From Candidatus Thiodiazotropha sp. LNASS1 (GTDB lineage: Bacteria; Pseudomonadota; Gammaproteobacteria; Chromatiales; Chromatiaceae): a stretch of 64,000 nt of DNA. The first letter of the stretch is position 1; each line of letters opens with the position of its first letter. Below the pieces are notes generated by a model. The model did not search any database. It worked only from the letters and a program-made list of their open reading frames with translations, and had not been told where the DNA came from. Shown piece by piece: positions 1-64,000 of the stretch. The position numbers were made by a program, and so were the translations under genes. The stretch is taken from contig NZ_OZ156465.1 in NCBI RefSeq assembly GCF_964212655.1, positions 3,100,001-3,164,000 of the forward strand, read 5' to 3'.

Positions 1-1131
1 AAGCGCTTTTGTCAGGGCCTGTCTTTCGGCCATGAATCCACCGCTGATGACGAAACCCAACAGATTTCCGGATTGATCGCGGTAGAGGCAGCGGGTGCCC
101 TCCCTATTCTCATCGCAGAGCCAGCTACCCTGTACCTTGCGATCGGGTGGTGCGACGGCAATCGGGTGGAGTGGGGTCTTGATTATTACCGGCATGGCGG
201 GATAGACCACCTCGGTCGGATCTCCGGTAAGTGTTTTGGCCAGAGCCCGAGCCCCGTGCATGATCGGCATCACATAGGGCAGGTTATAGCCGGAGACCTC
301 GGCACAGTCACCCAGGGCGTAGATCTTCTCGTCGCTGGTCTGCAGCATACGGTTGGCGACCACGCCTCGGGCGACTTCCAATCCGCAGGCTTCCGCCAGC
401 CCTGTGTCCGGATAGAGGCCCACTGCTGACAGGACCAGGTCACAGCTGACACTCGTGGCATCGGTCAGGATCAGGCGGTATCCCGCTCCATCCTGTTCCA
501 TGATGCTGGCGGTCTGTTGCAGGCGCCACTCCGCCCCGGCTTGCTGCATGCTGTGTTGCAATGCCTTCGCGGTAAGCGCAGGCAGAAGGCCGCTGATCGG
601 ATAGGGGTCCGGGCCGATCAGGGTGACGCGGTAGCCGGAGAGCAGAAGATCGTTGGCGAATTCACATCCGATCAAGCCGGGACCGATGATAGCGATATGG
701 GCGGGTGGAGGGGGGAGTCGCCGGCGGAAACCGGCATAGTCATACAGGCTGTTGATGGTTATGCGTTGTTCGATGGCGTCGCCGCGCATCGCGGGGATTA
801 TGGGATGTGCGCCCAATGCCAGTATCAGATTGTCGTATTGCCGCTCGCCGGCATCGGTGATTACTCGCCTTGCTTGGCGATCTATCCGAGTGACACGGCA
901 ATCTGTCTCGATACTCAGGCCATGTGTATCGGCCATCTCCCGTGCGCTGGCATTGACCAGCGCCTCGGCCTGCTTGCCGTTTTGCAGGCCGGTCGAGAGC
1001 ATCGGTTTTGAGTAGAAATCACCCGCGTCGGCGGTGACCATATGCAGTGGAAGCCCCTGGTCATGCACCCTGATCTCCCGTGCCAGGGTATATCCGGCAA
1101 GGCCCGAACCCAGTATCAGTACTCTGTCCAT
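1..1131 (-). CDS. rubB: Rubredoxin-NAD(+) reductase, FAD-dependent (3' end off window)
   Basis: Transfers electrons from NAD(P)H through FAD to rubredoxin in the cytoplasm. 377 codons are present and the frame is still open at the left edge, so only a few residues should be missing for a protein of about 385. The N-terminus has the FAD-binding GSGLAG motif (residues 8-13), a second dinucleotide fold IIGPGLIGCEF near residue 150 and the C-terminal FAD motif ALGDCAEV. A rubredoxin gene lies 84 bp upstream on the same strand, which supports the specific function. The class (pyridine nucleotide-disulfide oxidoreductase without the redox disulfide) is clear from motifs; the rubredoxin partner is inferred from the neighbour. 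Confidence 0.85.
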   Translation of the reverse strand, partial: MDRVLILGSGLAGYTLAREIRVHDQGLPLHMVTADAGDFYSKPMLSTGLQNGKQAEALVNASAREMADTHGLSIETDCRVTRIDRQARRVITDAGERQYDNLILALGAHPIIPAMRGDAIEQRITINSLYDYAGFRRRLPPPPAHIAIIGPGLIGCEFANDLLLSGYRVTLIGPDPYPISGLLPALTAKALQHSMQQAGAEWRLQQTASIMEQDGAGYRLILTDATSVSCDLVLSAVGLYPDTGLAEACGLEVARGVVANRMLQTSDEKIYALGDCAEVSGYNLPYVMPIMHGARALAKTLTGDPTEVVYPAMPVIIKTPLHPIAVAPPDRKVQGSWLCDENREGTRCLYRDQSGNLLGFVISGGFMAERQALTKAL

Positions 1132-1215
1132 GGTTTTTATTATGCTTTCACGCCGGTTGAACCGGCTTACTTACGGCAGTTGCCGCGACATCAAGTATGA
1201 TGGATCGGACTGGGA

Positions 1216-1386
1216 CTAGGCGACCATTTCCACCATTTCGAAATCAGACTTGCTGACACCGCATTCCGGACACTCCCACTCCTCCGGGATATCCGCCCAC
1301 CGGGTGCCGGCAGCAATGCCCTCCTCGGGAAGGCCTTCTGCCTCATCATAGACAAATCCGCAAACTATACATTGATACTTCTTCAT
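1216..1386 (-). CDS. rubA: Rubredoxin
   Basis: 56-residue mononuclear iron electron carrier. Two knuckles, CIVCG (Cys5, Cys8) and CPECG (Cys39, Cys42), give the four Cys ligands, and the typical YDEAEG, GT-W-DIPE-W and SKSDFE segments are present. It sits just upstream of the rubredoxin reductase on the same strand and probably shares a transcript with it. Length and motifs match the single-domain AlkG2/RubA type. Confidence 0.95.
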
Positions 1387-1511
1387 CTCATTCCCCGGTC
1401 AATTACTGAGTCGTCGTAATGGTTTTTCACAAAGATAGCGTCTGTCCAGAGAAGACTCCACCCTGTAAAGATTGGGGAAAGGGATTGCGTGGATTGGTTA
1501 TGCCGGCGGCC

Positions 1512-1871
1512 CTAATCTTCGTATTCCGAGGCGCGCCGTGCGTCGCCGAAGACCTTTTCCACCGGATATCGTGCCTCGTTTATGGCGATTTTACGTTCGA
1601 CGGCTTCAATCAGGTCAATATCGAGACGCTCGGCACAGCGGATCAGGTAGATCAGGATATCCGCCATTTCCAGCGTCACTTCATCGTGCTTTTCCTGAGT
1701 CAGATTCATGCTCTGTTCCGGTGTCAGCCATTGGAAATGCTCCACCAACTCCGCACACTCGGCGATCATCGCCATGGTGAGATTCTTCGGATTGTGGAAC
1801 TGCTCCCAGTTACGGGTTTGGGCAAAGGCCTTTAAACGGCTATTCAGATCATCCAGGCTATCTTTAGGCAT
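1512..1871 (-). CDS. MazG-like nucleotide pyrophosphohydrolase (RS21-C6/dCTPase type)
   Basis: Probable house-cleaning NTP pyrophosphatase. The all-alpha MazG signature is visible: AECAELVEHFQW (helix with E-x-x-E metal ligands) and EVTLEMADILIYL (second E-x-x-D pair). The product of about 119 residues fits the RS21-C6 subgroup that prefers dCTP-like substrates. The ORF is open up to 1904, where an ATG touches the upstream gene's stop (TAAATG). I prefer MPKDSLDDL at 1871 because family members begin there, but neither site has a strong ribosome-binding sequence. Substrate specificity is inferred. Confidence 0.8.
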   Translation of the reverse strand: MPKDSLDDLNSRLKAFAQTRNWEQFHNPKNLTMAMIAECAELVEHFQWLTPEQSMNLTQEKHDEVTLEMADILIYLIRCAERLDIDLIEAVERKIAINEARYPVEKVFGDARRASEYED

Positions 1872-1904
1872 TGTCAGGTATCTTTGAAATGAGTGTACGG
1901 ACAT

Positions 1905-2858
1905 TTAATACCACATGCCGTTGCGGTGCCAGCGTGGGCGGTAGGGGTTGTGAGCGAGAAGATGTCGTATATCGCTGGCGGATAAAACCTCATCTGAAGT
2001 CGTGCTGCCCTGATGGGTAAGTGCCATCAATCGCGCTACCCGATCGTCGGTCGGTGGGTGGGTACGCAGGAGAGACGGATCGGGAATACGCGGGCCGGGA
2101 TGAAGCAGGCGCTCCAGCAGGCGGTGCCGGGGGGGCTCGAGCTTGTTCAGGGCGGAGGCCAGCCCCAGGGGATCTCCGGTCAGCTTTACCGCACCCAGGT
2201 CCGCCTCGTATTCACGGCTGCGTGACAGGGCGAGTTGCGCCAGGGCACTCAATGTGGGGGCAACCAGCAGTAACAGAATGGGGATCCAAGGCAGGGTAGT
2301 CTGGCCGAACAGCATCAACGGCAGATTGATCAGCAGCAACAGTTGTCCGATCATGGAGAGAAAACCGGTGACACGGCTGGTGAGATCGGCAAATGCCATC
2401 AGTCGTGTATCCTGGTTCACCACATGCACCAACTCATGCGCCAGCACACCCGCCATCTCCCGCCATGCCATGCGGCGCAGCAAGCCATCCGAAACGGCGA
2501 TGGCGGCATTGTGGCGATCGCCTGTGGTGAATGCGTTCATGACATCGGACGGTAGATAATAGAGTTGCGGAATCTGCTCCAGCCCGGCACGCCGGGTCAG
2601 CTGTGCCATAAGACGGTAGAGATCCGGGGCCTCATTGGGGGTAAGCCGGCGTGCGCGAAAGAGACGCATTGCCCACTCGGGGGAGGCAACCGGATTGATC
2701 GGATACGAAATCAGGATCACCAAGGCTGTTGCAACAGCCAGCGGGAGGCCGCCGAGAAACCAGGCGAGCCAGGCGCAAAGACCACCCAGACTGATGATCA
2801 GTAACAGGGATTGCAGTGTATTTTTGACCTTGTGCTGCAGATAGGTGGTCTGTTCCAT
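1905..2858 (-). CDS. M48 family zinc metalloprotease, HtpX-like membrane protein
   Basis: Membrane-anchored zinc peptidase of the HtpX/Ste24 type, likely in inner-membrane protein quality control. Two hydrophobic segments lie near the N-terminus (LLLIISLGGLCAWLAWFL, then VATALVILISYPI), followed by the HELVH zinc-binding helix, another hydrophobic pair (LLLLINLPLMLF, IPILLLLVAPTL) and SREYEAD with the third zinc ligand Glu. The ORF is open from 2909, but MEQTTYLQHK at 2858 matches the usual start of this family and has a GGGA element upstream. It abuts the MazG-like gene downstream. Confidence 0.85.
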   Translation of the reverse strand: MEQTTYLQHKVKNTLQSLLLIISLGGLCAWLAWFLGGLPLAVATALVILISYPINPVASPEWAMRLFRARRLTPNEAPDLYRLMAQLTRRAGLEQIPQLYYLPSDVMNAFTTGDRHNAAIAVSDGLLRRMAWREMAGVLAHELVHVVNQDTRLMAFADLTSRVTGFLSMIGQLLLLINLPLMLFGQTTLPWIPILLLLVAPTLSALAQLALSRSREYEADLGAVKLTGDPLGLASALNKLEPPRHRLLERLLHPGPRIPDPSLLRTHPPTDDRVARLMALTHQGSTTSDEVLSASDIRHLLAHNPYRPRWHRNGMWY

Positions 2859-3043
2859 GAGTGTGTTCCCGAATCGCGGGTTCAGGTTCGATAAAAACAG
2901 ATAGGGCATAGCCCTGTAAATAGCGTATCACTCAGCTTGCGTTACCGTGAATTGGATAATTGAGGAGTGCGTTTGCGGAAGATGTGCGACAATCCTAGGT
3001 TCTGTTCTGTCGTTCAACCAAACTGTAAACAGGTGGAGTCGCG

Positions 3044-3352
3044 ATGCTGGGGATTCACGGATTGCTCACTTGGTTAAGCCATCATGAATACATGATGATG
3101 CTGGTCATCCTCTTGATGAGTTTGGCAGGTACGCTGCTGTTTGTCGGCAATCTGTTCGCCATTGTGTATGCCTTCGGTCAGAATATCTGGTGGGGGGTGA
3201 GTGTTCTGTTCATCCCGCTCTTCAGCGTCGTTTACTGTATCCGTAATTGGGATAGAGCGGCTTATCCCGGAAAGATGCTTATTGCAGGACTGGCGACAAC
3301 CAGTCTGACCTATGCCTCGCTTGTTATTTTAGTCCTGCTCTATCCGGTATGA
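3044..3352 (+). CDS. Small inner-membrane protein of unknown function
   Basis: 102 residues with three hydrophobic stretches (about 18-42, 49-66 and 79-100), so a small polytopic membrane protein. AGGTGGAG lies 5 bases before the ATG and supports the start. It is monocistronic: the M48 gene diverges on its left and the VOC gene converges on its right. I do not recognise the family; YCIRNWDRAAYPGK resembles short conserved motifs of small gammaproteobacterial membrane proteins but gives no function. Confidence 0.65.
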   Translation: MLGIHGLLTWLSHHEYMMMLVILLMSLAGTLLFVGNLFAIVYAFGQNIWWGVSVLFIPLFSVVYCIRNWDRAAYPGKMLIAGLATTSLTYASLVILVLLYPV

Positions 3353-3440
3353 CGGCTGAGCATCCATGGAACCTGGTCTGCTCGGATCGCATCAGACAGC
3401 ACTTAAAACGGGCAGTTATGCTAAGGGGCGGTTGATGCCG

Positions 3441-3827
3441 CTAAGATCCAGATGAGGGTAGCTGCCCGGCGATCAATTCAATCGTGTTTTGATCCGGATC
3501 CCGGCAAAACAGCGCCTCGCGGCCTGAGCGGCTCATCGTATAGTCAATGCCCGCTTGATCCAGCTTGGCACGCATGGCTTTGAAATCATCAACCATGAAG
3601 GCGGCATGACGGTCCCGTCCGCCATGTTCCGGACGCTCGGCAAGGGCGTCGGGATTATCCAGCTCCAGCAGATGGATCTGCAGATCACCCACCTTCAGCC
3701 AGGCCCCGGGGAAACCCAGATCGGGACGAGCCGGATCGACCTCCAAGCCCAATAGGTCCCGGTAAAAAGCCAACGAGCGCCGGGTATCGGCGATAAGCAG
3801 GCTGACATGGTGCAGTCGGATCATCAT
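3441..3827 (-). CDS. VOC superfamily (glyoxalase/bleomycin-resistance) protein
   Basis: 128-residue single-domain vicinal oxygen chelate protein. It has LHHVSLLIADTRRSLAFYRDLLGLE at the N-terminus in the classic beta-alpha-beta order, a second module around AAFMVDDFKAMRAKLDQAGI, and a C-terminal FCRDPDQNTIEL strand ending in the usual metal-ligand Glu. The open frame extends to 3965 inside argH, but ATGATG at 3827/3824 lies four bases after the argH stop, so coupled translation from there is much more likely. Substrate unknown; probably a lactoylglutathione lyase-like or dioxygenase-like enzyme. Confidence 0.8.
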   Translation of the reverse strand: MMIRLHHVSLLIADTRRSLAFYRDLLGLEVDPARPDLGFPGAWLKVGDLQIHLLELDNPDALAERPEHGGRDRHAAFMVDDFKAMRAKLDQAGIDYTMSRSGREALFCRDPDQNTIELIAGQLPSSGS

Positions 3828-3831
3828 GATA

Positions 3832-5226
3832 TCAGGTGGCAAGACGCTCTCTGGCACGGGAAATCGCACGGCGTACCTGATTGGGGGCGGTGCCGCCGAT
3901 ATGGTCACGCGCGGCGAGGGAACCTTCGAGGGTGAGGATATCGAATACATCCGCCTCGATTTCACTGGAGAAACGCTGCAACTCCTCCAGTTTCATCTGC
4001 GAGAGATCGCGCCCTTCGGCAACACCGAATGCAACCGCCCTGCCTACCACCTCATGGGCGTCGCGAAAGGGAATGCCCTTGCGCACCAGGTAGTCGGCCA
4101 GGTCGGTAGCGGTGGCGAATCCCTGCATGGTTGCCTGTCGCATGGCCTCCTTGCGGCAGTTGATGGCGGGGACCATATCGGCAAAAACCTTCAATGACCC
4201 CTTCAGATTGTCCACGCTGTCGAACAGGGGTTCCTTGTCTTCCTGATTGTCCTTGTTATAGGCCAGGGGCTGGCTCTTCATCAGGGTCAGCAATGCGATC
4301 AGATGACCGAAAATACGGCCGCTCTTGCCCCGAATCAGCTCAGGGACATCCGGGTTCTTCTTCTGCGGCATGATCGACGAGCCGGTGCAGAAACTGTCGG
4401 AGAGTTCGATAAAACCAAATTGTGCGGAGGACCAGATGATCAGCTCCTCGGAGAATCTCGACAGATGCATCATCAAAATACTCGCAGCGGCGCTGAATTC
4501 GATGGCGAAATCACGGTCCGAGACGGCGTCCAGAGAGTTTTCCGCCGGTCTCGAGAAGCCCAGCAGTTCGGCCGTCATGTGACGGTCGATCGGGTAGGTG
4601 GTACCGGCCAGTGCGGCGGCGCCCAGAGGCATCACATTGAGCCGCCTGTTACAGTCGGCCAGGCGCTCCCGGTCGCGCTCCAGCATCTCGAACCAGGCCA
4701 TCATGTGGTGACCGAAGGATACCGGTTGTGCCGTTTGCAGGTGGGTAAAGCCTGGTAATATGGTATCAGCCTCCAGTTCGGCCTTATCCAGCAAGGCGGT
4801 TTGCAAACGGAGAATGGCGTCTCTGATCTGCTCGATTTCGTCTCGCAGCCAGAGTCGGATATCGGTGGCAACCTGATCATTGCGAGAGCGGCCAGTGTGA
4901 AGTTTTTTACCGGCATCGCCGATAGCCTCTGTGAGGGCGGATTCGACATTCATATGCACATCTTCCAGGGAGATGGACCAGGTGAAATCTCCTTCTTCAA
5001 TGCGTTTGCGGATCTGTCCCAGGCCGAGCACGATGGCATCGCGTTCGGCATCGCTCAGGATGCCCTGACGGGCCAGCATGGTGGCGTGGGCGATGGAGCC
5101 TTGAATGTCATATTGGTAAAGTCGCTGGTCAAAGCCGACAGATGCGGTGAATGCCTCAACAAAGGCATCGGTCGGTTCATTGAAGCGGCCTGACCAGGGT
5201 TTCGTAGGCGCGTGACTGTCGCTCAT
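3832..5226 (-). CDS. argH: Argininosuccinate lyase
   Basis: Last step of arginine synthesis: argininosuccinate to arginine and fumarate. 464 residues is the normal length. The superfamily signature [12 protein letters not shown] is present, with TGRSRNDQ and [13 protein letters not shown] around the catalytic and substrate-binding residues and [11 protein letters not shown] near the C-terminus. The gene starts 53 bp from the divergent algZ gene, an arrangement common in Pseudomonas and relatives, and ends four bases before the VOC gene. Confidence 0.97.
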
Positions 5227-5279
5227 GTAGGATTGTCCTGAATTTGTAAGCAGGCCGGATTATAGCAGGCAGAGGATGA

Positions 5280-6359
5280 ATGCAGCAGAGTGAGACACAA
5301 TCTGAAAGGAAACGACCATCGGATTCTGATGGCAGGGTGATCTTTATCCCCAATCTGTGTGCCATGCGGGCCGTATTCGCTGTGGTCGTGATCTGTGAAC
5401 TGCTTGCCATCCTGTTGTCCCTGGCAGTGACCGAGCGCTTGAGTGGCTTTTTTTCGGTTCTGAGTCTGATCTCGTTACTGGTGCAGTGGATCGGACTGAG
5501 CACGGCGGTGTTGATCTGTCTGCTGCGTCCGCATCTCAACAGACTGGGGAATTGGTGGGCAGGCATGAGTGTGTTCCTTATCCTGCTCGGAATGGCATGG
5601 CTTGTATCCCACCTGATTGTCTGGATGAACAGCAGCATGCAGCTGGCGATGTTGTCCCATAATCACACCGACCTGATTTGGCGTACCCTGGGTATCAGTG
5701 CCATCGTAGGTGTATTGGTACTCCACTACCTCTATCTGCAATATCTGTGGCGGCGGCAGGAGGAGGCTGAGAACAGCGCCCGATTGCAGGCCCTCTACTC
5801 CCGCATTCGCCCCCATTTCCTGTTTAACAGCATGAACACCATTGCCAGCCTCACCCGGAGTGACCCTGCGATGGCCGAAGAGGTGGTGGAGGACCTTGCC
5901 GATCTGTTCAGGGTTTCTCTCGGTGATGCCAGCCAGCTTTCGAGTCTGGGTAGAGAGCTGGATCTGGCCCGCCAGTATCTCAGTATCGAACACTATCGTT
6001 TGGGCGAACGGCTGAACCTTGTGTGGGATCTCAATGACCTGCCGGAACAGGCCAAGATCCCGCCGATGATCATACAGCCGTTGCTGGAGAATGCGGTTTA
6101 CCACGGTATCGAGCCTGCCGCAAAGGGCGGCACGATCACCATTACGGGCCGTTATCGACGCAATCGGATAAATTTGAGTATCCGCAACACCCTGCCGGAA
6201 GCCGATGAACGAAGTCATCGTGAGGGCAACCGATTGGCAATGGAGAATATCCGCGCACGCCTTGCGGGTGTGTACGACTTGGAAGCGAGCTTGACCGAAT
6301 CGAATATCGATGGAGAGCATCAGGTCAGATTGGCGATTCCGCATCCCTGGTGGGAGTAA
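5280..6359 (+). CDS. algZ: Sensor histidine kinase AlgZ/FimS (LytS family)
   Basis: Inner-membrane sensor kinase that pairs with AlgR. Four hydrophobic segments occupy roughly residues 29-130. The His_kinase domain follows, with RPHFLFNSMNTIASL as the atypical H-box, then the ATP-binding fold with ENAVYHGIEP as N-box. The C-terminal G-box is weak, as in other AlgZ proteins. AGAGGATG precedes the ATG. It lies opposite argH and 33-48 bp ahead of algR. In Pseudomonas this pair controls alginate and type IV pili; its targets here are not visible. Confidence 0.9.
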   Translation: MQQSETQSERKRPSDSDGRVIFIPNLCAMRAVFAVVVICELLAILLSLAVTERLSGFFSVLSLISLLVQWIGLSTAVLICLLRPHLNRLGNWWAGMSVFLILLGMAWLVSHLIVWMNSSMQLAMLSHNHTDLIWRTLGISAIVGVLVLHYLYLQYLWRRQEEAENSARLQALYSRIRPHFLFNSMNTIASLTRSDPAMAEEVVEDLADLFRVSLGDASQLSSLGRELDLARQYLSIEHYRLGERLNLVWDLNDLPEQAKIPPMIIQPLLENAVYHGIEPAAKGGTITITGRYRRNRINLSIRNTLPEADERSHREGNRLAMENIRARLAGVYDLEASLTESNIDGEHQVRLAIPHPWWE

Positions 6360-6363
6360 CAGT

Positions 6364-6393
6364 GGCTATTGGATGAGTGTGAACAGGCCCTAT
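6364..6393 (+). repeat. Copy of a ~30-bp dispersed element in the algZ-algR spacer
   Basis: The spacer carries GGCTATTGGATGAGTGTGAA followed by CAGGCCCTA. Near-identical sequence occurs at 20039-20069, where it forms a perfect 12-bp hairpin. This copy has diverged arms and fills almost the whole gap between the algZ stop and the algR ribosome-binding site. It may be a mobile palindromic element or an RNA structure that sets the algR to algZ ratio. Confidence 0.45.
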
Positions 6394-6406
6394 GGAGGAT
6401 GGAGCT

Positions 6407-7138
6407 TTGAAAATATTGGTAGTGGATGACGAGGCCCTGGCAAGACAGCGCCTGGCGGCATTGATCGAAGAGCTTGGCAGCCCCTATCAAATGGTGGGTG
6501 AGGCGGCCAACGGGGAAGAGGCACTACAGCAGTTCAAGGAGCAAGGCGCTGACCTGGTATTGATGGATATACGCATGCCGGGGATGGATGGATTGGAGGC
6601 CGCGCGGCGGCTGGCTGAAAGCGATCGGCCACCGGCAGTTATCTTCACCACGGCTTATGAGGAACATGCACTGCAGGCCTTTGAATCATCCGCACAGGAC
6701 TATCTGTTGAAACCGGTACGCCGTGAACGGCTGTTGACCGCGCTGCAACGCAGCCAGCGTGTTACCCGAAGCCAGCTCACTTCCACAACGGTCGAGGAAC
6801 GTCAGGCCCCAAAACTGCACGCCAGTTATCGGGGCGGATTGAGGACGGTGCCTTTGGATCAGGTGATCTATCTGCGTGCAGACTCGAAATATGTCATGGC
6901 CCGGCACGAGGAGGGTGAACTGTTGCTCGAGGAGAGCCTGAAAGGATTGCAGGAGCGCTATGGCGACTGGTTGTTGCGCATCCACCGTAATGCCTTGGTG
7001 GTGAGGCGCCATCTGGTGGGACTTGAAAAGGGAAGTGACGGCATTCCGCGAGTCGTCATGCGCGGTTGTGACGAGACACTGGAAGTCAGTCGGCGACACC
7101 TCCCTGAAGTGAGGCGTGTGTTGCGGGGGGAGGAGTGA
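6407..7138 (+). CDS. algR: Response regulator AlgR (REC-LytTR)
   Basis: Two-component response regulator and DNA-binding protein. The receiver domain (about 1-120) has acidic pocket VVDDE, phospho-acceptor Asp in LVLMDIRMPG and the conserved Lys in DYLLKPV. The LytTR DNA-binding domain fills the C-terminus from YRGGLRTVPLDQVIYL onward. An ATG at 6392 opens the same frame, but it has no ribosome-binding site. The TTG at 6407 has GGAGG eight bases upstream, gives the family-typical start MKILVVDDE and puts the acceptor at Asp54, the position known for Pseudomonas AlgR. I therefore prefer TTG. Confidence 0.88.
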   Translation: MKILVVDDEALARQRLAALIEELGSPYQMVGEAANGEEALQQFKEQGADLVLMDIRMPGMDGLEAARRLAESDRPPAVIFTTAYEEHALQAFESSAQDYLLKPVRRERLLTALQRSQRVTRSQLTSTTVEERQAPKLHASYRGGLRTVPLDQVIYLRADSKYVMARHEEGELLLEESLKGLQERYGDWLLRIHRNALVVRRHLVGLEKGSDGIPRVVMRGCDETLEVSRRHLPEVRRVLRGEE

Positions 7139-7800
7139 CCGGGGCTCATATCCGGCGCGACATAATGAGATCAGGCAAGCTGTGGAAGTGGCTCCCATTG
7201 CTATTGGCCTGGGCTTTGTTGCAGCAGTATCCAACGGGTAGCCTGGCCAGCGAGGGTGCGGACGGAGAAACAGAGCAACCGCAAGCCTTACCACTGATTG
7301 TGCAGTCCTGTTTTCCATGTCACGGTCCGCAAGGCCAGAGCCACTCCCCGGCGATACCTTCCCTGGCCGGCCTGCCGAGAGATTATCTGCTCAAGGTGTT
7401 GCGATCCTTCAGCCATGGCGGCCGTTTTGGCACGGTGATGGGACGTCTGGTCCAGGGCTATGACGAAGGCGACTTCGCAATTATGGCCGACTACTTCAGT
7501 CAGCAGTCCTTTACCATTCCCAAGCAGACCACGGACTGGCGCCTTGTCGATCGCGGGCGTGTATTGCATCGTCGCTATTGTCGAGATTGTCATGGCGACC
7601 CCGAGACGCCGTCTGAAGCGGGTGTGCCAAACCTGCATGGAGGCTGGATGGATTATTTACGCTGGACCTTATGGGACTATCTGGTGGGGGTCAATCAGGG
7701 CGATGATGAGATGGCGGATCAGCTATCCCTGCTTATGCGCAGACATGGCGCCGAGGGTGTTGAAGCGTTGTTGCATTATTATGGGAAGGGGAAACCGTGA
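7135..7800 (+). CDS. Exported diheme c-type cytochrome
   Basis: Periplasmic electron-transfer protein with two heme sites, CFPCH and CRDCH. GTG at 7135 overlaps the algR stop (GTGA) and follows a GGGGGGAGGA tract. An internal ATG at 7165 would give a tighter signal peptide (MRSGKLWKW, a hydrophobic core, then a cut near SLAS). About 220 residues with two similar halves resembles cytochrome c4 or the small subunit of sulfide dehydrogenase. Overlap with algR suggests co-transcription with the algZR sensor pair. Confidence 0.8.
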   Translation: MTGAHIRRDIMRSGKLWKWLPLLLAWALLQQYPTGSLASEGADGETEQPQALPLIVQSCFPCHGPQGQSHSPAIPSLAGLPRDYLLKVLRSFSHGGRFGTVMGRLVQGYDEGDFAIMADYFSQQSFTIPKQTTDWRLVDRGRVLHRRYCRDCHGDPETPSEAGVPNLHGGWMDYLRWTLWDYLVGVNQGDDEMADQLSLLMRRHGAEGVEALLHYYGKGKP

Positions 7801-7869
7801 TTGCCAGCGGCCAGCTGATGATTGATTGCGTGGATCTCTTGCAGGCTTTAGCATAGGCACCCGACTAGT

Positions 7870-7888
7870 GAGAATGATAATCAGCCGA
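7870..7888 (+). promoter_or_regulatory. Possible Fur-type box upstream of hemC
   Basis: GAGAATGATAATCAGCCGA, 46 bp before the hemC ATG, matches 13 of 19 positions of the Fur consensus. The match is confined to the left and centre of the palindrome. Iron control of haem synthesis would make sense, but one half-matching site is weak evidence. Confidence 0.3.
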
Positions 7889-7933
7889 TAGGCACTCCGT
7901 TGTACCCGCTCTGAATTTTGAGGCCTCCCATCC

Positions 7934-8863
7934 ATGTCCCAGACGATAACCATCGCCACCCGTAAATCACCTTTGGCCATGTGGCAGGCCGAACATGTCG
8001 CCGCTGAATTGAAAAGGGTCCACCCGGATATTCGGGTAGAGCTGATGGGAATGACCACCCAGGGTGACAAGATCCTTGATACCCCACTGGCCAAGATCGG
8101 GGGCAAAGGATTGTTTATCAAGGAGCTGGAGCAGGGTCTGATCAGTGGCGAGGCGGATATCGCGGTGCATTCGATGAAGGATGTGCCAGTAGAACTGCCA
8201 CCGGGGTTGCATCTGCCGGTGATCATGCAGCGCGAAGACCCGCGGGATGCATTTGTCTCCAATCGCTATCAAAGCATCGACCAATTGCCACAGGGGGCTT
8301 GTGTCGGCACCTCCAGTCTACGGCGTCAATGCCAGCTGGCTGAAGTAAGGCCTGATCTGGTGATCAACTCCCTGCGCGGCAATGTGAACACCCGTTTGCG
8401 TAAACTTGATGATGGGGAATATGATGCCATCATTTTGGCTGCCGCCGGTTTGAAACGCCTGGGTTTCGAGGATCGAATAACCGCCCTGATCGGTCCCGAA
8501 CAGAGTCTGCCCGCCATCGGACAGGGTGCGGTGGGTATCGAATGCCGGGTGGACGATCCGCGGGTGAATGACCTGATCACACAACTGCACCATGCGGAAA
8601 CCGCTTATTGCGTGGGGGCGGAGCGGGCCATGAATCAGCGTCTGAACGGGGGTTGCCAGGTTCCCATCGCCGGTTATGCCATGCTGGAATCGGGGAATCT
8701 CTGGTTGCGTGGCCTGGTGGGTGAACCTGATGGCAGCCGTATCATCCGCGGCGAGGTCGAGGGTAAAACCCAGGAGGCCCGAGCAATGGGCGAAGGGTTG
8801 GCGGATCGGCTGCTGGAGTGGGGGGCTGACGAGATTCTGAAGGCCCTCTATGATACCCACTGA
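7934..8863 (+). CDS. hemC: Porphobilinogen deaminase (hydroxymethylbilane synthase)
   Basis: Condenses four porphobilinogens into hydroxymethylbilane in tetrapyrrole synthesis. 309 residues, normal length. It starts [13 protein letters not shown], has KDVPVELP and the cofactor-binding loop [12 protein letters not shown] with the Cys that carries the dipyrromethane primer. GAGG lies upstream of the ATG. First gene of a hemC-hemD-hemX-hemY run with short gaps, the standard gammaproteobacterial order. Confidence 0.97.
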
Positions 8864-8901
8864 GGGTTGGCGGCGATGTCCGGTTTCCCGATTGGATAAG
8901 C

Positions 8902-9663
8902 ATGTCGGATCTTGACTTGAAAGGCAGGGGCATCCTGGTTACACGGGCCGCGCATCAGGCGGATGGCCTGGTAGAGCGGATTCAGACCGGCCAGGGGAGG
9001 GCGATTCGCTTTCCGGCACTGGAAATCCTTGCCTGCGAACAACCCGGTCCGGTGCGTGATCTGTTGCAGCGGAACTGGGACGTGATCATCTTTGTCAGTC
9101 CCAATGCCGTCATCCATGCCTTGAAATTGTTAGCGGGCAATCGGCTTCAAGCTACCCTGGGGGCGGTCGGACAGGCGACAGCGGCAGTGTTGCGTCAGTC
9201 CGGGTATAGTATCGATCTGTTGCCCGCGGATCGATATGACAGTGAAGGTCTGCTGATGCTGGCTCCGTTGCAGGAGATGACGGGTAAAAAGGTGCTGATC
9301 GTTCGTGGCGAAGGGGGTCGGGCTCTATTGGGCGAAGGCCTTCAGGCGAGAGGTGCTGAAGTAGGTTATGCTGAAGTCTATCGGCGGGTCAGACCGGCAG
9401 TCGACCCTGACCCACTATTGGCGCAATGGCGGGAGCAGATTGATCTGGTGACTGCCACCAGTATTGAAATCATGGAAAATCTTATCACGCTGGTGGGAGA
9501 ACCAGGCTGGCCCCTGTTACAGCATACGCCACTCCTGGTGATCAGCGAGCGGATGCTCAGGCATGCGGAAAGCAGGGGATTTCAGACCATCCTGCTCGCC
9601 GCTGGCGCGAACGATGATGCAATCATGTCGGCGATTCAGAACTGGGTAGAATGTACCTCCTGA
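8902..9663 (+). CDS. hemD: Uroporphyrinogen-III synthase
   Basis: Closes and inverts ring D of hydroxymethylbilane to make uroporphyrinogen III, the branch point for haem, sirohaem and cobalamin. 253 residues with the weakly conserved two-domain HemD pattern: ILVTRAAHQADGL at the N-terminus, FVSPNAV, YDSEGLL and a TSIEIMENL segment. GGATAAGC precedes the ATG. It follows hemC by 38 bp and precedes hemX by 46 bp. Confidence 0.93.
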   Translation: MSDLDLKGRGILVTRAAHQADGLVERIQTGQGRAIRFPALEILACEQPGPVRDLLQRNWDVIIFVSPNAVIHALKLLAGNRLQATLGAVGQATAAVLRQSGYSIDLLPADRYDSEGLLMLAPLQEMTGKKVLIVRGEGGRALLGEGLQARGAEVGYAEVYRRVRPAVDPDPLLAQWREQIDLVTATSIEIMENLITLVGEPGWPLLQHTPLLVISERMLRHAESRGFQTILLAAGANDDAIMSAIQNWVECTS

Positions 9664-9709
9664 ATGAGTCTATACGATCAGTTCGAAACGTCAGGACTGG
9701 CGTTGCGGG

Positions 9710-10912
9710 ATGGCTGATACGGGAGTTGAGAGCGAGCAGGATATGAGTGAAAAAATCGATGAATCTGGCAGCAGCCAGGCAGAAACTGAGGCGGAATTCA
9801 CGGATACCATCGAGGGTGAGGTGGAGCGAATCGATGAATCCGCAGGCAGATCCGGCTCCACCCGTCTACCTATCCTACTGGCGGTTGTAGCGCTGTTGAC
9901 GGTGACAGCCGGCCTGGTGCTTGGCTACCGCTATTGGCTTGACATGAAACAGACCCTGGTCTCACTCAATGATGATCTGGTAAAGGCCAATCAGGAACAG
10001 TCTCAATTTGAGCGGCAACTGGCGCAGACACGACAGCATTTCGAACAACAGCAACAGGCGATTGCGGCACAAAAGAGTGCCCTGGAGAAGCAGGCGGAGA
10101 GTATCCGGCTGGCAAGGGAGGCATCACAGCAACAGGGCGATCAACTCTACCGCTCGCTGGCGGAGATTCAAACCCGTATGGGCGGCAAGGAGGGGCAGTG
10201 GCGGGTCGCAGAGGCCGAATATCTGATGCGTGTCGCCAATCATCGGCTAACCCTCATGGGCGACCCGAACACGGCCATGGAGGCGTTGAAATCTGCGGAT
10301 GAGCGACTGACTGCAAGCGGTGATCCCGGTTGGTCGGGAGTGCGGGAGAACATCGCAGCTGAGATCACTCGATTGACAGCCCTGCCGAAGGTGGACAGTG
10401 CCGGAATCAGCGCCGAACTGAATGCCCTTGCGAAACGAGTTGAAGCGCTTCCCCTGCGGGATGCAGGAATGGTTCAGGGTCCTATCTCGGCTCAGCCGGA
10501 TTCCTTGCCGGAAATTGCCGATAATGGGGAATTCACACTGCAAAAACTGCTTGACGATTTTTGGCAGGGATTCAAATCGATGATGGTGATACGTCATCAT
10601 GATCGTCCTGTAAGCGCCATGCTGCCACCCGAGCAGCGCTACTTTCTGCTGCAGAATCTAAGTCTCAAAATCGAGAATGCGAAAGCGGCGATGATGGGAC
10701 GAAACCAGGCCCTCTATACCGACAACCTGACCAGTGCGGCAGAGTGGGTCGATCACTATTTCCAGGCAACGGCACCTGAAGTGATCGGGTTCAAGTCACA
10801 ACTGGAGGGATTGGCGGCAAGGGTGATCGCACCTGAGCTGCCGGACATCTCCGGCTCCTTGCGTGCGCTGCAGAAGAGACGGCAAACGATGAACCGGGAG
10901 GGTCTCCGGTGA
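9710..10912 (+). CDS. hemX: HemX-like membrane protein (uroporphyrinogen operon)
   Basis: HemX family protein, often misnamed uroporphyrin-III C-methyltransferase although it lacks that domain. An acidic N-terminal tail of about 60 residues is followed by one membrane helix (LPILLAVVALLTVTAGLVLG), a Gln/Ala-rich coiled coil (about 85-150) and a helical periplasmic domain. MSEKIDES at 9743 is an alternative start. Its role is unproven; it is taken to scaffold haem synthesis at the membrane with HemY. Its stop overlaps the GTG of hemY. Confidence 0.9.
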   Translation: MADTGVESEQDMSEKIDESGSSQAETEAEFTDTIEGEVERIDESAGRSGSTRLPILLAVVALLTVTAGLVLGYRYWLDMKQTLVSLNDDLVKANQEQSQFERQLAQTRQHFEQQQQAIAAQKSALEKQAESIRLAREASQQQGDQLYRSLAEIQTRMGGKEGQWRVAEAEYLMRVANHRLTLMGDPNTAMEALKSADERLTASGDPGWSGVRENIAAEITRLTALPKVDSAGISAELNALAKRVEALPLRDAGMVQGPISAQPDSLPEIADNGEFTLQKLLDDFWQGFKSMMVIRHHDRPVSAMLPPEQRYFLLQNLSLKIENAKAAMMGRNQALYTDNLTSAAEWVDHYFQATAPEVIGFKSQLEGLAARVIAPELPDISGSLRALQKRRQTMNREGLR

Positions 10913-12192
10913 GAACATTGATCGCAGCTTTTCTTGCGCTGTTCGCCGCAGTAGCGATCACACTGCTGGTTAAGCAGGATAACGGTTATATCCTGATCGG
11001 TTATGGTCATTGGACCATCGAAGGCAGCCTTGCGCTGTTCAGCCTGGCCATGTTGGCGCTGTTTCTGGTTGCCTATATTGCCCTCAGGACGGCTTCACGA
11101 ATCTGGCAAATGCCGGAGCGTGTGGCCGAGTGGCGGAGAAAGCGCCGAAGCTTCAAGGCCAGACAGGCCCTGACCCGTGGGCTGGTGGAGCTCGCTGAAG
11201 GGCGCTGGAAGGTTGCGGAGAGGCATCTGACACGTAATGTCGCTCAATCCGAAACCCCTTTGCTTAACTATCTGGCGGCAGCCCGCGCCGCTCAGCTGCA
11301 GGGCGAACATACCCGGCGGGATGACTATCTCCACCTGGCCCACGAGAGCATGCCCTCGGCCGACGTGGCGGTGGGGCTCACCCAGGCTGAATTGCAGTTG
11401 GCTCATCAGCAGTACGAGCAGGCCCTGGCGACCCTGATGCATGTGCGATCACTGTCGCCAAAACACAATTATGTGCTGACCTTACTGAAGAAACTGTATG
11501 AGAATCTCGGTGAGTGGAAAAAATTGGAAGAGATGCTGCCGGAGCTGAAACGCCGCAAGGTCATCAACGAATCCGACTACCAGGAGCTGGAGATACGTGT
11601 CTATCGCGAGCGCCTGAAGCAGGAATCCTCAACCCTTGAAGGCCTGCTGCAATACTGGTCGCGCATACCCAAGGGCATCAGGCAACTGCAGGAGATATTG
11701 CTTGAATATTGCGAATATATGATGGCCCTGGACGCAGGATCCCGGATTGAACCGTTGATAGCCGCCTCTTTGCAGCGCGAGTGGAACAGCGAATTGGTCA
11801 ACCTGTACGGTCTGATCGAACTTGCCAACCCCTCCCACCAGCTGGAGATGGCGGAGGGCTGGCTTAAGAGCCGCCAGGAGGACTCTGGACTGCTGTTGAC
11901 GTTAGCCAGGCTCTCCCTGAAGAACAAATTGTGGGGTAAGGCGCGCAGCTATCTGGAAGCCAGTATCGGCATTTCAGCGACACCAGAGTCCTATCAACAG
12001 CTCGGTCTGTTGTTGGAGCGTTTGGGTGAAGACGATGGGGCGTTACGCTGTTTCCGCGCAGGCCTGGCCTTGCAACATGCGGAACCGCAGCGGTCCCTGC
12101 CACCCATAGGTAGCAGGCCTGTATTGAGCAATAAATCGGTTGTCGACGATGCCGCATACAGTGAGTCTTTGAACACACCTGCAAGATCCTGA
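10909..12192 (+). CDS. hemY: HemY, TPR membrane protein of haem synthesis
   Basis: 427 residues. Two N-terminal membrane helices (TLIAAFLALFAAVAITLLV, then ALFSLAMLALFLVAYIAL) are followed by tetratricopeptide repeats over most of the C-terminal 300 residues. The start is GTG in a GTGA overlap with hemX, so translation is coupled. This is the proteobacterial HemY of the hemCDXY operon, not the Bacillus oxidase of the same name. Precise biochemistry unknown. Confidence 0.92.
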   Translation: MRTLIAAFLALFAAVAITLLVKQDNGYILIGYGHWTIEGSLALFSLAMLALFLVAYIALRTASRIWQMPERVAEWRRKRRSFKARQALTRGLVELAEGRWKVAERHLTRNVAQSETPLLNYLAAARAAQLQGEHTRRDDYLHLAHESMPSADVAVGLTQAELQLAHQQYEQALATLMHVRSLSPKHNYVLTLLKKLYENLGEWKKLEEMLPELKRRKVINESDYQELEIRVYRERLKQESSTLEGLLQYWSRIPKGIRQLQEILLEYCEYMMALDAGSRIEPLIAASLQREWNSELVNLYGLIELANPSHQLEMAEGWLKSRQEDSGLLLTLARLSLKNKLWGKARSYLEASIGISATPESYQQLGLLLERLGEDDGALRCFRAGLALQHAEPQRSLPPIGSRPVLSNKSVVDDAAYSESLNTPARS

Positions 12193-12369
12193 CCTTGCTT
12201 GCTGTAGCAGAATTCATCTTTACTATAATGTTAACTGGTTGTAATTGAGCAAAACAGTTGGTTGAACAACCAGGATTTTTCATATATACCCCATACCTAA
12301 TAAGGGTTATACATCGATAACATATGACCGTTCAAAAGGAGTTGCACACCAGATAAACAACTGATCAGC
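12193..12369. other. hemY-cytochrome spacer with a weak hairpin
   Basis: No gene seen in these 177 bp. The short palindrome TGGTTGAACAACCA (about 12257-12270) is followed by GGATTTTT and could end the hem transcript. AT-rich sequence beyond it may hold the promoter of the cytochrome gene at 12370. Confidence 0.3.
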
Positions 12370-13089
12370 ATGAGGGCTTCAAGAGCCGTGTACAATAATT
12401 GGGTAAAATTAATTGTCTTTTCCCTGTCAATAGTAATGCCCAATGCCAATGCAGGTTGGGACAACGCTGATCTGGAACGTATAGAGGCCATGAACCTGGA
12501 CCCGGATTATGCACGGGGCAGGGCCGTGTATGAGACTTGTGCGGTTTGCCATATGCCGGAAGGCTGGGGAACCCCGAACGGCGCCTATCCGCAAATTGCC
12601 GGTCAGCACCGTTCGGTAGTGATCAAGCAACTGGCCGATATTCGCGCTAAAAATCGCGATAATCCCTCCATGTACCCTTTTGCCATACCTGAAGAGATAG
12701 GTGGCGCTCAAGCCATTGCGGATGTGGCTCACTATATCGAATCGTTGAAGATGACAACCGCCACCGGCAAGGGTGACGGCAGTGACCTCGAGCATGGTGA
12801 AAAGCTCTACAAACAGTACTGCATTGAATGTCATGGCGAACAAGGTCAGGGACTATTCGAAAAGGCCTATCCGGCCATCCATGGCCAACACTACAACTAT
12901 CTTCTGCGCCAGCTGATCTGGATACAGAACGGCAAGCGGCGCAACAGCAACAAAGAGATGGTTAAAGTCATCGAGACCTTTGAGGATCGTGACTTCAAAG
13001 CGATATCCGACTATGTATCCAGGATGCTGCCGGTTGCAGAGAGGCGTTCCGAGCGTACCTGGAAAGATCGCGGGTTGCAGGAGAGATGA
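12370..13089 (+). CDS. Exported diheme cytochrome c (c4-like)
   Basis: Periplasmic diheme cytochrome, 239 residues, with a signal peptide ending near NANA and heme motifs CAVCH (about residue 56) and CIECH (about 156) in two homologous domains. The axial methionine regions are MYPFAIPEEI and NKEMVKVIETF. The stop codon overlaps the ATG of the downstream diguanylate cyclase (ATGA), so the two are translated together. The pairing suggests a redox link to cyclic-di-GMP signalling, which is inference. Confidence 0.85.
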   Translation: MRASRAVYNNWVKLIVFSLSIVMPNANAGWDNADLERIEAMNLDPDYARGRAVYETCAVCHMPEGWGTPNGAYPQIAGQHRSVVIKQLADIRAKNRDNPSMYPFAIPEEIGGAQAIADVAHYIESLKMTTATGKGDGSDLEHGEKLYKQYCIECHGEQGQGLFEKAYPAIHGQHYNYLLRQLIWIQNGKRRNSNKEMVKVIETFEDRDFKAISDYVSRMLPVAERRSERTWKDRGLQER

Positions 13090-14768
13090 ATAATCTCGTG
13101 CCACCTGTCGAGAGCGACGGTGAGATTGAAGAGAACGGTTTTTCTGAGCATAAGGAGTTGATACTCAGTTTCCTGATGCTGTTCATTCCGGCCTCCCTGC
13201 TGCTGGCCTCGATTTTTTATGCCTTCTCCACCCAGACCGAAAAATATGAACTGCAGACGACACTGATTCGTGAGGAGGCAGCGTTGAACAGCGCCAGCGA
13301 ATTGACCTCGCTGCTGTTTGAACAGAAGCTCTCGGACCTCATGGTGCTGGCGGAAGGGGAAGTGCTCAGAAGTTACATCCATGATCCGAGCCTGAAGCAC
13401 TGGATACGTGTCGCACGTGAGTTTTCACTCTTCGCAAGACGGAAACCGAAATATTTTCAATTGCGATACATTGATAACAGCGGCATGGAAGTCATTCGCA
13501 TCAACAGTGACGACAATGTGCAGGAGATCGTCCCCCAGAGTGAGATGCAAAATAAGGCGGATCGCTACTATTTCAAGGAGGCGATGAAGCTGGCATTGGG
13601 TGAGATCTATATCTCTCCCCTGGATCTGAATGTGGAACGGGGCGTGATAGAGCAGCCGATCAAACCTACGGTCCGCTTTGCGACACCGGTATCCGACGGT
13701 TATGGGGGAAAGCGGGGTATCGTCATCATCAATTATACCCCGAATGAACTGTTGCAACGGATCGCCGACAATTTCGAAACCCTGCGCGGCAATGCGGTGA
13801 TGCTCAATAGTCAGGGCCATTGGCTGCAGGGCGTACCCGAGGAGCAATTGTGGGGTTTTATGTATGGTCGTGACGAGACCTTCGCTACACAAAAGCCAGA
13901 TGTCTGGGCTTCCGTCACCAGCAGCGAAAAAGGTTCATTCTTTACCGACGACGGCGTTTATATATTCAAGAGGGCCTATCCTTTAGTACGCAACAGGCTG
14001 GGAACATTGGAAAATGTCGATGAAACGATCGTCCCCTCCCCTAGCAGGGCGGAGAAACGATATTGGATCTTCCTCTCTCATATCTCCAATAGCCTGATTG
14101 AAGATCTCACAGCCAAACGCATGATCGTTGCCACCATTACCTACCTGCTGCTGTTTTTGGTTGCCGGGGTAATCAGTGTCCTGTTTGCCAAGAACAGCGT
14201 GCAGAAAAAACAGGCCTTCCGGAAGCTTCAGCAATATGCCACCACCGATGATCTCACCGGGCTGGCCAATCGGCGTGAACTGGATAAGGTCGCGTTGCGC
14301 GAGTTCAAGCGCGCGACCCGTTTCACCAGACATCTCTCCGTATTGATGCTGGATCTCGACCATTTCAAGTCGATTAACGATACCTATGGCCACAATGTCG
14401 GGGATAGTGTGCTGAGGCATGTGGCCGATATCTGCGTCGGTTCGATCCGCGGGCAGGATTTTATGGCCCGTTACGGTGGAGAGGAGTTCACGATTCTGCT
14501 GCCGGAAACGAATATCGAGAACGGTAGTAATTTGGCACAGCGGATTTGTGATCAGATAGCCGCGATGCCCTATCGAGAGGGACAGCAGCTGATTTCCATC
14601 ACTGTCAGTGTCGGCGCCAGTGAGATCGAGGATGGTGATATCGATTTCAACGATCTGTTGAACCGCGCCGATAAAGCGCTCTACGAGGCAAAGAAAAGGG
14701 GGCGCAATCAGGTGGTGATCTCAACCGCTGGCGAATTCATCTCGCGCCTTGCAGTGATCAGCGAGTAA
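13086..14768 (+). CDS. Membrane diguanylate cyclase (Cache-like sensor + GGDEF)
   Basis: Makes cyclic-di-GMP. 560 residues: membrane helix (about 23-50), a periplasmic region of about 290 residues with a Cache-like pattern (FQLRYIDNSGMEVIRI, RGIVIINYTPNELL), a second helix (about 342-364) and a C-terminal GGDEF domain. The active site is intact as YGGEEF. RGQD five residues before it is the RxxD product-inhibition site, so feedback control is expected. The start overlaps the cytochrome stop and is preceded by AGGAG. No EAL or HD-GYP domain is present. Confidence 0.92.
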   Translation: MNNLVPPVESDGEIEENGFSEHKELILSFLMLFIPASLLLASIFYAFSTQTEKYELQTTLIREEAALNSASELTSLLFEQKLSDLMVLAEGEVLRSYIHDPSLKHWIRVAREFSLFARRKPKYFQLRYIDNSGMEVIRINSDDNVQEIVPQSEMQNKADRYYFKEAMKLALGEIYISPLDLNVERGVIEQPIKPTVRFATPVSDGYGGKRGIVIINYTPNELLQRIADNFETLRGNAVMLNSQGHWLQGVPEEQLWGFMYGRDETFATQKPDVWASVTSSEKGSFFTDDGVYIFKRAYPLVRNRLGTLENVDETIVPSPSRAEKRYWIFLSHISNSLIEDLTAKRMIVATITYLLLFLVAGVISVLFAKNSVQKKQAFRKLQQYATTDDLTGLANRRELDKVALREFKRATRFTRHLSVLMLDLDHFKSINDTYGHNVGDSVLRHVADICVGSIRGQDFMARYGGEEFTILLPETNIENGSNLAQRICDQIAAMPYREGQQLISITVSVGASEIEDGDIDFNDLLNRADKALYEAKKRGRNQVVISTAGEFISRLAVISE

Positions 14769-14769
14769 T

Positions 14770-17700
14770 CTATTTTATTCCGGGCGCAATAACGGCCTTC
14801 AGTTCCTGCGTGCCCGTATGAATGCCCGCCCTGGCCGCCGCATCGAGCAGATTTTCGGCCTGTTGAGACATCTGGTCGCATTCGCCTCTAAGGTGTGATG
14901 CCAATAGGCGACCGCGTTCGATATAGAAATCACTCCAGGTGAGTGGTTCGTCCCGGGTGTATTCCGCCAAGGCATCCGCGTAATAGAGCATCCTTTCCGG
15001 TTCCGCCTTGTGCAGATAGACCTCAATCATGTTCTGATAGAAATGGAGATAGTTGTGGCTGAGGCTGCCCTGGTCCAGGTAGCGCTGCCCTTCGCGAATC
15101 GCATCCTGGCGCTGCTTCTCATTCCTGGTCACGCGCGCCAACACCCCGAGAATATAGGGAGCGATGTGGGTCGGTACGGAATCAAGTGCCGCCCGGTAGG
15201 CGCGCTCCAGGTAGTGGAGGCCCTCTTGAATCTCCCCCTTCAGTACCTTGGCTTCACCGATTTGGGCAAGGTTGTCACCATAAAAACGACTGGCACGGAG
15301 CTGCTGCGCCAGCTTCAGGCCGAAATGACCGTAACGTTCCGCGGAATCGATATCTTCGGTAAACAGCAACACCAGGCCGAGATTCATATAGGCCGTCATC
15401 TCGGCCCTGAGATTGCCATACTCTGCAGCGAGTTTTCCCGCTTCCTGCAGGGTCGCCAATGCTTCGGTTACCGAGCCGGTATAGAGATGGGTCAAACCAT
15501 ACATGGACAGGCTGCCGACTTCCTGGGGCAGGCGCTGTTCTGTCCTCGCCAGTTCCAGGCATCGCTCGAAATAATCCCTTGCCGTCATTATCAGCCCTTT
15601 GGCGTAACAGGCATCCGCCATCCCGGCCTGGGCGCGAATCTCAAGCAGCGGGTTGGCGGACTCTCTGGCCAGGGTCTCAGCCTGTTGGTGGGCCTGTAGA
15701 CACTCATCAGTGCGCGCCAGGGCGAAAAGAATATCACCCCTTCGATAGTGCAGTTCTGTGAGCAAGGCGGTGTTTTGGCTCATCTCCGCCAGGGGTGCGG
15801 CATGATCAAGTGTCTCCAGCGCCTGATCCAGTTTGTCCTGTACCGTCAGGCCGGTGGCCCGTCCGATCAATGCACGGCATCGGATTTGGTCATCGCTAGC
15901 CGAATCTGCGGCAGCGGCGAAGGCATGGATGGCGGATGAGATTGCGCCTGCCTGGATCAGCAGGTCGCCTTGCAGGCAGTTTAGTTGGGTGCCCAATTGC
16001 GCTGATTGCGCAATTTCGGCACCACGGGAGGCCAGCGATAAGGCCTGCTCGAAGTCAGCCATGCGTACCGCCAGCAGGGCCGCCTGCAGATAGGCATCCG
16101 CCGCATCCTCACTGCCACCAAAGTCGAGATGCCGGGCATGCAGGGCGGCGTCACGTTGTCGGTACCATGCCGCTGCCCGTAAATGGAGGGCACGCCTATG
16201 GGATGCCAGTAATGAGTCGTAGATAGCATCGCGCAACAGTACGTGGACAAAGAGATAGTCCTCTCCCTCGGGTTGCAGCAGACGTTGATTGAGTAGGGCA
16301 TCGGGTCGATATTCGTTTTTACCGAGTAGCTGGAGCACGGCATCCAGCCTGAATCTTTGCCCCAGCACTGATGCGGCTTGAACGGCCAGCCGGTCCTCAT
16401 CGGCGAGCAGATCGAGTCTCGACATCACCAGGCTATGGATCGAGTCCGGTACATTCTTCCCCGGATCGGTGGTACCCAGAAGCAGCTGCTCGAGATATAA
16501 AGGATTGCCTCCCGAACGGTCGATACATGCGGAGACGAATGCCTGATCCCGGTCGGCGATCTGTTGCGCCAGGTTTCTTGCATGCTCTTTGGATAGTGGG
16601 CTTAGATCGAGCGTGGTCAAGGGCGCCCCATGCATAGCGCTGCGCCATGCCGGATCGAGGGGTTCACCTTCGACTCGGGATGTAATGAGCAGCAGGGCCG
16701 CATGTCGACTGACACTATCCGTGAGTTCGGCGATATGGTTAAGGGTCGTCTGATCGGCCCAGTGGATATCTTCCACAATCAGCAGTCGCGGGGCCTCCTG
16801 AGAGGCATTTGCGAGAATGGATCGGAGGATTTGTTGAGCCCCTCGGCGCTGCGCCTCGTCGCCGATGCTGCCGATAGAGGTGGCCGGTTCCTCATCGATG
16901 GTCAGATGAAACAAACGTTGCAGTATGCTTGGGTAGATGGCAGGGTTCCACGCCTGCCCCATTGCCTGCTTTACCGAAGCTTCGATCTCATCAGCCGTGG
17001 CACGATTGCTGAGTCCCATTAGTTGACGCAACAGTGAGGGAATGGGTTCTGTCGCTGACTCCATACCGAAGTCAAGCACCAGTGTCCGGTGAGGAATGAC
17101 GCCCATCTGAACTGCATGTCGGCAGATCTCCCCCACGAGACGTGTTTTACCTATTCCCGCTTCTCCACGAAGCAGATAGGTCTCGCCCGCCAGATCTTCG
17201 GTGCAGGCCACCAGGGCGGCGTTGAATTGCCTCAACTCCCGGCTTCGTCCGACGAAGGGGGGCCAGTTTTTATGTTGCGCCTCCCCTGATTTGACTGTCG
17301 CGACACGCCATACAGTATCATCCCGTCTTGTCGCCTCGATATTCAGACGAAGACCCAGATAGGCCGGCTCGGTAAGCAGAAGCTCTCCAGGCGCACCTGA
17401 GCGCGCCAACTGTTCCGCCTGGGCAAATACCGCTCCGGATACGGCTCCGTCGGGATCGCTCAACACTGATCCTGTGGCGATACCGCACTGAATCCCCAGT
17501 TGATGCGGCCAATCACTGGACCGCTCGGTTTTCGTTATCAGTTCGAACACCATTTGAAGCGCTTTTTCACACTCATTGCCATGGGCTTTTTCGAGACCGA
17601 AGAGTATGACTATGGCATCCCCATGGTGGTGATGGAGGATTCCGCCATAGCGGTTGATCAGGGGGGGCAGGTGAGCAAGCAACTGCTTGTTCGCCCTGTG

Positions 17701-18609
17701 CAATTTCTCAGGATCGCCTGCAGCCATCAAATCAAGATAGTGTGCCAGATGGAGATGGGCAACGGCCACCGTGCGCAACAGCTGGGGTTGGGGCTGAGCG
17801 GTCTGCTTGGATAATGGTTGCTGCAGGTATGGTTTCCGGGTTGGTGGGCTGTCCGGCTCGACAGCTGCGTTGTCATTGTCATCCCCGCTGCGTTGACGGC
17901 GGATATCACTATACAGTTGCTCTGTCTCTGGCTGCGGAGGGAGGCCGAGTTCGCGCATCAGCAAACGCCGGCATTGGCGAAATTGTCGCAGGGCATCGGC
18001 GGGCCGGTTAAGCCGGGCATAGAGCTGCATCAGGATGCGGTGGACCTGCTCCTGGAGGGGATCGCTGCCGAGCAGTCTTATCCCCAGACGGATTCCCGAC
18101 TCAAACTGAGCGGTATCCAGGTAGTGATCCAGCAGTTTAGACATACTGCTGATGGCATGTTCCCGATAGTGGCTGCGTTGGGTCATCAGCCACTCTTCAT
18201 AGTTGTTAGCGCGGGGGTTGAAGCCTTCCAGGAACTCGCCATTGTAGAGAGATGCCAACTCGATCAGGTGCTCTGGAGACTGCTGATGCTGCAACAGGCC
18301 ATCGAACGTTCCGGTATCGGTATCGATATGACCGCTTTTAAGTAACACGCTCTCCTGATCGGCAGCAAGCGCATCGGCGTGATCGCCCAATACCTTGCGC
18401 AATCCGCTGAGAGCCTGGCGCAGACTGTGCCGGGCTTGGGCATCATTGCTCTCCTCCCACAATAGCAGCGCCAACCTGTCCCTGGGTTGAGGCTTCTCCT
18501 GGTGCAAGGCCAGCCAGGCCAGGAGTGCCTTGGCTTTGCGCGACCTCAAATCGACAGCAGTGCCGCTATCGTCAATCAGTTGAAAGCCGCCGAAAAGTGA
18601 CAGTTCCAT
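14770..18609 (-). CDS. SARP/BTAD transcriptional regulator with cyclase-like, STAND ATPase and TPR domains
   Basis: 1279-residue multidomain regulator. Residues 1-95 form an OmpR-type winged helix (FGGFQLIDDSG, SRKAKALLAWLALH), 100-245 the BTAD helical domain (YNGEFLEGF, QEQVHRILMQLYARLNRPADAL), and about 275-430 a class III nucleotide-cyclase fold (INRYGGILHHHHGDAIVILFG). An AAA/STAND ATPase (GEAGIGKTRL Walker A, LLIVEDIHWAD Walker B) and C-terminal TPR repeats (about 850-1250) follow. The first metal-binding Asp of the cyclase appears replaced (VAVAHLHLAHYL), so catalysis is doubtful. It faces the methyltransferase gene at 18878, its most likely target. The ligand is unknown. Confidence 0.88.
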   Translation of the reverse strand: MELSLFGGFQLIDDSGTAVDLRSRKAKALLAWLALHQEKPQPRDRLALLLWEESNDAQARHSLRQALSGLRKVLGDHADALAADQESVLLKSGHIDTDTGTFDGLLQHQQSPEHLIELASLYNGEFLEGFNPRANNYEEWLMTQRSHYREHAISSMSKLLDHYLDTAQFESGIRLGIRLLGSDPLQEQVHRILMQLYARLNRPADALRQFRQCRRLLMRELGLPPQPETEQLYSDIRRQRSGDDNDNAAVEPDSPPTRKPYLQQPLSKQTAQPQPQLLRTVAVAHLHLAHYLDLMAAGDPEKLHRANKQLLAHLPPLINRYGGILHHHHGDAIVILFGLEKAHGNECEKALQMVFELITKTERSSDWPHQLGIQCGIATGSVLSDPDGAVSGAVFAQAEQLARSGAPGELLLTEPAYLGLRLNIEATRRDDTVWRVATVKSGEAQHKNWPPFVGRSRELRQFNAALVACTEDLAGETYLLRGEAGIGKTRLVGEICRHAVQMGVIPHRTLVLDFGMESATEPIPSLLRQLMGLSNRATADEIEASVKQAMGQAWNPAIYPSILQRLFHLTIDEEPATSIGSIGDEAQRRGAQQILRSILANASQEAPRLLIVEDIHWADQTTLNHIAELTDSVSRHAALLLITSRVEGEPLDPAWRSAMHGAPLTTLDLSPLSKEHARNLAQQIADRDQAFVSACIDRSGGNPLYLEQLLLGTTDPGKNVPDSIHSLVMSRLDLLADEDRLAVQAASVLGQRFRLDAVLQLLGKNEYRPDALLNQRLLQPEGEDYLFVHVLLRDAIYDSLLASHRRALHLRAAAWYRQRDAALHARHLDFGGSEDAADAYLQAALLAVRMADFEQALSLASRGAEIAQSAQLGTQLNCLQGDLLIQAGAISSAIHAFAAAADSASDDQIRCRALIGRATGLTVQDKLDQALETLDHAAPLAEMSQNTALLTELHYRRGDILFALARTDECLQAHQQAETLARESANPLLEIRAQAGMADACYAKGLIMTARDYFERCLELARTEQRLPQEVGSLSMYGLTHLYTGSVTEALATLQEAGKLAAEYGNLRAEMTAYMNLGLVLLFTEDIDSAERYGHFGLKLAQQLRASRFYGDNLAQIGEAKVLKGEIQEGLHYLERAYRAALDSVPTHIAPYILGVLARVTRNEKQRQDAIREGQRYLDQGSLSHNYLHFYQNMIEVYLHKAEPERMLYYADALAEYTRDEPLTWSDFYIERGRLLASHLRGECDQMSQQAENLLDAAARAGIHTGTQELKAVIAPGIK

Positions 18610-18755
18610 ACAGGGTTCCCGGTGTTGGCTCTGTTATGTGTGTTTGTTCAATTCAGAGATACTTGCAAGCGTGGGAGGTATCGTCATAGCCATACATGCA
18701 GGCCCAAATGAAAAAATAGGTACACGCCCTCAAAAAAAATTAACCATTCGGTTGT

Positions 18756-18810
18756 TTTTGACGTTCTTTTGACGGATAGCGACCGGCTACTGTGACGCTT
18801 GCTAATTAAA
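18756..18810 (+). promoter_or_regulatory. Phased direct repeats and promoter, possible SARP box
   Basis: TTTTGACG occurs at 18756 and again at 18767, exactly 11 bp apart. Weaker copies, AGCGACCG at 18778 and CTGTGACG at 18790, continue the same phase to within one base. An AT-rich TAATTA at about 18803 could be the -10 element. Direct repeats with 11-bp spacing next to the -35 region are how SARP regulators are known to bind. The gene on one side encodes such a regulator. Confidence 0.5.
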
Positions 18811-18877
18811 GTAGCACATAACGTCTTGGAAAAAGCGTATTTCAACTGACACAACAATGCACCAAAGGAGACAAGTT

Positions 18878-20002
18878 ATGTGCCAACCCGTCAATCTACC
18901 CCCCGTCGGCCAGTCAGAATCCAATGACCAAACCGCGATTTTTGCCGAAGAACTATTACAGATACTCAATCATGGAGCGATTGCCTTGATGATTTCCATC
19001 GGTCACCGCACCGCACTGTTCGATACGATGGCCAGGATCCCGCCGAGTGATAGTCAGGGGATCGCTGAGTCCGCCGGATTGAATGAGCGTTATGTCCGGG
19101 AGTGGTTGGGTGCCATGGTGACTGCCGCTATCGTTACCTATGATGCGGATTCTGGCTGCTATACCCTGCCTCCGGCCCATGCTGATCTGTTGACCAGAGA
19201 TGCCAGCCCGGACAACGTCGCAGTGTTTGCTCAATACATTCCTTTGCTCGGGCAGGTGGAAGAGGAAGTCATTGATTGTTTTTACAATGGTGGCGGCGTC
19301 CCCTACGAACGCTATACACGCTTTCATGAAGTGATGGCCGAGGATAGCGGTCAGACAGTGGTCAGCGCCCTGTTTGAACATATCCTGCCGCTGATCGACG
19401 GGCAGCTGTCGCGTCTGGAACAGGGCATCGATGTATTGGATGTGGGCTGCGGCCGTGGTCAGGCGCTGCTGCAATTGGCGAGAGCCTTTCCGAACAGCCG
19501 CTTCACAGGCTATGACTTCTCACAGGAGGCCATCGAATGGGCGCGCAAAGAGGCTGACCGGCAAGGATTGAACAACCTTCTGTTTGAGGTCAAGGATGTC
19601 GCCACCCTGGATGAACAAAGGGCTTATGATTGGATCGTAACCTTCGATGCCATCCATGATCAGAAATCGCCGGACATGGTACTCTCTGCCATTCATAGTG
19701 CGCTGCGTGATGACGGCATCTATCTGATGCAGGACATCAAGGGATCGAGTCATCTGCACAACAATCTTGAACACCCGATCGGACCACTGCTCTACACCCT
19801 CTCGACCATGCACTGTATGACGGTTTCATTAGCTCAGAACGGTGCCGGCCTGGGTACGGTGTGGGGCAGGGAGCTTGCCTTAAAGATGCTGAATGAGGCT
19901 GGTTTCGATGATATTGTGGTAAAGGAGTTGGATCACGATTTTCAGAACTATTTCTATATCATCCGAAAAATGCCTGGTCAGGTCAGCGATTCATTGAATT
20001 GA
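18878..20002 (+). CDS. SAM-dependent methyltransferase with N-terminal winged helix
   Basis: 374 residues. The N-terminal helical/winged-helix part (about 20-110) resembles the dimerisation domain of O-methyltransferases and Rv2258c-like proteins. The Rossmann methyltransferase domain follows, with motif I VLDVGCGRGQ and the acidic residue in FTGYDFS. An in-frame ATG at 18857 exists, but AAGGAG lies eight bases before 18878, and that ribosome-binding site is inside the longer ORF, so 18878 is the start. It is divergent from the SARP-like regulator. Substrate unknown. Confidence 0.85.
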   Translation: MCQPVNLPPVGQSESNDQTAIFAEELLQILNHGAIALMISIGHRTALFDTMARIPPSDSQGIAESAGLNERYVREWLGAMVTAAIVTYDADSGCYTLPPAHADLLTRDASPDNVAVFAQYIPLLGQVEEEVIDCFYNGGGVPYERYTRFHEVMAEDSGQTVVSALFEHILPLIDGQLSRLEQGIDVLDVGCGRGQALLQLARAFPNSRFTGYDFSQEAIEWARKEADRQGLNNLLFEVKDVATLDEQRAYDWIVTFDAIHDQKSPDMVLSAIHSALRDDGIYLMQDIKGSSHLHNNLEHPIGPLLYTLSTMHCMTVSLAQNGAGLGTVWGRELALKMLNEAGFDDIVVKELDHDFQNYFYIIRKMPGQVSDSLN

Positions 20003-20035
20003 TGGAGCGCTCTTTTCTGCGATGTATGAGTGGTA

Positions 20036-20070
20036 CTAGGGCCTATTGGATTAGTGTTAATAGGCCCTAG
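20036..20070 (+). repeat. Perfect 12-bp hairpin, second copy of the algR-spacer element
   Basis: CTAGGGCCTATT and AATAGGCCCTAG pair perfectly over 12 bp around an 11-nt loop. The element lies 34 bp after the methyltransferase stop. It has no T-tract, so it is not a standard terminator. The same sequence with diverged arms occurs at 6364-6393, marking a dispersed family. Confidence 0.6.
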
Positions 20071-20107
20071 CCGAATGGCACTTACTTAAGACGAATTTCA
20101 GGATTTT

Positions 20108-20180
20108 CGTCATTCCGGCGCAGGCCGGAATCCAGGGATCCCGTCACCATCAAGCATTCTGGATCCCCGCCTGCGCTCGT
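20108..20180 (+). repeat. REP-type palindromic pair
   Basis: Imperfect inverted repeat: CGTCATTCCGGCGCAGGCCG on the left and GGATCCCCGCCTGCGCTCG on the right. It belongs to the same broad family (CGTCATyCCGGCG...) as the perfect 26-bp palindrome at 52711-52782. It overlaps the region just beyond the end of the gene at 20182. Confidence 0.55.
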
Positions 20181-20181
20181 T

Positions 20182-20655
20182 TTAAGCAAGCCTGAACTGA
20201 GACAAGGATGCAATTGCGTCACCGCCGCTTATATCCGGGATAATGACCAGCTCAAGCAGTGTGACGGCTGTAAGGTCGACCTGATGTTCTTCCGTCTCGG
20301 ATGTGGATCCTTGAGGGCTGAAATTCCATTGCTGTCTGGCGATTTCCTGGAATGATCGTCCACCATCCAGTGAATAGCGCAGCTGATACTGTTGGGTGCG
20401 TTGAGTTTGGCGCTCCGTGAACTTGAGCCGAACCAGCCTGATGCTCTGAGGTTCGCTAAAGAGTAGCCGGATGGTCTGCTTCCCGGGTCGGGAGGCACGC
20501 CATCCTGAGGTCTCTTTGAACAGCAGTGCCGACTCGATTGGGTGTTCGCTATCCTCAGAGGTTATTTCAACCTCGGCAATCTCATTCAGACACAGCCAGT
20601 CCTGGTTGTGAGAGTGGCTATCCTGCAATCTATCCGGGATGATTCGTTTGCGCAT
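20182..20655 (-). CDS. Hypothetical protein, possible discoidin-like beta-sandwich
   Basis: 157 residues from ATG 20655, which has AGGAG eight bases upstream; a longer frame to 20703 lacks such a site. No signal peptide or membrane helix. The alternating beta pattern with IESALLFKETSGWRAS, IRLVRLKFTERQTQRTQQYQLRYSLDGGRSF and a closing hydrophobic strand resembles F5/8-type or XRCC1-like beta-sandwich folds. That resemblance is from eye only. The C-terminus lies against a REP element. Function unknown. Confidence 0.6.
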   Translation of the reverse strand: MRKRIIPDRLQDSHSHNQDWLCLNEIAEVEITSEDSEHPIESALLFKETSGWRASRPGKQTIRLLFSEPQSIRLVRLKFTERQTQRTQQYQLRYSLDGGRSFQEIARQQWNFSPQGSTSETEEHQVDLTAVTLLELVIIPDISGGDAIASLSQFRLA

Positions 20656-20732
20656 CGAAATGACTCCTGAGCACAAGAGTGGGTGTATGGAATAGAGCCC
20701 CATGGCATCAGAACTGAAGTTGATAGGCTATT

Positions 20733-21071
20733 TTACGCCTCGGCGCAAGCGATACAGCGTGTATTCGTCGGGTCGGCTGCAAGTCGACGGGCATCGATTT
20801 CCTCCCCGCAGATGAAACAGTAGCCATATTCACCGGCTTCGATTCGACGCAAGGCCCCCTCTATCATCGATTGTTGATGTTGACGCCTCCGAGCGGTTTC
20901 CTGTGCCATTTGCTGTGCCTGCATGGCGTCCATGCGGCTGAGACGTCCGACCCGGCTTTGGTCCAGTTCAACGGTCTCTCCCGCCGACCGGGACATTTCA
21001 TCCACTGCGCGCAATTCAGTTTGCAGTTGCAGCAACCTCTCTCTGATCAGTGTGATTTCATCCGGTGTCAT
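20733..21071 (-). CDS. TraR/DksA family zinc-finger protein
   Basis: 112 residues with an N-terminal coiled-coil (about 1-75) and a C-terminal C4 zinc finger, Cys85-x2-Cys88 and Cys106-x2-Cys109 (CFICGEEIDARRL). Such proteins bind RNA polymerase through the secondary channel or are small DksA paralogues. It lacks the longer coiled-coil tip of true DksA. It is transcribed towards the hypothetical gene at 20182. Confidence 0.85.
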   Translation of the reverse strand: MTPDEITLIRERLLQLQTELRAVDEMSRSAGETVELDQSRVGRLSRMDAMQAQQMAQETARRRQHQQSMIEGALRRIEAGEYGYCFICGEEIDARRLAADPTNTRCIACAEA

Positions 21072-21192
21072 TATATTATCTTAGTTGTCACGGGGTTATT
21101 GGGTAAGTGCGTTATCGGTATAGTGTACCTCAAGCATGCTGCCGGCTTGTCCGTCGCTTGCGGATGACAGAATCGAATAAGAGCGCTTCCCC

Positions 21193-21651
21193 ATGAAACG
21201 ATATCCGATGAAGAGAATACTGGTACTCTGCCTTATCCTGAGCGCCCACAACGCTGAGGCAGATGAAGGGAGTGAAATTGTCGAGGCGATGGAGGAGTAT
21301 CTCGAGTTTGTCGATTATGGTGGTGCAACCATCTTTTCACAACAGATACCCGCCGAGGATTGGGGTAACTTCTTCGTTGTCGATACGCGCAGTGCGTCCC
21401 AGTATGAGCAGGAGCATATTCCCGGGGCGGTCAATATCGAATGGCGTCAGATCCTGGCCCGGCGTTCGGAGTTACCCCGGGACAAGGCGGTACTGGTCTA
21501 CTGCAATACCGGATCACTGTCGGCTCAGGCCGGTTTCGCTCTCCGCCTGGCGGGCCATGAGAACGTGAGAATCCTGCAGGGTGGGATGCGCGAATGGCAG
21601 GCAAGAGGCGGTTTCGATGCGCACGCCCGTGCCATGGATTCAAATCGTTGA
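21193..21651 (+). CDS. Exported rhodanese-domain protein
   Basis: 152 residues: signal peptide (MKRILVLCLILSAHNAEA), then one rhodanese domain with VVDTRSASQYEQEHIPGAVNI and active-site loop VYCNTGSLSAQAG, whose Cys can carry persulfide sulfur. The usual arginine of the CRxGxR loop is not present, so activity may differ. An internal ATG at 21208 is an alternative start. Periplasmic sulfur transfer would fit a sulfur-oxidising host, but that is inference. Confidence 0.82.
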   Translation: MKRYPMKRILVLCLILSAHNAEADEGSEIVEAMEEYLEFVDYGGATIFSQQIPAEDWGNFFVVDTRSASQYEQEHIPGAVNIEWRQILARRSELPRDKAVLVYCNTGSLSAQAGFALRLAGHENVRILQGGMREWQARGGFDAHARAMDSNR

Positions 21652-21664
21652 ACAGTAAAGGACC

Positions 21665-22690
21665 CTAGGTCCCAGTCTTTTGCCTGGTAGCGGCGGCGCC
21701 GTATTCGAACGAATCCGAATAGAGCTCTTCCCCGGCCAGGCCATGGTTGAGAAATGCCTCTTTGCCGGCTTCTATCATCGGAGGCGGACCGCTCATATAG
21801 ACCTCGTGGCCGCTCAGATCAGGGTGGTCCACGATAACGGCCTCGTGCACCCAACCCGCTCGTCCGGACCAGTCGTCATCAGGTTCTGAAAGCACCGGCG
21901 TATAGTTGAAATGGGGGTATTCGGCGGCCCATTTCTCAGGCAGGTTCGGCAGATAGAGATCGCTCTTGGAACGTACGCCCCAATAGAGATGCATAGGTCG
22001 TTGGATACCGATCTGGAAAGCGTGCTCTATGATGCCCTTGAGGGGGGCAAAGCCCGTACCGCCGCCCATCAGGATAATCGGTTTGGTTGAATCTTCCCGC
22101 AGATAGTAGTTGCCGAGGGGCGCCTCGATACGCATGATGGTCTTCTCCTCCATACCGTTGAAGAGTATGTCGGTAAAGAGACCGCCGTCGACATGGCGGA
22201 TATGCAGTTCGATAAAATCGTCGTCATGGGGGGCGTTGGCGATGGAGAAGGCCCGTTTGGTACCATCCTGAAGGATAAAATTGAGGTATTGGCCGGCCAG
22301 GAACTGAAGGCGCTCTCCCTCGGGCAGCTTCAGGTAGAGTCTGATGACATCTTCGTTGAGTCGCTCAATGCGGTCGATCTTACAGGGCATGGTGCGGACC
22401 GGAAGATCCTTTGACTGGACGATCTCTTTGACTGCGATGATGAGGTCAGTGGTGGGAGCCGCCTGGCAAATATAGCATTCGCCATTGCTGTCATCGGCCA
22501 TCACAGGTGGTTTCCCGTTGGGGTAGTCGACCTGGCCCGCTGCAAGGGTCGCCAGACAGTCGCCACAGAAGCCGTTGCGGCAGCCGTAGGGTAGATTGAC
22601 GCCCTGCCTGATCGCGGCATCGAGTATGGTCTCACCCGTTTCGACTGAGAATTCGTGGCCGCTTGGCTCAACATGCACTTTAAAACTCAT
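21665..22690 (-). CDS. 2Fe-2S/FAD NAD(P)H reductase (CDP-6-deoxy-delta-3,4-glucoseen reductase-like)
   Basis: 341 residues. The N-terminal plant-type ferredoxin domain has the cluster ligands CRNGFCGDC plus a later Cys in ECYICQA. The FAD-binding barrel has RAFSIANAP and the NAD domain GGGTGFAPLKG. In gammaproteobacteria this architecture is usually labelled AscD-like, but here it probably serves as a general electron donor. No deoxysugar genes are nearby and ubiD lies 1.8 kb downstream on the same strand. The frame is open to 22705; MSFKVHVEPSG is the better start. Confidence 0.85.
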   Translation of the reverse strand: MSFKVHVEPSGHEFSVETGETILDAAIRQGVNLPYGCRNGFCGDCLATLAAGQVDYPNGKPPVMADDSNGECYICQAAPTTDLIIAVKEIVQSKDLPVRTMPCKIDRIERLNEDVIRLYLKLPEGERLQFLAGQYLNFILQDGTKRAFSIANAPHDDDFIELHIRHVDGGLFTDILFNGMEEKTIMRIEAPLGNYYLREDSTKPIILMGGGTGFAPLKGIIEHAFQIGIQRPMHLYWGVRSKSDLYLPNLPEKWAAEYPHFNYTPVLSEPDDDWSGRAGWVHEAVIVDHPDLSGHEVYMSGPPPMIEAGKEAFLNHGLAGEELYSDSFEYGAAATRQKTGT

Positions 22691-22826
22691 GGGGTAGTTT
22701 CTCATTCATGAGTCGATACAATCGGCATAACAATACGTTATCCTCAATCGACCTTCTGTAATTATGGGGTTGGAGTGGAATTCTCTCCTATTTTTGTCAG
22801 GAATTAAACCGGGAGTCCATTGGGTT

Positions 22827-23687
22827 ATGGGTGTGGCCATAATTGGTTGCGGTGATATCGGTACCAGGTTGGCGCAGGCATATTCCGCCGAGGGAATAAC
22901 CGCCACCGGGATCGTGCGCACGCAACAGAGTATCGAAAGACTTGAACGTGCCGGTATCGAAGCGGTTCAGATCGATCTGGATCAGCCTTTCACGGCAGCG
23001 AACCTGATTGAGTCTCAGCAGCTATTCTATTTTGCGCCACCACCGCCTCGCGGTCAGCAAGATGGGCGGGTCGGCCGCCTCATCGAGCAGTTTATGGAGG
23101 GGCCTTCGCCACAAAGAGTGGTCTATCTGAGCACCAGTGGCGTCTATGGTGACTGCCGGGGGGCATGGGTGGATGAGACTCGCCCGCCTGCCCCGATGGC
23201 GGATCGGGCGAAACGGCGTCTCGATGCAGAACTGCGTTGGCGTGCATGGAGTGAACAAACCGGGCGTGAACTGGTGATACTGCGGGTGGCTGGTATCTAT
23301 GGTCCCGGGAAACTGCCGGTTGAGCGATTGCGTAGTGGCCAACCCATGGTGGCCGAGGAGGATGCCCCCATCACCAACCATATCCATAGCCTCGACCTGG
23401 TAAAGATTGCACGGACCGCCATGCAGCGTGGCGCGTCAAGGGAGGTGTACAACGTCTGCGATGGCGTCCCTGAACCGATGACCCGTTATTTCAACCGGGT
23501 TGCCGATTATCTCGGCTTGCCGCGGCCACCGGTCATCTCCCTTGAGGAGGCGCAACAAAGGTTATCACCGGGGATGCTCTCCTATCTGAAAGAGTCACGC
23601 AGATTGAGCAATCGTAAACTGCTTGAAGAGCTGGGAGTTGTGTTGGACTATCCGGATCTGGAGAAGGGTCTATCGGCCTGTGTATAG
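22827..23687 (+). CDS. NAD-dependent epimerase/dehydratase-like protein (YeeZ type)
   Basis: 286 residues from ATG 22827. The Rossmann glycine motif is VAIIGCGDIGTRLA at the extreme N-terminus, so the upstream frame to 22764 is probably not translated. YLSTSGVYGDCRGAWVDE and RVAGIYGPGK match the YeeZ/ActC group of extended SDRs. In that group the catalytic Tyr is often in a changed context and the substrate is unknown. Confidence 0.8.
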   Translation: MGVAIIGCGDIGTRLAQAYSAEGITATGIVRTQQSIERLERAGIEAVQIDLDQPFTAANLIESQQLFYFAPPPPRGQQDGRVGRLIEQFMEGPSPQRVVYLSTSGVYGDCRGAWVDETRPPAPMADRAKRRLDAELRWRAWSEQTGRELVILRVAGIYGPGKLPVERLRSGQPMVAEEDAPITNHIHSLDLVKIARTAMQRGASREVYNVCDGVPEPMTRYFNRVADYLGLPRPPVISLEEAQQRLSPGMLSYLKESRRLSNRKLLEELGVVLDYPDLEKGLSACV

Positions 23688-23807
23688 ATATCGGCGCTTC
23701 CTTTGTTCTGATCTCCATACTGATGGGGCTCACGCGGCATCCCTGCCGCTACTGTGAATGATAAGCGTCAACCGCCGGAGTCGTGGGTTGAACTGTAAAA
23801 TCCGGGG

Positions 23808-24434
23808 TTAAACCTTCAACCATTTGAACAGCGGATCCCAGAGAATGACATCCTTGTAGACCTGGGACGGGGCCAGCTCGAATATGGCCAGGCCCTTTTC
23901 CGCGGAGCGGATATAGTTTTGGCTCTCCCGCAGATGGGTGATAAAGGGGATCTTGAGATGACCCAGGTAGGTCTCAAGGTCGTGGTAGATACGCGTCTGC
24001 TCCTTGGCACGGTTGGCGACAATGCCGATACGTGTCTGATTTTTTGAGACCCGGCCGCTGGCCAGCAGTTCGGTGAGGAAGCGGCTGCAGGCGCGCATAT
24101 CGATGGGGGAGGGAAGCACGGGAAGGATCAGTGTATCCACGCGAAGCAACATTTTATTGATGGCCTTGCCATGCACACCGGCAGGTGCGTCCATGATCAG
24201 CAGATCAGTCCCTTTGGCGGGTCTGACCGGCTCGTTCACCGCATTGATGGCCTGGATATCGGGGATGCCTTCGTAATCTTTCCTCGCTTCCAGCCAGTCG
24301 ATGGTCGACTGCTGCGTATCAAAGTCTGCCAAGGCGACTTTTTTGCCTTCATCGGCGTACCAGGTGGCCAGGTTGGTAGCGATGGTGGTTTTGCCACAAC
24401 CCCCCTTGGCGTTCATCAACATGATTGTGCGCAT
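23808..24434 (-). CDS. Orphan ParA-family ATPase
   Basis: 208-residue deviant-Walker ATPase with KGGCGKTTIATNLA, LADFDTQQS and LLIMDAPAG. No parB follows, so this is an orphan ParA/MinD relative of the type that positions cellular cargo, not a chromosome-partition pair. The start has KGGCGKT ten residues in, as usual. It follows ubiD by 46 bp on the same strand. Confidence 0.85.
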   Translation of the reverse strand: MRTIMLMNAKGGCGKTTIATNLATWYADEGKKVALADFDTQQSTIDWLEARKDYEGIPDIQAINAVNEPVRPAKGTDLLIMDAPAGVHGKAINKMLLRVDTLILPVLPSPIDMRACSRFLTELLASGRVSKNQTRIGIVANRAKEQTRIYHDLETYLGHLKIPFITHLRESQNYIRSAEKGLAIFELAPSQVYKDVILWDPLFKWLKV

Positions 24435-24480
24435 TATACTTCCCTACCCTCTTTGTGGATTAGTCTTATCAGGCTTTAGT

Positions 24481-25947
24481 TTAGTCGATCCCGAGCTGAT
24501 CCCAAATCTGATCGATGCGTTGCTTGACGCTCGGTGTCATGGTGATCGGCCGTCCCCACTCCCGGTCTGTCTCGCCGGGCAGTTTGTTCGTCGCATCAAG
24601 CCCGATTTTGGATCCGAGGCCCGATACCGGCGAGGCGAAGTCGAGATAGTCGATGGGTGTGTTTTCAACGATGGTGGTGTCCCGTGCCGGATCCATGCGG
24701 GTGGTCATGGCCCAAATGACATCCTGCCAGTCCCGGGTATCGACATCATCATCGACGACGATCACGAACTTGGTGTACATAAACTGCCTCAGGAATGACC
24801 ATACCCCCATCATGACGCGCTTGGCATGTCCGGGATACTGCTTTTTCATACTGACAATTGCAAGCCTGTAGGAACAGCCCTCGGGGGGAAGATAAAAATC
24901 GACGATCTCAGGAAACTGTTTCTGCAGAATCGGTACGAAAACCTCGTTCAATGCCATACCGAGTACCGCCGGTTCATCCGGGGGGCGGCCGGTATAGGTG
25001 CTGTGATAGATCGGTTCCTCGCGATGGGTCAGGCGCGATACCGTGAAAACGGGGAAGTGCTCCACCTCGTTGTAGTAACCTGTGTGGTCGCCATAAGGAC
25101 CTTCCATTGCCATATCGTCGGGATGGATATGGCCCTCCAGCACGAACTCCGCGGAGGCGGGGACCTGAAGCTCGGAATCGAAACATTTCACCACCTCGGT
25201 GCGGCTGCCGCGCAGCAATCCGGCAAAGGCATATTCGGAGAGTGTATCCGGCACCGGGGTCACCGCACCCAGGATGGTGGCCGGGTCGGCCCCGAGGGCG
25301 ACACAGACCGGGAAGGGTTCTCCGGGATGCGCCGACTGCCAGTCGCGGAAATCGAGCGCCCCGCCGCGATGGGCCAGCCAGCGCATGATAAGACGGTTGG
25401 GGCCGAGCAGCTGCATGCGGTAGATACCGAGATTCTGGCGCGACTTGTTGGGGCCGCGGGTAATGACCAGGCCCCAGGTGATCAGCGGAGCGGCATCCTC
25501 GGGCCAGCAGGTTTGAATCGGCAGTCGGGTCAGGTCGACCTCGTCCCCCTGTTGTGTAACGGTCTGGCAAGGTGCGTTGCGCAGCTCTTTGGGAGCCATA
25601 TCGAGCACCTTGCGGAAAACCGGCAGCTTGTCCCAGGCGTCCTTCATGCCCTTGGGCGGATCTGGCTCTTTGAGAAACGCCAGCAGCCTGCCCACTTCCC
25701 GCAAGGCGTCGACGCGCTCTTCACCCATGCCCATGGCGACCCGTTCCGGCGTACCGAACAGGTTTCCGAGCAGTGGATAGGGGGAACCCTTGACCTTCTC
25801 GAACAGCAGGGCCGGGCCGCCACGGCGCAGGGTGCGGTCGCAGATTTCGGTGATCTCCAGCTTGGGATCCACCTCGGTGTGAATACGCTTCAGATCACCG
25901 CGGGATTCAAGCTGTTGAATGAAATCACGTAAGTCTTTGTACTTCAT
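24481..25947 (-). CDS. ubiD: 4-hydroxy-3-polyprenylbenzoate decarboxylase
   Basis: Decarboxylates the ubiquinone precursor using prenylated FMN supplied by UbiX. 488 residues, full length, starting [14 protein letters not shown]. Family blocks are visible: [15 protein letters not shown] (cofactor and metal region), [13 protein letters not shown] with the catalytic Glu, and [22 protein letters not shown] near the C-terminus. It is divergent from the RND genes. Confidence 0.96.
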
Positions 25948-26127
25948 GGGGCCGGCTGTCGATTGTATCTGCCTGAGACATTACCAGAGGCAGCATGGAG
26001 GTCAAGCGATACCCGTGATGTGGTGATTGTCGTCGTAAATAACTGCCAAAATTGATGTATGTGGTTGAAAAATCTTGGCGAGACACTAATATAAGAAAAA
26101 TCTAATATACTTATCGGAGTCCTTACA

Positions 26128-27177
26128 ATGAGGCGTTTACTGATTCCATTAATGTTTGGCCTTGTGCTGCTGCCCGGTTTATCGGCGGTTGAATCGGCCG
26201 AGCTCGATACCGTCACCGTGGCAAAACGGGAAGCGGTCAGGGAGTTTTGGCTCGACGGGGTGGTCGAGGCGATCAATCAGACCACACTTTCAGCCCAGAC
26301 CCGGGGTCAGGTGGAAGAGATCCTGTTCGATGTGGATGACTATGTGGAAAAGGGACAGGTGGTGGTGCAACTGAAAGACACCGAGCAGAAGGCCGGCCTG
26401 GATCAGGCCCGGGCCGACCTGAAGGAGGCCGCAGCTCGACTGCAGGAGTCCCGGGATGACTTCAAGCGCACCAAGGATCTTTTCGGACGCAAGCTTGCAT
26501 CCCAGTCCCAACTGGATAAATCCACCGCTGCGCTGAAATCCGCCAAGGCGCGCAGGGAGGCGGCGGACGCCCGCCTGTCCCAGGCCAAAGAGCAGTTTGA
26601 ATACACCCGGGTCAAGGCACCCTACAGCGGCATTGTCACCCATCGCCATGTGGAGGTGGGTGAGATCGCCTCCCCGGGGCAGAAGTTGATGAGCGGTATC
26701 TCTCTCGACCAGCTGAGAGTCAGTGTGGAACTGCCCCAGAGCCTGATCCCGGTGATACGGGCGCAGGGCAAGGCGCGGGTTCTGCTGCCGAACGGCGAGG
26801 CGATTCAGGGAGAGGGTCTGACTATCTTTCCCTTTGCCGACCAGAGCAGCAGCACCTTCAGGGTGAGAGTCGATCTGCCGCAAGGGTTGAAGGATCTGTT
26901 TCCCGGCATGTTCGTCAAGACTGCCTTCGTGACCGGCGTCAAGAAGGAGCTGGTGGTGCCGCGTGAGGCCGTGGTCTATCGCTCCGAGGTGACCGCGGTC
27001 TATGTGGTCGGTCAAGACCAGCGGATCCGTTTCCGGTTGATTAGGGCCGCAGAACATGCCGTCGACGGCATGCTGTCGATTATCGCCGGACTCTCCGAGG
27101 GTGAAGCAGTGGCAACCGACCCCGTGGCCGCTGCCACCTTATTGAAACAGCAGTTGGCGGAGAGTCACGATGAGTAA
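26128..27177 (+). CDS. RND efflux periplasmic adaptor (membrane-fusion protein)
   Basis: 349 residues: signal peptide cut near SAVESAE, lipoyl half-motifs (TTLSAQTRGQVEEILFDVDDYVEKGQ and YSGIVTHRHVEVGEIASPGQ), a coiled-coil hairpin (about 85-160) and a beta-barrel. CGGAG lies eight bases before the ATG. It overlaps the permease gene by 8 bp. No outer-membrane TolC-like gene follows, so a shared TolC is likely. Confidence 0.92.
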   Translation: MRRLLIPLMFGLVLLPGLSAVESAELDTVTVAKREAVREFWLDGVVEAINQTTLSAQTRGQVEEILFDVDDYVEKGQVVVQLKDTEQKAGLDQARADLKEAAARLQESRDDFKRTKDLFGRKLASQSQLDKSTAALKSAKARREAADARLSQAKEQFEYTRVKAPYSGIVTHRHVEVGEIASPGQKLMSGISLDQLRVSVELPQSLIPVIRAQGKARVLLPNGEAIQGEGLTIFPFADQSSSTFRVRVDLPQGLKDLFPGMFVKTAFVTGVKKELVVPREAVVYRSEVTAVYVVGQDQRIRFRLIRAAEHAVDGMLSIIAGLSEGEAVATDPVAAATLLKQQLAESHDE

Positions 27178-30100
27178 GCTGGGTATCTCGGGCAGCGTCG
27201 CCAAGCGCTTCCTGATCACTGAGATCACGCCTCTGCTGGCCCTGGTGGGGCTGCTGCTGGGGGTATTCGCCGTACTGGTGACGCCGCGTGAGGAAGAGCC
27301 GCAGATCAACGTTACCTTTGCCAATGTCTTCATTCCCTTTCCCGGCGCCACCGCCACCGAGATCGAGAACCTGGTGGCGACTCCGGCTGAGCAGGTGCTG
27401 TCGGAGATCGACGGCATCAAGCATGTCTACTCCACCTCCCGTCCCGGCATGGCGGTGCTGACCGTGCAGTTTCTGGTGGGCGAGGATCGGGAGGATGCCA
27501 TCGTAAGGCTCTTCAGCAAGGTCTACGCAAACCAGGACTGGCTGCCCCAGGGGCTCGGGGTGGGACAGCCGATCATCAAGCCGAAGGGCATCGATGACGT
27601 GCCCATCGTGACCGCAACCCTCTGGTCGGAGGATCCGGCAATCGGCGCCTACGAACTGGGCCAGGTCGCCCATGCCATCGAGTCTGAATTGAAGCGGGTT
27701 CCCGGCACCCGGGATATCTACACCATCGGCAATCCGGACCGGGTGGTGCATGTGCTGCTCGACCCCCAGTCGCTGGCGGGACACGGCATCGATCTGAGCG
27801 ATCTGCGCACCGCCCTGCAGGCGGGCAATCATATCCGCGACAACATCGAGGTCACCGCAGAAAACCGGGAGCTGCTGGTGCAGGCGGGCACGTTCCTCAC
27901 CTCGCCCGATGAGATCGGCAGCCTGGTGGTCGGCGTGAGAGAGGGCAAGGCCGTCTATCTGCGGGATGTCGCCGAGGTGGTCCATCGGCCGGATCAGCCC
28001 CAGCACTATGTCTGGATGGGGGCGGGTCCGCAAGGGGAGCAGAAACAGCTGCCCAAGGGAGGGAAGTTTCCCGCGGTCACCGTGGTGGTCGCCAAGAAGG
28101 CGGGTACCAACGCGGTGGATATCGCCAAGTCGGTGATCAAGCGCTTCGAACAACTGGACGGCATTTTCATTCCGCAAGGTGTGCACGCCACCATCACCCG
28201 TAATTATGGCGCCACCGCCGAGGCCAAGGCCAACAAGCTGATCAGCAAGCTCGCCTTCGCCACCCTCTCGGTGGTGGGGCTGGTGCTGCTGACCATCGGT
28301 TGGCGCGAGGCGTTCATCGTCGGCGCCGCAGTGGTGGTGACCCTGGCGATCACCCTGTTCGCTTCCTGGGCCTGGGGCTTCACCCTCAACCGGGTCTCCC
28401 TGTTCGCCCTGATCTTCTCCATCGGCATCCTGGTGGATGACGCCATCGTGGTGGTGGAGAACATCCATCGCCACCTGCAGATGGGTTCCAGGCATCTGCT
28501 GGAGGCGATCCCCAAGGCGGTGGACGAGGTCGGCGGTCCGACCATTCTGGCGACCTTTACCGTTATTGCGGCGTTGCTGCCGATGGCCTTCGTCACCGGG
28601 CTGATGGGACCCTATATGAGCCCGATTCCGATCAATGCCAGCACCGGCATGCTGATCTCCCTGGTGGTGGCCTTTGTCTTCACCCCATGGATGACCAACC
28701 GGATTCTGGCCAGCCAGGCGGAACGGATCGCCAGCCATGCCCATGAGGAAAACCAGGAGACGGCGCTGAGCCGCTTCTTCAGCCGGGTGATGGCCCCATT
28801 CCTCGCGGGTAAACGAGGCAATCGCATGCGCTGGGTGCTGCTGGGATCGATCTTGCTGCTGATCGCCGCCTCCCTCGCCCTGGTGGCGACCAAGTCGGTG
28901 GTGCTGAAGATGCTCCCCTTCGACAACAAGTCAGAGTTCCAGGTGGTGCTCGATATGCCGGAGGGGACCAGCCTGGAGCAGACGGCGCGGGTGCTGGATG
29001 AGCTGGGGGACTATCTGGGCGGCGTCGAGGAGGTCTCCGACTACCAGGTCTATGCCGGCACCGCCTCCCCCATCGGCTTCAATGGCCTGGTCAGGCAGTA
29101 CTATCTACGTGAAGGGGCCAACCTGGGCGACATCCAGGTCAATCTGGTGGACAAGCAACACCGTGAACGCAAAAGCCACGAGGTGGCGTTGGCGGTGCGT
29201 GGACCACTGCAGACTATTGCCCGGGAGTATAACGGCAATCTGAAGGTGGTGGAGGTACCCCCCGGACCGCCGGTAATGTCGCCCCTGGTGGCCGAGGTCT
29301 ACGGCCTCGACTACGAGGGTCAGACCGAGGCGGCCTGGGAGGTGCGCAAGGTGTTCGAGAACACCCCGGATATCATCGATGTGGATGACAGCGTGGAGTA
29401 TCCCTCCGCCAAGTTCGTGGTCCAGGTCGACCGGGCCAAGGCCTCCCGGCTGGGTGTACCCCAGAGTGCGGTGGCGGAGGCCCTGTCAACCGTGCTCGCA
29501 GGCGAGGATGCCAGTTATCTCCATGGGGAGAATCTGAAATATGCGGTACCGATCCGGATCGAATACGCTGAAGCCGACAAGGCCGATCTGGATCAGGTGC
29601 TCGCCCTGCGGGTACGCTCTCAGAGTGGCAAGCTGGTCCCCCTGTCGGAGATCGTGCAGGTGATCCCGCGGGTCAGGGAGTACTCGATACACCATAAGGA
29701 TCTGCTGCCGGTGGTCTATGTCACCGGTGACATGGCGGGGGAGACCGACAGCCCGCTCTACGGCCTGTTCGAGATCTCGGATCAGTTGCAGGGCGATGGC
29801 GGCATCGAGCAGTGGTTCCTGCGGCAGCCGGAGAATCCCTACGCCTACAGTCTGAAGTGGGACGGGGAGTGGCAGATCACCTACGATACCTTCCGCGACA
29901 TGGGCATCGCCTATTCGGTGGGCCTGTTGATGATCTACCTGCTGGTGGTGGCCCAGTTCCGCTCCTACCTGGTGCCATTGGTGATCATGGCACCGATTCC
30001 GCTCACCGTGATCGGCATCCTGCCCGGGCATGCGCTGCTCGGGGCCCAGTTCACCGCCACCTCCATGATCGGCATGATCGCCCTGGCGGGCATCATCGTG

Positions 30101-30394
30101 CGCAACTCCATCCTGCTGGTCGATTTCATCAACCAGCAGGTGAGGGAGGGGATGGCACTGGAACAGGCTGTTATCGACTCGGCGGCGGTACGCGCCAAGC
30201 CGATTGCCTTGACTGCCTTGGCTGCGATGGCGGGTGGATTCTTCATCCTCGACGACCCGATCTTCAGCGGCCTGGCGGTCTCGTTGATCTTCGGCCTGTT
30301 CGTCTCCACGGTGCTGACCCTGGTGGTGATCCCGGTGGTCTACTATGCGGCGATGCGGAATCGGGTCGAGTTCATTCGTGCCGGGGATTCATAG
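27170..30394 (+). CDS. RND efflux permease
   Basis: 1074-residue inner-membrane proton-driven pump of the AcrB/MexB superfamily. Twelve membrane segments are visible, with the proton-relay Asp pair in SIGILVDDAIVVVENIHRH, the large periplasmic loops after TM1 and TM7, and the C-terminal GIIVRNSILLVDFI repeat. Translation is coupled to the adaptor by an 8-bp overlap. Sequence features resemble the hydrophobe/amphiphile branch; the substrate cannot be told from sequence. Confidence 0.94.
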   Translation: MSKLGISGSVAKRFLITEITPLLALVGLLLGVFAVLVTPREEEPQINVTFANVFIPFPGATATEIENLVATPAEQVLSEIDGIKHVYSTSRPGMAVLTVQFLVGEDREDAIVRLFSKVYANQDWLPQGLGVGQPIIKPKGIDDVPIVTATLWSEDPAIGAYELGQVAHAIESELKRVPGTRDIYTIGNPDRVVHVLLDPQSLAGHGIDLSDLRTALQAGNHIRDNIEVTAENRELLVQAGTFLTSPDEIGSLVVGVREGKAVYLRDVAEVVHRPDQPQHYVWMGAGPQGEQKQLPKGGKFPAVTVVVAKKAGTNAVDIAKSVIKRFEQLDGIFIPQGVHATITRNYGATAEAKANKLISKLAFATLSVVGLVLLTIGWREAFIVGAAVVVTLAITLFASWAWGFTLNRVSLFALIFSIGILVDDAIVVVENIHRHLQMGSRHLLEAIPKAVDEVGGPTILATFTVIAALLPMAFVTGLMGPYMSPIPINASTGMLISLVVAFVFTPWMTNRILASQAERIASHAHEENQETALSRFFSRVMAPFLAGKRGNRMRWVLLGSILLLIAASLALVATKSVVLKMLPFDNKSEFQVVLDMPEGTSLEQTARVLDELGDYLGGVEEVSDYQVYAGTASPIGFNGLVRQYYLREGANLGDIQVNLVDKQHRERKSHEVALAVRGPLQTIAREYNGNLKVVEVPPGPPVMSPLVAEVYGLDYEGQTEAAWEVRKVFENTPDIIDVDDSVEYPSAKFVVQVDRAKASRLGVPQSAVAEALSTVLAGEDASYLHGENLKYAVPIRIEYAEADKADLDQVLALRVRSQSGKLVPLSEIVQVIPRVREYSIHHKDLLPVVYVTGDMAGETDSPLYGLFEISDQLQGDGGIEQWFLRQPENPYAYSLKWDGEWQITYDTFRDMGIAYSVGLLMIYLLVVAQFRSYLVPLVIMAPIPLTVIGILPGHALLGAQFTATSMIGMIALAGIIVRNSILLVDFINQQVREGMALEQAVIDSAAVRAKPIALTALAAMAGGFFILDDPIFSGLAVSLIFGLFVSTVLTLVVIPVVYYAAMRNRVEFIRAGDS

Positions 30395-30430
30395 CTGACA
30401 GTGGTCCTCCTTATTGGAGGGCCGCATAAG

Positions 30431-30527
30431 CCGCAAATGGACGCGAATCACCGCAACCTACGCGAATTTTTCTCACTGAAATGAACAACATTTGCGTTAA
30501 TTAGCGTTAATTAGCGTTCATTTGCGG
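30431..30527. repeat. MITE-like element of the (A)CGCGAATAAACGC family
   Basis: Bounded by inverted CCGCAAATG and CATTTGCGG, with internal ACGCGAAT and a tandem of GTTAATTAGC units. It lies just after the RND gene and before the GNAT stop. A second member with the same arms lies at 60689-60813. No coding capacity. Confidence 0.5.
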
Positions 30528-30535
30528 ACTTAAAC

Positions 30536-30943
30536 TCACCAACTCCGCGCATCGAGACGCATATGCAGCAGTGCGGCACTGTCGTCCTTCGGCGTGGTGC
30601 GCCGTTCAATGTCAAAAGGCATGAAGCCGAGCGAGGCATAGAGCAGCAGTGCCGGGGTATTGTCGGTGAACACCGAAATGTAGACGGTTGAAGCATAGCG
30701 TTCGAAGATCCTGTCACACATGTGACGGATCAGGCGCCTGCCGATACCCTGGCCCCGGTAGGCATCCGATATGACCAGATTGCCGATGAAATACCTGTCG
30801 CCGGCAATGCTGGTATAGAGATTGGCGAAACCGATGACCCGTCCGTTGTCCAGCACCACGGTGAAGTCGCTCCGTTCCCTGGCGAGTTTTTCAAGTTGCG
30901 CCTTGTCGAAGGGCCAGGTGCCCGACGGGTAAATCAAAAACAA
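30536..30943 (-). CDS. GNAT N-acetyltransferase, start region damaged
   Basis: 135 residues from the TTG at 30943, with acetyl-CoA loop RGQGIGRRL (motif A) after LVISDAYRG, and ASLGFMPFDIERR at the C-terminus. In-frame coding-like sequence continues upstream for 23 codons (ending TTPEEL before the TTG) to a stop without any ATG or GTG. An ATG at 31011 lies one base out of frame. A single lost base there would explain this, so the gene may be a recent pseudogene or may initiate at the weak TTG. Substrate unknown. Confidence 0.6.
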   Translation of the reverse strand: MFLIYPSGTWPFDKAQLEKLARERSDFTVVLDNGRVIGFANLYTSIAGDRYFIGNLVISDAYRGQGIGRRLIRHMCDRIFERYASTVYISVFTDNTPALLLYASLGFMPFDIERRTTPKDDSAALLHMRLDARSW

Positions 30944-31054
30944 CTCCTCAGGCGTGGTGAACAGCCCGATTATCCCTTCGAAATGGGTGTTGTCAGCCGC
31001 CGTGATGTCATATTATTCCGCATAACTCATTTTGTATAAGAAGCCGACACTTGA

Positions 31055-31090
31055 TTTCTCGTTCCCACACAGGAGCATGGGAACGAGAAA
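31055..31090. repeat. Perfect 13-bp hairpin, GTTCCCA repeat family
   Basis: TTTCTCGTTCCCA pairs exactly with TGGGAACGAGAAA around a 10-nt loop. The core GTTCCCA...GGAGCrTGGGAAC is shared with the longer repeats at 33605, 39351 and 60732. It lies between the GNAT gene and the split surface-protein gene, outside both. No T-tract in either direction. Confidence 0.6.
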
Positions 31091-31203
31091 ATAACCGCTC
31101 ATTATTTCGTGCGCCATAACTTGATCAATGTTATTTTAGTATCCTTGGGATGATTCGCTAAGCATCGCGCTAGGTTTTCAAAGGATATCAAGGAGTCAGA
31201 TCC

Positions 31204-33006
31204 GTGCCGAAGGGACTCAAATCCGTCATCGTACTGCTGCTCATGGCTGCAGCGAGCACTACTTTCGCAGTCCATGTCAACCACGACCGCACCGGGCAAG
31301 TTGCACTGTTGCCCTATTACACAGTCAACAACAACTTCATCACCAACTTCACGGTGACCAATACCAGCGGTATGTTCAAGGCGGTGCGGGTGCGCCTGCT
31401 TGATTCCCGCATCGGTGCGGACCTCTTGAACATCAACCTCTATCTCTCCCCCTACGATGTCTGGAACGCCACCCTGCGCATGAATCCGGATACGGGGCTG
31501 CCCAACCTGATCACCGAGGACGAAAGCTGTACCTATCCCGCCAAGGCCGGGCTGCAGGCCGGCATCGACCTGGAAAATCCCTACACCGAGACCACTGACG
31601 CGGATCTGACGGAAGGCTATGTGGAGATCATCGAGATGGGGGATATCGCCGATGGTGCCGGACCGGTACTGGATGGGGGGTTCGAGGCCGAGATCGATGC
31701 GGGCGGGGTTGCCGACGGAGCGATAAACATTGCTGCCGGTGATCGCTCTATCCCGACGGGATTGTTGCATGATGCTTACGGGCTGCCGGTGGACTGTTCC
31801 GTAGTGGCGGATGCCTGGGAAGCGGGTGAGGTAAGTACGAGTTCCATCAATGGCTTCGAGCCGGGTAGCATGGGTACGAGCGGAGTGGCCCAGGACAACG
31901 GCGATCCAGCCCTACCCTATGATCACAGCCACAACGCTGGCCTGGTGGCACCGAGCGGAGGCATCAACGCCTACGGTATCCTAATCAACGTGGCCACAGG
32001 GGCGGCCTTCGTGCAGGAGGGGGTGCACATCGACCGTTATACGACCGTCGCCCAGCACTACCTGCCCGATGATCCGGTGCACTACCGCCTGCCCTCCCTG
32101 GCGTCGGGGGATGTTCGTGAAGCCTACATCACCAATGCACTGGGAGATGGGAAATAAGGCGACACCATGCCATTGACTGAATACGACACCGGCGCGCTGC
32201 ATGACATCTCGCCGCTGCCGTCGGTGCCGATGGGGTCGAATCCATTGCCGATTGCCATGGTGCTCAGCGCTGATATGGTATCAGGTCCCTATTTTATTGA
32301 TGAGAGCGTCCTTGGAGAGACAGACATTGTGTTGACCTTTCCAATGCGCAAGCACGGGATCTATAACGGCGGCACCCTCACAAACCAACTGGATCAGAAC
32401 GAGACGGCTTGTGTGGGTACCTTGGATGACGGTGTCAACGATGGCCGGGAGGTGACCCTCGGCTCGTTAGGGGAGTTGGTTCAGGACTACCCACATGATG
32501 GGACTGGTGGGTACTGTACGAATGTAGGTTTTGAACCGGATCAGGATTCGGATGGGGATGTCTCTAGTCAAATAGTCTACTATGACTATGAAGAGCAAAC
32601 AGCTTCGATGTGTTTTACGGGCTGTGAAATTTCACCAGTCCCCATCGGTTCTGCAATAGCGCATTACGTCATGAACCGCAGTGTCAATGTTAATCGTATC
32701 GTCCGAGCGAGTGGTGGCACAATCCCATTGCTCGGTACGTCTTCACCGGGTGTTTTTGAGTTGAATTTTGATGCCGGTTTTGGAGCCGGGTGGATGACTT
32801 TCGCTATTAACTCACGTAAGTACATCTATGAAAGCAATCCCGGTATAAGTTCCCTAACCGAAGCCGCAGGTGGTTTGGGCAGCGATCCCAATAACAGCTG
32901 GACAGGTGTTCCCGTGATTGGATTTTCCGCTATGGCTGCCGATGTCGGGCCAGCCCAGCTGGGCGAGACGGTTGAGCTGATTCGCAGTGTGAATCGTAAT
33001 GAGTGA
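31204..33006 (+). pseudogene. Exported surface-type protein split by an in-frame stop
   Basis: GTG start with AAGGAG nine bases upstream and a signal peptide ending near TTFA. The frame stops at TAA 32155-32157, after ITNALGDGK, and continues in the same frame with GDTMPLTEYDTGALHD to the stop at 33006. Together they give about 600 codons, and the second half alone has no signal peptide. TAA differs from CAA (Gln) by one base, so a nonsense mutation is likely. Only the first 317 residues would be made. Features: hydrophobic beta-rich repeats and paired cysteines; function unknown. A sequencing error at this base is possible. Confidence 0.7.
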
Positions 33007-33028
33007 CTGCTGCCTCTACATGGGTAGT

Positions 33029-33445
33029 TTATTTCAAGCGTAAAGCCTCAAGTTGCACCCATTCATCCGGTTGCATATTGGAGATCCGCGCCCAGGCATG
33101 CTCGGTTTCATACACAAACAGCCTTTGTCCCTGTTTATAACGTCCGGTGATATTTGACGAGTAGGGCGACTCCTTTGCATTGACCGATTCTGCGGTAACG
33201 ATATAGACCTTGGGCAGCTTAAGTACGGATCTGCGGATGACAGCGCCCGGTTGCAGTGCAGGATCGTATCTTAATGTGTCACCTTTGCTGCTGGGTTGTG
33301 TGTCGATACGGCAGGTCTTGTTGAGTGCAATGCAACCCTTGCCGCAAGGCTTACCCTTGATGCAGTTTCTGGCATGGGCGGAAATCGGTGTGCTGAGGGT
33401 CAGAATAGAGACCAGGGTGAGGGCGAGCGTTTGCTTGATATCCAT
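33029..33445 (-). CDS. Exported SH3-like domain protein with Cys-rich N-terminus
   Basis: 138 residues: signal peptide (MDIKQTLALTLVSILTLSTP, cut near AHA), a compact Cys cluster CIKGKPCGKGC plus one more Cys, and a bacterial SH3-type domain (VTAESVNAKESPYSSNITGRY to WVQLEAL). This resembles the cell-envelope SH3 proteins that bind peptidoglycan. It converges on the split surface-protein gene. Confidence 0.7.
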   Translation of the reverse strand: MDIKQTLALTLVSILTLSTPISAHARNCIKGKPCGKGCIALNKTCRIDTQPSSKGDTLRYDPALQPGAVIRRSVLKLPKVYIVTAESVNAKESPYSSNITGRYKQGQRLFVYETEHAWARISNMQPDEWVQLEALRLK

Positions 33446-33604
33446 GAGCGAATCCTTTCATTATGGTCGAGCCAAGGCGATCCGGCGATGGCGGGTTATT
33501 GAATCGATTTCATGTCGGTAAATAAATCATGCTGTGCACGATAACTGTTGTTAGACTTGCAATCAAATCCTGTCCTGAAATGCCGTCTAAAAAGACTGAA
33601 CGTT

Positions 33605-33698
33605 ATATCGTTCCCACGCTCCAGCGTGGGAATGCATACGGCAGGTAGGGTATCAGAGAGATATGAGTTCCCACCCAGGAGCGTGGGAACTAGAACAA
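33605..33698. repeat. 94-bp dispersed repeat, copy 1
   Basis: Two GTTCCCA/TGGGAA hairpins flank a 30-bp middle with CATACGGCAGGTAGGG. Copy 2 at 39351-39446 matches almost base for base. It lies between the SH3 gene and the hydrolase gene, in a 316-bp gap with no other feature. Non-coding. Confidence 0.75.
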
Positions 33699-33761
33699 TC
33701 TCCATGTCCAAGATAGAGATTGTTTGGCATGCAATCAATTCCTGAAATAATTAGTGATTAT

Positions 33762-34781
33762 TTAATTCGGGTCAGCCCGGTTCGTCTCGCCAAGCATTCG
33801 CCGCCACACCCACCGCAATGCCTCGGCGTCGGGGCGCTCGGCGGGGACGCGTTCGGACGGGATCAACGGGCGAATAACGCCTTCCTGTCGGTGACCGACA
33901 ACGAAGGAGAATATGTAGCGCGGTTCGAAGCCCATGCGTAAATCGGTGATCTCCACTCGACCATCGATCTCCCGCACGCGATAGAAGCCCTTGGTGAACC
34001 AGCGCAGGCGCGTCACTGCGGGCGCATCATCGACCGACGAGAGCAGGCTTTCGTCGCTTGAATACTGTTCGAATCGGATCTCGGGCAACGGGTCGAGCAG
34101 CGAATAGTAGCCTTCCCGGTAGCCATGCGGCGTCACAGCGACGACGCGCCAGAGCAACAGATTGAATGGTGTCGGCGTCGCTATAAGCCGATCGTACGCA
34201 GCGCCCTGGCGTTCCAGTTCACTCTCGGCGATGTCACGAACCTGCGCCTGGATGAAGATGGCGCCTGCGAGATAGACGGTACTCAGGCCAAGGCCGATCC
34301 TATTCGCGCGTCGTCCGACGGTTGGCTTGCGCCTGGCGAGCGCAGCCCAAAGCACCCCGACGAGCAGCAGCAGCGTATACAGGGGATCGATAATAAAGAT
34401 GCTGCCGAGCCCGATCGGCGGCCCCGTGCTCGGCCAGAAGAGCTGTGTGCCGTAGATGGTGGCCGCATCGAGCAGGGCGTGTGTTGCGAGCGCGAGCCAC
34501 ACGAGCAGGGTCCAGCGAGCGATTGACGCACCATCTCTCGCATGCAGGCGTGCGAGCCCGGCACCCAGGATCGGCGCGACGATGGTGTGCGTGACCAGGG
34601 AGTGGCTGAAGCTGCGGTGGTGGGTTACGGCCGCCACCGCGTCCGCGTGGGGTATGAGCACGTCGAGATCGGGTATCCCGCCGAATACCGCCCCCCAGAA
34701 AAGCGCCTTGCGACCGACACGTGCACCCAGCGTCGCGTGGCCGACGGCCGCACCGAGCAATATCTGAGTGAACGGATCCAT
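33762..34781 (-). CDS. YdjM/DUF457-type membrane-bound metal-dependent hydrolase
   Basis: 339 residues from ATG 34781, which has GGAG nine bases before it; a GTG at 34796 opens the same frame. MDPFTQILLGAAVGHATLG and FGGIPDLDVL are typical of LexA-regulated YdjM-like proteins, with histidines in HHRSFSHSL and HALLDAATIYGTQLFWP as likely metal ligands. About four to five membrane segments lie in the first half; the C-terminal half looks soluble. Enzymatic activity unproven. Confidence 0.82.
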   Translation of the reverse strand: MDPFTQILLGAAVGHATLGARVGRKALFWGAVFGGIPDLDVLIPHADAVAAVTHHRSFSHSLVTHTIVAPILGAGLARLHARDGASIARWTLLVWLALATHALLDAATIYGTQLFWPSTGPPIGLGSIFIIDPLYTLLLLVGVLWAALARRKPTVGRRANRIGLGLSTVYLAGAIFIQAQVRDIAESELERQGAAYDRLIATPTPFNLLLWRVVAVTPHGYREGYYSLLDPLPEIRFEQYSSDESLLSSVDDAPAVTRLRWFTKGFYRVREIDGRVEITDLRMGFEPRYIFSFVVGHRQEGVIRPLIPSERVPAERPDAEALRWVWRRMLGETNRADPN

Positions 34782-34898
34782 ACGCGATTTCTCCACGAAG
34801 AGGAATGCAAACGGGTAGGAAACGAATTGTGTCTGAGAATCGGAGACTCCGCAATCGAAGAGATTTCGTCTCTTCAGCCATTTACGCGCCGCTCCCTT

Positions 34899-35273
34899 TT
34901 AGTTCTTGCTCATTTGCATTTTAGTTGCGTAGTAATAGCTATACGCCATAAGGATAATCAGAGTAATTGCAAAAAGAAGCAGGGGGAAACTGAAATCGAT
35001 TGCCCCGTCCAGTGCGAATTTCGTTCTAATTGCCGCGATTAACGCTACGACAAGTATCGTTGGAATCAGAATCCATTTTCGCTCAAGAGGCTTTCTATCG
35101 GCTATCAGCAACATCACACCCCATGAAAATGCAATAACGGACGCAAGACCACCCGGATAAACGATTTCGTCTACGCCCATTCTTTCCGGCATCCATGTCA
35201 GAATTGCGATTGCAAAATCAGCTAGTGCCGCAATCCAGTAACTCAGTCGCACTAATATTATTTGCTTTAACAT
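34899..35273 (-). CDS. Hypothetical four-helix membrane protein
   Basis: 124 residues, almost all in four hydrophobic segments (about 8-24, 40-57, 66-84 and 97-116). Two genes on the same strand lie on either side. No recognisable family motif. Confidence 0.6.
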   Translation of the reverse strand: MLKQIILVRLSYWIAALADFAIAILTWMPERMGVDEIVYPGGLASVIAFSWGVMLLIADRKPLERKWILIPTILVVALIAAIRTKFALDGAIDFSFPLLLFAITLIILMAYSYYYATKMQMSKN

Positions 35274-35441
35274 CTTTTTCTGGGGTGAGGGAGATTTAAG
35301 CTGGATATTATCATTATGGTGCGAATATATCCGTGCGCCTTAACGTTATGGTATTAAAAATGGAGTCGGGACAAATAATAAAACGATAGATGATCGCTTG
35401 TTTCTGATCTCGTGTATTTACGGTTTATAAGACGTAGTAAA

Positions 35442-35756
35442 TTATGTCTTACTATGATTTTCCAAAAAAGACCAGAATGAATCACCTTCGATTTCTCCCC
35501 GTTTCTCCACGAGATCGGTTTCAATCTCTACCAGGTATTTGTCATAAACTGTCTCTCGCTCGTGTTTCAAAGGTGACGGACAGTAACAGGCTTCAAACCA
35601 TTCGATTGTGTTTGGGCCGGTGACCTTGGCCTGCTTCATTGATGACACGATCTCTGCGCCATCCGGTTTTTGGTTCGCGACCGTTCCGTCAACTAATACC
35701 TGATAAAAGGCCGGAAGCTTATTGAGTACGAATTTTGCTCTGACACGATATTCCAT
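35442..35756 (-). CDS. Hypothetical small cytoplasmic protein
   Basis: 104 residues from ATG 35756 (TGAGG six bases upstream); the longer frame to 35843 lacks a site. Pattern MEYRVRAKFVLNKLPAFYQVLVDGTVANQKPDG with alternating strands, and EACYCPSPLKHERETVYDKYL. No signal or membrane segment. Family not recognised. Confidence 0.55.
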   Translation of the reverse strand: MEYRVRAKFVLNKLPAFYQVLVDGTVANQKPDGAEIVSSMKQAKVTGPNTIEWFEACYCPSPLKHERETVYDKYLVEIETDLVEKRGEIEGDSFWSFLENHSKT

Positions 35757-36045
35757 GATTGCCTCATGACATTTTACGTCAGCCGAACAGGTGGAGCGGT
35801 AAAGATGGGTATGTCGGCCGAATTGCCAAGTGATATTTGTCAACTGTTCTAAGATTCTAGCGGCAAATTTATATTTATTAATTACATATCTTTCATGGGT
35901 TCTCTTAGAAAACAGGTCTGAACGAGTTAAGAGGGGGCGGTGACAAGTGATAATAGATCGTAATCTTAAATATCACTGACCCCATTTATCCGTCTTTTGT
36001 TCAAGTGAAAGACCACCTATACCTGCAATCAGGAGTCACTTCATA
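35757..36045. other. AT-rich gap without recognised features
   Basis: 289 bp between the small hypothetical gene and the LysR stop. AT-rich, no open frame, no clear palindrome. Nothing supported. Confidence 0.3.
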
Positions 36046-36930
36046 TTAAATATTGTTGTGGTTATCCACTAATTGTTCAATCAGGATTCTTTTAGCTTTG
36101 CTAAGATATTGTCTGCTTGGATATACAACGGAAACCGGCAGCGGATTTGGAATGAAATTTTCCAAAATTGATATCAGCTCACCATTCGCAATTTGCTCAT
36201 GAACTGCCAATTTTGGTAGGTAGGCTATTCCAAGACTTGCGCATGCCATAATCTTTAAGGTCGCGTCATCATTCGCATCGCATTGTCCATCTACTTTGAT
36301 TGAAAAGTTTCGTTTTCCTTCTCGAAAAAACCAGCGCCGTGGAGATTGTGTCAATGTATTGATGATACAGGTATGTTTTGTGAGCTCTTTTGGATGTTTA
36401 GGTTCGCCATGTGTCTCAAGGTATGCCGGACTTGCAATAGCAACTAACGGAAAATACTCTACGACCCGGGCAATGAGATTCGAATCATCAAGCGTCCCAA
36501 CTCGTAGCGCAATGTCATAGCCTTCCTCAATGAGATTGATCTCACGGTTAACCAAGGTGATGGATAGTGAGACATCGGGGTATCGATGAAGGTAGGGTTT
36601 GATGATTTTGTTAAGAAATCGAGGACCGAGGATGGGAGGGGCGGTGAGTCGAATATGGTCCTGAATTTTGTCGTCGCTGCTATTAAGCATTATTAGTTCT
36701 TCAACGGTATGAGTAATGGCCTCCATTTTTTGTAGATAACGCCGCCCTTCGTCAGTCAGACTGATGGATCGTGTCGTGCGGTGTAATAGCCGTATACCTA
36801 AGTGCTTCTCAAGCTCATTAATCTGCCGACTGACCGCAGAAGGTACCAGATTCAGCTGTTGTGCTGCCTGGCTGAAGCTTTGCTGCCTGCAAACTTCCTG
36901 AAATATTTCGATTGATTTGAGTAAGTCCAT
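36046..36930 (-). CDS. LysR family transcriptional regulator
   Basis: 294 residues: N-terminal winged helix (FSQAAQQLNLVPSAVSRQINELEKHLGIRLLHRTTR) and C-terminal periplasmic-binding-like effector domain. The LHRTTRSISLTDEG run places it in the large CrgA/DsdC-like aryl-compound subgroup. It is divergent from two SDR genes starting 112 bp away, the usual geometry of a LysR regulator with its target. Ligand unknown. Confidence 0.92.
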   Translation of the reverse strand: MDLLKSIEIFQEVCRQQSFSQAAQQLNLVPSAVSRQINELEKHLGIRLLHRTTRSISLTDEGRRYLQKMEAITHTVEELIMLNSSDDKIQDHIRLTAPPILGPRFLNKIIKPYLHRYPDVSLSITLVNREINLIEEGYDIALRVGTLDDSNLIARVVEYFPLVAIASPAYLETHGEPKHPKELTKHTCIINTLTQSPRRWFFREGKRNFSIKVDGQCDANDDATLKIMACASLGIAYLPKLAVHEQIANGELISILENFIPNPLPVSVVYPSRQYLSKAKRILIEQLVDNHNNI

Positions 36931-37042
36931 TGTGCATTAAATCTGAATACTGAATTGATATTTATATTATTTATCATTTTTTGTGACTCATCTACCCTTT
37001 TAGTCATCAGATAGATGTTTTTACAGATAACAGGAGATTCCC

Positions 37043-37645
37043 ATGAAAATCTTACTCATTGGCGCAACAGGAACCATTGGACAAGAAGTACAACAACGCC
37101 TTGCTGATGGTCACGAAGTCATTCCAGTTGGATTCAAGAATGGCGTATATCAGGTGGATCTGGAGAGCAAAGCATCAATCCAGCATCTATTTGAACAGGC
37201 GGGGAATGTTGATGCCGTTATCTCCACAGCGGGCGCGGCTGCCTTTGCGCCGTTGAAAGAGTTGACAGACGCGCAATTTGAGCTGGGCTGGAACAACAAA
37301 CTCATGGGACAAGTCAATCTTCTAAGAGTAGGCCGGAGCTATATCAAGGAGGGTGGCGTTGTTTTGTTAACGTCGGGCATGCTCGCCAGTGATCCCATTC
37401 CAGGTTCTGCCTCAGTGAGTGCTGTAAACGGCGCACTGAATTCGTTTGTAAAAGCAGCCTCCATCGAGCTTGGCGACGAACTGAGGGTCAATGCGATCAG
37501 TCCGGTCTTCGTAAAAGAAACCATGGAGATTATGGGCATGGATAGCAGTTCGGGTATGTCAGCGGCAAACACCGCCATTGCATATCAAGTCGCTTTGGAA
37601 GGCCAAATGACGGGTGCAGTCATTGACGTCCGTGACTATGTGTAA
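37043..37645 (+). CDS. Short-chain dehydrogenase/reductase-like protein without YxxxK
   Basis: 200 residues with Rossmann motif GATGTIGQEV and NAG-like STAGAAAFA. The region that should carry the catalytic Tyr-x3-Lys reads SGSASVSAVNGALNSF, with no Tyr or Lys in place. This resembles the PRK07578-type SDR group. ACAGGAG precedes the ATG. First of two tandem paralogues facing LysR. Confidence 0.82.
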   Translation: MKILLIGATGTIGQEVQQRLADGHEVIPVGFKNGVYQVDLESKASIQHLFEQAGNVDAVISTAGAAAFAPLKELTDAQFELGWNNKLMGQVNLLRVGRSYIKEGGVVLLTSGMLASDPIPGSASVSAVNGALNSFVKAASIELGDELRVNAISPVFVKETMEIMGMDSSSGMSAANTAIAYQVALEGQMTGAVIDVRDYV

Positions 37646-37680
37646 CTTTATGAGAAAAATGTAAATATGGAGCGCTGACG

Positions 37681-38292
37681 ATGAAAATTATCATAATTGG
37701 TGCCTCTGGGCGCATCGGAAGTAAGGTCAAGGAAGCACTATTGGTAAAAGGCCATGAGGTTATCCGCGTTGGTTCGCGCTCTGGTGATATTGTGGCTGAC
37801 TATACCAATGAACAATCTGTATATGAGATGTTTGGTCAAGCAGGAGAGTTTGATGCGCTTATTTCGGTGGCCGGAGGAGACAGTCGATTTAAGCGGTATG
37901 CGGACCTGACAGATGATGACTTTCTCTTCGGATTTGAACGAAAGTTCCTATCTCAGGTGCGATTGGTAAGGCTTGGCGAAGGCTGTGCTCGAGATAATGC
38001 TTCATTTACTTTAACAAGTGGATTTCTGAGCCATTATCCCAATGAGGCCAGTATAGCGACAGGCCCCTTAAACTCAATGGTCGATACATTCGTTAGTAAT
38101 GCGGCGCCAGTAATGCCGAGGAATATCAGACTCAATGTGGTAAGCCCCGCACCTATTGTTGAGCCAGGGCATGAGCGGAAAGGATTAGTGACTGCGGCAC
38201 AGACTGCAGAACGTTATGTTGATGCTTTAGAGGGGAGTTTTACTGGAAAAGTGTTGCGTGTTTGGGGAGGCTTGCCCCATAGTTTTGATTAA
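37681..38292 (+). CDS. Second short-chain dehydrogenase-like protein, paralogue
   Basis: 203 residues, similar to the preceding gene over its whole length: GASGRIGSKV, SVAGGDSRFK, then ASIATGPLNSMVD where the active Tyr and Lys should be. 35 bp separate the two, so co-transcription is likely. A cofactor-binding or regulatory role is possible since the catalytic residues are missing. Confidence 0.82.
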   Translation: MKIIIIGASGRIGSKVKEALLVKGHEVIRVGSRSGDIVADYTNEQSVYEMFGQAGEFDALISVAGGDSRFKRYADLTDDDFLFGFERKFLSQVRLVRLGEGCARDNASFTLTSGFLSHYPNEASIATGPLNSMVDTFVSNAAPVMPRNIRLNVVSPAPIVEPGHERKGLVTAAQTAERYVDALEGSFTGKVLRVWGGLPHSFD

Positions 38293-38500
38293 TTAGGTAC
38301 GAAAGACCTTTGCTTCATCTGTTAGTTATTCGTGCGGATATTTAGAAAAGAGGTCTGCCCCTGTTTGATCGGTCGTGACATCAGTAATGTGGGCCGGCCC
38401 GGCTGCTTTTTCACTATAATTTGATATTAATGCTTCGGCGCAGGGGTGGTGGACACTAAGTTGCCGCCATCCTACTGCAACCGGTCATCGTCATCGTGTC

Positions 38501-39253
38501 TCATACCTTAAGTATTCGTCTTTGCAGCATAATCAAAATAGTGTAGCAGCTGGCAGCCGCCAGAAGATGTTTGACGGTGTGTCCACTCACTACCTCGCCT
38601 GTCATCTGGAATACGGTCACATCGTATGCCTCCGCACCTTTTGCCAGGGTGTACAACACAAGCGCAAAGAAGAGTAGCCCTTGGTGTGTAAAGCGACTGC
38701 TAAATAGCGCCATGAAGAAGGGTAAGGTCAGCAGCGGGAAGAACTGTACCCACACGTAGAGTCGTAGGTCCTCGAAAAAGTACCCATAGAGGACACTGCC
38801 GATGCCTATAATGACTAGCGGGATCAGCAGACAGGACAAGCGGCGATCGACATACTCGCTCAGGAGTGCCGTGAGGAAACCCATAAATCCAACACTCATC
38901 GGCAATCGATCCCAGACGAGGGTCTCGTTACTTGGGCTCCAGTGATAGTAGATCGACCCAACACTCACCAGGCTGACACCGGCAAACAGCACAAGCCACG
39001 CGCTATGGCCGGGGCCTGTATGATTTTTCAGGCAGAATGCAATGCCAACTGCACCGACGAGCAGGAAGGCCAGGTTGGAGATCACATCGAAAAAATTCGG
39101 GATACCGAAGATGCGGCCCGTATCAACAAAGTGGTGATAGGCCACATCTTGAGGAATCGGATCAATTATCAGTAGCAAGACGAGCGAAAAGAGCAAAAGA
39201 CACACCAGTACAGTGTGCCTCCAACTGAATTCGTGTGACAGGTTGGTGCTCAT
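38501..39253 (-). CDS. Ceramidase-like (alkaline phytoceramidase/CREST) membrane protein
   Basis: 250 residues with about seven membrane helices. Motifs of the CREST hydrolase superfamily are visible: NVISNLAFL-type (here FDVISNLAFLLVGAV), SIYYHWSPSNETLVWDRLPM with Ser/His/Asp, and HTVKHLLAAAS with two C-terminal His that bind zinc. GAGG lies six bases before the ATG. Hydrolase activity on lipid amides is inference. Confidence 0.8.
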   Translation of the reverse strand: MSTNLSHEFSWRHTVLVCLLLFSLVLLLIIDPIPQDVAYHHFVDTGRIFGIPNFFDVISNLAFLLVGAVGIAFCLKNHTGPGHSAWLVLFAGVSLVSVGSIYYHWSPSNETLVWDRLPMSVGFMGFLTALLSEYVDRRLSCLLIPLVIIGIGSVLYGYFFEDLRLYVWVQFFPLLTLPFFMALFSSRFTHQGLLFFALVLYTLAKGAEAYDVTVFQMTGEVVSGHTVKHLLAAASCYTILIMLQRRILKV

Positions 39254-39350
39254 CCGAACCTCGATTGAATGTTAAATTCAGCTTACTGTCCGATGCTTGA
39301 ATTCCTGGCAGTATGTGCTGTGTCTCAACTCTTTCATTTGACACCCTATC

Positions 39351-39446
39351 ATATCGTTCCCACGCTCCTGCGTGGGAATGCATACGACAGGTAGGGCATC
39401 AGAGAGAGATATGAGTTCCCAAGCAGGAGCGTGGGAACTAGAGCAA
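39351..39446. repeat. 96-bp dispersed repeat, copy 2
   Basis: Near-identical to 33605-33698: ATATCGTTCCCACGCTCC, then CATACGACAGGTAGGG, then GGAGCGTGGGAACTAG. It lies upstream of the ceramidase-like gene in a 533-bp gap that holds no other supported feature. Confidence 0.75.
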
Positions 39447-39786
39447 ATGGCTTCGTGAACCAGGTTATTTGCTTCGCTTACGAGGCATTTTGCTACACCA
39501 TCGACAATATTTGCGCCATAAGCCAGATTATTCAACCCTTAAAACAGGCCTGAGCAGGGCATCTTACCCCTGGTACACAGATTGCAAGGCCTATTGAAGC
39601 GTATGTCGATTTATTTGCTTGGGCGGGTGAATCTGAAGAATTGTTTATTTTTTTAGTTAAATGGGATCTGCCTCCATAAATATACTGCGTCCTTTTCGAA
39701 AATTGGTTTCTTAAAGGATAGATCCGTTTTGTTTTCGGTATTCTTCCTATACACAGCATGCAACTGTGCCGGCATTGGATAAATAG

Positions 39787-40713
39787 ATGCAAAATAACTC
39801 AAATCATACTTGTTCAACGCGGCGTAAATCTGATTGGGAAAGCCTGGCCAGGGCTATCTCTGTTGTCATAGGCGTGCGGTTTACCGGGTCAGCCGCTGTG
39901 GCCGGCCCTGCCATTGGTCAGTTCGAAGTCAAGAATCTCAACACTGTACCCGGAGAGATTGAGTTCCAATCCCAGAATGCCCATATGTTTGGCAACCCAA
40001 AACGTGATCTGAGAAATATCGACGGGGAGTTCGAGTACGACGACAACAGTGTGGCGAATCAGCGCCATGCCCTCGAACTCGAGTTTGGTATTACCCGTCG
40101 ATTTAAGTCGCGCATCGGTATCGAATACGAGAAAGAGCGTCTGGATGACCCGGATAGTCCTGGGCAGGCGAATGAATTTGGTAACCTGGATTTGTCTGAA
40201 ATCGGCGCGGAGGTTATTTGGATAGTTGATTCTATCGAAGAGAACGATTGGGGTTTTGGCCTGGTGGCCGAATATGAACATCCGCTGGAGGATGAGGAGG
40301 CAAGCCTGTTGCTCGTCGGGCCAATCTATCAAGTAGAAAGGAATGAATGGTGGAGCATCATCAATCTCTATCTGGTGAAACACCTGGGTGGAGATCAACC
40401 ACGAGACGAGAAGATCGACTTCGCCTATGCGACCCAATTCGGCTTCGAGCTGAATCAGGATTGGCAACTCGCGTTGGAGGCCTATGGAACGGTGGATCGG
40501 ATTGGTGATACAGGTAGTGCGGGCGAGGAGGCGCAATTGTTTGGCGATCACAATCAACATCGCCTCGGACCTGTGTTTTATTACATTGGAGGCCTGGGAG
40601 GTGATCCGTCCGACGAAGAATCATCCGTCTCAATCGGCGTGGGATTGTTGTTCGGTATCAATGAAAACACACCTGATACGACGTTGAAGTGGTCTGTCGA
40701 GGTTGAGTTTTAG
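39787..40713 (+). CDS. Outer-membrane beta-barrel protein of unknown function
   Basis: 308 residues. A polar N-terminus precedes a weak signal region (ISVVIGVRFTGSAAVAG). The rest is alternating amphipathic strands (HALELEFGITRRFKSRIGIEYEKE, GFGLVAEYEH) and ends in VEVEF, the C-terminal Phe that directs insertion by the Bam complex. No TonB plug or TolC features. Probably a small barrel or transporter-like protein. The start is uncertain. Confidence 0.65.
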   Translation: MQNNSNHTCSTRRKSDWESLARAISVVIGVRFTGSAAVAGPAIGQFEVKNLNTVPGEIEFQSQNAHMFGNPKRDLRNIDGEFEYDDNSVANQRHALELEFGITRRFKSRIGIEYEKERLDDPDSPGQANEFGNLDLSEIGAEVIWIVDSIEENDWGFGLVAEYEHPLEDEEASLLLVGPIYQVERNEWWSIINLYLVKHLGGDQPRDEKIDFAYATQFGFELNQDWQLALEAYGTVDRIGDTGSAGEEAQLFGDHNQHRLGPVFYYIGGLGGDPSDEESSVSIGVGLLFGINENTPDTTLKWSVEVEF

Positions 40714-40843
40714 CGAAAAGAATTGGAAGAACTTGCCGTAGAAAATCAGACTCAACCTGACACTGCAAGTCGCATATTTCGATATCTTCTGACAGACTTA
40801 GAATATCTAATGCTGCTATTTCAATCGTTTCAGAAAAATCATA

Positions 40844-41263
40844 ATGTCACATTGTTGCTCAGAACCCGGCTGCAATATTAATCGGCCCAGCAAACACCGC
40901 TGTCCGGTCAATGGGATCGAGTACTCGGAGGTATCCGTCAAAACCGTTGCCCACCATGTACACAGACCTTGGCTATTGGACGGTCATACAAAACGATACT
41001 ATTTCTGTGACGATCCGACTTGCGATGTGGTTTATTTCGGGGACGACGACTCGGTAATCTCGCAAGCACAAGTCAGAACCAGGGTGGGCGTGAAGGACCA
41101 ATCCGATGATGCAATGCTGTGCTACTGCTTTGGGGTAACTAAGCGCGACGCGGCCAGCGATCCGGGTATAAGGGCGTACATTATCCATCAAACCAAGCTT
41201 GGGGCATGCACCTGTGAAACATGTAATCCTGCTGGCGTTTGCTGCCTCAAGACCTTCCCGTGA
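40844..41263 (+). CDS. CopZ-like zinc/[2Fe-2S]-binding protein
   Basis: 139 residues rich in Cys: CCSEPGC at the N-terminus, YFCDDPTCDVVYFGDDD in the middle, then CYCFGVT and CTCETC...CC in the C-terminal (2Fe-2S)-type BFD-like part. This is the layout of the Archaeoglobus CopZ N-terminal zinc/[2Fe-2S] domain family. No copper ATPase or CopA is adjacent, so metal specificity is uncertain. Confidence 0.75.
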   Translation: MSHCCSEPGCNINRPSKHRCPVNGIEYSEVSVKTVAHHVHRPWLLDGHTKRYYFCDDPTCDVVYFGDDDSVISQAQVRTRVGVKDQSDDAMLCYCFGVTKRDAASDPGIRAYIIHQTKLGACTCETCNPAGVCCLKTFP

Positions 41264-41388
41264 ACTACCGTATGGCTGATCGATAAACGGGACTTCCACC
41301 CTAAATATAAATATAGATATTCAGGACATCTGTGTATTTATAAATTGGTAATCTTTGGGGTCGGTGTCTCGCTTATTTTGCTTATTTT

Positions 41389-41590
41389 TTGGATGAAAAA
41401 GCCCTGGCTGACTGTATGGCCTATGTGGATCTCAATCCGGTCAGGGCAGGGATGGCTGAGACACTGAAGCAATCCGAGTTTACCTCAATCACAGAGCGTA
41501 CTAGCAGGCTCGAACAAGACCGTGATCAGGATAATGAAGTGAACAATCCTAGCAGATTATATCGGTTTGCTGGGAACCTAGTTTATTGGG
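41389..41590 (+). pseudogene. Remnant of a REP-associated tyrosine transposase (IS200-like)
   Basis: CMAYVDLNPVRAGMAE with TLKQSEFTSI is the conserved C-terminal block of RAYT/IS200-like transposases. The N-terminal catalytic half is absent, so this is a fragment. The frame runs on into sequence antisense to the next gene and is meaningless there. Remnants of this kind fit the many palindromic repeats nearby. Confidence 0.7.
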
Positions 41591-42366
41591 TGTCCCCAAT
41601 TATTCGCTATTATTCCTTGATTGTTATGCTTGGGCGCTTGTCATATATGACATCCATGTTGGGCCCGATTTTCAATAGTCCGCTCTTTATGGCTTGGTTA
41701 CTTATTTCGATGTCAGCTTTCAGTTTGGAACGAGTTTCAGGTGACAATGAAGCGGCTTTTTCTGTATCTATACTCAATAAACCATTTTCATCCAGTTTAA
41801 CCGGAGGTTTCTCTTCCTGGTCTTCAGGCATAGTGTAATCTGCCGGAAAGACATCTATTTTGCCAGTAAAAGCGTTGACGAGATAGACAATATTATCCTC
41901 GCCGGGAATGGCAAACTGATAATTTGGGGTCAGGTTGTCTACATGTACTAAGCCGGTTTTGAGTGTGTAGGCGTGTGGCATCTTCTCCATGAGTATGGAC
42001 TCTGCATCCATTTGGGATATGGGCGGAAATGATCCCCACTGTTTATCGCTGACGTCGACCATTCGCGCAGGCGCGTAATCCTTGCCGTCGAACTTTCTGT
42101 ACATGGAAATTGCGATCACGCTTCCGCCTGATATGTGAGGGACTAATAGACTCGATGGGCCTCGTTTGAAGTAATCCTCAACCTGTAAACCTTCGCCTAT
42201 TGTTGCCTCAGAGTAGGCCTCATGAACGTAGTTTCCGGTAGAGTTCTGCACCATGCCGGGGAATACGGTATTATAAAATTCCGTGGCGTTATTGTGAATG
42301 TTAGTCGCGGTTTCGAAAACCTCCGGTAATCCCCCCATTAATAATGGGACTCAAAAGTAGTCACTG

Positions 42367-43167
42367 TTAAGCGGTCTGAGCCAACTTCTGTATCGGGGTG
42401 ATTCCCCCTAATGCCATGTTTGGTCGATCATTATTGTAGCGCCATAACCACCGAGTGGCAGTATCCTGTGCATGGGTAATCGATTCAAATAAATGTTGAT
42501 CCAGCCACTCATGCCGAACAGTCCGATTGAATCGTTCCACATAAGCGTTCTGCTGTGGCTTACCCGGCTGAATATATTGCAACTGAATCCGATGCCTGTT
42601 GGCCCATTCAACAAGCTGGCTACTCAAGTATTCCGGTCCATTATCGCAGCGAATGACCTTGGGTTTGCCGCGCCACTCAATGATGCGACCCAGGGTACGG
42701 ATGACTCTGAGTGCCGGCAATGAAAGATCAACTTCAATCCCCAAGCCTTCCCGGTTGTAATCATCGATCACGTTAAAGGTCCGAAAGCTTCGACCATCTA
42801 TCAGCCGATCATGCATAAAATCCATCGACCAGACTTCGTTGATCTGCCGGGGCACTGATAACTCATCAGGCTTGTCTCGCTTCAATCGTCGCTTCGGCTT
42901 GATCCTCAGATTCAACTCCAGCTCACGGTAGATGCGGTAAACGCGCTTGTGATTGTAGCCGTAGCCCCTCACATTGCGCAGATACAGAAAACACAGGCCA
43001 AAGCCCCAGGTGCGATTGGCTGTTGTGAGGCGAAGTAGCCAGTCCGCGATACGGGCATTGTCACCCGATAGCTTCGGCTGGTAACGGTAGCAGGTCTCGC
43101 TGATACCAAAAATCTCGCAGGTCAGGCGGATACTCAGCCCGTGCTTCGACAAGGCGTGCTTGGCCAT
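42367..43167 (-). CDS. IS3-family transposase OrfB (DDE integrase core)
   Basis: 266 residues from its internal ATG; in vivo made mostly as an OrfAB fusion. HTH_21-like start ([16 protein letters not shown]), then rve core with the DDE triad in [15 protein letters not shown] and [13 protein letters not shown]. No frame damage visible. The in-frame upstream part RPSQRREM links back to orfA through the frameshift. Confidence 0.93.
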
Positions 43168-43187
43168 CTCTCGTCGTTGAGATGGCC

Positions 43188-43454
43188 TTAGTACTTTCCC
43201 TCAAGGGCCTCCTTACGGATCTCGGCCTTGAGCCGTTCTTCTGCGTACATCTTCTTCAGGCGCCGGTTCTCCGCCTCCAGTTCCTTCATCCGCTTCATCA
43301 TCGATACGTCCATGCCGCCATACTTGGCGCGCCAATTGTAAAAAGTGGCATCACTCATACCGTGCTTGCGGCACAGCTCAGCGACCGGAATACCGGCCTC
43401 GGCCTCTTTCAGGATCGATATGATCTGGGATTCGCTGTAGCGGGACTTCTTCAT
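43188..43454 (-). CDS. IS3-family OrfA (helix-turn-helix)
   Basis: 88 residues: HTH ([25 protein letters not shown]) and leucine-zipper-like coil ([20 protein letters not shown]). Typical IS407-group OrfA. The heptamer GGGAAAG at 43194-43200, reading G GGA AAG, lies four codons before the stop and would allow -1 slippage into orfB. Confidence 0.93.
43194..43200 (-). promoter_or_regulatory. Likely -1 frameshift heptamer
   Basis: GGGAAAG in the X-XXY-YYZ arrangement at the end of orfA. Slippage continues as [13 protein letters not shown] into orfB, which otherwise starts at an internal ATG. Standard mechanism for IS3 elements; not tested here. Confidence 0.6.
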
Positions 43455-43884
43455 TGTAGATTCTCCTTTTCGTAATCATAATTGGAAAATTCTACTTTTG
43501 AACCCCGTTATTTTTCGGGGGGATTACCCTCCGTCATGTCAGGTTGGTCCTGGTGTGGTTGATAATCGTCTTCTATACGTCCTGTTTCCTCTCTATTATT
43601 CGTTTCCTCGTGTTGAGTAAAAGGTGTTGTTGTCTGAGTTGTCTTCTCTGCTGTGATGTTATCTGGCTTGTGGGTTTTGGTATCAAGACTTTTTACTGAG
43701 TTATTGGTATTGAAAAAGAACATACCCGTAATGACAGTTACTAGAGCGAAGAAGATCAGCGACCAAGTGTATTTTAATTTATGCATAGGACTTAGATGCG
43801 AATATAATCTGCGACTCCCCGTTCATTAAAGACATCCTGCATTGCTTGAACTAAGTTAGTACCTGTGAAAATCTGATGGCTTGT

Positions 43885-44712
43885 TTATTGTTGGCGTATA
43901 TAGTAGTGGCGCTTTTCCCAAGGTAAGGAGGAGCCGGTTTTTTTCCAATAGGTATTCAGTTCAGCCGAAGTATAAAACTGGTTCGGAGAGAGCGCTCGGC
44001 CGCCGACTGATTGGGCCTTTTCCGCATTGTATGTAATTATTTTTATGATTTTCTGTATCCAGGTCAGACCGGTAAGGTCGGGAGGGTCGGGGAGAGGGTA
44101 GGCCGGCGAATTTAGAATGCTGTCATTAAGATAGAGGCCTCTAAAGATGCATTGACCATGGTCCGTAAGTGTGTCGTCGCAATATATACCTCCTGTGGCC
44201 GCATAGTAATGGCCTCCCGCTGACCCAAAGTATGAGTTCCCGTAGATGATCTTTGGCGAACGTATGTAGAAGTTATCAACTATGGCCTCATCTATTGTGT
44301 CACTGCCTAATTCTAAGAAATTTCCTCCGAAAAGACCAAGAGCGACAATGCCGGCTTTGAGCTCATTGGTATTAAGGCCGGATGTGTTATCGGTGTTGAT
44401 CAGGTCGTAGAGACCAATAATGTCGGGTTGTGGCGGCATTCTGCCTGAGCCCTTGAGTCTCTCAAATGAATCTATCATCGATAACACGGTTGCGCCGCAC
44501 GTGTTATTTGTGGGTTGACTGTAGTGGGGCGTATTCGTGCGATAACCCACGTAGTAGTCAGCATAGCCGCTGATTTCCTTATATGCCGAAGAGGCCCAGT
44601 GGGTCTGTTCTTTCCAGACTATGGAGCCTGGCGCAACCTGATAGTTTGCGTTGGCGTTATTAGCAGTAATAAATGAAAAAAATAGTGTGTATAGCAGCGC
44701 GTGCTTCTTCAT
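43885..44712 (-). CDS. Exported C39-like cysteine peptidase
   Basis: 275 residues with a signal peptide (cut near NANA). The peptidase C39-like core has NNTCGATVLSM with catalytic Cys72 and GGHYYAATGG with His168. No ABC-transporter or PepSY domain. It is 98 bp upstream of the IS-broken anchored gene, same strand, suggesting a two-gene unit. AAGGATGA lies before the ATG. Substrate unknown. Confidence 0.72.
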   Translation of the reverse strand: MKKHALLYTLFFSFITANNANANYQVAPGSIVWKEQTHWASSAYKEISGYADYYVGYRTNTPHYSQPTNNTCGATVLSMIDSFERLKGSGRMPPQPDIIGLYDLINTDNTSGLNTNELKAGIVALGLFGGNFLELGSDTIDEAIVDNFYIRSPKIIYGNSYFGSAGGHYYAATGGIYCDDTLTDHGQCIFRGLYLNDSILNSPAYPLPDPPDLTGLTWIQKIIKIITYNAEKAQSVGGRALSPNQFYTSAELNTYWKKTGSSLPWEKRHYYIRQQ

Positions 44713-45293
44713 TTCTGATCATCCTTGATTAAAGAGTTCCGTATGTACTGTTCTTAAATTATTACACAGGCTAACTATATCGGATTAAGAATGCAATTCC
44801 TAATTTTAGAACTGATTAACACTATTTAAAGACAAAGTGATCAGAGTGAATAGACTATTTGTTGATTGTTGCTTAATTACTAAAACGGTTTGAAAGTTGT
44901 ATTAAGTGCCTAGTGCTTTCTTAGGTTCAAGATCACTGTTATCCCGTTAACGACTGATACTTTGGGAAAAGGTTAGTAACTTTACCCAAGTCATTCCAGT
45001 GTATGCCGGGACCTAGCTTCCAAACCTGTAACAATATCTAGCATGGAATCGATTAAATGTATAAATAAGAATATAAAAATATGCGACACTTAAGACATTC
45101 AACTTGCGATCTGTGTTCCCTGGAGTTCGGCATTCGCTGGAATGACAGGCGTTTAATTAATCAAGGGATCTTCGTTGCAGATTTTCATGTTTCACATTAT
45201 CCTCACCCATATAATACTACTTGACACAACCGGTTATATTAATATTGATGGTGCTAAACGGGCCAGCAGTGGTTCAAGATATGAAGCTCCAGC
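44713..45293. other. 581-bp intergenic region with a MITE-like inverted pair
   Basis: AT-rich, no gene seen. GTCATTCCAGTGTATGCCGG near 44990 and CGGCATTCGCTGGAATGAC near 45128 form an inverted pair of about 20 bp, 157 bp from end to end. The pair resembles the REP family at 20108 and 52711. The rest holds nothing recognised. Confidence 0.45.
44990..45146. repeat. Short inverted-repeat element (REP/MITE type)
   Basis: Left arm GTCATTCCAGTGTATGCCGG, right arm CGGCATTCGCTGGAATGAC, imperfect complement. About 110 bp of AT-rich sequence lies between, without coding potential. Confidence 0.5.
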
Positions 45294-45767
45294 CTACCAT
45301 TCAATCAGAATGGGGGTGCCTACTTTTACCAAACCCAAAAACTCGTCCATCTCTGCATTGGTTAATGCAATACAGCCGTTGGTCCAGTTGAACTGTTGGG
45401 TTACAGGGGCTAACCAGCCTAGTAAGTTTTTTTGTCCATGGATCATGATAAATCCCCCAGGTGAGACACCCAGTTTTCGAGCGCTGTTTTTATCTTGCTG
45501 ATTCGGGTAGCTGATATGCATGGCTCGGTAGAAAGAGGAGTCTTCTTTTGTATAGTCGAGAGTGTAGAGGCCCTCCGGTGTCTTTTCGTCTCCCTCCTGC
45601 TGCTTGTGTCCTTTAGGGTTTGCGCCTAATGCCACTTGATATTGTTTTATAACTGTTTTTCCCTGCATGAGGAACATACTACGTTCAGATTTATCGACGC
45701 GTACCAGATCAACATCTGCTGACAAGCAAGTTGCATAGGTGAGTAAGAGTAGTGCGAAAATTCTCAT
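45294..45767 (-). CDS. Exported L,D-transpeptidase (YkuD)
   Basis: 157 residues: signal peptide (cut near LSA), then one YkuD catalytic domain with His110 (IMIHGQK) and Cys132 (NWTNGCIALT), the HxH...S/T-x-G-C type active site. Cross-links peptidoglycan or attaches lipoproteins. It has no peptidoglycan-binding domain, as in the short ErfK group. Confidence 0.88.
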   Translation of the reverse strand: MRIFALLLLTYATCLSADVDLVRVDKSERSMFLMQGKTVIKQYQVALGANPKGHKQQEGDEKTPEGLYTLDYTKEDSSFYRAMHISYPNQQDKNSARKLGVSPGGFIMIHGQKNLLGWLAPVTQQFNWTNGCIALTNAEMDEFLGLVKVGTPILIEW

Positions 45768-45975
45768 TTTGGCAGACGTTTGCTGATTTGGGGAGCGGTG
45801 CTATATGGGAATAAGATAGACTAACATCTTCTGTAACAATTGATCTCACGGTTTTTACAACATTTGCCAGAAGGTTCAGAAATAGTTTAAAGTTTAAGTT
45901 TAATGAGACACCCACCCTAGATTTGAAGCTGCGTAATGTAATTGGTACGCATTAGAGTGGGTGTCTTATTTAGCA

Positions 45976-46572
45976 TTATTTAGCTTCCTGGTACCATGCC
46001 TCTGCCTCATACACATAGGCCCGATAAAATTTGAGTCCGAGCTCAGCTAAGGCAACTGGATGGAGGTCTCGGATTCTTTCCCTTAAGTGGTGCCATGGAG
46101 GGTTGTACCATTTCCCTCTGTTTTTAAACCGTACTACCTCAGGATCAGTGGGAACTACCTTTGCATCTAAATCCAACAAGATATCAGGCGAGTCAAGATC
46201 TATTGTTATTGTCCCGTTTTCTAGCTTTGAAGATATCGAATTTAACTGAAATCCGCGACCACTTTTATCGACTACAGCCATCTTTAGGGGCTTCGTGACA
46301 GTCGGAGAAACGCTGTGCATTTCAGCGTTTCGCGCTTGCCTTAAGAACACTAGCAAAGGATCTTTCTTCCTGAGGTCGGTATATGGCTTATGCCATTGTT
46401 GGAAACCATTTTTCGTTTTGAGCGTTCTTTCCGTGAACTCCCACGCTCTTTCTATCCTGAATAGAAAATTCTCCCAACATTCCTGAAACTCAGAAAAGTC
46501 TCTCGTAGATTTCATGCTTTCAATCGCTTTTTTTGCGATATTCAGATCTTTCTTTGGTGCTGTGAGATTCAT
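45976..46572 (-). CDS. Hypothetical protein with HEPN-like Rx4H motif
   Basis: 198 residues, mostly helical in the first half. LRQARNAEMHSV carries Arg81-x4-His86, the RNase motif of HEPN proteins, in a helix preceded by a conserved acidic helix. The second half is beta-rich and ends HPVALAELGLKFYRAYVYEAEAWYQEA. The start lacks a clear Shine-Dalgarno site. The gene upstream on the same strand encodes a candidate nuclease. A role as RNase toxin or defence effector is inference. Confidence 0.6.
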   Translation of the reverse strand: MNLTAPKKDLNIAKKAIESMKSTRDFSEFQECWENFLFRIERAWEFTERTLKTKNGFQQWHKPYTDLRKKDPLLVFLRQARNAEMHSVSPTVTKPLKMAVVDKSGRGFQLNSISSKLENGTITIDLDSPDILLDLDAKVVPTDPEVVRFKNRGKWYNPPWHHLRERIRDLHPVALAELGLKFYRAYVYEAEAWYQEAK

Positions 46573-46610
46573 AGAAATTTAACAGCTGCTTATGTGGACG
46601 TCACACGTAT

Positions 46611-46677
46611 TAGGGGACAGACCACATTTATTCTCTTTTCCGAACTGGTTTGCATTAAAAACGTGGTCTGTCCCCTA
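46611..46677. repeat. Perfect 15-bp inverted repeat
   Basis: TAGGGGACAGACCAC and GTGGTCTGTCCCCTA pair exactly, with 37 nt between. It lies between the nuclease-candidate stop and the HEPN-like ATG and could terminate or attenuate the transcript. The GGGACAGACCAC core resembles dispersed elements seen in many gammaproteobacteria. Confidence 0.65.
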
Positions 46678-46694
46678 TTTATGCATTAGGTGCA

Positions 46695-48152
46695 TTATGC
46701 GACCGATCCTGACGGCTTCGATTCAGGTATTGCATCTATGAGGATTATACTAGGGTTACCCTGCAATTTAAGCTCCCTTAGGATTCTTAAAGTTTTTTCA
46801 TGCTCCTCGTCCGTAAAATACAAAATCACTTTAAACGCCGTGCTTGCATCACTCGCTTTTTGATAGATCTCTGCCTGCTTTTCTAAGTTTCTCTTTAGAT
46901 GAGTATTTTTTGCTAACTTGAATTCTACTAATGACTTGTCAAAGCTTCCGCGTGAAACCTTAAAATCTACGGGCCCGCGCCCATCGTTAACTTCTCTACT
47001 CACATCTGAAGGAGTAGCAAACCAAGTTAGTCGAAACAAAATATGCAAGTCACTTTCTCGGCGGATGGGTTCCCCGTGAGTAAAAAATAATCTATGGCCG
47101 CCTTTGTTCTCAATTACGTCCTTCAGGAAAAGTATTCGTGCGTGTGTTTCTTCAATTGTATCTGCACCAGTTCGATAGAAATCAGAGGAATTGATTAGTG
47201 TTGCTATAAACTCGGTTAATTGGCGTATGTAGAGGGTTTCCACGTCTTTTACTTTTTGTGAACTTACCGAAACAGCTTGATCCCCCAGGTCTTCCTTTAA
47301 CCGAATAAAAAAATCTACTAATTCTGGATACTTCCGAAGTGCCCTTCCAATCGCCTCCGAAAAATCGGCTGCCCTAGGGTCTTTGGGAAGCATTCGATAA
47401 AAATAGTCATTAATTTGAGCCCTTAATGCGTCATTTGGGATAGCATCTACCACATTTTCGAAGTCACTTCTAAAATCTGATTTATTAATCCAGGTATCAT
47501 CTTTGGTTAGCATGTCCTTTGGAGTAAGTATGACGAAGTCACCTTCATAAAAAGGTAAGAAATACCTCTTTGAACTCCAAGAGCGTGTGTCAAAATTAAA
47601 AACTGCTCGATTTATTGTTACTTCACGGCATTTACTTGGGTCAATGTATTGTTGGGCAAAATTCTCAGTGAAGCCGAGAAGATAATCCTTGATTAGGTTA
47701 GTGGTGAAATCACTAATATTATCTTTCCCAACCCCTTCTTTAACGAGACAAAGTTTTTCAAGGTGACTGTCTTTGGTGATCTGTTCACTCCCGAAGTTAG
47801 AGAATAATGTTTCGAGATTGGCTGAAAGTGCTTTGGCAAAATCGAGGCCAAGGCCTGAACCACTGTTGCCAACAAGGCTAAAACCGAGCCAATTTTGTTT
47901 TACTTCAGAAAACATAAACCAAGCCTTCAGGTGACCTATAGTAAGTTTTCCTGAAGTTGCCCTTTCTCTTAGAAAGCGAAGATAAGAAATGATATTGGCG
48001 TGAAGCTCCTGGTATTCGGGACGATCAGAATTAAACAGTAGGAATGGATCAACAAAAAGGGGCAGGTCATTTACCAGAGAAATATTAAAAGCACCGTAGG
48101 CATCTAGTATCTCGGGGTCCACCTCAAAGACATCTGTGAAGTATACGTTCAT
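46695..48152 (-). CDS. Candidate PD-(D/E)XK nuclease, uncharacterised family
   Basis: 485 residues from MNVYFTDVFEVDPEILDAYG (AGGAACGG before ATG; an in-frame ATG at 48170 is also open). The C-terminus carries GPVDF (Asp396), EFK (Glu410, Lys412) and QAEIY (Gln426-x3-Tyr430). This is the D...ExK...QxxxY order of RecB/Cas4-type nucleases. The first 390 residues are unrecognised: FVDPFLLFNS and repeated Asp/Lys-rich helices. It lies 122 bp upstream of the HEPN-like gene and about 30 bp from the IS91 element's hairpin end. Family and role unknown. Confidence 0.7.
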   Translation of the reverse strand: MNVYFTDVFEVDPEILDAYGAFNISLVNDLPLFVDPFLLFNSDRPEYQELHANIISYLRFLRERATSGKLTIGHLKAWFMFSEVKQNWLGFSLVGNSGSGLGLDFAKALSANLETLFSNFGSEQITKDSHLEKLCLVKEGVGKDNISDFTTNLIKDYLLGFTENFAQQYIDPSKCREVTINRAVFNFDTRSWSSKRYFLPFYEGDFVILTPKDMLTKDDTWINKSDFRSDFENVVDAIPNDALRAQINDYFYRMLPKDPRAADFSEAIGRALRKYPELVDFFIRLKEDLGDQAVSVSSQKVKDVETLYIRQLTEFIATLINSSDFYRTGADTIEETHARILFLKDVIENKGGHRLFFTHGEPIRRESDLHILFRLTWFATPSDVSREVNDGRGPVDFKVSRGSFDKSLVEFKLAKNTHLKRNLEKQAEIYQKASDASTAFKVILYFTDEEHEKTLRILRELKLQGNPSIILIDAIPESKPSGSVA

Positions 48153-48183
48153 GAAGCCGTTCCTATGCACCTAACCGTGTAGT

Positions 48184-48220
48184 GTTTATCCCTCGTGCGT
48201 TTTCCGCATGCGGGATAAAC
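48184..48220. repeat. Hairpin at the left end of the IS91-type element
   Basis: GTTTATCCC and GGGATAAAC pair over 9 bp, and an inner TGCG...CGCA adds 4 more around TTTTC. It lies 300 bp beyond the transposase stop. Such stem-loops mark the origin or terminator ends of IS91-family elements. Confidence 0.55.
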
Positions 48221-48498
48221 GCCTGTTGGACTAAGCCGACCTTGGGGTGGCTGCCCACTCTCTATTAATAAGAATTTGTTTTTGGCGCCTTGCACCTGAG
48301 GGAGATTGGCGTGACAGCGTTCCGTTGCGCTAGGGCTGTTGGGAGCGGTTTTGACCGACCTCCCTGTGGTTCGAGCACGGCTTGCGGCTCCCTTTTGCTC
48401 CGATAATAACCTATTTTCAGAGGATTGGCCGCACTTTGACCTCAGCGCTTGAGCTGATCAAGTGTCTGGATGACGCCGACGCTCAGGCTAGGGCATCG

Positions 48499-49629
48499 TC
48501 ATCCGCCTTCCATGCGTTGCCATTGCGGCGCTAGTTGCGCGACCACACGCATCGGTCGTTGACAGCAGGGACAGGCAAAACACCAACGGGCCACCTGCTT
48601 CTCTGTTTCTGATTCAACCACCGCTTGTAGGCCTGCCTCGGCGATCGCCTTAAGGATGCGGGGCAACTGCCTGGCCCGGCAGGCATTGGCCAGGAAGCCG
48701 TAATGGCGGATACGCATCAGGCCCTTGGGTAGTACATGCAGCAGAAAACGCTGGATCAACACATCGACAGACAACTGCATGACCTTCCAGCGCCGGTCCC
48801 GGTAGTCTTTGTAGCGCAAGCCAACCTGATCCTGCTCCAAGCCCAGGAGTCGGCGGTTGCTGACGGCAGTGCGGTGGGTGTATCGGGCCAGATAGTCGAT
48901 GACATGCTCGGTGCGCAGACAGGGCTTGCTGTAGACCACCCAGTCTTGTCCCATCAACCGCTCCAGGATGAGATCGATCTCGCCCGGACGACTGATGCGT
49001 GTGAGCTCCCCGCCTTGGGCACAGGCCCGCAATCGGCTGACCATCAGACCGCGAAAGCGCCTTGAGAGCGCACGCACAGGAAACAGATAATCGCTCTTGC
49101 TCGGTTTCCACTCGCCTTGCGGGCTCAGCGCGCCGCCCGGCACCAGGCAGTGCAGGTGCACATGGCGTGTCAACGTCGAGCCCCAGGTGTGCAACACCGC
49201 GGTCATCCCCAACCCCCCGCCCAAGCGCTTGGGGTCTTCAGCGAAGGCCTGTAGCGTCTCCCAGGTTGTTTGAAACAGCAAGGTCGTGATCAGCTGAGGA
49301 TACAGTTCGATCCAACCGTTGAGGGTCTCGGGCAGGGTAAACACCAAGTGATGATAGGTTACCGGCAATTGGGCACGCAACTGCTTGTCCGCCCACTGCC
49401 GCGAGGCTTGCCACTGACAGTGCGGGCAGTGACGGTCGCGACAGGCATAGTAGTGGTTTTGATGCGCCTGACAAGGGTCACAGGCTAAGCGTACCCCACC
49501 CATGGCTTCAGTCCGGCACTGCATCAGATGTGACAATACCTGACAGCGGCGCAGATCGAGACGGTGGTGTTGGCGGTAGGTGGGCAGGTGGCGCTTGAGC
49601 AGGGTTTGCAGGTCGATGGCCTCAGCCAT
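48499..49629 (-). CDS. IS91-family HUH transposase
   Basis: 376 residues from ATG 49629. The N-terminal zinc motif is CDPCQAH...CRDRHCPHC, the HUH motif RHVHLHCLVPGG, and the catalytic Tyr region YLARYTHRTAVSNRR. A C-terminal zinc pair CPCCQRP follows. Rolling-circle transposase, apparently intact. Its ATG overlaps the recombinase stop by 8 bp (ATGGCTGA). Confidence 0.92.
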   Translation of the reverse strand: MAEAIDLQTLLKRHLPTYRQHHRLDLRRCQVLSHLMQCRTEAMGGVRLACDPCQAHQNHYYACRDRHCPHCQWQASRQWADKQLRAQLPVTYHHLVFTLPETLNGWIELYPQLITTLLFQTTWETLQAFAEDPKRLGGGLGMTAVLHTWGSTLTRHVHLHCLVPGGALSPQGEWKPSKSDYLFPVRALSRRFRGLMVSRLRACAQGGELTRISRPGEIDLILERLMGQDWVVYSKPCLRTEHVIDYLARYTHRTAVSNRRLLGLEQDQVGLRYKDYRDRRWKVMQLSVDVLIQRFLLHVLPKGLMRIRHYGFLANACRARQLPRILKAIAEAGLQAVVESETEKQVARWCFACPCCQRPMRVVAQLAPQWQRMEGG

Positions 49630-50479
49630 CGCGCAGCCCCAGCGCTGCAATCAAATCGGCGCCACGGCGATCGCTCTGACGATCATTGAACACCCAATGT
49701 ACATAGCGCAAGGTCGATTGGATGCTGCGGTGGCCCAGTTGATACTGCAACTGCTGCACTGCCATGCCGGCCTGCAGTTGATGGGTAGCATAGGCGTGTC
49801 TCAAGCTGTGGATGCCACCCACCTTGGTGATGCCCGCCTGGCGCTTAGCCCGTCGGAATACCTTCTGCGGCGTGCTGATCGACAACGCTTCATCGGGATG
49901 CTGTTCATTGGGAAACAGCCAGCGCACAGGCTTCTCAACGTGCCAATAGTCACGCAGGTGCTTGAGCAACGTCGGCGACAAGCCCACATAACGGTCCTTA
50001 CCACCCTTGCCCTGATCGATGCGCAGCAACCCGCGTTCTCCATCGATATGCCGAAGCTCGAGTTTGACCAGTTCACTGACCCGCAGGCCGCAGCCATAAC
50101 AGGTCAGCAATAGCATATGGTGCTTACGGTTGGAACAGGCATTGAGCATGCGTACGATCTCCGATCGCTGGAGTAACTCCGGGATACGTTGCCTGCGTTT
50201 GGGCACCTGAATCTTCACATCGAACGACGCTTGCTGGAGCACTTCGAGATAGAAGAAACGGATGGCATGGCGATAGAGCCGGCAACTGGCATCGCTTAAG
50301 TGCCGTTCCTTGACCAGATACAGAAAGTAAGCTTGCAACTCATCCTCACCGAGTTGATCCGGGGGACGCTGATAATAACGGGCCAGATCCTTCACCGCCA
50401 TCAGATAGCTCTGGTGGGTACGCGGCGAAAATCCACGCACGGTCATGGCGTCTATCATCTGTTCGCGAAGTTGTGTCAT
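49622..50479 (-). CDS. Tyrosine recombinase of the IS91-type element
   Basis: 285 residues: SAM-like N-terminal domain (FSPRTHQSYLMAVKDLARYY) and catalytic domain with Arg in CGLRVSELVKL, HSLRHAYATH, LGHRSIQ and Tyr in TLRYVH. All catalytic residues are present. Accessory integrases of this kind precede the transposase in several IS91-family elements. They may resolve dimers, but that is inference. Confidence 0.9.
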   Translation of the reverse strand: MTQLREQMIDAMTVRGFSPRTHQSYLMAVKDLARYYQRPPDQLGEDELQAYFLYLVKERHLSDASCRLYRHAIRFFYLEVLQQASFDVKIQVPKRRQRIPELLQRSEIVRMLNACSNRKHHMLLLTCYGCGLRVSELVKLELRHIDGERGLLRIDQGKGGKDRYVGLSPTLLKHLRDYWHVEKPVRWLFPNEQHPDEALSISTPQKVFRRAKRQAGITKVGGIHSLRHAYATHQLQAGMAVQQLQYQLGHRSIQSTLRYVHWVFNDRQSDRRGADLIAALGLRDG

Positions 50480-50837
50480 CGGTTGACTCCTGTGTGGTAG
50501 ACCAACAGTGGTCCTTTAGGAGTCTGGTTGATGATGACTCAGGGGTGGGTTGTGAAAGGCCCCGCGAAGCGGTTTAGTTCAACATGTGATTATGCGGACG
50601 GCACGAATATTGTGATATGTGGAATAAAGTTCTCATCTCTCTCCTTGTCTGGGAATCAAGAGAAAACTGGCAGATGTCGGTTTGATTTGGCGGAAAACAG
50701 CATCCTGCCAGAGAGGATTCCCTTAGTTATCCTTAGGTTATCAGAAGTCACCGTTAAAGCTAAATAGTCAGGAAGCCGGTTCCTGTTCAGCAGGCTGTAG
50801 ATTGTTCAGGGTGGCAATGGACCTGGTGGAATCCTAG
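50480..50837. other. 358-bp region at the right end of the IS91 element
   Basis: Contains the probable right end of the element around 50570-50580. Beyond it is non-coding sequence up to the btuD stop. No gene supported; a 79-codon frame at 50528 looks random. Confidence 0.35.
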
Positions 50838-51623
50838 CTATTCTTCTTTGTGAAGCCGCCGCCAAGGCAGACTGAACAGCGATGTGGTCTCTAACGGTGG
50901 ATTGATTGCGATCTCATAGGCCCGCATAAGGTTCTCCTCCGACAAGACTGCTTCGACTTCGCCGTCGGCGAGGGTGCTGCCTTCATAGAGCAGTTGCAGT
51001 CGCTGACAGTAATGGGCGGCAAGGTTGAGGTCGTGCAGGACGACGATGACGGCGTGTCCCGCCTCGCAGTGTTCACTGAGCAGGGTCATGACGTCGAGTT
51101 GATGGGCGGGATCGAGGGCGGAGACGGGTTCGTCCGCCAGCAGGATGTCGGGTTCAGTGACCAGGGCGCGGGCGAGCAGGACGCGGGTCTGTTCGCCGCC
51201 GGAGAGGGTGTTGAATGCGCGATGCCGCAGGGCGAGCAGGTCGGTCTGGCAGATGACCCGTTCGATCAGCTTTCTGTCCTCTTGCCCGGGGGCCTGCCAG
51301 GGTTCCAGGTGGGGGGTGCGACCAAGCGCGACGATCCGCTCCACGCTCATGGGCCAGGCGATCTCGCTCAGCTGGGGCAGGTAGGCAATACGCCGCGCCC
51401 GCTCGCTGCGTGGGACCGAGCTGATGGGTGTCCCGTTGAGTGAGAGGCTGCCAGTGTCCGACTCGATCACACCCGCAAGCAGGCGTAGCAGGGTGCTTTT
51501 GCCTGCGCCGTTGGGACCGATGAGGCCCAGCATCTCTCCCCGCTCGAGGACGATATCCACGTCCTGCAGGATCGGTTGGTCGTTCCGTGTCACAAAGAGC
51601 GACTCGCCGTAGAGCAGACTCAT
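50838..51623 (-). CDS. btuD: Cobalamin ABC transporter ATPase
   Basis: 261 residues: Walker A GPNGAGKST, Q-loop LPQLSEIAW, signature LSGGEQTRVLLARAL, Walker B ILLADEPVSALD and switch His in VLHDLNLAAHY. The ATG at 51623 overlaps the btuC stop (ATGA); the longer open frame to 52040 is out-of-frame translation of btuC. Last gene of the riboswitch-controlled operon. FecE/BtuD family; B12 specificity is by context. Confidence 0.9.
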   Translation of the reverse strand: MSLLYGESLFVTRNDQPILQDVDIVLERGEMLGLIGPNGAGKSTLLRLLAGVIESDTGSLSLNGTPISSVPRSERARRIAYLPQLSEIAWPMSVERIVALGRTPHLEPWQAPGQEDRKLIERVICQTDLLALRHRAFNTLSGGEQTRVLLARALVTEPDILLADEPVSALDPAHQLDVMTLLSEHCEAGHAVIVVLHDLNLAAHYCQRLQLLYEGSTLADGEVEAVLSEENLMRAYEIAINPPLETTSLFSLPWRRLHKEE

Positions 51624-52618
51624 GACCCACGGCTCCTGTGGTGCAGGATCAGCCAGAGAAAGAAGGGGGCGCCGATGAGGGAGGTGACCACGCCGACCTT
51701 GATCTCGCCCTGTACCGGCAGCAGGCGGACCCCCATGTCGGCGAGCATCAGCAGCAGTGCCCCGCCCATGGCGCTGGGGATCAGCAGCCGGCTGGGCTGG
51801 TAGCCCACCAGGGGGCGCAGCAGGTGGGGCACCACCAGGCCGATGAAGCCGATGGCGCCGGTGACCGAGATGGCTGATCCCACCGCCAGGGCGACGGCGA
51901 GAAAGAGGCGTCTTCTCAGATTGGGCAGGTCGGCGCCCATGGAGCTGGCGGTCTCTTCGCCCAGGGTGAGGAGATCGAGGGGGCGGCCCTGTCGCCAGAT
52001 CAGCAGCCAGCCCAGAATTGTACCGGGCAGCAGAATCCACAGCTCGTTGCGGCTGACATTGGCCAGGGAGCCGAGCATCCAGAGGGCGATCTCCTGCACC
52101 GCGTAGGGGCTGGGGGCCAGGTTGAGGAGCAGGGAGACCAGGGCCAGGGCGAAGGCGTTGACCGCCACCCCCGCCAGGATCAGGGTGAGGGTGCCCCCGT
52201 CGCGACCGGCCAGGAGATAGACCGTCAGGGTCGCCAGCAGGGCACCCGCCATGCCCCCTAATGGCAGCGCGAAGGCGAAGAGACCGGCGACGCCGAAGTA
52301 GAGGGTGATCACGGCACCCAGGGCCGCGCCGCTGGCGCTGCCGACCAGGCCGGGACTGGCCAGGGGATTGCGCAGCAGGGATTGCATCACCGCGCCGCAG
52401 AGGCCGAGGGAGGCCCCGGCCAGCAGGGCGACCAGGGTTCTCGGGATGCGCAACTCGGTGAGGATCAGGCTGTAGACGCCGGGCGTTTCGCCGAAGCTCT
52501 CCTGCAAGGCCTGCAACAGCGGCAGGGGTTGGCTGCCGATCGTTAGGGAGAGCAGGGCGGTGATGACGATAGCGCCGCCGAGTGAGAGCATCAGCCGGTG
52601 TTGTCTGATCGAGGTGAT
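51620..52618 (-). CDS. btuC: Cobalamin ABC transporter permease
   Basis: FecCD/BtuC family permease with about nine to ten membrane segments and motifs LRIPRTLVALLAGASLGLCGAVMQ and LLRNPLASPGLVGSASGAALG. The frame is open to 52738, but those first 40 codons read through a REP palindrome (MDPGFRRDDE), so they are not protein. GTG at 52618 (VITSIRQHRLML) is the best start; ATG at 52591 is possible. The stop overlaps btuD. Confidence 0.87.
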   Translation of the reverse strand: MTSIRQHRLMLSLGGAIVITALLSLTIGSQPLPLLQALQESFGETPGVYSLILTELRIPRTLVALLAGASLGLCGAVMQSLLRNPLASPGLVGSASGAALGAVITLYFGVAGLFAFALPLGGMAGALLATLTVYLLAGRDGGTLTLILAGVAVNAFALALVSLLLNLAPSPYAVQEIALWMLGSLANVSRNELWILLPGTILGWLLIWRQGRPLDLLTLGEETASSMGADLPNLRRRLFLAVALAVGSAISVTGAIGFIGLVVPHLLRPLVGYQPSRLLIPSAMGGALLLMLADMGVRLLPVQGEIKVGVVTSLIGAPFFLWLILHHRSRGS

Positions 52619-52710
52619 CACACGGAGAACCTGTTTGGTGGGTATGCGATAAGTGATACTGACGGTACCTGCTCGGTCCAGCTCGATAACAGATCTGCAG
52701 GGACTATCTT

Positions 52711-52782
52711 CGTCATCCCGGCGAAAGCCGGGATCCATATACTGCCGCTACCTCCTGGATCCCGGCTTTCGCCGGGATGACG
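52711..52782. repeat. Perfect 26-bp REP palindrome between btuF and btuC
   Basis: CGTCATCCCGGCGAAAGCCG continues to GGGATCC and is matched exactly in inverse at 52757-52782, with a 20-nt loop. The hairpin lies in the transcript between two operon genes and could stabilise or cut the message. It is the same family as the pair at 20108. Confidence 0.8.
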
Positions 52783-52827
52783 GGATGGTGGAGGGTCGTG
52801 TATTGAAGATACGTCGGCTATTTGCAT

Positions 52828-53655
52828 TTAATTGTTCTTCCTCTCTCTTGCCTCACGTAGCAGCGCCACCGCATCGGCCAGCATCGGCCCGGGGCAGATC
52901 CAGTACTTGTAGGGTATCTCCACCATGGGACGCTTTGCCAACAGGCGTTTCAGGGCGGGGTGGCGCAGCTGTCTCTCCGCCAGGGAATCCCCCGAGCCGC
53001 TATAGGCGGAGTTGAAGATGGTCTCGGGTTGCCAGTGCAGGACTTGTTCCAGCGGCACCGGGGTATAGCCTTCGACGCCCTGCTGTGCCGCCAGGTTGTG
53101 CCAGCCCGCGAGTCGCAGGGCTTCGTCCTGCAGGGTGTCGCTACCGCTTGTATAACCGCGGGGTTGTAGAAAGATCGTAGTGGTTGGGTGAGCGGCTTTG
53201 GCTGCGCCGGACTGCAATCGTTGCTGCATTTGTTGTATCAGCGATTCACCCCGCGACCTCTGGCCCAGCCGGGCGGCCAGTTGGCGAATGTCCTCAACGA
53301 TATCCTCGAGGCGGTGACCGAGGGAGAGCTGATGCAGCGGGTAGCCCAGCTGCTCGAAGGTCGTGCGCAGGCGTGGATTGGTGTGGGGGGTGACCAGTAT
53401 CAGATCGGGTTTGAGACGGATGATCTCCTCGGCCCTGGCATGGTTGAGGGGAAAGGCCGCAGCCGCATCCGCGACGAAGGAGCTGTCGGGATCACGGGAG
53501 AGGTAGCTGACCGACGCCACCTGTCGGGGGTCGGCCAGCATCAACAGCAACTGATCGCTGCAGAGGTTCACCGACACCACCCGTTGGGGCGGCTCGGCGG
53601 CGACAGCCATACCTGAGATGAGCATCAGCAGTGTGGCGATCGCTTTAATCTGCAT
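52828..53655 (-). CDS. btuF: Periplasmic cobalamin-binding protein
   Basis: 275 residues: signal peptide (cut near AVAAE), then a class III binding-protein fold with RVVSVNLCSDQLLLMLADP and RAEEIIRLKPDLILVT, as in BtuF. Hands B12 to BtuCD. The start lies 3 bp after the btuB stop. Confidence 0.85.
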   Translation of the reverse strand: MQIKAIATLLMLISGMAVAAEPPQRVVSVNLCSDQLLLMLADPRQVASVSYLSRDPDSSFVADAAAAFPLNHARAEEIIRLKPDLILVTPHTNPRLRTTFEQLGYPLHQLSLGHRLEDIVEDIRQLAARLGQRSRGESLIQQMQQRLQSGAAKAAHPTTTIFLQPRGYTSGSDTLQDEALRLAGWHNLAAQQGVEGYTPVPLEQVLHWQPETIFNSAYSGSGDSLAERQLRHPALKRLLAKRPMVEIPYKYWICPGPMLADAVALLREARERKNN

Positions 53656-53658
53656 AAC

Positions 53659-55617
53659 CTATTCGATGCGGTAGTTCAGGGTCAGCCAAAGGTTTCGCTC
53701 CGGTGCCGGGAAGAAGGCGGCGCGTCGGGTGAAGCCGGTATCGAATCCGACAGCGCCGGCATTCGAGTACTGTTTATCGAGCAGGTTATCGATCCGCAGG
53801 CCGATGCGCCAGGGGCCGGTGGTGAATTGCGAGCCCAGGTTGACGACGCCGTAGCCGGGCAGCTCTTCGAAACGGTTGCCGAAGTCGCCGCCCAGTACCC
53901 GTTGGCTGCTGAAGAGGCCTTCGGCATAGAGATGCCATCTCTGTGACGGGGTCCAGTCAGCGGAGAGACGACCGGTACGGGCGGCCACCAGGGGGATGCG
54001 GTTGCCGTCAAAGGGACCGTCCGTGATACTGGGGTCGGTGTAGGTGAGGCTGCCGTTTAGCGTGATAGTGGGCCGGACCTGCCAGCTGCCCTCCAGCGTG
54101 GCGCCCTCGCGTCGTGTCTCGTCCAGGTTGATATTGCTGAACTCGGAGGCGTCGAAACTGATCTCGTTATCGAGATCGAGCCGGTAGATCACCAGTTTGG
54201 CGTTGAAGCCGGGCCTGCGCCACTCGGCGCCGGCCTCTTGGGAGATACCGGTCTGATTCTCAAGCCCCACCGGTTGACCGAAGACCGGGTTGGTGTGTTC
54301 GTCCACGGTGGCGAAGCGAAAATTCTCATCGACACGCACGAACAGGCGCAGAGAATCGTTCGCCTGCAGGCTGACGCCAAGGGCGCCGACGCTCTCGGAG
54401 TCGTCCAGCTGATCGACACCGGCGAAGCTCTCGATAGCATTGTCTACCGAGGCGTGACGAAAACCGGCGGTGACCGTGATGCGGTCGTTGGCGGGTAGGG
54501 TGACTTGGGCGTAGACGGCATCCACCGATTGATCGAGCAGGGTCGGACCAAAGCTGGTCTGAAGTGCATAGTCGGTGCGCTCCAGGTCGGCGCCGGCGGT
54601 CACCCGGGCCTCGCCATTGGCCATCGGGTAGACGCCGATAAAACGGGGATTGAAGCCTTTGACGGTTCTCTCCTGGGTGGCGAGCGAACCGGGGAAGGTG
54701 CGAAAGCCGGTTTGGAACTCACGGTCGTTGTCGCGGTGGGTCAGCTCGCCTTCGAAGGACCAGTAGCGGTCCAACTGCTGATGCAGGCCGAACCGGCTGA
54801 CGTCTGTCTCGGTTTCGCTGAAGTCGCCGGCATAGGCGGCGGCGGACTGCCTGCGGTTTTGCGCAAGCTCATCCGCAAAGAGGGAGCCCGGCAGCTGCTG
54901 AAAATGATCGATCCGCTGCTGCTCGAAGAAGAGACCGCCGCGCGCGTATTCATAATCGAGGCGCAGGTTGAAATCGTTGCGATCCGTCTCGTTGTTGTCG
55001 CGGTAGTTATCGCTGATACGGCGCTTGGCGGAGAAGCGATAGGCCAGCCCGTTGTCGAGCCGGTTGCTGATGTCGGCATAGCCTTCGCGGCCTTTGTAGC
55101 TGCCGGCAGCAATTGCGATGTCGGCGGAGAATGCCTCAGGCTCACGGGTGATGATGTTGACCATGCCGCCCACCGCCTGGTTGCCGTAGAGGGTGCCGGC
55201 GCTGCCCTGGACGATCTCGATCCGCGTCACCCGGCGCAGGTCGATGGCGTTGAGATCCGGCGCGGCGATGTCGCTGGGGTTGTTGAGGCGCCGTCCGTCC
55301 ACCAGGATCAGGGTGTTGGAGCCCGCCGTGGGGCCGAACCCCCGCATGTCGATGGTGGCCTGGCTGCCGTCGCCGTAGAGGCTGTTGATCTGGATGCTGC
55401 TACGGGACTGCAGCAGTTGTTGCAGGTTCTGCGCGCCGCTCTGTTCGATCTCATCCCGCTCGATCACCGTAATGCCGGCCGGGGTTTCGATGCTTGTCTG
55501 TTCCGTGCGCGAGGCGCTGATGACGATGGTGGGCAGATGCGATGCCGCCAGTAGCGGCAGGTTTGCCGCTAACAATATACCGGCCGTTGACCACCGGCCT
55601 TTGTTGGAAAGTTTCAC
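53659..55617 (-). CDS. btuB: TonB-dependent outer-membrane receptor, B12 type
   Basis: 652 residues from GTG 55617, which has GGGAG eight bases upstream; the longer frame to 55728 crosses the riboswitch leader. Signal peptide, TonB box TIVISASR, plug domain with LQSRSSIQINSLYG and IVQGSAGTLYGNQAVGGMVNIIT, and 22-strand barrel ending NLWLTLNYRIE. Cobalamin specificity comes from the riboswitch and btuFCD. Confidence 0.92.
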   Translation of the reverse strand: MKLSNKGRWSTAGILLAANLPLLAASHLPTIVISASRTEQTSIETPAGITVIERDEIEQSGAQNLQQLLQSRSSIQINSLYGDGSQATIDMRGFGPTAGSNTLILVDGRRLNNPSDIAAPDLNAIDLRRVTRIEIVQGSAGTLYGNQAVGGMVNIITREPEAFSADIAIAAGSYKGREGYADISNRLDNGLAYRFSAKRRISDNYRDNNETDRNDFNLRLDYEYARGGLFFEQQRIDHFQQLPGSLFADELAQNRRQSAAAYAGDFSETETDVSRFGLHQQLDRYWSFEGELTHRDNDREFQTGFRTFPGSLATQERTVKGFNPRFIGVYPMANGEARVTAGADLERTDYALQTSFGPTLLDQSVDAVYAQVTLPANDRITVTAGFRHASVDNAIESFAGVDQLDDSESVGALGVSLQANDSLRLFVRVDENFRFATVDEHTNPVFGQPVGLENQTGISQEAGAEWRRPGFNAKLVIYRLDLDNEISFDASEFSNINLDETRREGATLEGSWQVRPTITLNGSLTYTDPSITDGPFDGNRIPLVAARTGRLSADWTPSQRWHLYAEGLFSSQRVLGGDFGNRFEELPGYGVVNLGSQFTTGPWRIGLRIDNLLDKQYSNAGAVGFDTGFTRRAAFFPAPERNLWLTLNYRIE

Positions 55618-55744
55618 AGTAAGACTCCCGATGACGCACACCCGCGCCGATGGTTGGGTTGAGTGTGTGCAGAGGGAGGAGAGACGGATCAGCGTTGAAT
55701 GTGCTGGGCGCGTCCCCATGCCGCCCACCGCAACACAGCGAATC

Positions 55745-55915
55745 GCCCAGGCCGGTATCCGGACTTACAGACTGTTCTCACCCGATACCGCGCCTTCCCA
55801 TGGTTCGAATCCACAGTGGCCTGTTGCGGCATCTCGTCTGTTTACCGTTGCGGGGGCAGTGCAGGCGTCTCACCTGCTTCCCGTTTACCCCGGCTCGCGC
55901 CGGGCACCTGAGGCA
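55745..55915 (-). ncRNA. Cobalamin riboswitch controlling btuB
   Basis: Reading the minus strand: CAGGTGCCCGG opens the element, then GGGAAGCAGGTG, the core CTGCCCCCGCAACGGTAA, GCCACTG, GGGAAGGCGCGG and finally the B12 box AGTCCGGATACCGGCC at about 55748-55766. It precedes the btuB GTG by about 130 bases. CTGGGCG/CGCCCAG after the box could form the expression platform. Represses B12 uptake when cobalamin is abundant. Confidence 0.9.
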
Positions 55916-56025
55916 GGCGACAAAACTACAGCGATGATACGGTGGGGTCAAGTAGCAGTATCCTTGGGATAGGATGTCTGAAGCATGCTTGAGACAGGGA
56001 TCTCCCAGGATAACCCGGGATCGGG
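55789..56025. repeat. Direct repeat, copy 1 (riboswitch 5' half plus upstream)
   Basis: 237 bp nearly identical to 58945-59179. Here it forms the first part of the complete riboswitch and continues into sequence that reads, on the minus strand, DPGLSWEIPVSSMLQT, the same tail as the methyltransferase at 59102. That tail is cut off on its upstream side here. Confidence 0.85.
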
Positions 56026-56652
56026 GCTCCGGCGAAAAGCGGCCATAATATCTTACGATCCCTTCACCCGACACATACATTTGCATAACCCGTCAATCCC
56101 TGACCGTACCCTCACAAACCGAGCCATGAGCTATGTAGGATTTCCTTGTGCATTGACCCTAATATGGAACTCCATAAGGCCGAGGAGGACGACGATTAAG
56201 CCTTGATAGCAAGCACCCGATGGTTGATTCGTGGATCGTACCGACACCTCTGGGTTTTGAGGTGCGAATGAAATGGCTGGCACAGCAGCATCAGCCTCTG
56301 AGTGTCACGATGCCGGGAAGTAAGGTGGGGAATCGTTCTTCTGGTAGAAAAAGTATTAACCATTCACAGGCTCAAATCCCGAGTCACCTGTTTCGCTATG
56401 GTCGCCCAATGACCGAAACTGAACTCCAACACCTCGCCACGCAACCTGCCTCTGCGCCGTTTCGGATAAACCTATTCAGCGATCGAGGCATGCTTGACAG
56501 CATCCTTACGATCGCGTAATTGTTTAGCTTCCGTTACCAACAACCCTATTCGAAGTATAGATTGTGGTATTGAAAACAGCGGCGAGGAGGGGGGTAATGA
56601 TTATTTTGGATCCGCCTTTGGACGCTTCTTTATAATTACCATACATCATACA
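56026..56652. other. Leader of the inserted module
   Basis: 627 bp between repeat copy 1 and the lipoprotein ATG. A 99-codon frame at 56220 has no recognisable pattern. No terminator or RNA gene recognised; probably carries the lipoprotein promoter. Confidence 0.3.
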
Positions 56653-58920
56653 ATGCCTAATATATACAATATCCTAACGCTACTGATTTCGTTTGTAATA
56701 CTGACGGGGTGCAATGATTCCGAGCGCGAGCAAAATGCTTCTGCCGCAACGATATCGGGCCGATTGATCACCAACGTTGTTTCAGATGAGTCATCCACCA
56801 CCTGCCCCAGTGCTGCGGTAAAGATTTTGGTTTTGCGTGAGGGCGAAACTGTTTCACAAGCCAGCATTACACAGGAATGTGATTTTGAAGTTGATATTCC
56901 GGCAGAGACTCCAGTCTCTCTCAGATTCGTAGATGCTTCAGGAAGCGATCTTGGCGTACTTATCTATGGTAATCCTCGTGTCAGTCAGGGGGGAAGGCTG
57001 GAGGAGTTCATCGACCAATTCCAACTGCCATTGGGCGCAAATGAAGAAATCGGCAACATCCTTTTGCTGCCGAACCATGCTATAGCGCTTCTCCAACGAA
57101 ACCCATTGCTTTATCAAGACAGTGATGGTGATGGTGTGGCGGATGCAATGGATGCTGATTTCAAAGTATTTGAATTGATCTCTAATCGAGATGTTGATAA
57201 CGACGGCATCGAGAATGAGAGTGATAACTGCCCTTATGAATCAAATCTAAGCCAGGAAGATACTAACCAGGATGGCAAGGGTGACGCTTGCTCCATTACG
57301 CCAGATATGCCGCTATACGGCCAATTGACTTTGAGCCTGGTCAAAAAATTGGCCACACAGGAAGAAGTCCAGGCAATCATTGATGACCCCACACTTCTGG
57401 ATTCAACCCTTTTAGGGGTATCTGAAGATGATCCCAATACCATTGTATTTGGACCCATACCACAAGGGGGCAATTGGGTTATCACACAGAATCAGAAGAT
57501 TATGATTGACCCTGATGGTTATTTTACCCTAGACCCAATAACAGATCCCGGCTCCGGGCTTGCGGTTGTCGTGAGAGAACCAACGGCTGATAAGCCATTG
57601 TTTACCTTTCCGCTGCATAAATTGAGCACGGATCCTTTGAACCCAACGGTGATCGACATCAAGGGCGCCTTCCCAAGACCATGTGGCATGGATGGCGATG
57701 TTTGTCATAATCCAGATACTGGTGAAAAAAGAGATGCATTACACCAAGCCAAACTTGTAAATACCGATTTGCCCCCGATAATGCCGAATGAAGAGCAAGG
57801 TGATGAGGGCGTCTCTGGAAATTGCAAAGAGGATTACAATACGTATCCCTGTTGCTTGGACTACGACGGCCCCCTGGCGGGCCCCGATGCTGAACCACAA
57901 ACCGATTCAGTGACGGAGGTCCAAGTCTACCTAGGCTCCACCTGCCATGAATCCGTCCTGCACAACTGCTGCACAAATGAGAGGGGAGACTTCGCCTATC
58001 GTGCTGTAGAGATCTTAAGGTTATTCTCTGATGAAATCGATGAGTTGTATGAGCCAATCGGGTGTCATGACAATCATAAAAAAAGGAACTGCCAATGGAT
58101 TGACTATGACACCGACCAGCGAGGCCTTTATTTATCCGCCACGTCTCCAAGCATTATTCAACGTTCCGCGCGATACCAAGAGAATACCCGCCCACAAACA
58201 GGTTCACTATATATCGAAAATATCGTTGTAGCCTGCGGAGAAGAGAAAACACTTTACCTATACAACAACACATGCAGAAATGAAACGGTCCTCCACTTTG
58301 AACGTAATATCGGCGGCACTGCAAAACTCAACGCCGACGGTGTTGAAAATGAGAGGGAAATTCCCGCAAACGAGCGCGCCAATCCGTTGGTTGTACGACA
58401 TTACAAAGATGGTGTAGACAGTTTTATCTTTCAACGATCCATAACCTACACAGCGCCATCGGAGGCAGGCTCGGCCGATGCCATTTCAGTACAGGCTGGA
58501 GGCATTCATCGACGTGTCAATATCGAAGTGGTTTGTGAAAACACCGTTATAGAGGATTCCCCGCCAGAAGAGGAAGAGGAAGTCACGGAACCGCCACCGG
58601 CAACTTCCCCTGAAATTGGTGTCCCTGAACAGACGGCGTTCCTATTCGATCACTACATCGGTGAGTCGCCCTGTCCCCAGGAGATTGGTCAGCTCAATAT
58701 CGGCAATAGCGGGGATGGCACTTTGACCTGGAGGATTGAGAATACTATCCCATGGCTGGATGTGGTGCCAACAAGTGGCATTGCTCCATCCACCGTATCA
58801 CTTCGATTCAATTGTAATGTGAGTGGCCCTGGCAATCTCAGTGGGAGCTTTACTATAGTATCGGATAACGCAATAAACAGTCCGGTATCAATTCCTGTGG
58901 GCGGGACGGTTCACCAATGA
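56653..58920 (+). CDS. Lipoprotein with thrombospondin-3 repeats and BACON-like domain
   Basis: 755 residues from ATG 56653. Lipobox at ILTGC, so outer-membrane or surface lipoprotein. Calcium-binding thrombospondin type-3 motifs: DSDGDGVADAMD and DVDNDGIENESDNC with DTNQDGKGDAC. The central part has many Cys pairs (CCLDYDG, CHESVLHNCC). After the EEEEEVTEPPPATSPE linker a C-terminal BACON-type beta domain (LTWRIENTIPWLDVVPTSG) follows. A longer frame to 56494 lacks a signal. Lies inside the repeat-bounded insertion. Adhesion or glycan binding is inference. Confidence 0.8.
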   Translation: MPNIYNILTLLISFVILTGCNDSEREQNASAATISGRLITNVVSDESSTTCPSAAVKILVLREGETVSQASITQECDFEVDIPAETPVSLRFVDASGSDLGVLIYGNPRVSQGGRLEEFIDQFQLPLGANEEIGNILLLPNHAIALLQRNPLLYQDSDGDGVADAMDADFKVFELISNRDVDNDGIENESDNCPYESNLSQEDTNQDGKGDACSITPDMPLYGQLTLSLVKKLATQEEVQAIIDDPTLLDSTLLGVSEDDPNTIVFGPIPQGGNWVITQNQKIMIDPDGYFTLDPITDPGSGLAVVVREPTADKPLFTFPLHKLSTDPLNPTVIDIKGAFPRPCGMDGDVCHNPDTGEKRDALHQAKLVNTDLPPIMPNEEQGDEGVSGNCKEDYNTYPCCLDYDGPLAGPDAEPQTDSVTEVQVYLGSTCHESVLHNCCTNERGDFAYRAVEILRLFSDEIDELYEPIGCHDNHKKRNCQWIDYDTDQRGLYLSATSPSIIQRSARYQENTRPQTGSLYIENIVVACGEEKTLYLYNNTCRNETVLHFERNIGGTAKLNADGVENEREIPANERANPLVVRHYKDGVDSFIFQRSITYTAPSEAGSADAISVQAGGIHRRVNIEVVCENTVIEDSPPEEEEEVTEPPPATSPEIGVPEQTAFLFDHYIGESPCPQEIGQLNIGNSGDGTLTWRIENTIPWLDVVPTSGIAPSTVSLRFNCNVSGPGNLSGSFTIVSDNAINSPVSIPVGGTVHQ

Positions 58921-58944
58921 AAAGAGGTAGATGAGTCAGATGTC

Positions 58945-59179
58945 GCGCCTTCCCATGGTTCGAATCCACAGTGGCCTGTTGCGGCATCTCGTCTGTTTAC
59001 CGTTGCGGGGGCAGTGCAGGCGTCTCACCTGCTTCCCGTTTACCCCGGCTCGCGCCGGGCACCTGAGGCAGGCGACAAACTACAGCGATGATAGGGTGGG
59101 GTCAAGTAGCTATATCTTTGGGATAGGATGTCTGAAGCATGCTTGAGACAGGGATCTCCCAGGATAACCCGGGATCGGG
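58945..59179. repeat. Direct repeat, copy 2 (truncated cobalamin riboswitch)
   Basis: Starts at CGCGCCTTCCCATGG and ends at GGGATCGGG, matching 55789-56025 with a few single-base changes. It holds the riboswitch from its 5' end to GGGAAGGCGCG, but the B12 box is missing, so it should not bind B12. It also encodes the last 26 codons of the methyltransferase. Confidence 0.88.
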
Positions 59180-59875
59180 CACACCGGTTTTTCGTGCCAG
59201 TACGGCGATACTCAGATTGATGGGCACCAGGTGTATTCCCGATGTTGTGTGGTCGCGGGATAGGGAGAGAATTCTTCCCGGTGTGCCTTCCTCGCACTCC
59301 AATATCTCGAAGCCTGTTTTCTCATTCAACAGGGTTTTGAACGTTTCCTGGGAAAAGCGCCAGAAGTCCCAGGGCAATTCGTGCGGCGGCCTCACCGGGT
59401 GAGTGGATATATAGAGTAATCCCCCGGTTTTGAGGACCTTGTTGATCTCGATGACCGCCTGCCATGGCATTGCCAGATGTTCGAACACCGATACCGAAAA
59501 CACGGCGTCGTAGTGCTCGCCGGGAAGAAGCGATGAGAGTGTATGGACGTCTCCAGTCACATCGACGTTTTCGCCCGGATGAATATCCATTCCCGTATAT
59601 TCGACAGTTGGACTGAATACTTCTCGCCAAACCACGCCGGTCACGTTTCTGGATCCGATCTCAAGAAGCGTCGCCTGCTCCATATCGTTGACCGATTCAA
59701 TGAAGTGGTTGAAAACCTTGTAGAAGGAATCTCTATTGATTTTTTTCTTAAAGGGAATCAGCAGCCAGCTTAAGCCCGTGAGCAGTGTGGTTGTCATCAG
59801 GTAGATGACAAAGCTTGCAATACCGTTTTCGCGAATATACCGAGGGGTCTTTTTAATCTGATTTAGCAGTTTCAC
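59102..59875 (-). CDS. SAM-dependent methyltransferase
   Basis: 257 residues. An N-terminal hydrophobic stretch (IASFVIYLMTTTLLTGLSWLLIPF) suggests membrane association. Methyltransf_11-type core with LLEIGSRNVTG, GMDIHPGENVDVTGDVHTL and VFSVSVFEHLAMPWQAVIEINKVLKTGG. The last 26 codons lie within repeat copy 2 and match sequence left at copy 1. Probably acts on a glycan or quinone-like substrate. Confidence 0.82.
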   Translation of the reverse strand: MKLLNQIKKTPRYIRENGIASFVIYLMTTTLLTGLSWLLIPFKKKINRDSFYKVFNHFIESVNDMEQATLLEIGSRNVTGVVWREVFSPTVEYTGMDIHPGENVDVTGDVHTLSSLLPGEHYDAVFSVSVFEHLAMPWQAVIEINKVLKTGGLLYISTHPVRPPHELPWDFWRFSQETFKTLLNEKTGFEILECEEGTPGRILSLSRDHTTSGIHLVPINLSIAVLARKTGVPDPGLSWEIPVSSMLQTSYPKDIAT

Positions 59876-60093
59876 GCTGACGCCAATCCCTGAAATAGGC
59901 CGTGGTGCGTTTTACTTTTTCGCCCCAACGCTTGAGTATGCGGAGTGCTGATTTCAAGAGGGAAAGCGATGTGGTGATGAAATCCCTTCAAGTGGCCGAC
60001 TCCGTTCAATTCGTTTTATTATACACCTTCACGGTTCTCGACCCGAATAGCCTTACAACCCGATTCATTCCGAACATTAATATTTCTCGTATC

Positions 60094-60711
60094 GTGATTA
60101 TCTATCTCCATGGACTCAACAGTGCCGGCAGTTCCGGCAAGGCGGCGGTGTTGAGCGCATCGCTTCCCGGCATACAGGTCATCAGTCCGACCTATCCTGC
60201 CCATACTGCGGCGAAAGCTGTCGAAACGCTCACTCAAACCCTGCGGCCTCTGATGGAGGATGAGAATAATGCTGACGAACCCTCGGTCATGGTGGGGAGC
60301 TCCATGGGAGGGTTCTACGGCGCCTGGCTGGCACAGAGGTTGAGACTCCAGCATCTAGTGATGATCAACCCGGCCCTACAGCCCTGGGAACTATTGCAGC
60401 AGGTGGTGGGTTGGCAGTACAACCAGGCCTTGGATGATCGTTACTATCTCTCTTCGGAAATGGTGGCCGATACACGGCAATATGCGGTGGAACCAAACCC
60501 CGAAGGGGTGCCGACAACCCTGCTGCTCGACAAGGGGGATGAACTGATCGATTACCGCATCGCCGAGGGGATCTATCAGGGGATCGGTGACATTCACTGT
60601 TTCGAGGGGGGGAGCCACACATTCGACCACATGGAGGAGGCGGTGGCGATCATCGCTGGGATTCATCGCTCGCTGGAAGAGATTAAGAAGTCCGCGAATG
60701 AACGCGAATAA
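60094..60711 (+). CDS. YqiA-type esterase, alpha/beta-hydrolase
   Basis: 205 residues from GTG 60094, giving MIIYLHGLNSAG as YqiA family members start; the ORF opens at 59902 but the extra 64 residues look non-native. Nucleophile Ser in VGSSMGGFYG, acidic residue in LLDKGDELIDY and His in GGSHTFDH complete the triad. No Shine-Dalgarno is clear, so the start is uncertain. The last eight codons lie in a palindromic repeat. Confidence 0.82.
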   Translation: MIIYLHGLNSAGSSGKAAVLSASLPGIQVISPTYPAHTAAKAVETLTQTLRPLMEDENNADEPSVMVGSSMGGFYGAWLAQRLRLQHLVMINPALQPWELLQQVVGWQYNQALDDRYYLSSEMVADTRQYAVEPNPEGVPTTLLLDKGDELIDYRIAEGIYQGIGDIHCFEGGSHTFDHMEEAVAIIAGIHRSLEEIKKSANERE

Positions 60712-60813
60712 ATGCAAATGTTTTTATATACGTACCCACGCGGGAGCATGGGAACTAGGTTTAATGGTGCGGCAAGCCGCACCCTACATGACATTCGCGT
60801 TTATTTGCGGACT
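60689..60813. repeat. MITE-like element between yqiA-like gene and topA
   Basis: AGTCCGCGAATGAACGCGAAT and its near-complement ATTCGCGTTTATTTGCGGACT (19 of 21 positions) enclose a GTACCCACG...CATGGGAACTAG hairpin and GGTGCGGCAAGCCGCACC. Same family as 30431-30527. The left arm codes for the esterase's last residues. Confidence 0.65.
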
Positions 60814-60817
60814 GGAA

Positions 60818-63097
60818 TCAACCCTCTTCGACGGGTTCGCTGAATGAACAGTCCTTTTGCGGACAGACCTTCTCTGTCCCCTTACGCTTGGTGGTCTTGA
60901 TGGTCAGCACCGGCCAGCCGCAGTTGGGGCAGGGCTCGGCGACCGGTTCATTCCAGACAGCGTAGTCGCAATCCGGGTAGGTGGAGCAGGAGTAGAAGAT
61001 CTTGCCACGCCGTGATTTACGCTTGAAGAGGGTGCCTTTGTTGCACTTGGGACAGCTAACGCTAGTATCCTCCGGCTTCTCCAGCGGTTCAATATATCGG
61101 CATTTTGGATAGTTGGAACAGCCGATGAATTTGCCGTATCGGCCGCGCTTGATGACCAGTTCAGAGCTGCATTCAGGGCAGCTGCGTCCTTCCACAACCT
61201 CCGGCTCTTCCTTCTCGCTGGTGTCCGCGTTCAGGTCACGGGTGTAGTCGCAGGTAGGGTAGTTGGTGCAGCCGATGAAGCGGCCGTGCCGGCCCAGGCG
61301 AATGGAGAGCGGTGAGCCGCAGCTGGGACAGGCCTCATCCAGGGCTTCATGGGTGACATCGCTGCGTTTCACATTTTCCTGGGTGTGATCTATCTGCTCC
61401 TTGAACGGCCCCCAGAATTTGCTCAACAGCGGTATCCAATCCTCTTCGCCGCGGGAGACGGCATCGAGCTCATCCTCCAGATTGGCGGTGAAACCGTAGT
61501 CCACGTAGCGGGTAAAGTAATCGGTGAGGAATCTGTTTACCACACGGCCCACATCGGTGGGTTTGAAGCGCTTCTTCTCCAGTACCACATACTCCCGGTC
61601 CTGCAGGGTGGAGATGATGGAGGCATAGGTCGAGGGGCGGCCGATACCGTACTCCTCAAGGGCCTTCACCAGGCTCGCCTCGCTGTAGCGGGGTGGCGGC
61701 TCGGTAAAGTGCTGCTCGGGGCGGATCGCCTTCAGGGGTAGCGTCTCCCCCTCCTTCAGCGGCGGCAACAGTTTTTCATCGCTGTCGCTCTTGGCGCCGT
61801 CATCGAGCCCTTCCTGATAGACCGTGATGAAGCCGGGTTTGGCGATCACCGAACCATTGGCGCGGAAGACATTGCCCTCGCCGCACTGGAGATCGGCGGC
61901 CACCGTGTGGATGGTGGCGTGAATCATCTGACAGGCGACGGACCTTTTCCAGATCAGTTCATATAGCCTGGCCTGATCCTTGGTCATGTGACTTTTGATC
62001 TCTTCCGGTATCCGCATTACCGAGGTGGGCCGGACCGCTTCATGGGCCTCCTGGGCATTCTTGGACTTGGTCTTGAAGTGGCGCACCGAGGGGGGCAGTT
62101 GATCGCTGCCATAGCGCTTACTGATCAGCTCCCGGATCTCAGCCAGGGCTTCGTCCGCCAGGTGAACCGAGTCGGTACGCATGTAGGTGATCAGGCCGAC
62201 AGTGCCCTGACCGACATCAACCCCCTCATAGAGCTGCTGCGCGGTGCGCATGGTGCGTTGCGTCGTGAAACCCAGCTTGCGGGCCGCCTCCTGTTGCAGG
62301 GTAGAGGTGGTAAAGGGTGGGGCGGGATTGCGTTTGCGCTGTTTCTTCTCGACCTTGTCCACCAGCAGGCCGCCGCTGCCTGCCTGCAACAGCTGTTTTT
62401 CAGCAGTCTTGGCGCTGAGTTCATCGGTAATGCTGAACTTCTCCAGCTTTTCACCCCGGTAATGGGTGAGGCGTGCGGAGAAACCCTGTTTCTCTTTTTC
62501 AGTATCCGCTTCTATGGTCCAGAACTCTTCCGCCTTGAAGGCCTCGATCTCATGCTCCCTTTCCACGATCATGCGCAGGGCCGGGCTCTGTACACGGCCT
62601 GCCGAGAGGCCTCTGCGAACCTTTTTCCATAACAGGGGCGAGAGGTTGAAACCCACCAGGTAGTCAAGCGCCCTGCGCGCCTGCTGAGCATCGACCAGCT
62701 CATGGGAAAGCTCACGGGGGTTGGATATGGCGTCATTCACCGCTTTTTTGGTGATTTCGTTGAACACGACCCGGTAGACCGGCTTGTCCTTGAGTTTGCC
62801 GCGCTGCTTGAGCAGCTCGGAAAGGTGCCAGGAGATTGCCTCGCCTTCACGGTCGGGGTCGGTCGCCAGGTAGAGGGCTTCAGATTTTTTCAGTGCCTTT
62901 GTGATGGCTTGGACATGGCGATCGTTACGCTCGATCACCTGGTATTTCATGGCAAAACCCTTGTCGGGATCGACCGCGCCCTCTTTGGGTATAAGGTCCC
63001 TCACATGGCCGTAGGAGGCCATTACCTCGAAGTTTCCACCGAGGTACTTTTTGATGGTTTTTGCCTTTGCCGGCGATTCAACAATAACCAGATTCAT
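60818..63097 (-). CDS. topA: DNA topoisomerase I
   Basis: Relaxes negative supercoils. 759 residues from MNLVIVESPAKAKTIKKYLG; the frame is open to 63148 but the upstream residues are not conserved. Toprim domain, active-site Tyr in GLITYMRTDSVHLA, and four C-terminal zinc-ribbon modules (CPSCGSPL, CPECSSELV, CPKCNKGTL, CPNCGWPVL), each with a matching second pair. Normal gammaproteobacterial structure. Confidence 0.97.
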   Translation of the reverse strand: MNLVIVESPAKAKTIKKYLGGNFEVMASYGHVRDLIPKEGAVDPDKGFAMKYQVIERNDRHVQAITKALKKSEALYLATDPDREGEAISWHLSELLKQRGKLKDKPVYRVVFNEITKKAVNDAISNPRELSHELVDAQQARRALDYLVGFNLSPLLWKKVRRGLSAGRVQSPALRMIVEREHEIEAFKAEEFWTIEADTEKEKQGFSARLTHYRGEKLEKFSITDELSAKTAEKQLLQAGSGGLLVDKVEKKQRKRNPAPPFTTSTLQQEAARKLGFTTQRTMRTAQQLYEGVDVGQGTVGLITYMRTDSVHLADEALAEIRELISKRYGSDQLPPSVRHFKTKSKNAQEAHEAVRPTSVMRIPEEIKSHMTKDQARLYELIWKRSVACQMIHATIHTVAADLQCGEGNVFRANGSVIAKPGFITVYQEGLDDGAKSDSDEKLLPPLKEGETLPLKAIRPEQHFTEPPPRYSEASLVKALEEYGIGRPSTYASIISTLQDREYVVLEKKRFKPTDVGRVVNRFLTDYFTRYVDYGFTANLEDELDAVSRGEEDWIPLLSKFWGPFKEQIDHTQENVKRSDVTHEALDEACPSCGSPLSIRLGRHGRFIGCTNYPTCDYTRDLNADTSEKEEPEVVEGRSCPECSSELVIKRGRYGKFIGCSNYPKCRYIEPLEKPEDTSVSCPKCNKGTLFKRKSRRGKIFYSCSTYPDCDYAVWNEPVAEPCPNCGWPVLTIKTTKRKGTEKVCPQKDCSFSEPVEEG

Positions 63098-63182
63098 CTC
63101 TGTTTGGGTCGTTTCAAGGGAAAAACGCGGGACAGTGAACCGTCCCACGCAAAAGAAATCAAGTGTTTTATGTCAGCAGTGA

Positions 63183-63659
63183 TTAATGCAGGAACATAGG
63201 GACTTCGTTATAGACCATGTCCTCCATGCGCGCGAAGGCTGCTTCCTGTCCAGGCTGATTCATCAATACCAGTAGAATAATCCATTTCAACTCCTCTTCC
63301 GTGATGATGGCGGTATCGAGGGCCAGGGCCCGGTCGATAACGAGCTCACGGGCATTTACCGTCAGTATGTCGTTCTGCTCCAGAAACAGCAGCAAACCAC
63401 GGGAATCCACATCCAGCCGGGCGGTCTCCTCTGCCGTGAAGACCCTCAGGGAGTGAGATTGGTTGGTATCACCATGCTGAGACTGATCGTTGTTGGCGAG
63501 TTCATCCAGCCAATCGAAGGCCTTGTCGATCTCGCTTGCGGGGAAGCCGGCTTGAATCAATTCGTCACGAAGTTCGTGTTGATCCGATGGTGGGGCCTGT
63601 TCACCATCCATATAGTTCTCATAGAGGTAGATCAGAATGTCGACCACGTTTTCGTTCAT
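63183..63659 (-). CDS. smg: Smg protein (DUF494)
   Basis: 158 residues starting MNENVVDILIYLYENYMDGE, exactly the Smg family opening; ends in ILLVLMNQPGQEAAFARMEDMVYNEVPMFLH. GAGAG lies close upstream. Genetic function unknown, but the dprA-smg-topA order is conserved in gammaproteobacteria. Frame open to a GTG at 63671 that overlaps dprA. Confidence 0.95.
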   Translation of the reverse strand: MNENVVDILIYLYENYMDGEQAPPSDQHELRDELIQAGFPASEIDKAFDWLDELANNDQSQHGDTNQSHSLRVFTAEETARLDVDSRGLLLFLEQNDILTVNARELVIDRALALDTAIITEEELKWIILLVLMNQPGQEAAFARMEDMVYNEVPMFLH

Positions 63660-63667
63660 ATGCTCTC

Positions 63668-64000
63668 TCACCCGCTGTGGCGGGATGTCAGTCTGTCTGT
63701 GCGGCAGTAGTAGCCGCCGGGAGCCGATGATACATGACCTTCAAGCTCGAGCAACAGCAGCATGGACGAAACTGCCTCCGCGGTCAAACCCGTACGGGTG
63801 ATTAATTCATCAACCGACACCGGATCATAGCCCAGCGCCTGCACCAGGCGCTGGTAGTCGGCATCCCGTTGCATGATATCAGAACCCTCTGCAGGTGTTT
63901 CGGCATCTGTCGGGTTTTCGAGCGTTGCGAACAGAGCGCCCAGTTCCTCGACGATATCCTGGGCAGATTCCACCAGCTTGGCGCCCTGTCTGATCAGGGC
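63668..64000 (-). CDS. dprA: DNA-processing protein DprA, C-terminal part (5' end off window)
   Basis: 111 codons of the C-terminus. ALIRQGAKLVESAQDIVEEL is the conserved last block of the Rossmann-like domain. The winged-helix DprA_WH follows (YQRLVQALGYDPVSVDELITRTGLTAEAVSSMLLLLELEGHV). DprA loads RecA on incoming single-stranded DNA during transformation. The rest lies to the right of the window. Confidence 0.93.
   Translation of the reverse strand, partial: ALIRQGAKLVESAQDIVEELGALFATLENPTDAETPAEGSDIMQRDADYQRLVQALGYDPVSVDELITRTGLTAEAVSSMLLLLELEGHVSSAPGGYYCRTDRLTSRHSG

Follow-up and report, generated by a model that had tools for sequence, protein, structure and literature searches.

A lipoprotein gene inserted within a cobalamin riboswitch, with duplication of about 240 bp of the target, in Candidatus Thiodiazotropha sp. 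LNASS1

How does a bacterial genome come to hold one cobalamin riboswitch in full and a large part of it a second time, on the far side of a lipoprotein gene? The question is raised by the window analyzed here, a stretch of 64,000 nucleotides from Candidatus Thiodiazotropha sp. LNASS1 (genome G000 below). Self-BLAST of the window aligns residues 55789–56025 with 58944–59179 as direct repeats with 97.9% identity over 237 columns and a start-to-start distance of 3155 bp, in agreement with the near-identical repeats of about 235 bp reported in a preliminary description of this DNA; the only other direct pair of at least 60 bp in the window is a 96-bp repeat at 33605/39351. Judged from the repeat alignment and from the match to the empty site in genome G005 (see below), the duplicated unit is 236–241 bp long, and it comprises the 3' end of a methyltransferase gene, a promoter-like element and three quarters of the riboswitch aptamer. 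Read along the minus strand, the methyltransferase comes first, followed by copy 2, the insert, copy 1, the remainder of the riboswitch and the TonB-dependent receptor (Table 1). Five changes separate the two copies: copy 1 has one inserted base and copy 2 has four substitutions, with G005 as the reference for the direction, which is uncertain for some of the sites; none of the four changes of copy 2 falls within its aptamer part. An assembly artefact is thought unlikely, given that the genome is a single contig rated 100% complete, that the copies differ by these five changes and that a 92% identical remnant of the lipoprotein gene is found elsewhere in G005.

Table 1. Features of the duplicated riboswitch junction (window coordinates)
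Feature	Position	Strand	Basis and remarks
TonB-dependent receptor	53659..55728	-	ORF; Pfam Plug and TonB_dep_Rec_b-barrel
Complete cobalamin riboswitch	55733..55926	-	RF00174, 114.6 bits, model 1-189
Copy 1 of duplicated unit	55789..56025	-	Direct repeat
Promoter-like TTGACC-N17-TAGTTT, copy 1	55923..55951	-	Pattern match
Insert between copies, 2913 bp	56026..58938	.	Absent from G005 locus
456-bp piece, left part of insert	56026..56481	.	No match in searches
Upstream flank carried with lipoprotein gene	56482..56652	+	72-79% DNA matches upstream of gene in five congeners
Lipoprotein gene, 755 aa, TSP_3 domain	56653..58920	+	ORF; Pfam TSP_3; lipobox by reading
Copy 2 of duplicated unit	58939..59179	-	Direct repeat 58944-59179; G005 empty-site match begins at 58939
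Truncated cobalamin aptamer in copy 2	58939..59081	-	RF00174 model 1-143 of 189, 3' cut, 85.6 bits
Promoter-like TTGACC-N17-TAGTTT, copy 2	59077..59105	-	Pattern match; hexamer TTGACC overlaps methyltransferase stop codon (by reading)
Methyltransferase gene, 257 aa, 3' end in copy 2	59102..59875	-	ORF; Pfam Methyltransf_11/12/23; genus homologues

Copy 1 belongs to a full B12 riboswitch, as had been proposed: the complete aptamer exceeds the RF00174 gathering score of 31.5 and lies upstream of a gene assigned by Pfam to the TonB-dependent receptors. The receptor, whose true start is probably near 55617 by reading, would be BtuB-like on account of this riboswitch and putatively under cobalamin control. 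Scanning the window with RF00174 yields a second match (58887–59080, minus strand) of 74.6 bits, again above the gathering score, whose 3' end falls in insert sequence. Scored on its own (58939–59180), copy 2 is matched by the first part of the model only, and since this match stops at model position 143 of 189 it lacks the B12 box, which we take to sit in the 3' quarter of the model, the part absent from copy 2; the loss of the box, already suggested in the preliminary description, is thus borne out despite the score of the naive scan. No sense-oriented gene follows directly downstream of copy 2, and it does not represent a complete riboswitch with a target of its own; its aptamer would be a remnant, not expected to sense B12. 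The case illustrates a pitfall of scanning, in which a truncated aptamer exceeds the Rfam gathering score and looks full-length. Genome-wide (4,746,093 bases, one contig), G000 contains just two RF00174 matches among the 150 of 224 first-look candidates that were scored, and exactly one match was recovered in each of 20 other members of the genus, a set without G005 in which up to 49 candidates were scored for each genome.

The methyltransferase frame continues through copy 2, and at copy 1 only its residues 224–257 are matched, at 74% identity, which corresponds to the tail described earlier as complete at one copy and cut at the other. Immediately ahead of the aptamer, and inside the duplicated unit, lies the pattern TTGACC-N17-TAGTTT. 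The more general form TTGA..-N17-TA...T is present in all eight sequences compared, namely copies 1 and 2 and the corresponding regions of G005, G008, G007, G006, G004 and G002; it is to this conservation that the element owes its label of promoter, since a generic promoter scan did not report it. Further along on the receptor side, an IS91-type transposase gene (Y2_Tnp, Zn_Tnp_IS91) adjoins a gene of the phage integrase family (window 48499–50479).

The junction was then compared in 22 genomes of the genus. The methyltransferase is matched in 12 of them, strongly in 10 (E 4e-40 or better) and weakly in G018 and G019. In G005, which belongs to the same species as G000 (97% protein identity), the methyltransferase is followed directly by one full riboswitch of 114.1 bits. 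Window segments 50839–56025 and 58939–60757 both align to the G005 locus (L048), where their matches overlap; this overlap, L048 10432–10672, is a single copy of the unit that matches both window copies. The methyltransferase adjoins the riboswitch without interruption, with other spacers, in G004, G006, G007 and G008 as well (in G004 and G007 the methyltransferase match is broken into two pieces), and in none of G004–G008 do two copies of the unit surround the module. In G001, G003 and G009 the two features lie on separate contigs. Because G005 and four other genomes are uninterrupted, the 2.9 kb between the repeats represent an insertion with a long target duplication, and because the four outgroup genomes are empty the insertion is probably the derived state. 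The former contiguity of methyltransferase, riboswitch and receptor, and the insertion of about 3.1 kb with a long target duplication, both put forward in the preliminary description, are therefore supported, the insert itself measuring 2913 bp and the unit being single in G005.

The empty site of G005 could itself have arisen by reversion, through recombination between the repeats, because the copies differ from each other about as much as G000 differs from G005 (98.9% identity over 3333 bp and 97.8% over two overlapping stretches, in two other regions). Divergence from G005 is patchy on the receptor side, with 92% identity overall versus 98.8% on the methyltransferase side, so that recombination with another strain may have taken place there. 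In G002, methyltransferase and riboswitch are separated by about 1.5 kb of different sequence containing two genes (L049 7846–9420, G002:C27); neither gene gave a Pfam match, and no long direct repeat was found in it. Near a topoisomerase gene, G005 has several tandem copies of a stretch of 85 bp (L048 8606–8814 vs. window 60673–60757).

The insert comprises the lipoprotein gene with its flank and a piece of 456 bp. Full-length homologues of the lipoprotein, with 82–84% protein identity, are encoded in five of the 21 other genomes of the genus (G001, G003, G009, G010 and G021); in G003 (L080) the gene lies beyond nuoN, as named by reading, and this locus is collinear with those of the four remaining genomes. 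The DNA matched in these congeners extends at the furthest from 56482 to 58935, its right end being a few bases from copy 2. The inserted gene with its flank has a G+C content of 47.6%, the L080 gene one of 47.4%. At the nuoN loci of G000 and G005 the lipoprotein gene is absent, and G005 retains a remnant of 235 bp (L085 6068–6302, G005:C71) adjoining apparent insertion-sequence genes, identified by reading. Over this stretch the remnant is closest to the inserted gene (92% vs. 83–90% for the five others), and for this reason we consider that the lipoprotein gene was probably present in the species before the insertion, either a move within the genome or a source in another strain being compatible with the sequences. 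About 170 bp to the left of the remnant recur at six places in G000.

The 456-bp piece forms the left part of the insert. The five genomes that match the insert do so from 56482 on, over most of that part, and without the 456 bp. No match to this piece was found in the 22 genomes of the genus, beyond itself in G000, among 274 genomes of the class, G000 being one of them (for the 20 genomes listed as lacking a match, two candidates apiece were scored), or among phages and plasmids. Rfam applied to 55600–59400 gave no match in it; a single match below threshold fell in another part of the insert. A sensitive comparison with ten loci and the window returned just stretches of 18–29 bases with E values of 0.26 or worse. 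As regards the insert as a whole, neither the ORFs nor Pfam reveal a recombinase gene, and its ends share no word of at least 6 bases in inverted orientation over 60 bases, hence no terminal inverted repeats; the recombinase gene and terminal repeats of a transposon- or integron-like element are both missing.

The history that emerges is very likely in our view: methyltransferase, riboswitch and receptor stood in a row, and a 2.9-kb fragment with the lipoprotein gene was inserted inside the riboswitch, the landing site of about 240 bp being duplicated. For the molecular route we infer staggered nicks, fill-in and joining of the fragment between the copies, and give this an even chance. Two nicks, one in each strand and some 240 bp from each other, would produce a break with long overhangs, their filling-in would generate two copies of the stretch, and a DNA fragment would be joined between these with little or no homology. 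History and route taken together carry a confidence slightly better than even. The duplicated unit completes the methyltransferase on one side and, towards the receptor, provides the putative promoter together with the 5' part of the aptamer; the insertion would have been tolerated for this reason. A long target duplication can in this way let an insertion enter a regulated junction with both sides kept complete. The 456 bp without a matched source suggest that the fragment may be composite, a feature that template switching explains equally well.

Indeed, template switching during replication would yield the identical product and is the first alternative to be weighed. A fork stalled in the structured riboswitch would have taken up the lipoprotein fragment and the 456 bp by copying from elsewhere, and would then have resumed about 240 bp upstream, so that the unit was replicated a second time. 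The composite nature of the insert, a known gene fragment with 456 bp of other origin, fits this scheme well, and the switch point would lie within a folded RNA gene. However, a source of the 456 bp was not found in the same genome, where the piece matches only itself, and the sole comparable junction, blurred by divergence, displays no clear microhomology. We regard template switching as possible but on balance unlikely. Homologous recombination in the unit, with an incoming circle or donor fragment that brought its own unit copy, would give exactly the observed arrangement by one crossover; a circle model has been put forward for the repeat-flanked transposed genes of Arabidopsis (PMC2869330), and the receptor side shows partial divergence from G005. 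On the other hand, the six loci with the lipoprotein gene (L080–L085) contain no stretch of the duplicated unit and no match to copy 2, and homology-driven entry is disfavoured because of this; the two RF00174 matches of G000, among the candidates scored, likewise speak against a donor. This route is clearly less probable than not and rather improbable.

A mobile element making long target duplications with its own or a borrowed recombinase, of which the insert would be one product, is very unlikely: a second structure exists about 38 kb away, and the distance from the receptor-side repeat to the genes for the IS91-type transposase and the integrase is only about 5 kb, but the insert has neither recombinase nor terminal inverted repeats, and the second structure differs in cargo and target sequence. 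These transposase and integrase genes are located outside the insert and no link between them and the insert was found; an element with a recombinase is unsupported. Finally, a regulatory role of copy 2, for instance through antisense transcription running into the lipoprotein gene at its 3' end, is hardly credible, for although copy 2 retains the promoter-like element and its own four changes spare the aptamer part, it lacks the B12 box, has no sense gene directly downstream and is known from a single genome.

The riboswitch was probably involved incidentally, as the mere landing place of the insertion; no evidence for an element that targets it was found in this analysis. A tRNA-like integration site had been considered, as the aptamer presumably contains a stretch resembling a tRNA T arm, and was dropped after ARAGORN identified no tRNA in the window. 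Islands integrated by tyrosine recombinases at gene ends likewise restore the interrupted gene through a direct repeat, and in this respect they resemble the present locus. They differ in that no integrase is seen in the insert and no tRNA in the window, and the usual attachment cores of such islands are much shorter than the repeat of about 240 bp.

The preliminary description knew of no element producing such a duplication; this remark has to be withdrawn, since the phenomenon is already described, in passages of PMC1643837 and PMC3031569, as insertion with long target duplication. The term goes back to Nobusato, Uchiyama, Ohashi and Kobayashi (2000, Gene 259:99–108) on Helicobacter pylori, as cited in PMC1643837, PMC3031569, PMC3874152 and PMC4978471. 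The duplications are presented there as long and variable, "in the order of 100 bp" (PMC3874152), and as "frequently associated" with restriction-modification genes (PMC1643837). The locus studied here shares with the cases so cited a cargo present in G000 and absent from a close relative, and long direct repeats of target sequence. An uninterrupted target in a relative, a single unit at the empty site and a repeat at least of the order of 100 bp are all observed. It differs, as far as these citing passages go, in the length of the duplication, about 240 bp versus an order of 100 bp, and in its cargo and site, a lone TSP_3 lipoprotein gene at a riboswitch junction instead of mainly restriction-modification genes, an association not treated as defining here. 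The insertion thus belongs to a kind already described, its cargo and its target both being unusual. The transposed genes of Arabidopsis, as reported in PMC2869330, are similar in that an ordinary gene has moved and the flanking direct repeats match the target site of a related species; their authors favour circle formation and recombination. Arabidopsis is, however, a eukaryote, and the donor expected from circle recombination was not found here. Our literature search returned no paper combining riboswitch, target duplication and insertion, and none combining Thiodiazotropha and direct repeat. The locus provides a clean example, with an empty site in the same species, of a gene moved without an adjacent transposase.

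Direct repeats of at least 80 bp and at least 80% identity, separated by at most 25 kb, were surveyed in 1,688,001 of the 4,746,093 bases of the genome (8,294 N). This survey yielded 19 rows, and in seven rows both copies fall within the surveyed part: the riboswitch pair, the 96-bp window repeat, 3197083–3197691 vs. 3200839–3201702 (two rows), 318281 vs. 320673, and a long pair each at 441544 (1259 bp) and at 629986 (1689 bp). The pair represented by two rows delimits the second structure mentioned above (G000:C1:3197083–3201702, L145–L146), in which a gene named hdrB-like by reading and its partial tail copy bracket four open frames. Three of these were scanned against Pfam, giving HTH_3 with Peptidase_M78, SocA_Panacea, and no match, respectively; the frames with matches are predicted to be antitoxin-like or HTH/IrrE-like. 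Among the six relatives chosen for comparison, G002 shares the module at 98.9%, and G004, G006, G007 and G008 contain the hdrB-like region once, with no module and no second tail, the gene beyond the tail copy being unaligned in these four loci, which hence do not define an empty site to the base. In G005 the hdrB-like region is matched once and the module not at all, with the matches split over two contigs. It is conceivable, and we consider it distinctly unlikely, that the genus possesses a recurrent, transposase-less route by which ordinary genes or antitoxin-like modules are inserted with duplications of a few hundred bases and persist where both neighbours are rebuilt, the riboswitch and hdrB-like insertions being two of its products. 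Together with the second structure nearby, the locus makes the origin of long target duplications testable within one genus.

The repeat at G000:C1:318281–318507 and 320673–320892 (228 bp, 85%) surrounds an apparent REP-associated transposase gene and two small genes, assigned by reading. The 96-bp repeat of the window (33605–33698 and 39351–39446, 91.7%) has a palindromic core, GTTCCCACGCTCC, and looks like a dispersed repeat.
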